DNA of 34,970 bases from Tissierellia bacterium (GTDB lineage: Bacteria > Bacillota > Clostridia > Peptostreptococcales > Acidaminobacteraceae). Positions 1-34,970 of this stretch are shown one piece after another. The notes under the pieces are model-generated. The model saw nothing but the letters and a program-made list of their open reading frames with translations. It had not been told where the DNA came from and searched no databases. Where the stretch lies: positions 1-34,970 of the forward strand of contig DUPT01000028.1 in NCBI GenBank assembly GCA_012838225.1. The letters run 5' to 3'. The position numbers and the translations under genes were made by a program. Numbering within the stretch: the stretch's first letter is position 1; each line of letters opens with the position of its first letter.

Positions 1-518
1 CAAGACTCCACGAGCTTCAGCAAAAGCTCTTGGCCGATCCGACAGTCGATGAGAGAGCGCATGCGCTGCATATGGTGGAGCTGCTTCACAGCCTGTGGAG
101 CGATCAGGATCCGGTCGTCATCGTCTACTGGTCGCCGCCGTATTATCCTCACATCTATGTCAAGGATGAGACGGACAAGGAGAAAAATCTGCTCCGGGCG
201 GTCGAAGAGGCCTCTCAGGCGACCGAGAGCCGCTATACGATCCAGATGAGGAAGTTCTATCCCTATATCTCGGATCTAAGCTATGGCGCAGCGCCCAGAG
301 AGCCGGGGGCGATCGAGAGCCTCCGCGAGAATATGCCGGGCTTTGGTGTCAGCTATCAGCTGCCGCTTGAGGAGATGCGACAGCTCGATCTACCGGTCGT
401 CAATATCGGTCCCTTCGGTAAAGGGGCGCATAAGTTCACGGAACGAGTCCAGATCGATTATTCGTATCACGTCGCTCCGAAGCTGGTCTATCGGGTGATC
501 CAAAATCTCCTAAGATAA
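1..518 (+). CDS. RocB-like M20 peptidase (C-terminal part, cut by window edge)
   Basis: The reading frame is open from the left edge (first full codon at base 3), so this is the last ~172 residues of a longer protein. A TTG at 30 opens the longest complete frame, but the same frame continues upstream without a stop, so it is not the start. The tail contains the block NIGPFGKGAHKFTERV, which I recognise from the RocB (arginine utilisation) branch of M20 zinc peptidases; the His and Glu there fit the C-terminal metal-site region of that family. The metal-binding N-terminal half lies outside the window. RocB-type proteins are associated with arginine/ornithine catabolism, but the exact substrate is unknown. 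The gene ends just before a hairpin shared with the convergent M20 gene. Family call fairly secure, substrate not. Confidence 0.75.
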   Translation, partial: RLHELQQKLLADPTVDERAHALHMVELLHSLWSDQDPVVIVYWSPPYYPHIYVKDETDKEKNLLRAVEEASQATESRYTIQMRKFYPYISDLSYGAAPREPGAIESLRENMPGFGVSYQLPLEEMRQLDLPVVNIGPFGKGAHKFTERVQIDYSYHVAPKLVYRVIQNLLR

Positions 519-549
519 GCCATCAGCTAATAAAAAACAGAAGAAACAA

Positions 550-579
550 CAGCCGGCTGCCCTTTTTGGCAGCCGGTTG
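550..579. terminator. Bidirectional hairpin terminator between convergent M20 genes
   Basis: A 12-bp stem (550-561 with 568-579, one G-T pair) has a 6-base loop. Read on the minus strand it is followed by a T-rich stretch (bases 549 down to ~532), so it mainly terminates the minus-strand M20 gene. On the plus strand it sits 31 bases after the RocB-like stop. Confidence 0.8.
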
Positions 580-581
580 CT

Positions 582-1778
582 TTAGGTCAAACTGGTCGCT
601 AGGAAGTCGATCAACAGCTCGATCAGTTGGTAGTAGCTCGTCAACTCGACATACTCATCGGGTTGATGGATGGCTCCGCCGCTGGCACCCACCAGGACCG
701 TCGGGATGGCGTAGAGGCCGCCGATCAGGTTGAAGTCACCGATGGCCTTGGAGGTGGTTCGGATGGGCTCCTTAGCATAGACCCGGCGACAAACCTCGAT
801 CAAGCGCTTGATATCCACATTTGTCTCATCATAGTAGTAGGGGGCAAAGCCGCCATCAAAGCCCTCGGCGGGTGAGGGGCGAAACCGGATTTTGGCTTGG
901 GAGCGAAGAGCCAAGTCGGTTAGGACCGATTCGACTTCTCGCCGGATGGTCTCGATCGTTTCCCCGGGCACGACATGTCGAAATACCTCGACCCTAGCTT
1001 CATCGGGCACACTGGCGGCACCGCTGCCGGCATGGACGGAAATGACGCAGCTGGCGGCCTTTCCGAGGACCGGATGATCCAACGTCTCGATCTGATTTAG
1101 GGCCGGGATCAATCGGGCGGCGTCCTCGGCCGCACTGATGCCAAGCTCCGGTGTGGCGGCGTGGGCACTTTTACCCTTTAAGTGAACGGTGTAGTTATAG
1201 CCGCCCTTTGAGCCTAAGGCAATGGCCGGATGAGTCGTCTCACCGACCTGGCTGGCCGGCTCTGTCAGGATGGCAAAATCAGGCTTGACTGTCAGGCTAT
1301 CCTTTAGGAAATGAGTTGTTCCCAGGCCATAGGGGCCCTCCTCGACGGAAGCGAAGTGATAGATGATCCGGCCCCTAAAGTTGGCATGGGCCTGTTTGAA
1401 ATGACTCAAAGCCATCAAGATGGCCGCACAACCGGCCTTCATATCGAGCGCACCCGTGCCATAGAGGCGATCGCCCTCCTTGGTCGCTTGGAGCGGCTCA
1501 CGCGTCCAACCGGCCACCGGATTGACGGTGTCGAGATGGCCACCCAGGTAGAGGGTCGGGCCGGGCAGTCCGCCGACGATCTCACCGTAGAGGTTTAGTC
1601 CGTGAAAATCAAGCGGCTCAAAATAGTACAACTGAAGCTCAGCCGGCAGTCCCAGCTCCTTTGCTCGCTGCTTCGTACGGTGCATGATCGGCGCCTCATG
1701 GAAATAGGCGCTTGGGATCTCGATCAATTCGATCAATAATTCAAGTGCTTTGGTTTTATCGACAACGCTTCGTCTCAT
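582..1778 (-). CDS. M20 family metallopeptidase (ArgE/DapE/carboxypeptidase-like)
   Basis: A 398-residue cytosolic zinc hydrolase of the M20 family, which cleaves amide bonds in N-acyl amino acids or small peptides. Metal and catalytic motifs are in order: GGHLDT (His81, Asp83), GALDMKAG (Asp112, the bridging position), EEGPYG (Glu146/147) and HQPDEY near residue 370. The central segment with GKSAHA matches the dimerisation insert of the family. A TTG at 1781 lies only three bases from the AGAGG site; the ATG at 1778 has correct spacing and was chosen. It has its own promoter facing away from the asnS T-box and converges on the RocB-like gene. Substrate (acetylornithine, succinyl-diaminopimelate, dipeptide) cannot be told from sequence; the adjacent second M20 gene suggests peptide or arginine catabolism. 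Confidence 0.85.
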   Translation of the reverse strand: MRRSVVDKTKALELLIELIEIPSAYFHEAPIMHRTKQRAKELGLPAELQLYYFEPLDFHGLNLYGEIVGGLPGPTLYLGGHLDTVNPVAGWTREPLQATKEGDRLYGTGALDMKAGCAAILMALSHFKQAHANFRGRIIYHFASVEEGPYGLGTTHFLKDSLTVKPDFAILTEPASQVGETTHPAIALGSKGGYNYTVHLKGKSAHAATPELGISAAEDAARLIPALNQIETLDHPVLGKAASCVISVHAGSGAASVPDEARVEVFRHVVPGETIETIRREVESVLTDLALRSQAKIRFRPSPAEGFDGGFAPYYYDETNVDIKRLIEVCRRVYAKEPIRTTSKAIGDFNLIGGLYAIPTVLVGASGGAIHQPDEYVELTSYYQLIELLIDFLATSLT

Positions 1779-1808
1779 CAAAAGCCTCTTTCTTCGGGAA
1801 TCTCCTAC

Positions 1809-1837
1809 AGTTTATACCGTACGCGCTTTGGAGTCAA
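1809..1837 (-). promoter_or_regulatory. Promoter for the M20 peptidase
   Basis: On the minus strand a -35 TTGACT (1832-1837) is followed after 17 bases by TAAACT (1809-1814). An overlapping TATAAA (1811-1816) would give 15-base spacing. Either serves the M20 gene starting at 1778. Confidence 0.5.
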
Positions 1838-1928
1838 AAAAAAGGAGTCCGGCCTGATTATCGTCTGAGACAAGGTTTTTTATCGGTCGGTTTTTGTGTG
1901 AAAGAATTGTCCAAAACCCGGTTTTTGA

Positions 1929-1957
1929 TTGATTAATCAAGGGGGTTGGTCTATACT
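1929..1957 (+). promoter_or_regulatory. Sigma-A promoter of the asnS T-box operon
   Basis: -35 TTGATT (1929-1934), 17-base spacer, -10 TATACT (1952-1957), predicting a transcript start near 1964, just before T-box stem I. The -35 lies inside a perfect 12-bp palindrome, TTGATTAATCAA (1929-1940). The 395-base gap between the M20 gene and asnS holds only the M20 promoter, this promoter and the T-box. Confidence 0.7.
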
Positions 1958-1965
1958 AAAACCAA

Positions 1966-2160
1966 AGGTAGTGATTGGACGAGTACGTCATGACAAGATG
2001 CCAAAGCGAGCCCGGGACAGTGTGAGCCGGGTGGCTGGGTCTGACCGAAAAACACCCATGAACCGGACCGATGTCCCGGCTAATGACCGTTAAAGCATCC
2101 AGAGACTTAATGAGGGTGGCACCACGAAGGATTCGTCCCTCCGCTTAGGTCCTTTTTTTA
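1966..2160 (+). ncRNA. T-box leader (asparagine-type)
   Basis: A tRNA-sensing leader that reads through when uncharged cognate tRNA binds. The T-box sequence AGGGTGGCACCACG is at 2113-2126. Stem I carries the S-turn-like AGTA (about 1981-1984), an AG-bulge-like AGCGAG and a distal-loop GGGTGGCTG resembling the family consensus. The terminator pairs GAGGG (2112-2116) with CCCTC (2137-2141), with an inner ACGAA/TTCGT stem, then a T-run at 2153-2159. The specifier should be AAC for asparagine; the AAC at 2061-2063, just before the sequence that can close the stem I base, is my best candidate, with a second AAC at 2051-2053. The amino acid is inferred mainly from the downstream asnS. Confidence 0.9.
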
Positions 2161-2173
2161 TTAGGAGGTCCCT

Positions 2174-3559
2174 GTGAAACGCACTGAAATCAAACAATTA
2201 CTCACCCAACCCTATACCGAAGGATCGGTCTATGTGGCCGGTTGGATCCGGACGGCTCGTCAATCGAGCAAGGTCGGCTTTATCGAACTCAATGACGGCT
2301 CGCAATTTGGCAATCTCCAAATCGTTTATGATAAGGACCTTGCCAATTTTAACGAAATCAATAAACTCGGTCTGTCGGCCGCCATCGAGGTCTGGGGCGA
2401 GGTGGTTTTGACGCCTGAGATGAAGCAGCCTTTGGAGATCAGGGCGACCAAGATCGAGGTGATGGGGGATTCGGCAAAGGACTATCCGCTCCAAAAGAAG
2501 CGCCATTCGTTGGAATATCTTCGGACACAGCTGACGCTTCGACCCCGGACCAATACCTTCATGGCGGTATTTCGGGTTCGTTCGGTCTTGTCGATGGCCA
2601 TCCATCAGTTCTTTCAGGACCGTGGCTTCGTCTATGTCCACACCCCGATCCTGACCTCAGCCGATGCCGAGGGAGCGGGGGAGATGTTCCAGGTGACATC
2701 GCTCGATCTAAACGATCTGCCAATGACCGAGGATGGCCGGGTCGATTATTCCAAGGAGCTCTTTGGTAAGAAGATGGGTCTCACTGTCAGCGGACAGCTG
2801 GCCGTCGAGCCGTTTGCTTTGAGCTTTTCAAAGGTCTATACCTTCGGGCCGACCTTTCGGGCGGAAAACTCCAATACCGTCCGCCACGCCAATGAATTCT
2901 GGATGATCGAACCCGAGATCAGCTTCTGTGATCTAGATTGTATGATGGATATCATCGAAGAGATGGTCAAATACCTGATCGACTATGTCCTCGAGCAGGC
3001 GCCTCAGGAGATGCAGTTCTTCAATGATCGGATCGACAACAGCCTGCTGGAGCGGCTCGAGGTGGTCCGGCAAAGCCGGTTCGCCCGGATCAGCTATACC
3101 GAGGCGATCGAGCTATTGCAGGCCAGCGGTAAAAGTTTTGAGTTTAAGCCGGTCTGGGGCCAAGAGATCCAGACCGAGCATGAGAAATACCTGGCCGGCG
3201 AATACTTCAAACAACCCGTATTCGTGACCGACTATCCGACCGATGCCAAGGCCTTCTATATGAAGCTATCCGACGACGGCAAGACCGTTCGGGCGTGTGA
3301 TCTGTTGGTGCCGGCCATCGGTGAGATCGTCGGCGGCTCACAGCGGGAAGATGATTTCGAGCGCCTGAAGGCTGAGATGGAGCGCCGCGGCATGCCGACC
3401 AAGGAATACCAGTGGTATCTCGATCTGCGCCGCTATGGCAGCGCCGTTCACTCGGGCTTTGGTCTGGGCTTCGATCGGATCATCCAATACCTGACGGGCA
3501 TCGCCAATATCCGCGACGTCCAGGCGTATCCGCGGACGCCGCATAACGCCGAACACTAA
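2174..3559 (+). CDS. asnS: Asparagine--tRNA ligase
   Basis: A 461-residue class II synthetase that charges tRNA-Asn. Residues ~1-105 form the OB-fold anticodon-binding domain and ~125-461 the catalytic domain. Motif 2 holds FRAENSNTVRHANEFW (228-243) and motif 3 GFGLGFDR (428-435), with SGQLAVEPFA (206-215) typical of AsnRS rather than AspRS. The start is GTG at 2174, five bases after AGGAGG. The preceding T-box controls it. Length is normal for bacterial AsnRS. No convincing terminator separates it from the next gene 58 bases on. Confidence 0.97.
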   Translation: MKRTEIKQLLTQPYTEGSVYVAGWIRTARQSSKVGFIELNDGSQFGNLQIVYDKDLANFNEINKLGLSAAIEVWGEVVLTPEMKQPLEIRATKIEVMGDSAKDYPLQKKRHSLEYLRTQLTLRPRTNTFMAVFRVRSVLSMAIHQFFQDRGFVYVHTPILTSADAEGAGEMFQVTSLDLNDLPMTEDGRVDYSKELFGKKMGLTVSGQLAVEPFALSFSKVYTFGPTFRAENSNTVRHANEFWMIEPEISFCDLDCMMDIIEEMVKYLIDYVLEQAPQEMQFFNDRIDNSLLERLEVVRQSRFARISYTEAIELLQASGKSFEFKPVWGQEIQTEHEKYLAGEYFKQPVFVTDYPTDAKAFYMKLSDDGKTVRACDLLVPAIGEIVGGSQREDDFERLKAEMERRGMPTKEYQWYLDLRRYGSAVHSGFGLGFDRIIQYLTGIANIRDVQAYPRTPHNAEH

Positions 3560-3617
3560 TTGAGCTTAACCCGGGATGGGCCGGGTAGTGAAGACAACCA
3601 TTCAAGGAGAGTAAAGC

Positions 3618-4565
3618 ATGAAGAAAATTCTAGTCACCGGATCTACCGGACAAATCGGCTCCGAACTGATTGTACGTCTGCGCGAGCTCTATGGCCGCGA
3701 CAATGTGGTCGGCTCCGCCCGCAAAGGCAAAGACGAAGACTTCGCCGCCGGTCCGTTTGAGACCATGGACGTTCAAGACGCCGGCCGTCTGGCGGAGCTG
3801 GTCGATAAGTATCAGATCGATACCATCATCAACAATGCCGCCATGCTGAGCGCCGTCGGTGAACAAAACCCGCAGGCCCTATGGGCCGTCAATATGGGCG
3901 GTCTCTACAATGTGCTCGAGGTCGCTCGAGAGAAAAACCTGAAAGTCTTCATCCCGTCCTCGATCGCCGCCTTTGGCCCGGGCACACCGCTCGAGCAGAC
4001 GCCACAGGACACCATCCAACGCCCCAGCACGATCTACGGGGTCTCGAAGGTGGCGGGTGAGCTCTTGTGTGACTACTACTTCAAACGCTTTGGCGTCGAT
4101 ACCCGTGGCGTCCGCTATCCCGGGATCATCTCGTATAAAACGCTGCCCGGCGGCGGAACGACCGACTATGCGGTCCATATCTACTTCGATGCCATCAAGC
4201 AGGGCCGATACACCTCGTTTATCGACAAGGGCACCTTTATGGACATGATGTATATGCCCGATGCGGTCGAATGCGTCATCGATCTGATGGAGACCGATCC
4301 GTCCAAGCTGAAGCACCGGAATGCCTTCAATGTCTCGGCCATGAGCATCGATCCTGAGATGCTGGCCGCTGAGATCCGTCAGCATATCCCGGAATTCGTC
4401 CTCGACTATGAGGTCGATCCGGTTCGTCAGGCGATCGCTGAGAGCTGGCCCAACAGCCTCGACACCTCAGCCGCTAAAGAAGAGTGGGGCTTTGAGCCCA
4501 AGTTCGATCTGGCGGCCATGACGGTCGATATGATCAAAGGAATCAAACATGAATCTGACCTTTGA
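3618..4565 (+). CDS. L-threonine 3-dehydrogenase, SDR (epimerase-like) type
   Basis: A 315-residue NAD-dependent enzyme of the extended short-chain dehydrogenase family. The N-terminal Rossmann motif GSTGQIG (8-14), the PSSIAAFGP block (113-121) and the catalytic pair Tyr140/Lys144 (YGVSK) are all present; PSSIAAFGP with RYPGIIS is what I recognise from UDP-galactose-epimerase-like threonine dehydrogenases. The product, 2-amino-3-ketobutyrate, is split to glycine and acetyl-CoA by a CoA ligase that is not in this window. ATG at 3618 follows AAGGAGA. The end overlaps hutU by 17 bases, indicating translational coupling, an unusual partner for a hut gene. A sugar epimerase is the alternative, thought less likely. 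Confidence 0.85.
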   Translation: MKKILVTGSTGQIGSELIVRLRELYGRDNVVGSARKGKDEDFAAGPFETMDVQDAGRLAELVDKYQIDTIINNAAMLSAVGEQNPQALWAVNMGGLYNVLEVAREKNLKVFIPSSIAAFGPGTPLEQTPQDTIQRPSTIYGVSKVAGELLCDYYFKRFGVDTRGVRYPGIISYKTLPGGGTTDYAVHIYFDAIKQGRYTSFIDKGTFMDMMYMPDAVECVIDLMETDPSKLKHRNAFNVSAMSIDPEMLAAEIRQHIPEFVLDYEVDPVRQAIAESWPNSLDTSAAKEEWGFEPKFDLAAMTVDMIKGIKHESDL

Positions 4566-6486
4566 TCGATTGCCCGAACAGCCTGAGTTTGTCCCGGGGA
4601 TTCGGCGAGCCCCCAGGCGGACCGTCCACTTGAGTCAAGCCGAAAAAGACCTGGCGGTCAAGAATGCCCTGCGCTATATCCCGCCGCAGTTCCATGAGGA
4701 GATCTCACCGGAGTTCTATCAGGAGCTCGAAGAGCACGGCCGGATCTATGGCTACCGCTTCCGACCGGCCGGTGAGCTCTACGGCAAACCGATCGATGAG
4801 TATCCCGGCAAGATCACCGAGGCCAAGGCCATCCAGGTGATGATCGACAACAACCTTGATTTTGCGGTGGCACTTTATCCTTATGAGCTGGTCACCTATG
4901 GTGAGACCGGTCAGATCTTCCAGAACTGGATGCAGTACCACCTGGTAAAACAGTACCTGGCAGAGCTTGAAGCCGATGAGACGCTGGTCCTCCTGAGCGG
5001 CCATCCGCTCGGTGTCTTTAAGAGCACCGAGGAGGCCCCGCGGCTGATGATCACCAATGGGCTGATGGTCGGTCAATACGACAATCAAGACGACTGGAAC
5101 AAAGCGGCCGCCCTGGGGGTGGCCAACTATGGCCAGATGACTGCCGGGGGCATGATGTATATCGGGCCTCAGGGCATCGTCCACGGCACCTACAATACGC
5201 TGCTGAATGCCTCTCGCATGCAAGACCACGACAATATGGAGGGCCTGCTCTTTATCACCTCCGGTCTTGGCGGCATGAGCGGGGCTCAAGGCAAGGCCGT
5301 CAAGATCGCCGGCGGCGTCGGCATCATTGCCGAGGTCGATCTGAGCCGGGTCATGACAAGACTCGATCAGGGCTGGATCGATGACTATTCCGCCGATCTA
5401 GAGACGGTCGTCTCAAAGGCCCTGGCGGCCAAGCAGGCCAAGCAAGCCCTGGCGCTGGCCTATCACGGCAATGTGGTCGATCTGCTGGAGTATGTGTTTG
5501 AGCACGACATCGCAGTCGAGCTCCTGAGTGATCAGACCAGCTGCCATGTTCCCTATGATGGCGGCTACTGCCCGGCCGGGATCGACTTTGAGGAGCGCAC
5601 CCGGATGCTGGATGAAGAGCCCGAGAGGTTCCATCAATTGGTCGATCATTCGCTGCGGCGTCACTACGAGATCATCTTGAAACTGACCCAACGAGGCAGC
5701 TATTTCTTTGACTACGGCAATGCCTTCATGAAGGCGATCTATGATGCCGGTGTGAGTGAGATCACCAGAAACGGTCGCGACGAGTCCGATGGCTTCATCT
5801 GGCCGAGCTATGTCGAGGATATCATGGGACCGATGCTGTTTGACTACGGCTACGGACCGTTTCGCTGGGTCTGTTTAAGCGGTAAGCCCGAGGATCTCAG
5901 GGCGACCGATCAGGCCGCCATGGCTCAGATCGATAAGGATCGGCGCTTTCAAGACTATGATAACTGGGCCTGGATCCGAGATGCGGAAGAAAATGCCCTG
6001 GTCGTCGGCACTCAGGCGAGAATCCTGTATCAGGATGAGGTGGGCCGTGTCAATATCGCCCTGGCGTTCAATCAAATGATCCGCGAGGGCCAGATCGGAC
6101 CGGTCATGTTAGGCCGTGATCATCACGATACCGGCGGCACCGATTCGCCGTTTCGCGAAACCGCCAATATCTATGACGGCTCCAAGGTGATGGCCGATAT
6201 GGCCACCCAGTCGTTTGCCGGCAATGCCGCCCGCGGCATGACGATGGTCGCCCTGCATAATGGCGGCGGCGTCGGGATTGGCAAGTCCATCAACGGCGGC
6301 TTCGGTCTGGTCCTCGATGGATCGGAGCGAGTCGATCGGATCATTCGCCGGGCCATGAGCTGGGATGTCATGGTAGGCGTGGCTCGGCGCGGCTGGGCCA
6401 GAAACCTTCACGCCATCGAGACGCTGGAGGAGTTCAATCAGTCCGGCCGTGGCAAGGTGACTATCCCGTATCGGAGTGAGGAGTAG
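4549..6486 (+). CDS. hutU: Urocanate hydratase (urocanase), long form
   Basis: Converts urocanate to 4-imidazolone-5-propionate, step two of histidine degradation, with tightly bound NAD. The 645 residues exceed the ~555 of the Bacillus/Pseudomonas enzyme and match the longer form seen in many anaerobes and in animals. The nucleotide-binding stretch GLGGMSGAQGKAVKIAGG, the DQTSCH block (about residue 328) and the C-terminal HDTGGTDSPFRE and ALHNGGGVGIGKS blocks are intact. It starts inside the end of the threonine dehydrogenase gene, with AAAGGA upstream, and is followed one base after its stop by ftcD. Cytosolic. Very secure. Confidence 0.97.
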   Translation: MNLTFDRLPEQPEFVPGIRRAPRRTVHLSQAEKDLAVKNALRYIPPQFHEEISPEFYQELEEHGRIYGYRFRPAGELYGKPIDEYPGKITEAKAIQVMIDNNLDFAVALYPYELVTYGETGQIFQNWMQYHLVKQYLAELEADETLVLLSGHPLGVFKSTEEAPRLMITNGLMVGQYDNQDDWNKAAALGVANYGQMTAGGMMYIGPQGIVHGTYNTLLNASRMQDHDNMEGLLFITSGLGGMSGAQGKAVKIAGGVGIIAEVDLSRVMTRLDQGWIDDYSADLETVVSKALAAKQAKQALALAYHGNVVDLLEYVFEHDIAVELLSDQTSCHVPYDGGYCPAGIDFEERTRMLDEEPERFHQLVDHSLRRHYEIILKLTQRGSYFFDYGNAFMKAIYDAGVSEITRNGRDESDGFIWPSYVEDIMGPMLFDYGYGPFRWVCLSGKPEDLRATDQAAMAQIDKDRRFQDYDNWAWIRDAEENALVVGTQARILYQDEVGRVNIALAFNQMIREGQIGPVMLGRDHHDTGGTDSPFRETANIYDGSKVMADMATQSFAGNAARGMTMVALHNGGGVGIGKSINGGFGLVLDGSERVDRIIRRAMSWDVMVGVARRGWARNLHAIETLEEFNQSGRGKVTIPYRSEE

Positions 6487-6487
6487 T

Positions 6488-7381
6488 ATGGCAAAGCTAA
6501 TTGAATGTGTCCCAAATATATCAGAGGGCCGACGGCGCGATGTCGTGGAACAGATCGTGGATACGGTCCGAGGAAAAGACGGCGTCAAGCTGTTGGATTA
6601 TTCGAGTGACGCCGATCATAACCGGACCGTCATCACCCTGGTCGGTGAGCCCGAGGCGCTTAAGAATGCCCTGGTCGAGTTTGTCGGCCGGGCGGTGGAG
6701 CTGATCGATCTGCGAGAGCATGAAGGTCAACACCCCCGGATGGGGGCGGTCGATGTCATCCCGTTTATCCCGATCAAGGAGGTCAGTGTGGCCGAGGCCG
6801 TCGAACTATCGAAGGAATTGGCCCAGACACTCTATGAAAAGTACCGGGTGCCGTCGTTTTTGTATGAATCCTCGGCCAGTGCCGACCATCGCAAGAACCT
6901 GGCGACGCTTCGTAAGGGGGAGTTTGAGGGGATGGCGGACAAGGTCAAGACGGAGGAGTTTCGACCGGACTATGGTGAGGACATCCATCCCTCCTATGGC
7001 ATCACCGCCATCGGAGCCAGACCGTTTCTGGTGGCCTTCAATATCAATCTGGCGACCGATGATATCGAGATCGCTAACAAGGTAGCCAAGGCCGTTCGCC
7101 ATATCTCAGGCGGCCTGCGCTATGTCAAGGGCATGGGCGTCAGACTCGAAGACCGTGGCATCGTGCAGGTGTCGATGAATCTGACCGATTTTACCAAGAC
7201 CCCGATCTACCGGGTGTTCGAGCTGGTCAAGCTTGAGGCCGCCCGCTACGGCGTTGAGGTGGTAGGCAGTGAAGTCATCGGGTTGGTACCGATGGCATCG
7301 CTGATCGATTGTGCCACCTGGTATCTGCGGACCGAGGATTTCAAGCTCGATCAGGTCCTGGAATATCAGTTGATGGAGTAG
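6488..7381 (+). CDS. ftcD: Glutamate formimidoyltransferase
   Basis: A 297-residue enzyme moving the formimino group from N-formimino-L-glutamate to tetrahydrofolate, releasing glutamate. It is the transferase part only; the cyclodeaminase is the separate fchA downstream, unlike the fused animal enzyme. Signature blocks are IECVPNISEGR at the start, DADHNRTVIT, and HEGQHPRMGAVDVIPF, in which His82 matches the catalytic histidine of the formiminotransferase domain. I chose ATG 6488 rather than an upstream in-frame start at 6476 because the protein then begins exactly at the family N-terminus and the GGAG ribosome site lies within the end of hutU. One base separates it from the hutU stop. Confidence 0.96.
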   Translation: MAKLIECVPNISEGRRRDVVEQIVDTVRGKDGVKLLDYSSDADHNRTVITLVGEPEALKNALVEFVGRAVELIDLREHEGQHPRMGAVDVIPFIPIKEVSVAEAVELSKELAQTLYEKYRVPSFLYESSASADHRKNLATLRKGEFEGMADKVKTEEFRPDYGEDIHPSYGITAIGARPFLVAFNINLATDDIEIANKVAKAVRHISGGLRYVKGMGVRLEDRGIVQVSMNLTDFTKTPIYRVFELVKLEAARYGVEVVGSEVIGLVPMASLIDCATWYLRTEDFKLDQVLEYQLME

Positions 7382-7384
7382 ACG

Positions 7385-8626
7385 ATGATCCTGAAAAATA
7401 TCAAACAACTCGTCACCTTTGAAGGCACGACCGCCATCGAGGGCAATGACCCGGACCGGGCGGTGATCCTAGAAGACATCGACCTAAGGATCGAAGACGG
7501 CCTCATCACCGCGATCGCTAAGGATCTGCCGGAGGAGGGGGAGGTGATCGATTGCTCGGACTTCACGCTGACGCCGGGCTATGTCGATTCCCATACGCAC
7601 TTCATCTTTGGCGGCAATCGGGAGGACGAGTACCGGATGCGTCTGGCCGGGGCGAGCTATGTCGAGATCATGGCAGCCGGCGGCGGCATCCGAAATTCCG
7701 TCCATCACACCAGACAAGCTTCCCAGGAGGAGCTGGTCGAATCGGGCCGAAAGCGGCTGATGGGCTTTCTGGAAAACGGCATCACGACCCTTGAGAGCAA
7801 AAGCGGCTATGGGCTGGACCTCGACACGGAGCTAAAGCAGCTGGCGGCGATGGAGGTGCTTCAAGCCGAGTCGCCCCAAACGATCGTACCGACCTTTATG
7901 GGGGCGCATGATATTCCACCGGAATACGAGAATCGACCGGCGGAATACCTCGATTATATCCTCGAGACCGTCATGCCTCGAGTCAAGGCCCAGGGCATTG
8001 CCCGCTACGTCGATATCTTTACCGAAAAAGGCGTGTTTGAGATCGAGGAGTCGCGGGACTTTCTGGAGAAGATCAAGGCCATGGGCTATCCCATTCGGCT
8101 GCATGCCGATGAGATCGAACCGCTCGACGGCGCTGTCTTGGCAGGTGAATTGAAGGCGGTCTCAGCCGACCATCTGCTTAAGATCTCGCCCGAGGGGATC
8201 GCATCGCTAAAGCAAGCCGGCACGATCGCCGGACTCTTACCGCTGACGGCCTTTAGCCTGAAGGCGCCCTATGCACCGGCTCGAGATCTGCTGGAGGCCG
8301 GGGTGGCGGTGTCTCTGGCGACCGATTATAATCCCGGAAGCTGTCACAGCTTCAGTGTGCCGCTACTGGTCGCCCTCTCGACGATCTATATGCGGATGAA
8401 TATGCTCGAGGTGCTGTGTGGTCTGACCATCAATCCGGCGGTCTCGCTGGGTCTGGGGGAAGAGATCGGGACGATCGAGGTGGGGAAGCGGGCCGATATC
8501 CTGCTCCACCGGGCCCCCAATATCAATTTTTTGCCGTATCACTTTGGCGTCAATACAGTCGAGCTGGTCATCAAGGATGGCGTAGTCCGACTCGATAGGA
8601 GAAAAAGTCATGTTTCTGGAGAATAG
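7385..8626 (+). CDS. hutI: Imidazolonepropionase
   Basis: A 413-residue metal-dependent amidohydrolase opening 4-imidazolone-5-propionate to N-formimino-L-glutamate, the substrate of FtcD. The metal-ligand pair is in DSHTHFIFGG (His70, His72); the later LHADE and ATDYNPGS blocks supply further ligands and the catalytic aspartate region. The TIM-barrel is framed by N- and C-terminal beta-sandwich segments (GTIEVGKRADILL near the end). It starts three bases after ftcD and overlaps fchA by 17 bases. Full length for the family. Confidence 0.97.
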   Translation: MILKNIKQLVTFEGTTAIEGNDPDRAVILEDIDLRIEDGLITAIAKDLPEEGEVIDCSDFTLTPGYVDSHTHFIFGGNREDEYRMRLAGASYVEIMAAGGGIRNSVHHTRQASQEELVESGRKRLMGFLENGITTLESKSGYGLDLDTELKQLAAMEVLQAESPQTIVPTFMGAHDIPPEYENRPAEYLDYILETVMPRVKAQGIARYVDIFTEKGVFEIEESRDFLEKIKAMGYPIRLHADEIEPLDGAVLAGELKAVSADHLLKISPEGIASLKQAGTIAGLLPLTAFSLKAPYAPARDLLEAGVAVSLATDYNPGSCHSFSVPLLVALSTIYMRMNMLEVLCGLTINPAVSLGLGEEIGTIEVGKRADILLHRAPNINFLPYHFGVNTVELVIKDGVVRLDRRKSHVSGE

Positions 8627-9215
8627 TCTGCAGGATTTCGTAGATAAAGTAGCCGGCAATGACCCGTTTCCGGGCGGTGGCTCCGTTTCGGCCTGTGTTG
8701 GTGCGATGGCGACGGCCCTGATCGAGATGGTGTCTAATTTAACCATTGATAAAAAAGGGTATGAAGACAACTGGGACGAGATGAAGATGATCCGTTCCGA
8801 GATCCGAGTGATCAAAGAAGACCTGCTTCGACTGATCGAAGAAGACTCCAAAAGCTATGAAGCGGTCATGGCGGCCTTCAAGCTGCCAAAGGCGACCGAG
8901 GCGGACAAGGCAGCCCGAAGCGAGGCCATCCAGCATGCCACCTATCTGGCGGCGCTGGTGCCGCTAAACATCGCCCGAAAGTGTCTGGAGGGCTTTGAAT
9001 TTGTCAAGCCGACCCTCATCAAGGGCAATCGCAATGCCTGGTCGGATGCCAAGGTCAGTGCGGTCATGCTTCGCAGCGCCATCTATGGTGCGATCTTCAA
9101 TGTCAAGATCAATCTGGAGTCACTCAAGGATCAAGCCCTCGTCACCTCATTACAAAATGAAATCGGAGACATTCTGAGCCAAGCCGACAAACTGGAGCAG
9201 GATGCGCTCAGTTAG
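8610..9215 (+). CDS. fchA: Formimidoyltetrahydrofolate cyclodeaminase / methenyl-THF cyclohydrolase family
   Basis: A 201-residue, mostly helical protein matching the C-terminal (cyclodeaminase) domain of FTCD. The conserved start, with PFPGGGSVSA near residues 20-29, identifies it. In this context it deaminates the formimino-THF made by FtcD to methenyl-THF plus ammonia, feeding the one-carbon pool; methenyl-THF cyclohydrolase activity is also known in the family. ATG 8610 lies inside hutI after a TAGGAGA site, implying coupled translation. DegV follows nine bases after the stop. Which of the two activities dominates is inferred from the operon. Confidence 0.92.
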   Translation: MFLENSLQDFVDKVAGNDPFPGGGSVSACVGAMATALIEMVSNLTIDKKGYEDNWDEMKMIRSEIRVIKEDLLRLIEEDSKSYEAVMAAFKLPKATEADKAARSEAIQHATYLAALVPLNIARKCLEGFEFVKPTLIKGNRNAWSDAKVSAVMLRSAIYGAIFNVKINLESLKDQALVTSLQNEIGDILSQADKLEQDALS

Positions 9216-9223
9216 GAGCCAAA

Positions 9224-10054
9224 ATGATCAAACTCGTTGGTGATTCCAGCCTCGATACCCGTCCGGTCGATGAAGCCCGTCAGCCGGTGACCAAGGTCCC
9301 CTTCTCAGTCAATTTCGACGACTCGGTCTGGGTCGATACGCGTGATGTCGACCTCGATGGCTTTGTGGCGGCCATGAAGGCGTCTCAGACCTTCCAGTCG
9401 GCCTGTCCCTCGCCGAATGATTTCCTCGAGGCCTACCGGGGAGAAGACGATTTCTTTTGCATCACCATCACCTCCAAGCTCTCAGGCTCGCATAATTCGG
9501 CCGAGCTGGCTAAAACGCTGGCCCAGGAAGAGGGTGAGTCTCAGGGTGAGGTGACGGTCTTTGACTCGAAATCCGCCTCGTCCGGCCCCTACCTGGTCTA
9601 TCGGAGGATCCTGGATCTGATCGATCAGGGGCTGAGCTATCAGGAAATCAAGCAGCAGATCCCGGAGTTTATCGAGAACATGCATACCATGTTTATCTCG
9701 AAGAGCCTGGAGAACCTAAGAAAAGCCGGCCGCCTGAGTAATATCAAGGCGATGATCGTCAAGGCCCTAAACATCGTGCCGATCATGGGCGCCAACGACG
9801 GCGTCATCGAGATGTTTGATAAGTCCAGAGGCGAGAAGCGGGCCTTTGAGACCCTGCTCAATAAGATGGAGGAGAAGGCGGGCGATCTGGCCGGCCGGAT
9901 CGTGGCCATCTCTCACGCCGATTATGAGACCAAGGCCCTGGAGCTGAAGAGCCGGATCGAGCAGCGCTTCCAGCCGGCGGAGGTGGTCATCCTTCGCACC
10001 CAGGCCCTCAACACACTCTATGTCGACTATGAGGGGATCATCATCTCCTTTTGA
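9224..10054 (+). CDS. DegV family (fatty-acid-binding) protein
   Basis: A 276-residue cytosolic two-domain protein. The SKLSGSHNSAELA block (about residue 85) is the fatty-acid carboxylate-binding motif of DegV/FakB proteins, and the C-terminal domain ending in YVDYEGIIISF resembles family ends. FakB proteins present fatty acids to the kinase FakA; no fakA is nearby. It is the last gene of the hut-type operon, nine bases after fchA with its own AGGAG site, and is followed by a strong terminator. Its presence here is not explained by histidine catabolism. Family call firm, role unknown. Confidence 0.9.
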   Translation: MIKLVGDSSLDTRPVDEARQPVTKVPFSVNFDDSVWVDTRDVDLDGFVAAMKASQTFQSACPSPNDFLEAYRGEDDFFCITITSKLSGSHNSAELAKTLAQEEGESQGEVTVFDSKSASSGPYLVYRRILDLIDQGLSYQEIKQQIPEFIENMHTMFISKSLENLRKAGRLSNIKAMIVKALNIVPIMGANDGVIEMFDKSRGEKRAFETLLNKMEEKAGDLAGRIVAISHADYETKALELKSRIEQRFQPAEVVILRTQALNTLYVDYEGIIISF

Positions 10055-10071
10055 TCAAGTGACAACAAACC

Positions 10072-10100
10072 AAGGCTGCTGTTAGCGGGCAGCCTTTTTT
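10072..10100 (+). terminator. Rho-independent terminator of the asnS-hut-degV unit
   Basis: An 8-bp stem AAGGCTGC/GCAGCCTT (10072-10079 with 10089-10096) closes a 9-base loop and runs into six T (10095-10100). It is the first clear intrinsic terminator after the T-box. Confidence 0.85.
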
Positions 10101-10102
10101 AG

Positions 10103-10108
10103 TATAAT
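10103..10108 (+). promoter_or_regulatory. Candidate -10 box for the YfjL-like gene
   Basis: A perfect TATAAT 32 bases before the start codon, just downstream of the hut terminator. No good -35 is visible at 16-18 bases, where the terminator hairpin lies, so the assignment is tentative. Confidence 0.4.
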
Positions 10109-10139
10109 CAGACCAGATACCACAGGGGGGAGAGAAGCT

Positions 10140-10925
10140 ATGCGAACCAAAAACGGCCTGATCTTTTTTCTGATCGTTTTGCTACTGGCCGCCATCATCG
10201 CCACCGGCTATATCATGGCCGCCTTTTATGGCAACCCGTTTGTCAAATGGCGGGCGACCGGTGATATGCGACACTATGTCCTAAGTCAATACCCTCACCT
10301 GATCGATCCGCGGCTGAGTGAGATCCGCTACAATTTCAAGGACGAATCGTATGCCACCCATATCACGGCCGACAATGCCATCGATATGCACTTTGATGTC
10401 TTTTGGCAACAGGAGGAGATGTGGGATAATTATGCCCATGCGGTGACGGGAGGTCAAAATACCCGCGACCGGCTGGGCGAGGCGGCGGCACTCGATATTG
10501 CCCGGGAGTTGCGCTCGCTCGGTTCGTTCGAGGTGTTTGTCGATGCCACGCCCGAAGAGGCGGCGCTTCACTTCCCGATGGATACCGCCTATGAACGAGG
10601 CCGCATCCCGACCGGCCAGATCAGTCTGTTACAGCAGAGCAGCCTGATCAGTGCCAAGGGGGCCGATGAAGGGACCGCTGAGTATCTGGCCTCTCTCATC
10701 CCGAGGATCTATGAGATCCTAGAGCGCCAGGGCTTTGCCACCCGGCGGATCGATCTGACGCTGAGCAATCAAAACTATATCAGTCAGTACCATGTCTTCT
10801 CGATCACGCCGGCCGATGCGGCCGGGCCTGATCTGGAGCAACGCTTAAGAGAGCTCGAGCGAAGCTTCTATAGCAATCCCGAGGCCGCCTTCCAGCAAGA
10901 CGAGTTGCGGGTGATCATCCAGTGA
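10140..10925 (+). CDS. Membrane-anchored YfjL-like protein
   Basis: A 261-residue protein with one N-terminal membrane segment (residues ~7-28) and an extracytoplasmic remainder. The start of the outer part, GNPFVKWRATGDMRHYV followed by EIRYNFKDESYATHI, resembles Bacillus YfjL-like proteins, whose function is unknown. No lipobox or catalytic motif is visible. ATG 10140 follows a GGGGGGAGAG stretch. It is a single-gene unit between two terminators; the 3' terminator stem includes its stop codon. The family assignment rests on remembered sequence resemblance and needs a profile search. Confidence 0.6.
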   Translation: MRTKNGLIFFLIVLLLAAIIATGYIMAAFYGNPFVKWRATGDMRHYVLSQYPHLIDPRLSEIRYNFKDESYATHITADNAIDMHFDVFWQQEEMWDNYAHAVTGGQNTRDRLGEAAALDIARELRSLGSFEVFVDATPEEAALHFPMDTAYERGRIPTGQISLLQQSSLISAKGADEGTAEYLASLIPRIYEILERQGFATRRIDLTLSNQNYISQYHVFSITPADAAGPDLEQRLRELERSFYSNPEAAFQQDELRVIIQ

Positions 10926-10943
10926 ATATTACTGGATTTTTTT
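10917..10943 (+). terminator. Rho-independent terminator after the YfjL-like gene
   Basis: A 7-bp stem ATCCAGT/ACTGGAT (10917-10923 with 10931-10937) is followed by T residues to 10942. The stem overlaps the end of the coding region. Confidence 0.8.
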
Positions 10944-10961
10944 ATGCCTGAAATAAATTAC

Positions 10962-11018
10962 TTGAAAAGTTTGTCCCGAAGTTGTTACATTTATCATTTC
11001 AGAGTGCTACACTATAGA
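10962..11018 (+). promoter_or_regulatory. Promoter region of the pxp operon (boxes uncertain)
   Basis: The AT-rich gap before pxpA holds TTGAAA (10962-10967) 17 bases from TTACAT (10985-10990), and further down overlapping TACACT (11008-11013) and TATAGA (11013-11018) -10-like boxes. None forms a clearly superior pair. Confidence 0.35.
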
Positions 11019-11046
11019 CAGAACCATAGACAAATGAGGAGGTATG

Positions 11047-11817
11047 ATGAGTAACTTTGTAGACCTGAATTCAGACATGGGCGAAGGCTTTGGTGCCTAC
11101 ACCATGGGACTGGATTCCAACCTGTTGGATTTTGTCACCTCAGCCAATATCGCCTGCGGCTGGCATGCCGGCGATGGGCTGATCATGGATCGAACGGTCG
11201 AGGAGGCCATCACCAAAGGCGTCGGCGTCGGAGCCCATCCGGGCTATCCGGACCTGTTAGCCTTTGGTCGGCGAAAGATCGACATCACGGACAAAGAAGC
11301 CAGAGCCTATATGCTGTATCAAGTCGGGGCTCTGAGCGCTTTTGCCAAGGCTCACGGCGGAAAACTACAGCATATGAAACTCCACGGTGCTTTCTATAAT
11401 ACGGCCTGTGTCGATGAGACCCTGGCCGGAGCGATCGTCGATGCCTTGTATGAATTTGATCCCGAGATCATTGTCATGGCCCTAAGCGGCTCGGTCCTAT
11501 TGGATCTGGCCGAGAAGAAGGGGATGAAGGTGGCTCATGAGGTATTTGCCGATCGAGGCTATAACGAAGACGCTACCCTGGTCAATCGCAAACTCCCCGG
11601 TGCGATGATCCACGACCCCAAGCAGGCGATCGAGCGGGTCAAGCGGATGGTCCTGGAGAACAAGGTCGAGACGGTGACGGGCAGCGTCATCCCGATCAAG
11701 GCCGACAGCATCTGCGTCCACGGCGATAATCCCGAGGCGGTCGCTTTTGTCGAGACCATTCGACGAGAGCTTGAACACAGCGGTATCCAGGTGAAGCCGC
11801 TACACCAGTTTTTATAG
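11047..11817 (+). CDS. pxpA: 5-oxoprolinase subunit PxpA (LamB/YcsF family)
   Basis: A 256-residue subunit of the ATP-dependent 5-oxoprolinase PxpABC, which opens 5-oxoproline (pyroglutamate) to glutamate. The family opening VDLNSDMGEGFGAY is at the N-terminus and the GWHAGDG, HPGYPDL and KLHGAFYN blocks follow. Two tandem ATGs occur; the one at 11044 lies one base from AGGAGG, so the second at 11047 (four bases) is preferred. It is the first gene of a four-gene operon, followed after eight bases by an NRAMP-like transporter, then pxpB and pxpC. Cytosolic. It detoxifies spontaneously formed pyroglutamate or uses it as a glutamate source. Confidence 0.95.
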   Translation: MSNFVDLNSDMGEGFGAYTMGLDSNLLDFVTSANIACGWHAGDGLIMDRTVEEAITKGVGVGAHPGYPDLLAFGRRKIDITDKEARAYMLYQVGALSAFAKAHGGKLQHMKLHGAFYNTACVDETLAGAIVDALYEFDPEIIVMALSGSVLLDLAEKKGMKVAHEVFADRGYNEDATLVNRKLPGAMIHDPKQAIERVKRMVLENKVETVTGSVIPIKADSICVHGDNPEAVAFVETIRRELEHSGIQVKPLHQFL

Positions 11818-11825
11818 GAGGAATC

Positions 11826-13013
11826 ATGAACGACAAACAGAATCGCTCTATTTTGATCGGGGCGGCCTTTTTGATGGCGACCTCAGCCATCGGCCCCGGT
11901 TTTTTGACTCAAACCGCGACCTTCACTCAGGAGCACGGCGCCAACTTCGGCTTTGTCATCCTGGCCTCGCTCATCTTATCACTGATCGCTCAGTGGAATG
12001 TCTGGCGGGTCATCGGTGTCAGCGGCATGCGTGGTCAAGACGTCGCCAATAAGGTATTGCCGGGCCTGGGTTATTTTGTGGCTCTGCTGGTGGCCCTGGG
12101 CGGCCTGGCCTTCAATATCGGTAATATCGGTGGGGCAGCTCTTGGACTCAATGTCTTATTCAATACCAACAACAGTATCGGCGCCGGGATCTCGGCCATC
12201 ATCGCCATTTTGATCTTCTTAAACCGCAATGCCGGTAAGGCGATGGACACGGTGACAAAGGTGCTGGGTGCCATGATGATCCTATTGATCGGCTATGTCA
12301 CCATCGTGACCCGACCGCCCGTAGGCGAAGCCCTGGCCAGGACCTTCATGCCGTCTGAATTTCCCTATCTGGCCATCATCACTCTGGTGGGTGGAACGGT
12401 CGGCGGCTATATCACCTTCTCAGGCGGTCACCGCCTGATCGATGCCGGGATTACCGGAAAAGAAAACCTGGGACAGATCAATCGTTCGGCGACGCTTGGG
12501 ATGAGTGTGGCGGCGATCGTTCGGGTGCTGCTGTTCCTAGCCATCCTTGGCGTCATCGCGACCGGCTTTACGCTCGATGCCGACAATCCGCCGGCCTCGG
12601 CCTTCCAACAGGGTGCCGGTACCATCGGCTATAAGCTGTTTGGTCTGGTCATCTGGGCGGCGGCCTTGACCTCAGTGGTCGGTGCGGCCTATACTTCGGT
12701 GTCTTTTTTGAGGACCTTTGCCGATGTGATCGATAAGCATACCGACAAGTGGATCATCGGCTTTATTGCCGCCTCGACGCTGATCTTTATCTTTATCGGT
12801 CGACCGGTGGTGCTGCTCGTCTTGGCCGGTAGCCTAAACGGGCTGATCCTGCCGATCACCTTAGGCATCATGCTGCTGGCAGCCCGTAATCCCAAGATCG
12901 TCGGCGACTATAAGCATCCGACGTGGCTGTTGGTCCTGGGTATCCTGGTCGTCATTATCACGGCTTATCTTGGGATCACAAGCCTTAAGGGCATTGCCGC
13001 CCTCTGGAGCTGA
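11826..13013 (+). CDS. NRAMP-family transporter lacking the metal-site signature (YcsG-like)
   Basis: A 395-residue integral membrane protein with about 11 hydrophobic segments and the fold order of NRAMP/SLC11 proteins. Where canonical metal transporters carry DPGN in helix 1, this one has GPGF (23-26); where they carry MPH in helix 6, this has VGGYITFSGGHR (about 192-203). The metal-coordinating Asp, Asn and Met are therefore missing. It lies between pxpA and pxpB, as YcsG does in the Bacillus subtilis ycsF-kip cluster, so uptake of 5-oxoproline or a related amino acid is plausible but inferred. ATG 11826 follows AGGAGG; the stop is two bases before pxpB. Confidence 0.85.
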   Translation: MNDKQNRSILIGAAFLMATSAIGPGFLTQTATFTQEHGANFGFVILASLILSLIAQWNVWRVIGVSGMRGQDVANKVLPGLGYFVALLVALGGLAFNIGNIGGAALGLNVLFNTNNSIGAGISAIIAILIFLNRNAGKAMDTVTKVLGAMMILLIGYVTIVTRPPVGEALARTFMPSEFPYLAIITLVGGTVGGYITFSGGHRLIDAGITGKENLGQINRSATLGMSVAAIVRVLLFLAILGVIATGFTLDADNPPASAFQQGAGTIGYKLFGLVIWAAALTSVVGAAYTSVSFLRTFADVIDKHTDKWIIGFIAASTLIFIFIGRPVVLLVLAGSLNGLILPITLGIMLLAARNPKIVGDYKHPTWLLVLGILVVIITAYLGITSLKGIAALWS

Positions 13014-13015
13014 TC

Positions 13016-13768
13016 ATGCTGTATGATCAGGCCATCTTCCATCCGGCAGGCGATCGCTCGCTGGTGATGGAGTTTGGAGATGGGATCGAACCGGTGATCA
13101 ATGCCCGCATCCGATTGATGGCCAAGGCCATCGAGACCTCGGAGGAGATCGAGATCGATGAGATCATCCCGACCTATCGCTCGATCCAGATTTTTTACTC
13201 GCCGCTGACGATCGATGTGGCCGAGCTGATCGAAAAGCTCCGGGCGATCGAAGAGGCTCTGCCGGAGGATGCCGGTTCGGATTATCGGATCGTGTCGATC
13301 CCGACCGTCTATGGCGGGGATTTCGGACCGGATCTGGAGCATGTGGCTGAGCATAACGGACTGACACCGGAGGAGGTGATCAGGATCCATACCGGCACCG
13401 ACTATCTGCTGTATATGCTGGGCTTTACGCCGGGCTTCAGCTATCTGGGCGGGATGAGTGAAACCATCGCCACCCCGCGTCTGCTTAAACCTAGGGTCAA
13501 GATCCCGGCGGGCTCGGTCGGGATCGCCGGTTCTCAGACCGGTGTCTATCCGATCGATTCCCCCGGCGGCTGGCAGCTGATCGGGCGGACGCCGCTGAAG
13601 ATGTATGATCCGCTGGCCGAGACCCCGGTGCTGCTAAAAGCCGGCGACTATGTCCGATTTGTCGCGATCGATCAGGCCGAGTACGAGGCGATCGAGCAGC
13701 AGGTGGCACAGGGGACCTATCAGGTGTCGATCGAGCAGGGAGGAGAGCTAAACCATGGCGATGATTAA
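13016..13768 (+). CDS. pxpB: 5-oxoprolinase subunit PxpB (KipI family)
   Basis: A 250-residue cytosolic subunit that works with PxpC in phosphorylating and opening 5-oxoproline. The family block LYMLGFTPGFSYLGGM (about residues 131-146) and the following PRLLKPRVKIPAGSVGIAG are characteristic. The related B. subtilis KipI also inhibits the sporulation kinase KinA, but the complete pxpABC set argues for the catabolic role here. It starts two bases after the transporter stop and overlaps pxpC by 14 bases, so translation is probably coupled. Length is close to the family norm. Confidence 0.94.
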   Translation: MLYDQAIFHPAGDRSLVMEFGDGIEPVINARIRLMAKAIETSEEIEIDEIIPTYRSIQIFYSPLTIDVAELIEKLRAIEEALPEDAGSDYRIVSIPTVYGGDFGPDLEHVAEHNGLTPEEVIRIHTGTDYLLYMLGFTPGFSYLGGMSETIATPRLLKPRVKIPAGSVGIAGSQTGVYPIDSPGGWQLIGRTPLKMYDPLAETPVLLKAGDYVRFVAIDQAEYEAIEQQVAQGTYQVSIEQGGELNHGDD

Positions 13769-14813
13769 GATCCAACAAAGCGGACCTCTCACAACGATCC
13801 AGGACAAGGGCCGCTACGGCTATATGCAGTACGGCATGATGCCGGCCGGCGCGATGGATGAGCTGAGCATGTATCTGGCCAATCTGCTCGTCGGAAATGA
13901 TCCGACCGAGGCAGTGATCGAAGCCGCCTACCTGGGGCCGACGATTACCTTTGATGCGGATGAGGTGGTGGCCGTCACCGGCGCTCGGTGCACACTCAGC
14001 CTTAACGGCGAGGAGGTGCCGATGTGGCGCAGTCTGTCGGTCCAAGCCGGTGATGTCTTAAAGCTTTCGCCCGTCACTCAGGGACTCTATGTCTATCTGG
14101 CCTTTAGCCGCGGACTCGATGTCCCGCTCATCATGGGCTCAAAATCGACCTATCTGCGCGGCAAGCTCGGCGGTCTCGAGGGCCGTAAGCTTAAGACGGG
14201 TGATGTCATCGCGCTGGGTGAGGAGAAACGGCCGGATCCCGGACTGATGCTTGACCCCTACCATCTGCCCGAGTTTAAGTCAAAACGGATCCTGCGGGTG
14301 GTTCTGGGGCCTCAGGACGACTATTTCACGGAGGAGGGGATCACCAACTTCTTGTCGCAGGACTATACCATCACCCAGGAGGCCGATCGGATGGGCTATC
14401 GCCTCGACGGTGAGCCGATCGCTCATAAGGCGGGGCCCGATATCATCTCCGATGGGATCGCTCACGGTACGGTCCAAGTGCCGGGCAATGGCTTGCCGAT
14501 CATTTTGCTGAGTGATCGCGGGACCACCGGCGGCTATACCAAAATCGCCACCGTGATCGCCCCCGATATCTGTGCGCTGGTCCAGATGCCGCCGGGCTCG
14601 AAGCTCAACTTCGATGCCATCTCGGTCGAGGAGGCCAATGCCATCTACCGCGAGACCTTTGGTGAACTCGAGAAGTATCTGATACCGATCGAGGAGGATG
14701 CCCAAGTGATCGCCCCAGAGGTGAGTGAGTCGTCCTCGGTCGATGACGGCTTTAGCGCCTATGAGGTGGAGCACGACGGCCGAAAATATATCATCCGGGT
14801 GAAAAAACTCTGA
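13755..14813 (+). CDS. pxpC: 5-oxoprolinase subunit PxpC (KipA family) with C-terminal extension
   Basis: A 352-residue partner of PxpB, of the family often labelled biotin-dependent carboxyltransferase. The start motif SGPLTTIQDKGRYGY and the GPQDDYF and QEADRMGYRLDG blocks are diagnostic. The core ends near residue 315; the last ~35 residues form an acidic/serine linker followed by AYEVEHDGRKYIIRVKKL, reminiscent of the first strands of a biotinyl-carrier domain but without its lysine motif. ATG 13755 has AGGAGAG upstream inside pxpB. It is the last gene of the operon and is followed by a strong terminator. Confidence 0.94.
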   Translation: MAMIKIQQSGPLTTIQDKGRYGYMQYGMMPAGAMDELSMYLANLLVGNDPTEAVIEAAYLGPTITFDADEVVAVTGARCTLSLNGEEVPMWRSLSVQAGDVLKLSPVTQGLYVYLAFSRGLDVPLIMGSKSTYLRGKLGGLEGRKLKTGDVIALGEEKRPDPGLMLDPYHLPEFKSKRILRVVLGPQDDYFTEEGITNFLSQDYTITQEADRMGYRLDGEPIAHKAGPDIISDGIAHGTVQVPGNGLPIILLSDRGTTGGYTKIATVIAPDICALVQMPPGSKLNFDAISVEEANAIYRETFGELEKYLIPIEEDAQVIAPEVSESSSVDDGFSAYEVEHDGRKYIIRVKKL

Positions 14814-14819
14814 TCAAAG

Positions 14820-14851
14820 ACAATCGCTCTTTCAAAGGGCGATTGTTTTTT
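14820..14851 (+). terminator. Rho-independent terminator of the pxp operon
   Basis: ACAATCGC (14820-14827) pairs with GCGATTGT (14839-14846), the stem continuing inward to a 3-base loop, and is followed by T residues to 14851. Confidence 0.9.
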
Positions 14852-14898
14852 GGCGGACAAAAGGGGAGAACTTTTGATAAGATAAGAGCGGAGGCATC

Positions 14899-16182
14899 AT
14901 GGGACTAAAAACAGCACTGACGCTCGTCACCATCCTGGTCACGTTTGGCTTGACCTACTATCTGAAACAGACCTATCGCTTGAGCAAGCAGCAGATGAGG
15001 CTGTTTGTTTTGTTGGTCCTATTCTGGTCGATCGTCAATATCATCCGGGCCTATCGAAAATCGTATGCCCTGCAGCCGCTGGCTTTGGGCGGCTTGGAGC
15101 TCGGTGCCGTGGCGGCGGCCAATATCGCCGCGGCCTATGGGCTGATCAGCCTGCTGATGCGCTTTCCCAGCTTCTTGATATCCGATGGCCTCAAGTCGCG
15201 TAAGCTGATGTTTGGCGGTGTGATCGCGATCTTGGGCCTAAGCAGCCTGTGGGTGGTGATCTCGCCCACCTATACCAGCTTGTATGTCTCGAGTCTGGCG
15301 ATGGGCCTTGGCGCCAGTATGCTCTCGTTATTCAATGTCACCTTCTCGGAGAGCTTTGATGAGAAGCAGGCGCTGATGAGTGTGTCGATCCTGTCGGTCG
15401 CTCCGCTGATGGCCGAGTTTTTGATGTCGCCTTTTCAGTATCTCACGACGGCCGAGGAGGTGAAGAACTATCCTCGGATGTGGCTGATCAGTGTCGGATT
15501 ATCGCTGATCACCTTTCTGTTTTTAAGGCAGATCGAGGAGCCCAAGAAGATCAAGCGCACCATGACGAGCTCGGCGTTTAAGCGGGTGGCGTCTCAGCGC
15601 ACCATTTGGGTGCTGAGCATCGTCGGAGTCTTGGTCAGCTTTGCCCGCTTTGGGCTGACCGGCTCGAATTTTATCACCTATGGCCAAAGCATCGGTATGA
15701 GTCCGCTGATGGTGGCCTATGTTGAACTGGTGTATTCGATCTTTCAGTTGGCGGCCGGGGTCTTGGCCGGTCTCTGGTTTGCCCGGCGGATCGGAGCCAA
15801 GTATACCTTGCTACTCGGTCTTGGTCTTAGCATCGTCTTTAATATCATCCTGATCTACTCAGACAGCCCGCTGATGTTGTTTTTGGCCAATGGCCTATCG
15901 GGCTTTGGCTACGGTCTGACGTATAACAGCCTGATCGGTCTGGCCATGCAGCCGTTTGGGCGAGAGCTCAGAGAAATGAGCATGGCGATCTTTCAGACCT
16001 TCTTTGGGCTCGGGATCTTCTTTGGTGATAAGGTCTATGCCTGGATGAAGCAGCTCCTGCCGCCGCAGCTGAGTCAGTATCAGGTGGATCAGGCGACCTT
16101 TCGGGTGGTCCTTTTGGTCACGATCATCACGGCCCTGGGCTTTTGGCTGTTGGCGCCAAAAGACGACGCGATAGCCGATTGA
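14899..16182 (+). CDS. Major facilitator superfamily transporter
   Basis: A 427-residue polytopic membrane protein with about 12 hydrophobic segments. The loop between helices 2 and 3 has RFPSFLISDGLKSRK, a degenerate MFS motif A, and the helix 11 region has GLSGFGYGLTY. A basic loop near residues 210-230 separates the two six-helix halves. No substrate can be assigned. ATG 14899 follows GCGGAGG. It forms a single-gene unit between the pxp terminator and a bidirectional terminator shared with the convergent MATE gene. No clear promoter pair is visible in the 47 bases between the pxp terminator and the start. Confidence 0.85.
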   Translation: MGLKTALTLVTILVTFGLTYYLKQTYRLSKQQMRLFVLLVLFWSIVNIIRAYRKSYALQPLALGGLELGAVAAANIAAAYGLISLLMRFPSFLISDGLKSRKLMFGGVIAILGLSSLWVVISPTYTSLYVSSLAMGLGASMLSLFNVTFSESFDEKQALMSVSILSVAPLMAEFLMSPFQYLTTAEEVKNYPRMWLISVGLSLITFLFLRQIEEPKKIKRTMTSSAFKRVASQRTIWVLSIVGVLVSFARFGLTGSNFITYGQSIGMSPLMVAYVELVYSIFQLAAGVLAGLWFARRIGAKYTLLLGLGLSIVFNIILIYSDSPLMLFLANGLSGFGYGLTYNSLIGLAMQPFGRELREMSMAIFQTFFGLGIFFGDKVYAWMKQLLPPQLSQYQVDQATFRVVLLVTIITALGFWLLAPKDDAIAD

Positions 16183-16195
16183 ATCAAGGCAAAAG

Positions 16196-16222
16196 AAAAA
16201 AACCGGCGATCCCGGTTTTTTA
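16196..16222. terminator. Bidirectional terminator between MFS and MATE genes
   Basis: A-rich then AACCGG pairs with CCGGTT plus a T-run (stem 16197-16206 with 16212-16221, 5-base loop). The A-run on one side and T-run on the other make it functional in both directions. Confidence 0.85.
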
Positions 16223-16233
16223 TTTTTCATAGT

Positions 16234-17631
16234 TTAGGCGTCGATGCTTGGTCTAGCTCCGGCTCGAGTCAGGGCCTTGGTCTTCCATTTGCCCTTGGCA
16301 TAGGCGATGGCGTTTAGGATGGCTCCGAGGATCCAGGTGATGACCAGAGATAAGAACAGGGCGATCGGTTTACCGTGGGGCCACTCGGGCGTCTTTGTCA
16401 GGTGGGCGATCAGGTAGGCTAGGGGGACGCGCACGATGACGGTATTGAAGATGGCGATATACATCGGGGTCACCGTATCCCCGGCGCCGCGTTGGATGCC
16501 GCCAAGCACCTGGGTGACGGTAAAGGCCAGATAGCCGATCGTCAGGACCAGCATCATATTGTAGGCCAGATCGACGAGGGCCTCGGTGCTGGAGAACAGA
16601 TACATCAGATTCTTGCCAAAGACTACGATCAGTCCGGTGATGATGGTGGTGGTGATCAGGGCCAGGATGAGCCCTTGCTTTCGGCCCTCGACGACGCGGT
16701 CGATCCGACCGGCCCCGATATTTTGACCGGTGAAGGTGGCCATGGCGATCCCGAAGCTGAAGTTGGGTTGCATGGCAAAGCCGTCGACGCGCATGACGAT
16801 GCCGGTAACGGCCGCCACATCGATCAGGTTGGTCAGGCTCTGAGTAAAGACCATCGCCATCGAGAAGATCATTTGCGTCAGACCGGTCGGCAGGCCAAGC
16901 ATGAGAAGCTGTTTGACGAATTTCGGCTTGAGCTTGAGATATTCGAACTTGAGGTCGAACTCGTCGTATTTTCTTAAGCGCCACAGCGTCAGCAGGGCGG
17001 ATATCGCCTGAGCGATCAGGGTCGCGATCGCTACCCCCGGCACGCCCATATGAAAGACGGCCACAAAAATCAGATCGAGGACGATATTGATGATGGTCGC
17101 GATCACGATAAACAGCAGTGACGACGAGGAATCACCCAGACCTCTGAGGATCCCGGCCAGGATATTGTAGTAGGCAAAGCCCATGATACCAAACAGAATG
17201 ATCTGCAGATATGCGACCGACCAGTCGAAATAGCGCGGCTGAGTCTGCATCAGACGCAGGATCCCCGGGGCGACCAGGGGCCCGACGATCATGATAAAGA
17301 CCGATGCGATGAAGGTGAGGCTGAGCGTCACCCCGATCGAGCGCGACAGATCCTCGCGCTGTCTGGCCCCGAAGTACTGGGATACCATGACGCTTGAGCC
17401 CGAGCTGATCGAGACAAAAAACACCATCAGCATCATGATGATCGGCATCGAGGCATTGACACTGGCGATGGCATCATCGCCGATAAATCGGCCGACCACG
17501 ATGCTATCAACTGTCGAATATAATTGCTGAGCGATATTGCTCAGCAACAGAGGAATACTAAAGATCAGGATCTTATGCCATGGTTTGCCGATGGTCATAT
17601 CCTGTGATTGAAAGAGTTGTTTTATGTTCAT
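16234..17631 (-). CDS. MATE family efflux transporter
   Basis: A 465-residue, 12-helix membrane antiporter. The first half has the family pattern: PLLLSNIAQQLYSTVDSIVVGRFIGDDAIASVNASMP around residues 28-64, and GILRGLGDSSSS around 160-171; the second half repeats the fold and contains GGIQRGAGDT (about 392-401). Such proteins expel cationic drugs or metabolites using sodium or proton gradients; the substrate here is unknown. The ATG at 17631 has only a weak GCAGG upstream. It follows the AI-2E-type gene on the same strand, 127 bases on, but has its own good promoter, giving a leader of about 85 bases. Confidence 0.93.
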   Translation of the reverse strand: MNIKQLFQSQDMTIGKPWHKILIFSIPLLLSNIAQQLYSTVDSIVVGRFIGDDAIASVNASMPIIMMLMVFFVSISSGSSVMVSQYFGARQREDLSRSIGVTLSLTFIASVFIMIVGPLVAPGILRLMQTQPRYFDWSVAYLQIILFGIMGFAYYNILAGILRGLGDSSSSLLFIVIATIINIVLDLIFVAVFHMGVPGVAIATLIAQAISALLTLWRLRKYDEFDLKFEYLKLKPKFVKQLLMLGLPTGLTQMIFSMAMVFTQSLTNLIDVAAVTGIVMRVDGFAMQPNFSFGIAMATFTGQNIGAGRIDRVVEGRKQGLILALITTTIITGLIVVFGKNLMYLFSSTEALVDLAYNMMLVLTIGYLAFTVTQVLGGIQRGAGDTVTPMYIAIFNTVIVRVPLAYLIAHLTKTPEWPHGKPIALFLSLVITWILGAILNAIAYAKGKWKTKALTRAGARPSIDA

Positions 17632-17724
17632 TGTGCCTGCTTATGGTAGGAATGGAGGTTGTCTCCGGAGTAGGACCGGCCTTTTTTCGGCTTAAATGAG
17701 GTCGTAAAAAAGCGGTCGAGAGCT

Positions 17725-17753
17725 ATTGTATCACTTTTTATGAACCTTGCCAA
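17725..17753 (-). promoter_or_regulatory. Promoter for the MATE gene
   Basis: On the minus strand: -35 TTGGCA (17748-17753), 17-base spacer, -10 TACAAT (17725-17730). The predicted transcript has an ~85-base leader containing a short CCGG stem (about 17660-17685) that I cannot match to a known riboswitch. Confidence 0.7.
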
Positions 17754-17758
17754 TGGAA

Positions 17759-18847
17759 TCAGTCGTCATTTGGCAAGGCTTCTTGGCCGGCTTGAAAGGA
17801 TTTTTGCGAGCTGACGACACTGATGATGATAACCAGGGTGATCACACCGCCGATCATGCCGAGGATGCCGCCGACGGTAAAGCCGATATAGAGCACCAAC
17901 AGAGTCAGTAGCGGATTGATCCCGATCTGCTGTCCCAGGATCTTTGGCTCGATCATCTGACGGGTAAAGGTCATGATGCCATAGAGGATCAAATGATAGA
18001 TGGCCAGTCGGATATTGCCAAACAACAGGTGATAGCCAAACAGCGGCAAAAGCACCGCCCCTGAGCCAAAGATCGGCAGCGCATCAAAGAAGGCCAGGAT
18101 GACCCCCATCAGCAGCCACTGATTATAGCCGATGATGGCAAAGCCGACCGAGGCGATGATGGCCAGGGCTCCCATTACGATGGCTTGAGCCTTTAGCCAC
18201 GAGCTCAGCCCGTGGATGGCCGACAGGCGAAACCGGATGGCAAACCGGTGGGCCTGAGGATAGCGGGCGACGGTGCGTCTGAGCCAGCGCAGCACCTTAT
18301 CGTATTCCTGGGAGATATAATAGCTCGAGATCAGGCTGATGATCAAAAAGAAGGCGGTCGAGGGCAGACGCCTGGCCACACCGAACAACCAGCCGCCCAG
18401 AAACAGCGTCCCATCGCCGATGGTCGATTCAAACCGGGGCGACAGGTTGTTGACAAACTCTCGCCAGGAGATCTGGATCACCTGAGGGAAGCGCTCGCGC
18501 AGTGCATTGTACGTCTGCTCGGCGTAGCGGATGGCTGATTCACCCAGGTCTCTGAGGGTGTCGGATAGGTTGGCGACTTGGCCTTTGGTCAGACTGAAGA
18601 TGCCATAGATCAGGCTGCCTAAGACGAACAGGACGATCAGGACTCCGAATAGCGAAGCCAGCGCCCGGGGAAAGCGGGCGTTTTCGCGCAGTCTTTTCAC
18701 CAGCGGATTGGCCAGGGTGGCAATGATGAAACCGATGACAAACGGCATCAGGATATTCAGCAGATAGATGCTGAAGCGCAACGCTAAGAAGGCAAGAATC
18801 AGCGCTATGACGATCATCAAGACCTTGTTGACTAACGGGTTATTCAT
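17759..18847 (-). CDS. AI-2E / YtvI-family membrane protein
   Basis: A 362-residue integral membrane protein with eight or so hydrophobic segments and a long soluble loop (about residues 85-145) after the first three, the usual arrangement of AI-2E family permeases. The C-terminal block with FDALPIFGSGAVLLPL and EPKILGQQIGINPL is diagnostic. Members include autoinducer exporters, Na+/H+ antiporters and the sporulation protein YtvI; this one looks closest to YtvI, but sporulation is not shown by the window. ATG 18847 is five bases from AGGAGG. Another ATG at 18851, in a different frame, opens a 3-codon frame overlapping the start. Confidence 0.88.
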   Translation of the reverse strand: MNNPLVNKVLMIVIALILAFLALRFSIYLLNILMPFVIGFIIATLANPLVKRLRENARFPRALASLFGVLIVLFVLGSLIYGIFSLTKGQVANLSDTLRDLGESAIRYAEQTYNALRERFPQVIQISWREFVNNLSPRFESTIGDGTLFLGGWLFGVARRLPSTAFFLIISLISSYYISQEYDKVLRWLRRTVARYPQAHRFAIRFRLSAIHGLSSWLKAQAIVMGALAIIASVGFAIIGYNQWLLMGVILAFFDALPIFGSGAVLLPLFGYHLLFGNIRLAIYHLILYGIMTFTRQMIEPKILGQQIGINPLLTLLVLYIGFTVGGILGMIGGVITLVIIISVVSSQKSFQAGQEALPNDD

Positions 18848-18865
18848 TCATGCCTCCTAAAAACC

Positions 18866-18871
18866 ATTATA
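18866..18871 (-). promoter_or_regulatory. -10 box for the AI-2E-type gene
   Basis: TATAAT on the minus strand 18 bases before the start codon, too close for a long leader, with no matching -35. A plus-strand TATGAT at 18901-18906 may serve the divergent threonine aldolase gene. Confidence 0.4.
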
Positions 18872-18929
18872 CATGAAACAACTGTACCTTTTCCTTAAAA
18901 TATGATTAAATTGAACCACGGAGGTGAGT

Positions 18930-19940
18930 ATGGATTTTCGAAGTGATACCGTAACCAAACCGACGGAGCGGATGCGTCAGGCCATGCTTGAAGCCCTGGT
19001 GGGCGACGATGTCTATGGTGATGATCCGACCGTCAATCGACTCGAAGCGATGATGGCTGAAATGATGGGCAAGGCGGCCGGTCTGTTCGTACCGAGCGGC
19101 CATTTCTCGAACCAATGCGCCATCATGACCCATACCCGCCGCGGGGATGAGATCATTGTGTTGGAGGATTGTCATATCGTGCTGCATGAATGCGGCGCGC
19201 CGGGACTCCTAAGTGGCGTCAATACCCGCTTGGCCCGGAGCGATCTGGGCGAATATGATGTCGAAGAGGTCAAGCGATTGATCCGAGGCGATGATATCCA
19301 TGAGCCAAGGACCGCCCTCATCTGTCTGGAGAATGCCCACGGCAATGGCCGGGCCATTCCGCTGGTGGCGATGAAGGAGATTTGGGAGCTGGCGAAAGAA
19401 TATGATATCCCGGTCCATCTCGATGGGGCCAGGATCTTCAATGCCGCCACGGCACTCGAGTGTAATGTGAGAGACATCGCCCGCTACGCCGATTCGGTCA
19501 GCATCTGTCTCTCAAAGGGCCTATCGGCACCGATCGGTTCGGTCCTGGTCGGATCGGCCGACTTTATCGCCCGGGCCAGACGTAACCGCAAGATCATGGG
19601 AGGCGGTATGCGCCAGGTCGGCGTGATCGCCGCCGCCGGCATCGTCGCCCTCGAAGACATGGTCGATCGCTTAGACGACGATCATATCCTGGCCAATTAT
19701 CTGGGCATCCAGCTTGATGATATCGGCGGCATCCAGGTGGCCTGGGATCGCCTCGACATCAATATGGTCTTTTTCACCCTGGAACAAGACATCGATCTGG
19801 CGGCAAAGCTTGAAGATGCCGATATCCTGATCAATGGTGCGGAGTTTGGTGAATACCGGATCGTGATCAATAAAGACGTCAACAAAGAGGATGTCGATCG
19901 GTTGATCATCGCCATCCGTGAGATCCTCGGTGCGGCCTAA
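18930..19940 (+). CDS. ltaE: Low-specificity L-threonine aldolase (beta-eliminating lyase family)
   Basis: A 336-residue PLP enzyme splitting L-threonine (or allo-threonine) to glycine and acetaldehyde. The N-terminal FRSDTVTKPT and GDDVYGDDPT blocks, HLDGARIFNA (163-172) and the PLP lysine Lys196 in CLSKGLSAPIGS identify it. A GTG at 18924 is in frame but falls within the GGAGG ribosome site; ATG 18930, five bases after it, is the start. The pseudouridine synthase gene begins directly after its stop. With the threonine dehydrogenase at 3618 the organism has two threonine-to-glycine entry points in one window. Confidence 0.93.
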   Translation: MDFRSDTVTKPTERMRQAMLEALVGDDVYGDDPTVNRLEAMMAEMMGKAAGLFVPSGHFSNQCAIMTHTRRGDEIIVLEDCHIVLHECGAPGLLSGVNTRLARSDLGEYDVEEVKRLIRGDDIHEPRTALICLENAHGNGRAIPLVAMKEIWELAKEYDIPVHLDGARIFNAATALECNVRDIARYADSVSICLSKGLSAPIGSVLVGSADFIARARRNRKIMGGGMRQVGVIAAAGIVALEDMVDRLDDDHILANYLGIQLDDIGGIQVAWDRLDINMVFFTLEQDIDLAAKLEDADILINGAEFGEYRIVINKDVNKEDVDRLIIAIREILGAA

Positions 19941-20816
19941 GTGGTTCTAAAAGCCAGCTCTGATAAAGAGATCAAGCTGAAGGCCTTTCTACAGCAGCGC
20001 TGGAGGATCTCAGGCCGCCTGTTGAGTGATCTAAAAAAAGAGCGAGTCATCTTTGTCAACGGTCGCCGGCGAACGGTCGATTATCGGCTGCGGCCGGGGG
20101 ATGAGGTGATCGTTCGGCTCGATACCGAACAGAACACCTATGAGGGCTATGCCTATGATCTCGAGGTCATCTATGAGGATGAGCATCTGCTGGTGGTCAA
20201 TAAAGACGCCCATCTGACGGTCCATCCCACCCGGGGCAGTGCCGAGGGCACGCTGCTTCATGCCATCAGCTACTATCAATCGCTTCATCACGAGGACTAT
20301 AAGATCCGGTTTGCCCACCGGCTCGATCATGATACCTCCGGGGTGATCGTCATCGCCAAGAACAAATACGCTCATCACCAGCTGTCGGAGCAGTTTGTGG
20401 CGCGAACGGTCGAAAAGACGTATTGGGCACTGTGTCACGGCCGGACGCCAGACACCTTCTTTATCGAAGGCGATATGGGCCGGACCGATAGCTTTGCTCG
20501 GACGATGGTCGATGAGGGCAAATACTCCCGGACCGACTTTACCCGATTGGAGGGCGGTCGGGACTGGAGCTTGGTGGAGTGTCGACCCAAGACCGGACGG
20601 ACCCATCAGATCAGACTCCATCTAAAGGAAGCCGGCTATCCGATCATCGGCGATGAGCTCTATGGCCGAGGGGACGGTCCAAGACACTTCCTCCACGCCC
20701 GGGCCATCACGATCGATCATCCGGTCGAGCCCGAGCGACTGAGCTTCACCGCTGAGCTAAAGGCCGATATGCAGGCACTCTATCATTCCTTATCGCAGAC
20801 TGATCCACCCCGCTAA
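19941..20816 (+). CDS. RluA-family pseudouridine synthase
   Basis: A 291-residue RNA-modifying enzyme that isomerises uridine to pseudouridine, probably in 23S rRNA. An S4-like RNA-binding segment (about residues 10-60) precedes the catalytic domain with HRLDHDTSG (126-134, catalytic Asp129), and GRTHQIRLHL (about 218-227) follows. The start is uncertain: GTG at 19941 abuts the threonine aldolase stop and has no clear ribosome site, which suggests coupling by re-initiation. The target site (RluC, RluD or other type) cannot be told. A strong terminator follows. Confidence 0.92.
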   Translation: MVLKASSDKEIKLKAFLQQRWRISGRLLSDLKKERVIFVNGRRRTVDYRLRPGDEVIVRLDTEQNTYEGYAYDLEVIYEDEHLLVVNKDAHLTVHPTRGSAEGTLLHAISYYQSLHHEDYKIRFAHRLDHDTSGVIVIAKNKYAHHQLSEQFVARTVEKTYWALCHGRTPDTFFIEGDMGRTDSFARTMVDEGKYSRTDFTRLEGGRDWSLVECRPKTGRTHQIRLHLKEAGYPIIGDELYGRGDGPRHFLHARAITIDHPVEPERLSFTAELKADMQALYHSLSQTDPPR

Positions 20817-20835
20817 GCCCGGGGTGGTTGTTTTT
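20805..20835 (+). terminator. Rho-independent terminator after the pseudouridine synthase gene
   Basis: An 8-bp stem CCACCCCG/CGGGGTGG (20805-20812 with 20820-20827) is followed by TTG and five T. It overlaps the last codons. Confidence 0.85.
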
Positions 20836-20894
20836 CTCATGAGATTCTCAGACAGACTTAACCTGCCCTTAAATCTTTATTCAGTCGTTTCCAT

Positions 20895-20900
20895 TACAAT
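20895..20900 (+). promoter_or_regulatory. Candidate -10 box for the alpha/beta hydrolase gene
   Basis: TACAAT lies 50 bases before the ATG at 20950. No convincing -35 at standard spacing. Confidence 0.35.
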
Positions 20901-20949
20901 AGGGTAAACAACCGACCAATAGGAAGTGAGAAGATACGTGAGAACCGTC

Positions 20950-21984
20950 ATGAAAGCAATTCTTTTGATTCTGGGGATCAGTCTGGTGATCGGATTGGTT
21001 TTTCTGGGCTTTAAATACTGGCAGATCGATCGCGCCCGAAAGGCCGCCTCGCGTGGCTATGCCATCAGCGAGCTGAGACAGCTCGAGCTTGGCGGCATAC
21101 CGCAGACGATCTTGATCGAAGGCAATAAAAAAACCGACCCCATCATCGTCTATCTGCACGGCGGACCGGGTTCGCCTGTGCCGTATAATGTCGGCTCCCG
21201 AGGCGCTTTGCCTCAGATCACCGATCACAATATCATGGTGCTGTGGGATCAATACGGCAGCGGCATCAATCACGGACCGATCGCGCCGGATATGTCCTCA
21301 CGCGCCTTTGTCACGATGACCATCGATCTGCTCGAAGCCCTGCGGGCGGAATTTCCCGACAATCATCTGACACTGTTTGGGGTCTCCTGGGGCTCCTATC
21401 TGTCGGCGATGGTGGCCGATGAGCGACCGGATCTGATCGATGATGTCGTCGTCTATGGCCAGATCACCCATGAACTTTTTATGAATGAGGAGACCTTTCA
21501 GGCGCTGGATGAGGCCGATATGAAGCCGAAGGATCGTCAGGCGTATGAGCGGATCAAGGCCAAAGCAGTCTATGATGAGCCCGATGTCGAGCAGGTCTCG
21601 AACTGGCTGGGAAAATATACCGAAGGCTACTTTGCCAAGGGCAGCGGCCTGATCGACTATCTCGATGATATCTTGGCCTCGGTCTTTAGCCCGGACTATC
21701 GGTTTCAGGATGTCAGAGCTCTCTTCTCTAATGACTACCGGGAGAATCAATCACTCATCAACGAGCTGATCGCGGCCGATATCCGGCCGGTGTTGGAGCG
21801 GATCAGTCGGCCCTATACGATCATTCAGGGCGAGAAGGATCTGGTGACCTCGACCAAGGAGGTGGAGCGGCTGATGGAGACGACGACCAATCCAAACCTT
21901 AGGCTCATCATCCTCCCGAACAGTGCTCATATGCCATCGCCTGAGAGTCTGGATGAGATCCTGGATTTTTCGAACTATCGCTAA
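20950..21984 (+). CDS. Membrane-anchored alpha/beta hydrolase (prolyl-iminopeptidase-like)
   Basis: A 344-residue protein with an N-terminal membrane anchor or uncleaved signal (residues ~3-22) and an alpha/beta-hydrolase domain outside the membrane. HGGPG (70-74) forms the oxyanion region, Ser146 in GVSWGS is the nucleophile, and Asp in QGEKDL and His in NSAHMPSP complete the triad. The HGGPG plus GVSWGS pattern resembles proline iminopeptidases, but substrate is open. In-frame GTG codons at 20926 and 20938 lie upstream; ATG 20950 was chosen because it starts a normal signal anchor, with GTGAGA as a weak ribosome site. A start at 20938 or 20926 remains possible. Single-gene unit. Confidence 0.82.
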   Translation: MKAILLILGISLVIGLVFLGFKYWQIDRARKAASRGYAISELRQLELGGIPQTILIEGNKKTDPIIVYLHGGPGSPVPYNVGSRGALPQITDHNIMVLWDQYGSGINHGPIAPDMSSRAFVTMTIDLLEALRAEFPDNHLTLFGVSWGSYLSAMVADERPDLIDDVVVYGQITHELFMNEETFQALDEADMKPKDRQAYERIKAKAVYDEPDVEQVSNWLGKYTEGYFAKGSGLIDYLDDILASVFSPDYRFQDVRALFSNDYRENQSLINELIAADIRPVLERISRPYTIIQGEKDLVTSTKEVERLMETTTNPNLRLIILPNSAHMPSPESLDEILDFSNYR

Positions 21985-21990
21985 GTGCTA

Positions 21991-22036
21991 AAGCTAAAAC
22001 GAGTGAGCCCGGTCGGCTCACTCGTTTCGCTAGCTT
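21991..22036. terminator. Hairpin between convergent hydrolase and CapA-like genes
   Basis: A perfect 13-bp stem AAACGAGTGAGCC/GGCTCACTCGTTT (21997-22009 with 22015-22027), with outer AAGCTA/TAGCTT arms (21991-21996, 22031-22036). Its long GC-rich stem suits a shared terminator, though T-runs are short on both sides. Confidence 0.75.
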
Positions 22037-22042
22037 CTTTAC

Positions 22043-23236
22043 TTACTCATCGAGCGATCGCAGGATCTCTTCGGCCCGGTCTCGCTCTGATTTCATTTCA
22101 TTATACAAGACATCGTTTCGGCGCTCTTCGACCGTATCGAGATCGATCAGTCGATAGTCGATCTGGCCGTCACCTCGCTCCACCTGGTGATTGTAGACCA
22201 GCTTGTGGCGGACGTCGGTGATCGAGGTGAGGCCGGCTTCACGGGCGACATCGATCGCCAGCATCAGGCCGGTCTTGGTGCGTCCCATTAGGAAGGCCGA
22301 GTAGAAATTTCCCAGGGAATAGGCCTGGACCATCGTCTTTTGGCGGCCCTCGAACTCGATCGTCTTTACCACCAGCGGCTGGATGACATGAGGATGAGAG
22401 CCCAGGACGATATCGACGCCCAGGCGCTCTAACAGATCCATCAGCTCTGTTTGTTCGGCATTGGGGTGATCGGCGTACTCGTCGCCCCAGTACATATTGA
22501 CGCTGATGATCTCGGCTCCTTGCGAGCGAAGCTTGGTGATATCCTGTTCGATCGTTTGCGGGTCAGCCATCGAGACGGCGTAGCTGACATTGCCCAGCGG
22601 CTGATTGAGCAGGCTGGTGTAGCTGGCAAGACCGACCTTGATGCCGCCGACATCGAGGATGAGCGGTTGGTCGGCTTGTTCTTGATTGGCGGCCGTGCCG
22701 AAGGCTCTCAGGCCGATCTCTTGGATATTGTTGAGATTGGAGTTGACGGCTCTGGCCCCCAGATCGAAGGCGTAGCGATTGGCGGTGCTCAGGGCATCGA
22801 TCCCGATGTCGGCGATCGCCTGGACCAGTTCTCGCGGGGCATTGTAGCGCGGATAGCCGCTATAGCCGTAGTCGGCGCCGGCGATCGGGCTGACAAGGTT
22901 GGCGATGGTCAGATCATGTGAGAGAAACATCTCTCTTAGCTCACGAAACTGTCCCGAGAACTCATAGACATCACCGGTTTTGACCGACTGATAATTTTCC
23001 GTCGAGCCGATGATATCGCCCACGGCGCTGATGGTGATCTTGGCGTCGGGTTCGGTCGTTTCGGGCTGGACCGCTTCTTCCTCGGTCTCCGCCTGGGGCA
23101 GCTCCGTCGATTCTTTTGCCGGGACGGGCGAGGGTGGCCTAAGTACCGTATGAATGGGATCATCCCCGGTCTCGATCCGGAGACATCCGCTGATAAAGAG
23201 TGCGATCAAACATAGCACGATGAGATACTTTTTCAT
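22043..23236 (-). CDS. CapA-like lipoprotein with altered active-site motifs
   Basis: A 397-residue protein with a lipoprotein signal (lipobox FISGC, lipidated Cys18), a Pro/Glu-rich linker (about 30-65) and a CapA/PgsA-type calcineurin-like domain. Retained family positions are GDI (Asp74), GSHPHVIQP (His281, His283) and YSLGNF (307-311). Changed positions are NLE to NLV (Val115), ANNH to ANRY (Arg154, Tyr155) and HWG to YWG (Tyr249). CapA-family proteins act in poly-gamma-glutamate or capsule formation or are surface phosphoesterases; no capBC genes are nearby. ATG 23236 is six bases from AAGGAG. Family secure, catalytic activity doubtful. Confidence 0.88.
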   Translation of the reverse strand: MKKYLIVLCLIALFISGCLRIETGDDPIHTVLRPPSPVPAKESTELPQAETEEEAVQPETTEPDAKITISAVGDIIGSTENYQSVKTGDVYEFSGQFRELREMFLSHDLTIANLVSPIAGADYGYSGYPRYNAPRELVQAIADIGIDALSTANRYAFDLGARAVNSNLNNIQEIGLRAFGTAANQEQADQPLILDVGGIKVGLASYTSLLNQPLGNVSYAVSMADPQTIEQDITKLRSQGAEIISVNMYWGDEYADHPNAEQTELMDLLERLGVDIVLGSHPHVIQPLVVKTIEFEGRQKTMVQAYSLGNFYSAFLMGRTKTGLMLAIDVAREAGLTSITDVRHKLVYNHQVERGDGQIDYRLIDLDTVEERRNDVLYNEMKSERDRAEEILRSLDE

Positions 23237-23255
23237 TCATAGCTCCTTGTGTGAT

Positions 23256-23264
23256 ATTATAGCA
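23256..23264 (-). promoter_or_regulatory. Extended -10 promoter for the CapA-like gene
   Basis: On the minus strand TGCTATAAT (TG at 23263-23264, TATAAT at 23256-23261), 20 bases before the start codon. The extended -10 could compensate for the lack of a good -35. Confidence 0.5.
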
Positions 23265-23277
23265 CGTGGTGGGACTT

Positions 23278-23307
23278 TTGTTGTTTTTTCATTGCCCCGG
23301 TTTAAAT
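23278..23307 (+). promoter_or_regulatory. Candidate promoter for hutH
   Basis: TTGTTG (23278-23283) and TTAAAT (23302-23307) with an 18-base spacer, 26 bases before the hutH start. Both boxes are weak matches. Confidence 0.35.
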
Positions 23308-23332
23308 ATCGTCTGATTTAGGAGAGAAGCGT

Positions 23333-24826
23333 ATGGACCATCTGATCATTGGTGATCACCCGTTGACCATTGAAGAAGTTATTCGTGTTGCCCGGGGGCA
23401 GGCCCGGGTCGGCTTGTCCGAGGCCGCCCGCCAACGGATCGAGCATTCGGCCGAGACGGTGGCCGAGTTTGTGTCGCAGGGGCGAACGATCTATGGCATC
23501 ACGACCGGCTTTGGTAAGTTTTCCGATGTCTTGATCTCACCCGAGGAATTGGCTGAGCTTCAGCACAATCTGATCATTTCACATTCTACCGGTGTCGGTG
23601 AGGGGCTGGCCGATGATGAGATCCGGGCGATCATCTTGCTTCGGATCAATGCCCTGTCCTTCGGTTATTCGGGGATCCGTCTCGAAACGATCGAGCATCT
23701 GATGGGTCTGCTAAATGACAATATCCTGCCCTGGATCCCGCAGCGAGGCTCACTGGGGGCCAGCGGTGATCTGGCACCCCTGGCGCATATGGTGGCGGTG
23801 CTCCTAGGTGAGGGCCGGTGTAAGTATCAGGGCGAGTGGATCGAGGCTAAGGCGATGCTCGAGGCGACCGGACGCGAGCCCTATCAACTGGCGGCCAAGG
23901 AGGGCCTGGCGCTGATCAATGGCACCCAGGTGATGACTGCCGTCGGTCTTTTGGCCTACTATGATGCTGAGAGACTGTTTCATAATCACCTCCGGATCGC
24001 CGGGATCACGCTGGAGAGCCTTCGTGCCATCCGGGACGTCTTCGATGAAAGACTCCATCGCATCAGACCGCATGCCGGACAGATGGCGGTGGCACAGTCT
24101 TTTCGGGAGATGCTTCAGGATTCTGATCTGATGAGTGCTCAAGGCGAGCTTCGGGTCCAGGACGCTTATTCACTGCGGTGTATCCCGCAGGTGTTGGGGG
24201 CGACGCTCGATACGCTGGATTTTGTAAGGAGCAAGCTTGAGATCGAGATCAATTCGGTGACCGATAATCCGATCATATTTGAAGAGGATATGATCGCCAT
24301 CTCGGGCGGAAACTTCCACGGTCAGCCGATGGCACTGGTGTTCGATTATCTCGCGATCGCGATGAGTGAGTTGGCCAACCTGGCCGAACGACGGATCGAG
24401 CGATTGGTCAACCCCGCCCTGAGCGGCCTGCCGGCCTTTTTGACCGAGCACGGCGGACTTCATTCCGGCTTTATGATCGCCCAGTATTCGGCCGCGGCCT
24501 TGGTGTCGGAGAATAAGGTGTTGGCTCATCCGGCCTCGGTCGATTCGATCCCCTCGAGCGCCAATCAGGAGGACCACGTCTCGATGGGAACGATCGCCGC
24601 CCGCAAGGCCAGAGATATCATCCGCAATGCCGAATACGTCGTTGCGATCGAATTTTTGTGTTCTTGCCAAGCAATTGACATAATTGAGGGTAATAATAAG
24701 ATGTCGGGAGCAACCAGGCAGGTCTATGACAAGCTAAGAGGTGCTGTGCCCCGACTGGTGAGGGATCGGTTCCTGGCGAGTGATATCGAGAAAGCGAGGG
24801 AGCTGGTCCGCCAAGGAAGGTTTTAA
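23333..24826 (+). CDS. hutH: Histidine ammonia-lyase
   Basis: A 497-residue enzyme removing ammonia from L-histidine to give urocanate, the first step of the pathway completed by the hutU-ftcD-hutI-fchA operon 13 kb upstream. The electrophilic MIO cofactor forms from Ala143-Ser144-Gly145 within GSLGASGDLAPL, and the active-site Tyr54 (YGITTGFGKF) is present. ATG 23333 follows AGGAGAG. It is physically apart from the other hut genes and heads its own unit; its stop codon shares one base with the ATG of the small DUF896 gene. Length is typical. Confidence 0.97.
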   Translation: MDHLIIGDHPLTIEEVIRVARGQARVGLSEAARQRIEHSAETVAEFVSQGRTIYGITTGFGKFSDVLISPEELAELQHNLIISHSTGVGEGLADDEIRAIILLRINALSFGYSGIRLETIEHLMGLLNDNILPWIPQRGSLGASGDLAPLAHMVAVLLGEGRCKYQGEWIEAKAMLEATGREPYQLAAKEGLALINGTQVMTAVGLLAYYDAERLFHNHLRIAGITLESLRAIRDVFDERLHRIRPHAGQMAVAQSFREMLQDSDLMSAQGELRVQDAYSLRCIPQVLGATLDTLDFVRSKLEIEINSVTDNPIIFEEDMIAISGGNFHGQPMALVFDYLAIAMSELANLAERRIERLVNPALSGLPAFLTEHGGLHSGFMIAQYSAAALVSENKVLAHPASVDSIPSSANQEDHVSMGTIAARKARDIIRNAEYVVAIEFLCSCQAIDIIEGNNKMSGATRQVYDKLRGAVPRLVRDRFLASDIEKARELVRQGRF

Positions 24827-24999
24827 TGGATAAACAACTACTGGATAGGATCAATCGCTTAGCCCATAAACAAAAGACGATCGGGCTGACGCTCGAGGAG
24901 CTGGCTGAGCAAAAAAAGCTACGCGAGGAATACCTGCGCTTGTTTCGTAAAGCCTTCCGAAAGAGATTGGAAAATATCGATATCGAATACATCGATTAG
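24826..24999 (+). CDS. DUF896 (UPF0291/YnzC-like) small protein
   Basis: A 57-residue protein not picked up by common length cut-offs. It begins MDKQLLDRIN, contains LTLEELAEQKKLREEYL and ends in IDIEYID, the helical-hairpin pattern of the DUF896/YnzC family found in Firmicutes. YnzC in Bacillus subtilis is an SOS-linked small protein of unclear role. ATG 24826 overlaps the hutH stop by one base and GGAAGG lies just upstream within hutH; htrA starts nine bases after its stop, with the stop forming part of that gene's AGGAGG. So it is firmly embedded in the hutH operon. Confidence 0.9.
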   Translation: MDKQLLDRINRLAHKQKTIGLTLEELAEQKKLREEYLRLFRKAFRKRLENIDIEYID

Positions 25000-25008
25000 G
25001 AGGTCCTC

Positions 25009-26142
25009 ATGAAACACATATTGCAACGCTTTATTTTGATGATGCTGATGGCAGTCGTGATCGGGATCACGTTTGCCTTGGTATTTGATTGGCTTCAACC
25101 TGAGCCTGTGGCCGAGACACCGGCCCCTCAGGCCCCGATCACACCGGTCGTCGAATCCGACACCGTCGCTCCGCTCCCGCCGGCCGAGTCACGCGATGAT
25201 CTGACCGGCGATGAGGAAACGGTGGTCGAGATCGTCGATCGCTTGAAGCATGCCATCGTGTCGGTCAATACCTTTGGCAACTTCCGAGGCCAACATCAGC
25301 TCCTGGGGGCGGGCTCGGGCGTCGCCTTTGAGCAGGACGAGGATTATGTCTATATCATGACCAATAATCACGTGGTGGCTGATGGCAATGCCTGGAGCAT
25401 CGATCTGCTCGATGGCGGAGAGATCCCGGCCGAGGTGGTCGGAACCGATGCCGATACCGAGATCGCCGTCATGCGACTCAATAAAAACGAGATCACCGGT
25501 GAGCTCGATCTGGCGCCGCTGGCCGACAGCTCGTCACTGGTGGTGGGGGAGAATGTCTTGGCGATCGGCAATGCCCTCGGCTATGGCCAATCGGTCACCC
25601 GCGGCATCATCAGTGCGATCGATCGCACCTTCGAAGACTATCGGGGAAGCTATGCCTATAAGCTGATCCAGACCGATGCTGCCATCAATCCGGGAAACTC
25701 GGGCGGTGCGCTCGTCAATATGAAGGGTGAGGTCATCGGGATCAATACCCTAAAAATCGGGGGAGACCGGGTCGAGGGGATGGGCTTTGCCATCCCGATC
25801 CAACCGGCCAGAGAGATCTCGAGTAAGCTGATGGAGCTGGGCTATCTGCCCAAGACCTTTATCGGGGTGGCCTCACAATATATCGACCCCTTTACCCTCA
25901 AGCAAAATGATCTGCCCCTAGGCACACTCGTATGGTCGGTCTCTCCCGGATCACCGGCCGAGCAGGCCGGCATCCGGCGCGAGGATATCATCATCAAGGT
26001 CGATGACACACCGACGCCGGACCCCGAGACTTTGGGATCGGTCATTCGGTCGCATCAGCCGGGTGATGAGGTGATCGTGACGATCTTTCGGGCCGGTCAA
26101 ACGATGGAGCTGCCGGTGACACTGGCAGAAACTACGCAGTAG
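25009..26142 (+). CDS. HtrA/DegP-like serine protease with PDZ domain
   Basis: A 377-residue membrane-anchored protease. Residues ~5-28 form an N-terminal transmembrane anchor, ~30-65 a Pro-rich linker, ~70-260 the trypsin-like domain with His121 (NNHVVADG), Asp149 (DADTEIAVM) and Ser231 (GNSGGAL), and ~285-375 a PDZ domain. The topology puts the active part outside the membrane, where such proteases degrade or refold damaged exported proteins. ATG 25009 is six bases after AGGAGG. Downstream, after 34 bases, comes the PIN-like gene. No CssRS-type regulator is in view. Confidence 0.94.
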   Translation: MKHILQRFILMMLMAVVIGITFALVFDWLQPEPVAETPAPQAPITPVVESDTVAPLPPAESRDDLTGDEETVVEIVDRLKHAIVSVNTFGNFRGQHQLLGAGSGVAFEQDEDYVYIMTNNHVVADGNAWSIDLLDGGEIPAEVVGTDADTEIAVMRLNKNEITGELDLAPLADSSSLVVGENVLAIGNALGYGQSVTRGIISAIDRTFEDYRGSYAYKLIQTDAAINPGNSGGALVNMKGEVIGINTLKIGGDRVEGMGFAIPIQPAREISSKLMELGYLPKTFIGVASQYIDPFTLKQNDLPLGTLVWSVSPGSPAEQAGIRREDIIIKVDDTPTPDPETLGSVIRSHQPGDEVIVTIFRAGQTMELPVTLAETTQ

Positions 26143-26176
26143 TCAGAGACTGACTGCTTCCGAATGGAGACTACAT

Positions 26177-26794
26177 TTGAATTACGAAAAATACCTCTAT
26201 ATCGACTATGAGAATGTCCAAGACGTCCAGACTGATGCCATCAGTCAGGATATGAAGGTCATGATCGTAGTGGGGGTCAATCAATCGAAGGTCCCGCTGC
26301 AACTTGTCCAACAGACCCAACCCTTTGGCGAAGGCGTCCAATGGGTCCAGGTCGGTGGACAGGGCCGAGATGCCCTCGACTTCTTTATTGCCTACTATAT
26401 CGGTCGTGATGTCTGCTTGCGTCCCGACAAGGAATATCTCATCTATTCCAAGGACGCCGGCTATGACCCGCTGATCGATCATTTGACCAAGGAACAGATC
26501 AAGATCAAGCGGATCGTCAGCTTCCAGGAGCTGATGCCTCGGATTGAGAGCGTGATCGATTGGTCACTGCTCGATAAGACCATCCAAAACCTGACGAAGG
26601 TAGCGTCGAATAAACGGCCGAAGAAGCGTCATACGCTGACCAAGCATGTGGCGGCCCTGTTTCCCAGCAAACCGATCGAGGAGATCGAGGGACTGATCGA
26701 GCAGTTGTTTATCGACAAGCATGTCTATGAACAGAGCGGTCTGGTACGCTATGATCTGGAGAAAAAGCCAGTCAACGGCAAAAAGAAAAAATAG
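26177..26794 (+). CDS. PIN-like (NYN/PIN fold) protein with C-terminal basic domain
   Basis: A 205-residue protein with a likely nuclease fold. Acidic positions typical of PIN/NYN RNases are seen in YIDYENVQ (Asp10, Asn13), GRDALDFFIAYYIGR (about 74-88) and YSKDAGYDPLIDHL (about 106-119). Residues ~145-195 form a second small domain that may be winged-helix-like, and the end is a Lys-rich tail (KKPVNGKKKK). It starts at TTG (26177), six bases after GGAGA; no nearby ATG fits. It follows the HtrA gene by 34 bases and precedes the tRNA gene. RNA cleavage is inferred from fold-like motifs only; no antitoxin partner is next to it. Confidence 0.75.
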   Translation: MNYEKYLYIDYENVQDVQTDAISQDMKVMIVVGVNQSKVPLQLVQQTQPFGEGVQWVQVGGQGRDALDFFIAYYIGRDVCLRPDKEYLIYSKDAGYDPLIDHLTKEQIKIKRIVSFQELMPRIESVIDWSLLDKTIQNLTKVASNKRPKKRHTLTKHVAALFPSKPIEEIEGLIEQLFIDKHVYEQSGLVRYDLEKKPVNGKKKK

Positions 26795-26829
26795 CCATCC
26801 GGCTGGATAAAAATCAATTGTCGGACTGA

Positions 26830-26858
26830 TTGCACAGTCCGGCTAATTCTGTTACAAT
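26830..26858 (+). promoter_or_regulatory. Promoter of the tRNA-Leu gene
   Basis: -35 TTGCAC (26830-26835), 17-base spacer, -10 TACAAT (26853-26858), 12 bases before the mature tRNA. A hairpin (26820-26827 with 26836-26843) places the -35 box in its loop and may be the terminator remnant of the preceding gene. Confidence 0.75.
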
Positions 26859-26870
26859 AAGCAAGTACCT

Positions 26871-26956
26871 GCCGGCGTGATGGAATGGCAGACATGATGG
26901 ACTCAAAATCCATTGGTGGCAACACCGTATCGGTTCAAATCCGATCGCCGGTACCA
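26871..26956 (+). tRNA. tRNA-Leu (anticodon CAA)
   Basis: An 86-base class II tRNA with encoded CCA (26954-26956). The acceptor stem GCCGGCG pairs with CGCCGGT, its first pair being a G-T wobble; the anticodon stem ATGGA/TCCAT closes loop CTCAAAA, giving anticodon CAA for codon UUG. The long variable arm GGTG-GCAA-CACC and the T arm ATCGG-TTCAAAT-CCGAT confirm a leucine tRNA. It has its own promoter and terminator. Confidence 0.95.
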
Positions 26957-26960
26957 CTTG

Positions 26961-26987
26961 AAAAGGGCATGAAGATGTCCTTTTTTT
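26961..26987 (+). terminator. Terminator of the tRNA-Leu gene
   Basis: AAAAGGGCA (26961-26969) pairs with TGTCCTTTT (26976-26984, one G-T), with a 6-base loop and a T-run to 26987. It ends six bases before the stop of the convergent DUF3841 gene. Confidence 0.85.
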
Positions 26988-26992
26988 ATTGC

Positions 26993-27556
26993 CTAAAGCC
27001 AGTCTTTTTTAAGTCGCCACAATCCGGCTTGGATCCCCCGGACACCGGAGTGGTCACCGGCCTTGAGGGCGTCATTATGCCGAAACAGCCGCTGCCAGCT
27101 GTCCTCGATCTCACGCTTCAGGTCCGGATAGAAAGAGCCGGTCATGATATCGCTCGAGTGGCGGATGCCGTAGTCTTTGATCTTTTGGCGAAAGCGAATC
27201 TCTTCGGCTTCGGTTTCACCCAGGTATTCCAGTCGCATCAGCTTGACCCAGTCGTAGAGGTCAAACAACACGACCTCCTCCAGCGGGACCTCGAGGATGA
27301 GTAGCGACGAGTCACCGCCGGCTTCGACGCTGTAGCGATCGACAAACCCCCAGTAGGGATACTCGGCTGAGGCGGGCTTTTTAACATAGCGGGGGAGTTG
27401 TCTCACAAACCAGCCATAGACCGTTTGGAAGATGATGGCGCTCTCTTGATATTTTGCCTTGACGAAGCGTTCTTTTGAATAGATTTCGCCCTCACGCCTC
27501 AGGCGATCACTCACCGCAAGACTCTGGGCGGAGTAGAGTGTTATGGTTTTAGTCAC
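26993..27556 (-). CDS. DUF3841-like protein, second copy
   Basis: A 187-residue protein of unknown function, paralogous in layout to its upstream neighbour: a short beta-rich start (TITLYSAQS), a middle Tyr/Trp-rich stretch with a PYWGF block matching PIWL of the neighbour, a leucine-rich strand region (SSLLILEVPLEEVVLFD), and a C-terminal FYPDLKREIEDSWQRLF block aligned with FYPELKQKIIDSWRRLF of the first copy. The start is GTG 27556, six bases after AGGAGG; the open frame reaches 27643 but has no better start. It overlaps the first copy by eight bases. No signal peptide or enzyme motif is seen. Confidence 0.72.
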   Translation of the reverse strand: MTKTITLYSAQSLAVSDRLRREGEIYSKERFVKAKYQESAIIFQTVYGWFVRQLPRYVKKPASAEYPYWGFVDRYSVEAGGDSSLLILEVPLEEVVLFDLYDWVKLMRLEYLGETEAEEIRFRQKIKDYGIRHSSDIMTGSFYPDLKREIEDSWQRLFRHNDALKAGDHSGVRGIQAGLWRLKKDWL

Positions 27557-28127
27557 AAGCGACCTCCTGATCGTCTTTAGAACGAATGATGCGCCGGATC
27601 CAGTCTCGGTCGATCTCCCAGATGAGGCCGTAGTAGGCGTCACCTCCGAGGCTGATGGTGGGGTCGAATAAGCGGCGCCAGCTGTCGATGATCTTCTGTT
27701 TGAGCTCGGGGTAGAACCGGCTCATCACGATCTTGGCATCGCTTAGGCCGTAGCGATCGATCAGGTCGCGGTGGCGTCTCTCATCCGCCTCATCGAGCGG
27801 AATATACGAGAAGTTTAGGATGGCGCCCCATTTGTTGATATTGATCGGAGTGATGAGCTCGGCATCGATGACCAGCTCCAGGATGGGGTGGGTGGGTGAT
27901 GGGATCATGGTGGCCGCTTCAGTGGGTGATAGCCAGATGGGATAATCGGCATCCTTTGGCTTTTTATCAGCCGGCACCTGTTCTCTGAGCCAGTCATAGG
28001 CGATCAATACCAGGTCGTGGTGATCGATATCCTTCAAGATCCGCTGTCTGGTCGGCACGTAGCGGCCGGTCTGTTCGAGGTCTTCTATAACACTGATATG
28101 CTGTCTGGTCCAAACCATGACGTCCAT
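27549..28127 (-). CDS. DUF3841 domain protein, first copy
   Basis: A 192-residue cytosolic protein. The opening VWTRQHISVIEDLEQTG, the YDWLREQV segment, PIWL, the strand pair HPILELVIDAELI, the NKWGAILNFSYIPL block and the C-terminal IIDSWRRLFD match my memory of DUF3841 proteins, whose function is unknown. ATG 28127 is six bases after AAAGGAG. It lies 80 bases downstream of the XRE regulator on the same strand and overlaps the second copy, so the two are probably co-translated. A weak TTGCTT/TAAAAA promoter may precede it; otherwise it depends on read-through from the regulator gene. Confidence 0.75.
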   Translation of the reverse strand: MDVMVWTRQHISVIEDLEQTGRYVPTRQRILKDIDHHDLVLIAYDWLREQVPADKKPKDADYPIWLSPTEAATMIPSPTHPILELVIDAELITPININKWGAILNFSYIPLDEADERRHRDLIDRYGLSDAKIVMSRFYPELKQKIIDSWRRLFDPTISLGGDAYYGLIWEIDRDWIRRIIRSKDDQEVACD

Positions 28128-28183
28128 CGCTGGCTCCTTTCTTCGATCTTTTTTTACCGCGGTCTGATCGGCTTAAGCAAACA

Positions 28184-28203
28184 GAGCACCACTTCGGGTG
28201 CTC
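28184..28203 (-). terminator. Hairpin after the XRE regulator
   Basis: A 7-bp stem GAGCACC/GGTGCTC (28184-28190 with 28197-28203), starting five bases after the regulator stop on the minus strand, followed by a weak T-containing stretch. It could be a partial terminator that lets some transcripts reach the DUF3841 pair. Confidence 0.55.
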
Positions 28204-28207
28204 CGGA

Positions 28208-28531
28208 TCATTTGGTCGTCTTTAAAGAGAAGAACTGATCGAGTTGTCGGCTGATGAGATGGCGTTCTTTGGCCGTCAGTCGGCGAGGAACCTCGAAGCA
28301 TTCCTTGATGGACGATTCATCCGCTTCGTCCTCATCGGTCCAAAACATCAGGTATGCTGGAGTCGTTTCCAGGATCTTGGCGATCTGGATCAGCCGCCCG
28401 ACCGGCATCTTTTCGATGGCACCGCTTTCATAGCGATAGATGGTCGATTTGGCGACGCCTAAGCGGCGGGCCATATCCGGCGCGCTGACACCGCGTTCGA
28501 TTCGTTTTTGGACTATTCTGGATGCATCCAT
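28208..28531 (-). CDS. XRE-family (CI-like) transcriptional regulator
   Basis: A 107-residue DNA-binding protein. The helix-turn-helix lies at about residues 16-40 (DMARRLGVAKSTIYRYESG), followed by the XRE-typical PVGRLIQIAKILETTPAYLM; the last ~40 residues are acidic then basic and carry no protease or metal-binding motif, so it lacks the LexA-like cleavage domain of large phage repressors. ATG 28531 follows AGGTGAG. It is divergent from a small Cro-like gene and precedes the two DUF3841 genes, so it probably represses this islet, itself included. Confidence 0.9.
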   Translation of the reverse strand: MDASRIVQKRIERGVSAPDMARRLGVAKSTIYRYESGAIEKMPVGRLIQIAKILETTPAYLMFWTDEDEADESSIKECFEVPRRLTAKERHLISRQLDQFFSLKTTK

Positions 28532-28548
28532 ATCTCACCTCGAGCTAC

Positions 28549-28577
28549 AGTATACACTTTTTGTAGCAATTGTGCAA
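28549..28577 (-). promoter_or_regulatory. Promoter of the XRE regulator gene
   Basis: On the minus strand: -35 TTGCAC (28572-28577), 17-base spacer, -10 TATACT (28549-28554), 18 bases before the start codon. A CAATTG palindrome (28568-28573) overlaps the -35 end. Confidence 0.7.
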
Positions 28578-28594
28578 CTTCTTTGATGAATAAC

Positions 28595-28622
28595 TTGACA
28601 TTATTTAATAATGGTGGACAAT
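28595..28622 (+). promoter_or_regulatory. Promoter and putative operator of the Cro-like gene
   Basis: -35 TTGACA (28595-28600, perfect), 16-base spacer, -10 GACAAT (28617-28622). The spacer contains a palindrome with perfect 7-base arms, CATTATT-T-AATAATG (28599-28613), a likely binding site for one of the two flanking regulators. Confidence 0.65.
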
Positions 28623-28653
28623 AACAGTAGCATAAATGCAACCGGGAGGCCTT

Positions 28654-28857
28654 ATGAATATCCTTAAGATCAGAGGACTTATGGCCGAGCAGATGATCAC
28701 CCAGCGAGCCATGGCGGAAATGCTCGGTATCAGTTTGTCGTCTTTTCATCGTAAACTAAAATCAGGCGGGAATCGATTCACGCTCGAAGAGCTCGTCAAA
28801 ATGAAGGAAGCGCTTCATCTGTCCGACGAGGAAGCGTCCGAGATTTTCTTCGACTAA
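28654..28857 (+). CDS. Small Cro-like HTH protein (DUF739-like)
   Basis: A 67-residue helix-turn-helix protein. The pattern MITQRAMAEMLGISLSSFHRKL then FTLEELVKMKEALHLSDEEASEIFF closely follows DUF739-type phage regulators, which often sit opposite a CI-type repressor. An upstream in-frame ATG at 28636 lacks a ribosome site; ATG 28654 has GGGAGG four bases away and was chosen. It is transcribed alone from a TTGACA promoter and ends at a strong terminator, so its role is most likely regulatory within the islet rather than leading an operon. Confidence 0.82.
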   Translation: MNILKIRGLMAEQMITQRAMAEMLGISLSSFHRKLKSGGNRFTLEELVKMKEALHLSDEEASEIFFD

Positions 28858-28880
28858 CCGACCTTCGAACTACTGTTAGG

Positions 28881-28914
28881 GGGACACTATGCCTTGGAGG
28901 CGGTGTTCCTTTTT
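28881..28914 (+). terminator. Terminator of the Cro-like gene
   Basis: GGGACACT (28881-28888) pairs with GGTGTTCC (28902-28909), with an inner GCCT/AGGC stem, followed by five T (28910-28914). Confidence 0.8.
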
Positions 28915-28949
28915 GTTCGAGAGTCTGTTTTTAGGTAGGCGGTTTCGGG

Positions 28950-28955
28950 CATAAT
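28950..28955 (+). promoter_or_regulatory. Candidate -10 box for the ykvA-like gene
   Basis: CATAAT lies 28 bases before the ATG; the -35 region has only a T-rich stretch (about 28927-28932). Confidence 0.35.
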
Positions 28956-28982
28956 CGTTTTAGACAGAACCGGGAGGAAGAC

Positions 28983-29450
28983 ATGGATAAACAGACAATG
29001 AAGCAGGCCGCCCTCAAGCAGCTAACACGTCACAGCCGGGAAGCAAAGAAGCTTCTCAAGAGCCCTGTCAAAGCGTATCGTCTGCTGAGTCGGGCCAGGC
29101 AAAAGAGCGCCAAGATCGATATCGGGTCGTTTCTGGAGCTGCGAGCTGATTTTCTGGTCATGATCGAGCTGGCCAAGGCCTATATCAAACGAGACTATCG
29201 GCAGGTGCCGGTCCGAACGATCCTGGCGGTCTTGGGATCAGCCCTCTATGTCCTCAATCCGATCGATATCATTCCAGATGTGATCCCGGTCATCGGCTAT
29301 CTCGATGATGCCTTTGTCATCGGCTTTGTCCTCAAGCAGATCCGGCATGACCTGGCGGCCTTCAAGGACTGGCAGGCCGGAGCCGAGGCCCCCTACTATG
29401 AAGAAGAGGCAGACTGGGACGAACTCGATGATGTCTATGTTGAGCCTTAA
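28983..29450 (+). CDS. YkvA family (DUF1232) protein
   Basis: A 155-residue protein with a basic N-terminal half and the DUF1232 core at about residues 75-115: LYVLNPIDIIPDVIPVIGYLDDA, a short membrane-associated helix pair with conserved NPxDxIPD. The C-terminus is strongly acidic (EEEADWDELDD). The family function is unknown. ATG 28983 is five bases after GGGAGGA. It forms a single-gene unit outside the DUF3841 islet, ending at a hairpin shared with the convergent metallophosphoesterase gene. Confidence 0.88.
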   Translation: MDKQTMKQAALKQLTRHSREAKKLLKSPVKAYRLLSRARQKSAKIDIGSFLELRADFLVMIELAKAYIKRDYRQVPVRTILAVLGSALYVLNPIDIIPDVIPVIGYLDDAFVIGFVLKQIRHDLAAFKDWQAGAEAPYYEEEADWDELDDVYVEP

Positions 29451-29498
29451 GATCGACTGAGGTCTAGTAGTTTGAATGACAACTGAAAGCTTAGATTA

Positions 29499-29545
29499 AA
29501 ACGCTTCTCCCAGAGGCCGAGGTCACCGGCTAAGGAGAAGCGTTT
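29499..29545. terminator. Hairpin between ykvA-like and metallophosphoesterase genes
   Basis: A perfect 12-bp stem AAACGCTTCTCC/GGAGAAGCGTTT (29499-29510 with 29534-29545) with a 23-base loop that can fold further. Probably a bidirectional terminator. Confidence 0.7.
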
Positions 29546-29566
29546 AGGGTTTGGTTTTGTCGTTGG

Positions 29567-30466
29567 CTACCGCTGGGTGTACATATACTTACTGACGGCG
29601 ATCGGTCCGTCGAGGACGCGCCGATCGACCTGAAGCAGCCCCTTCGGATTGGGCCAGATGCGCCATTCCACTAAGGAGATGGTGCCACCGACGATCTCGA
29701 TCGCGGTGATGACCCTTGGGCGAACGGCACTGCCGGCATTGAAATAGGGCAGCTCATTCGGCTGAGAAAACTTCGGTCGATGGGTGTGACCGACCACCAT
29801 GAACTGATCATTGCGCTCGATCCAGCGGCGATACTGCCGCTCGATCTTATGACGTTTGATGATGCTCTTGGCCGGTGAGGCCGGGTTTCGAAAGCCGATG
29901 ATGTGAAGATACTTCCAGACGAAACGCATCATAAAATGAGCGAACCGCCAAAAGGTGTCATTCATGGCATCGCCTTGATGACCGTGGACGATAAAGATAT
30001 CCTTGCCGAAGTCTTCATAGCGCAGCCGAACACTCTCATGCACCTCGATCCCGGGCATGAACTCGACCCATTGGTCGGTATAGGGATCATGGGCTTTATC
30101 AAAGGTCCGTCGGACGATCTGAGGATACTTCAGCTGGATATTGTGATTGCCGTAGATGATATGGAGCCGGCCCTTTTCATGAAACTTCTGATAGACGCTG
30201 AAGACATCCTGGTGGGCATAGTAGATATACTCAAATTTTGAGTGTTCCCACAGCTCATCGCCGTCGCCGTTTTCGATCAGCTCAAACCCGTTTTCATAAT
30301 AGTGATTGGCGGCGTGCAAAAAGATATTCTGATTGGGCGCAAATTCATCAGAAAACGAGTTGTCCCCTCGGTGCATATCGCTCATGATGACGAAGCGAGA
30401 GGCATCGTTGAAGGGGATCACTTTGGCGTTGTCGTAGGCCTGACGGAGCTTCTTGAATGTAAACAC
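29567..30466 (-). CDS. Calcineurin-like metallophosphoesterase
   Basis: A 299-residue phosphoesterase with the full two-metal set: SDMHRGD (Asp30, His32), NGDGDELWE (66-74), GNHN (106-109), HGHQGD (about 160-165) and GHTHRP (about 227-232). The spacing and GDGDELWE resemble the LpxH/UDP-diacylglucosamine pyrophosphatase branch, though a Gram-positive host would have no lipid A, so the substrate is open. GTG 30466 follows a weak ACAGG site and lies three bases after the glgP stop, implying coupled translation with glycogen phosphorylase. It has no signal peptide. Confidence 0.88.
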   Translation of the reverse strand: MFTFKKLRQAYDNAKVIPFNDASRFVIMSDMHRGDNSFSDEFAPNQNIFLHAANHYYENGFELIENGDGDELWEHSKFEYIYYAHQDVFSVYQKFHEKGRLHIIYGNHNIQLKYPQIVRRTFDKAHDPYTDQWVEFMPGIEVHESVRLRYEDFGKDIFIVHGHQGDAMNDTFWRFAHFMMRFVWKYLHIIGFRNPASPAKSIIKRHKIERQYRRWIERNDQFMVVGHTHRPKFSQPNELPYFNAGSAVRPRVITAIEIVGGTISLVEWRIWPNPKGLLQVDRRVLDGPIAVSKYMYTQR

Positions 30467-30469
30467 GTT

Positions 30470-32839
30470 TTACCTGTTGATCGGTTTGATAAACCAAATC
30501 TCCCTTGCATAGTCGGCAATGGTCCGATCGGAGCTGAAGATGCCAGAATGGATCATATTCTGGATACCCATCTGGGCATACTTTATCGGATCGGCAAAGG
30601 CCTGATCGACGAGGCGATGCGCCTCACGGTAGCTCTCAAAGTCGGCCAGGACCATATAGGCGTCGGGGCCGTCCCAGCCGTTTGGCTCAAGCAGTGAGTT
30701 ATACACCTGGCGGAAGGTCTCGGGCGGGGCGAAGCTGCCATCGATCAGTGAGTCGACGGCCGCCTTTAGGCCCTCGACCGACTCATAGTAGTCTCGGGGC
30801 CGATAGTTCGGCCGCAGGCTGTTGACCTCATCGACGCTCAGGCCGAAGATAAAGTTGTTCTCCATCCCGCTGGCTTCGACGATCTCGACATTGGCGCCGT
30901 CCATCGTGCCGATGGTCGGGGCGCCGTTTAGCATAAACTTCATATTGCCGGTGCCTGAGGCCTCCTTGCCGGCAGTCGAGATCTGCTCGGACAGATCGGC
31001 GGCCGGGACCAGTTTTTCAGCATAGGTGACATTGTAGTTTTCGACGAATACCACCTTCAACCGATCCTTCGTCTCCGGATCGTGATTGACCTTTTCCTGG
31101 ATGGCCAGGATAAAGGCGATGATCCGCTTGGCCAGGTAGTAGCCGGGGGCGGATTTGGCGCCGAAGAAGTAGGTCCGGGGCTGGAAGTCGGGCAGCTGAC
31201 CGCTTTTGAGCTTATAGTAGGTATCGACGATCAGGAGCGCATTCATCAGCTGACGCTTGTATTCATGCAATCGCTTGATCTGGATATCGAATAGACTGGT
31301 CGGATCGATCTCGATGCCCTCGTGCTCACGGATATAATCAGCCAACTGATTCTTCTTTTGTTGCTTGACGGCCCGGAAGGCCGCGATAAATTCCGGATCA
31401 TTCTCATACAGACTCAGTCGCTCCAATTCGTCCAATTCTCTGATCCATTCATCATCACCGAGCGTCTCGGTGATGAGCTCTGAGAGCTCGGGATTGCTTA
31501 AAAGGAGCCAGCGGCGCTGCGTGATGCCGTTGGTCTTGTTCTGGAATTTCTCCGGCCAGACATCATAGAAATGCTTTAGCTCCTGAGAGATCAGGATCTG
31601 GGTGTGCAGGGCGGCGACGCCATTGACAAATTTGGACCCATAGATCGACAGGTGGGCCATCCGGATGCGGCCATCGCGGATGATCCTGAGATCATTGATC
31701 CGATCTTCTGAGAGCCCCTTGTTTTGAAGGTCCTTGATCATCACCTGATCGATCTGACAGATGATATCATAGATCCGAGGCAGGATCCGCCGATACAGAT
31801 CCTCATCCCACGACTCGAGGGCCTCACTCATGATGGTGTGATTGGTATAGCTGAAGGTTTGCTGGGCCAGCTTGAGGGCGTCTTCGAACGAGAAGTCCTC
31901 CTGATCGATCAGGAGGCGGATGATCTCAGCGATGGCGACCGCCGGGTGGGTATCGTTTAGCTGCAGGGCATTGCGCTCGGCGAAATCGTCGAGCCGTTGG
32001 GTCTTTTGCTTATGCTTGGCCAACAGGTCCTGGATCGAGGCCGACACGAAAAAGTACTGCTGCTTCAGCCGCAGGATCTTGCCTTCTAACCGGTCATCAT
32101 TTGGGTAGAGGACCCGGGAGATATCCTCGGCCCGGTTCTTTTCGTACATGGCGGCGTCATAGTCCTGATTATTGAACAGCTCGAAATTGAACTCTTCGAT
32201 CGGCTCGGAGCGCCACAGCCGTAAGGTATTGATGATATTGGAGTTGTACCCGACGATCGGGGTGTCGTAGGGCACGGCATAGACGGTCTGGTCGGCGTAG
32301 TGGACCTTGACCCGCTCTGACTCGCGCCGGATCGACCAGGGATCACCGTAGCGCAGCCAGTCATCGGCCTTTTCCACCTGGCGGCCATCCTCCCATTTCT
32401 GTTTGAAGATGCCGTATTCGTAGCGGATGCCGTAGCCGTGGAGCGGATAGCCGTGGGTGGCGGCGGAGTCTAGGAAGCAGGCCGCCAGACGGCCGAGGCC
32501 GCCGTTACCGAGCCCGGCGTCTCGCTCGACGTCCTCGATGGCGTTGAGGTTGAGGCCGACCTCCTCCAGGGCGTCCTTGACATCGCGATAGATCGTCAGG
32601 TTGGTGAGGTTGTTACTGAGGGCTCGGCCCATCAGGTATTCACTCGAGAGATAATAGGCCGAGCGGTGCGTGTGCTTGGCCGGCTCCGGTTCCCAGTACT
32701 GAGACAGGATGCGCATGATGACCTTCGAGACCGAGTTATAGATCTCATAGTCCTCGGCTTGGTCGAGACCGACGCCGTAGTTTGATCGCAGGGTGGTTTT
32801 TACATTGAATATAAAGTCTTCTTTACTGAATAAGTTCAT
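30470..32839 (-). CDS. glgP: Glycogen/maltodextrin phosphorylase
   Basis: A 789-residue PLP enzyme cleaving terminal alpha-1,4 glucose with phosphate to release glucose 1-phosphate. The N-terminal HRSAYYLSSEYLMGRAL and LGNGGLGRLAACF, and the PLP-lysine block GTGNMKFMLNGAPTIGTMDGANVE (Lys near residue 633) are intact. The open frame extends to 32965, but only ATG 32839 has a ribosome site (AGGAGA, seven bases away), and it matches the family start. It overlaps the malQ end by 17 bases. It is the second gene of a malQ-glgP-phosphoesterase operon for storage or imported glucan. Confidence 0.96.
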   Translation of the reverse strand: MNLFSKEDFIFNVKTTLRSNYGVGLDQAEDYEIYNSVSKVIMRILSQYWEPEPAKHTHRSAYYLSSEYLMGRALSNNLTNLTIYRDVKDALEEVGLNLNAIEDVERDAGLGNGGLGRLAACFLDSAATHGYPLHGYGIRYEYGIFKQKWEDGRQVEKADDWLRYGDPWSIRRESERVKVHYADQTVYAVPYDTPIVGYNSNIINTLRLWRSEPIEEFNFELFNNQDYDAAMYEKNRAEDISRVLYPNDDRLEGKILRLKQQYFFVSASIQDLLAKHKQKTQRLDDFAERNALQLNDTHPAVAIAEIIRLLIDQEDFSFEDALKLAQQTFSYTNHTIMSEALESWDEDLYRRILPRIYDIICQIDQVMIKDLQNKGLSEDRINDLRIIRDGRIRMAHLSIYGSKFVNGVAALHTQILISQELKHFYDVWPEKFQNKTNGITQRRWLLLSNPELSELITETLGDDEWIRELDELERLSLYENDPEFIAAFRAVKQQKKNQLADYIREHEGIEIDPTSLFDIQIKRLHEYKRQLMNALLIVDTYYKLKSGQLPDFQPRTYFFGAKSAPGYYLAKRIIAFILAIQEKVNHDPETKDRLKVVFVENYNVTYAEKLVPAADLSEQISTAGKEASGTGNMKFMLNGAPTIGTMDGANVEIVEASGMENNFIFGLSVDEVNSLRPNYRPRDYYESVEGLKAAVDSLIDGSFAPPETFRQVYNSLLEPNGWDGPDAYMVLADFESYREAHRLVDQAFADPIKYAQMGIQNMIHSGIFSSDRTIADYAREIWFIKPINR

Positions 32840-34307
32840 CGGGATGTCTCCTGTAGGTTTTGGTAAGGTTTGCCAGATAGTTCGGCTCCAGCCGCTCAAG
32901 ATAATCGGGCGGCAGCCGATAGGTCCAATTGCCCATGGTGTTGGGTTCATTGATGCGGGCGGCATTGTCCTGGCCTAAAAGATCCTGCATGGTGGTCAGC
33001 GTGATGCGGGCGCCACTGCGATAGAGCGTGCGAAGCATGGCATCGACGATCTCATCACCGTCAAAATCAAGGTAGTCTCTGACATAGGCCTGTTGCTCGG
33101 GGGAGAGCTTTTGCCACCAGCCGATGACGGTATCATTGTCATGCGTGCCGGTATAGGCGATGGTGTCGAGGGTGTAGTGGTGCGGGGCGTTTTCACTATC
33201 GCCCGTCGGATCGAAGCCAAACATCAGCACCCGCATGCTGGGCAGGCCGGCGGCTTGGCGCATGGCGGTGACGGCCTTGGTCACGATCCCCAGGTCCTCG
33301 GCGATCAGGTGGAGCTCGGGTCTGGCCTGGAGCACCGTCAGGAAGAAATCACTGCCCGGGCCGTATTGCCATTTGCCTCGGGTGGCGTCGCTATCGCCAT
33401 AAGGGATCATCCAGAAGCGGTGGAAGCCGATGAAGTGATCGAGCCGAACGATGTGGTAGAGCCTCATCTGATGGACCAGCCGGTGTTGCCACCAGAGGTA
33501 GTCGTCTTGTTTCATTTTGGACCAATCGAACAGGGGATTGCCCCACAGCTGGCCGGCGCTCGAAAAATCATCCGGCGGATAGCCGGCGACGGCGATCGGC
33601 AAACGGTCCTCATCCAACAAAAACAGCTCCGGTGAGGTCCAGACATCGACGGAATCCTGGGCAACATAAAGCGGGATATCGCCGATGATCTCGATACCGT
33701 TGTCTTCGGCATAGGTTCGTAGCGCGTGCCACTGGGAAAAGAATAAATATTGAACAAAATACCAGAAGTACAATTCCGTTTGGTGGTTGGCTTTGATCTC
33801 ATGAAGACGCTCGTCGTGTCTGAATTTGTCGGCCTCGGGCCAGACATACCAGGCGGCGCCGTCATGGAGGTCCTTCATCGTCATGAACAGGGCATAGTCC
33901 TCGAGCCAGTCCTCCTCGGCGGCAAAGGCCAATACCGCACTCATCATTTTGTCATCGCAGCGCTGATAAGCCAGCTTCAAGCGATCGATCCGGGTCTGAT
34001 AGATCAGACCGTAGTCGATTCTCTCGGCATCATGCTCCGGTAGGGCGACCTCCTGGGGGGTCAGGAGCCCGGCTTCGATCAGCGGAGCCAGATCGATCAG
34101 GTAGGGGTTACCGGCATAGGTGGAGAAGCTTTGATAGGGGCTATCACCGATGCTGGTGGGACCTAGCGGCAGGATCTGCCAGTAGGCTTGCTCATTGGCT
34201 GTCAAATAATCAATAAACTCATAGGCAGCCCGGCCAAGATTGCCGATCCCGTAGGGACCGGGCAGGCTGCTGATGGGCAAAAGAATGCCGCTGGATCGTC
34301 CGTTCAT
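32823..34307 (-). CDS. malQ: 4-alpha-glucanotransferase (amylomaltase)
   Basis: A 494-residue GH77 enzyme that moves alpha-1,4 glucan segments between chains, preparing maltodextrins for GlgP. Family blocks: GILLPISSLPGPYGIG at the start, GDSPYQSFSTYAGNPYLIDL, the nucleophile region VRLDHFIGFHRFW, the acid/base region IAEDLG and the GTHDNDT motif. The length is typical of the compact bacterial type. ATG 34307 follows GGAGG (4-base gap). It heads the operon, transcribed away from pgi, with TATAAT 21 bases before the start codon. Confidence 0.96.
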   Translation of the reverse strand: MNGRSSGILLPISSLPGPYGIGNLGRAAYEFIDYLTANEQAYWQILPLGPTSIGDSPYQSFSTYAGNPYLIDLAPLIEAGLLTPQEVALPEHDAERIDYGLIYQTRIDRLKLAYQRCDDKMMSAVLAFAAEEDWLEDYALFMTMKDLHDGAAWYVWPEADKFRHDERLHEIKANHQTELYFWYFVQYLFFSQWHALRTYAEDNGIEIIGDIPLYVAQDSVDVWTSPELFLLDEDRLPIAVAGYPPDDFSSAGQLWGNPLFDWSKMKQDDYLWWQHRLVHQMRLYHIVRLDHFIGFHRFWMIPYGDSDATRGKWQYGPGSDFFLTVLQARPELHLIAEDLGIVTKAVTAMRQAAGLPSMRVLMFGFDPTGDSENAPHHYTLDTIAYTGTHDNDTVIGWWQKLSPEQQAYVRDYLDFDGDEIVDAMLRTLYRSGARITLTTMQDLLGQDNAARINEPNTMGNWTYRLPPDYLERLEPNYLANLTKTYRRHPDELIQ

Positions 34308-34328
34308 AAGGCCTCCGTTTCATGTGCC

Positions 34329-34376
34329 ATTATACCCTAAATCAGTGGCAGATTGGTTTCGGATTTGTTATATAAT
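34329..34376. promoter_or_regulatory. Divergent -10 boxes for malQ (-) and pgi (+)
   Basis: A minus-strand TATAAT (34329-34334) faces malQ and a plus-strand TATAAT (34371-34376) faces pgi. Neither has a strong -35 at standard spacing, so both may need an activator or rely on a weak site. Confidence 0.5.
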
Positions 34377-34392
34377 GGGATGGGAGGTCGCT

Positions 34393-34970
34393 ATGAAAGT
34401 GAATTTAAATTTTTCCGGACTCGATCCGGCCGGTCTGAGTGCATACCAAGACCAGGTCAGTCAGGCCCACCAGAAGCTCCACGACAAGACAGGCGAGGGC
34501 GGTGATTATCTGGGTTGGGTCGACTATGTCACCAAGCTGTCACCGGACTTGATCACTCAGATCAAACAAACCGCTCAGCGCATCCGCCAAGAGGCGGACG
34601 TCTTCGTCGTCATCGGCATCGGCGGGTCCTATTTGGGGGCGAAGGCCGTCATCGAGGCCCTGGCGCCAAGCTTCGATCGAAAACCTGAGATCCTATTTGC
34701 CGGCAACGCCATGAGCTCACTCGATCTGAGTGAATTATTGGACTATATCCGGGATAAAAGTGTCTTCCTCAATGTGATCTCAAAGAGCGGCACCACCCTG
34801 GAGCCGGCGATGGCTTTTCGGGTGCTGCGCCAATTCGTCGAACAAAAATACGGCGACGACGCCGGCCGGCGCATCATCGCCACGACCGATGAGCATAAGG
34901 GGGCACTGCTCGAGCTGGCCTTGGAAAAGGGCTATCAGCGCTATATCGTACCCGATGATATCGGCGGGCG
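34393..34970 (+). CDS. pgi: Glucose-6-phosphate isomerase (5' part, cut by window edge)
   Basis: The first ~192 residues of phosphoglucose isomerase, which interconverts glucose 6-phosphate and fructose 6-phosphate. VVIGIGGSYLGAKAV (about 72-86) and VISKSGTTLEP (about 129-139) are the sugar-phosphate-binding SIS-domain blocks of the enzyme. ATG 34393 is five bases after GGGAGG. The gene runs off the right edge still open. Its place opposite malQ-glgP fits glycogen-derived sugar phosphate metabolism; phosphoglucomutase is not in view. Confidence 0.94.
   Translation, partial: MKVNLNFSGLDPAGLSAYQDQVSQAHQKLHDKTGEGGDYLGWVDYVTKLSPDLITQIKQTAQRIRQEADVFVVIGIGGSYLGAKAVIEALAPSFDRKPEILFAGNAMSSLDLSELLDYIRDKSVFLNVISKSGTTLEPAMAFRVLRQFVEQKYGDDAGRRIIATTDEHKGALLELALEKGYQRYIVPDDIGG

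What the first reader, a model, noticed from the sequence alone, without database searches (positions are those of the whole stretch)
26957..28914. tRNA-adjacent islet: two tandem DUF3841 genes under a CI/Cro-like regulator pair
Between the tRNA-Leu terminator and the ykvA-like gene lie two overlapping paralogues of the uncharacterised DUF3841 family, an XRE regulator on the same strand and a divergent DUF739-like HTH protein. tRNA ends are common integration sites, and a CI/Cro-type switch is typical of phage or mobile islets. No integrase is present, so this may be a small self-contained regulated module (host-defence, toxin-like or stress) or a remnant. The paralogues share a FYP-LK--I-DSW-RLF block, suggesting a heteromeric pair.
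Basis: partly seen in the sequence, partly recalled or inferred. Interest (0 to 1): 0.65.

Follow-up and report, generated by a model that had tools for sequence, protein, structure and literature searches.

The report
Conserved DUF3841 gene pair, ADP-ribosyltransferase-like fold
Two overlapping genes of an uncharacterised bacterial family, kept in the same order across many bacteria, are predicted to fold like enzymes that attach ADP-ribose to other molecules, with one copy looking intact and its partner looking worn down; the nearby tRNA and regulators are mostly incidental neighbours.

Summary
In detail: window 26993-28127(-) holds two intact DUF3841 (PF12952) genes next to an XRE gene, a divergent Cro-like gene and tRNA-Leu(CAA). 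The 'tRNA islet under a CI/Cro switch' reading is largely wrong. XRE/Cro sits beside the same glycogen-phosphorylase cluster in a sister genus that has no DUF3841. Its operators lie only between XRE and Cro, and a terminator-like hairpin separates XRE from the DUF3841 genes. Outside the genus, DUF3841 is not adjacent to these regulators, and the tRNA junction differs in the only other genome of the genus. The real unit is the two-gene pair: B follows A in 32 of 36 A-type loci, 37 of 41 tandem pairs overlap (27 by exactly 25 nt), A and B form separate clades, and their distances correlate (r 0.85). Contexts are unrelated and no phage carries it. AlphaFold models (pLDDT 93 and 95) match ADP-ribosyltransferase-superfamily structures almost exclusively (best Z 7.9), though no sequence profile confirms this. 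Polar residues on the strands expected to carry an ART active site are kept in A and stand-alone copies but lost in B. Best reading: a co-translated heteromer of an ART-like subunit and a degenerate partner. Biochemistry is untested.

The parts
27549..28127 (-). DUF3841 subunit A (192 aa). Keeps W6-T7-R8-Q9, W65-x-S67, N105 and E171. Predicted ART-like fold.
   Evidence: PF12952 E 8.4e-49; AF2 mean pLDDT 93.1; fold hits; column analysis
26993..27556 (-). DUF3841 subunit B (187 aa, GTG start), overlapping A by 8 nt (GTGACTAA) with AGGAGG upstream. Lacks most polar positions that A-type and stand-alone copies keep (here S9, A10, F71, R108, R181).
   Evidence: PF12952 E 7.3e-55; AF2 mean pLDDT 94.6; sequence
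28208..28531 (-). XRE/CI-like HTH regulator (107 aa), resident at the locus in two genera, in one of them without DUF3841
   Evidence: HTH_3 E 1e-8; homologues at the same cluster without DUF3841 in G006, G024, G033
28654..28857 (+). Cro-like HTH protein (67 aa), divergent from XRE
   Evidence: (87% identity to G001)
28563..28578 (+). Operator-like site O1, GTAGCA-N4-TGCAAC, overlapping the -35 of the XRE-side promoter-like site
   Evidence: same six-base half-sites in G001
28627..28642 (+). Operator-like site O2, GTAGCA-N4-TGCAAC, just after the -10 of the Cro-side promoter-like site. Only one further GTWGCANNNNTGCWAC exists in the genome.
28182..28205 (-). Terminator-like hairpin between XRE and DUF3841 A (9 pairs, short T-rich tail); a counterpart lies at the same place in G001
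   Evidence: z -3.1 here, -2.3 in G001
26871..26956 (+). tRNA-Leu(CAA), convergent neighbour, not shown to be an integration site
   Evidence: sister genome differs here

Best explanation
The functional unit is the two-gene DUF3841 pair, not the tRNA/CI-Cro islet. A and B are translated from overlapping reading frames and most likely form a heteromer of two ADP-ribosyltransferase-like (ART-like) domains. A (like the stand-alone DUF3841 proteins) keeps the candidate active-site residues and would bind NAD+ or a related nucleotide and act on an unknown cellular target. B is an old, degenerate paralogue that stabilises, positions or restrains A. The pair is inherited or transferred as one ~1.1-kb unit and lies in unrelated chromosomal contexts. 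In this genus it lies just past the terminator-like hairpin of a resident, apparently self-regulating XRE/Cro switch. Shown: pairing, order, overlap, separate ancestry, context, switch anatomy. Predicted: the ART-like fold. Inferred: heteromer formation, the division of labour, any NAD+ chemistry.
For: Pair: B follows A in 32 of 36 A-type loci, one of the four exceptions being cut by a contig end; 37 of 41 tandem pairs overlap, 27 by exactly 25 nt. B rows form one clade at 100/93 (41 rows: 39 second genes plus 2 classed as solo); A-type rows form another at 100/100. A and B distances correlate, Mantel r 0.85, 0 of 5000 permutations. Fold: of the rows VIA-align listed for A, essentially all are ART-superfamily proteins (Tpt1/KptA Z 7.9, DUF952 protein CC0527 6.9, DarT 6.5, TreTu 6.5, BC2332 6.0, down to RES and ParT), and the B list is likewise ART; the ten best Foldseek PDB hits of A are ART-superfamily; 8 of the 12 best viral hits are proteins of Bacillus phage G, which is reported to encode at least 10 ARTs (PMC9503650). 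Asymmetry: T7 (97% of A, 93% of stand-alone), K/R8, S67 (100%, 86%), N105 (92%, 97%) and E171 (100%, 90%) are kept in A and stand-alone copies and mostly replaced in B, while shared core residues stay in both. Both window genes are intact and evolve under constraint (dN 0.27 and 0.33; dS 2.6 for A, saturated for B).
Against: No Z reaches 8 and no Foldseek PDB E-value is below 0.04, a range where common arrangements can also score. No sequence profile links DUF3841 to an ART: no ART family in Pfam, hhalign probability 0.3% against DUF2441 and DarT (shallow partner profiles), nothing in PDB sequences. The register of the candidate residues against a known active site was not superposed, and E171 lies at the end rather than the start of its strand. 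A complex of A with B could not be modelled. Many DUF3841 genes stand alone, so B is not needed for the family as such.
Confidence: 0.42

Rival explanations
1. Non-catalytic heteromer: both DUF3841 proteins are pseudo-ARTs that sense or bind a nucleotide, RNA or protein partner and regulate something else; no ADP-ribose transfer occurs.
For: No canonical R/H at an unambiguous place in strand 1 and no Glu at the start of strand 5. Another ART-like family with a divergent site has been called a probable pseudoenzyme (PMC7955679).
Against: Near-complete conservation of T/S/N/E positions in A and stand-alone copies, but not in B, points to a selected site in A rather than general decay.
Confidence: 0.27
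2. Toxin-antitoxin module made by the paralogues: A is an ART-like toxin acting on the cell itself and B is its degenerate, neutralising antitoxin.
For: Two small overlapping genes, patchy distribution (28 of 99 relatives; 28 of 293 in the class), unrelated contexts; several fold matches are toxins of toxin-antitoxin systems (DarT, RES, ParT, NatT).
Against: Stand-alone copies with the same A-like residues are common and have no B. Paralogous toxin and antitoxin would be unusual. No PADLOC match.
Confidence: 0.12
3. Xre-RES-like toxin-antitoxin system: the XRE protein upstream is the antitoxin and the ART-like DUF3841 the toxin.
For: XRE directly upstream on the same strand; RES toxins share the predicted fold class (6gw6 Z 3.9); the Pseudomonas putida Xre-RES pair represses its own promoter through a palindromic repeat (PMC12204516).
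Against: XRE is next to DUF3841 only in this genus; the XRE/Cro pair occurs without DUF3841; a terminator-like hairpin separates them; the operators lie between XRE and a divergent Cro gene.
Confidence: 0.05
4. One reading: a phage-like or mobile islet integrated at tRNA-Leu, with the DUF3841 genes as cargo of a CI/Cro switch.
For: tRNA adjacency; a related XRE/Cro pair in G003 lies with an ImmA/IrrE-type peptidase and a SIR2-like gene, as in phage-like regions.
Against: No integrase seen, no repeat of the tRNA end, native base composition, tRNA-Leu followed by other genes in G001, XRE/Cro resident at the glgP locus without DUF3841 in a sister genus, no DUF3841 in phage records or viral contigs.
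Confidence: 0.04

Closest known systems
PF12952 (DUF3841)
   Same: Both genes match the full model with E 1e-48 or better.
   Different: The family has no assigned function. The A/B split, fixed order and conserved overlap are not described in any paper of the searched library (0 papers).
ADP-ribosyltransferase superfamily (KptA/Tpt1, DarT, DUF952, DUF2441, TreTu)
   Same: Predicted fold; candidate polar residues in or next to strands 1, 2 and 5 of A.
   Different: No detectable sequence relation; non-canonical residues; helical insertion with the invariant S149-W150; B degenerate.
Xre-RES / ParST toxin-antitoxin systems
   Same: An XRE gene upstream of a small ART-like gene, operator repeats near the XRE promoter.
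   Different: XRE linkage is genus-specific and has a divergent Cro partner; two paralogous ART-like genes; terminator-like hairpin between.
Phage CI/Cro switches
   Same: Divergent XRE and Cro-like genes with two similar operator-like sites over the promoters.
   Different: Resident beside metallophosphatase-glgP-malQ genes in two genera, with no other phage genes seen.
Enzyme plus catalytically dead paralogue (e.g. AdoMetDC-prozyme, PMC5201418)
   Same: Works-like comparison: an apparently intact and a degenerate paralogue kept together.
   Different: Unrelated proteins; activity of either DUF3841 partner is unknown.

Membership tests
PF12952 DUF3841 | Score above the curated cut-off over the full model | tested here: met
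   185.8 and 166.1 bits against a cut-off of 27, model 1-177 of 178
ADP-ribosyltransferase superfamily | ART-type fold | tested here: inconclusive
   Match lists of both models are almost purely ART, but Z is at most 7.9 (A) and 5.3 (B) and the best PDB Foldseek E is 0.04
ADP-ribosyltransferase superfamily | Sequence-profile relation to a known ART family | tested here: not met
   No ART family in Pfam, NCBIfam or PHROGs; hhalign 0.3% against DUF2441 and DarT; nothing in PDB sequences. So it is described as ART-like, not filed as an ART.
ADP-ribosyltransferase superfamily | Active-site triad (H-H-h, H-Y-[EDQ] or R-S-E) | tested here: inconclusive
   A-type: T7, K/R8, Q9 in strand 1, S67 in strand 2, E171 just after strand 5; register not superposed; B lacks most of them
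ADP-ribosyltransferase superfamily | NAD+ binding and transfer activity | not testable with these tools
   needs biochemistry
tRNA-integrated mobile islet | Integrase in or next to the element | tested here: not met
   none recognised among the window ORFs around the islet
tRNA-integrated mobile islet | Duplicated tRNA 3' end at the far boundary | tested here: not met
   single match with up to 3 mismatches
tRNA-integrated mobile islet | Empty tRNA site in a close relative | tested here: inconclusive
   G001 has tRNA-Leu followed by other genes, with the DUF3841 module on another contig; assembly gaps prevent an exact answer
CI/Cro switch (XRE/Cro only) | Divergent HTH pair with shared operators | tested here: met
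   Two GTAGCA-N4-TGCAAC sites between the genes in both genomes, one other in the whole genome; binding not tested
Xre-RES toxin-antitoxin | XRE gene consistently linked to the toxin gene | tested here: not met
   linked only in this genus
Known anti-phage defence systems (PADLOC) | Match of A or B to a defence model | tested here: not met
   0 matches for A and B

The most novel reading that the evidence does not exclude
DUF3841 A/B is a bacterial ADP-ribosyltransferase made of two paralogous subunits, one with an unusual active site and one obligate degenerate partner, carried as a freely moving two-gene unit in Clostridia-like bacteria and at least one spirochaete, with a role in stress or phage response.
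Probability: 0.18. Interest if true: 0.75.

Novelty: new variant of a known kind. Interest (0 to 1): 0.5.

Why it matters
A family of unknown function found in about a tenth of sampled genomes of this class gets a structural hypothesis, a clear intact/degenerate split between paired paralogues, and named residues to test. It also shows how a tempting islet reading (tRNA + CI/Cro + unknown genes) falls apart once relatives are compared.

Tried and rejected
tRNA integration: searched for tRNA-end repeats and integrases, none. Phage cargo: no DUF3841 in phage records or viral contigs with four queries; plasmids gave four records (three Enterococcus, one Acetoanaerobium). Defence library: no match for A or B. 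PD-(D/E)XK idea from a weak DUF2161 match of B (E 0.006, below cut-off): dropped because the match lists of both models are ART-like, not nuclease-like. Neighbour guilt-by-association: 83 neighbours gave 116 families, none in more than four proteins, so nothing to build on; an NMN transporter upstream of two related lone A-type genes was noted but is a single lineage. Sequence-profile proof of the ART assignment failed. No paper in the library mentions DUF3841. A family-wide alignment was too divergent to seed a locus search, so A-type and B-type alignments were used.

Full report
Observation. A (27549-28127) and B (26993-27556), both on the minus strand, match PF12952 over its full length; they are the only DUF3841 genes in the genome. 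They are 26% identical. The start of B overlaps the stop of A by 8 nt (GTGACTAA), with AGGAGG in front. XRE is 28208-28531(-) and the Cro-like gene is 28654-28857(+). tRNA-Leu(CAA) ends at 26956. Base composition is close to that of the neighbouring genes.

The regulators are residents, not the owners of the DUF3841 genes. In the only other genome of the genus that was available, G001, the order metallophosphatase - ykvA - Cro - XRE - A - B is kept (protein identities 87% Cro, 60% XRE, 63% A, 58% B, 90% metallophosphatase). In the sister genus g6, three genomes without any DUF3841 carry the XRE and Cro genes beside the same glgP/malQ cluster. So the switch does not depend on the DUF3841 pair, and is probably older at this place. 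Between XRE and Cro lie two copies of GTAGCA-N4-TGCAAC, with the same half-sites in both genomes of the genus. The whole genome holds one further copy of the pattern and G001 none. None lies upstream of A. A terminator-like hairpin follows XRE in both genomes. Around the 90 DUF3841 loci examined, a related XRE gene is directly adjacent only in this genus; one distant DUF3841 has one at 1.1 kb.

The tRNA is probably a coincidental neighbour. No integrase and no repeat of the tRNA end were found in the window. In G001 the tRNA-Leu/PIN7/HtrA block is on another contig, followed by a DUF5067 gene and others. Because that assembly is fragmented, an insertion between tRNA and module in G001 cannot be told from a rearrangement.

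The pair is the unit. Thirty-six A-type loci were collected from named genomes, from Clostridia-like bacteria and one Brachyspira; B follows directly in 32 of them. Of 41 tandem pairs, 37 overlap, 27 of them by exactly 25 nt. A tree of 112 domains puts the second genes in one clade (100/93) and the A-type first genes in another (100/100); shuffled labels were never as ordered. A and B distances correlate with r 0.85. Neighbours are unrelated from group to group. DUF3841 is patchy: 28 of 99 relatives and 28 of 293 genomes of the class. It was not found in phage records or viral contigs.

Fold. AlphaFold models of A and B are confident (mean pLDDT 93.1 and 94.6). PDB comparison of A ranks DarT, BC2332 and ADP-ribosylating toxins first. 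VIA-align lists essentially only ART-superfamily proteins for both models (best Z 7.9 for A to Tpt1, 5.3 for B). In the viral library 8 of the 12 best hits are phage G proteins; phage G is reported to encode at least ten ARTs (PMC9503650); whether these hits are those ARTs was not checked. No single score is decisive and no sequence profile confirms the link, so this is fold resemblance, not proven membership. That BC2332 and CC0527 belong to DUF2441 and DUF952 is my own knowledge; a 2021 survey lists both families in the Pfam ART clan and does not mention DUF3841 (PMC7955679). Current clan membership was not checked.

Division of labour. Across A-type and stand-alone copies, T7, K/R8, S67, N105 and E171 are nearly fixed; B has mostly S/T/A, S/A/P, F, C/R/N and Q/C there, while Q9, Y44, P57, W65, W100, Y108, S149-W150, F154 and W170 are kept by nearly all. 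T7, K/R8 and S67 are on predicted strands 1 and 2, and E171 directly follows strand 5. The most distant DUF3841 clade has I at position 8 and W at position 67, so these two are not family-wide. The simplest reading is a working site in A that B has lost. This is inference until superposed on a known site and tested.

Verdict. The ART-like fold assignment is probable (about 0.75 by my estimate); the intact/degenerate heteromer is a fair hypothesis.

Noticed in passing
window 28563-28642 and L186 around 3049 (G000:C59:14548): The XRE/Cro operator pattern occurs once more in the genome, as a perfect six-base inverted repeat (GTTGCATAAATGCAAC) between a 5'-nucleotidase-like gene and a 73-aa ORF: a possible second target of the switch.
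   Followed up: partly
L187 (G003:C119) 214-3148: A related XRE/Cro pair lies with an ImmA/IrrE-type peptidase and a SIR2-like protein, pointing to a phage-like origin of the switch.
   Followed up: partly
L092, L095, L097, L098, L100, directly after the pair: A Mogibacterium-related group carries a third, divergent DUF3841 gene on the opposite strand directly after the A-B pair.
   Followed up: no
L082 and L087: Lone A-type DUF3841 genes of one lineage lie between an NMN transporter gene and a pyridoxamine-oxidase-like gene, a possible link to cofactor metabolism.
   Followed up: partly
window 26177-26794: A PIN7-domain gene precedes the tRNA-Leu; in its family it is found with good similarity only in this genus and two g9 genomes.
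   Followed up: partly
window 26993-30466 versus L044: YkvA/DUF1232, A, B and XRE diverge much faster between the two genomes of the genus (57-64% identity) than Cro (87%) and the metallophosphatase (90%).
   Followed up: partly
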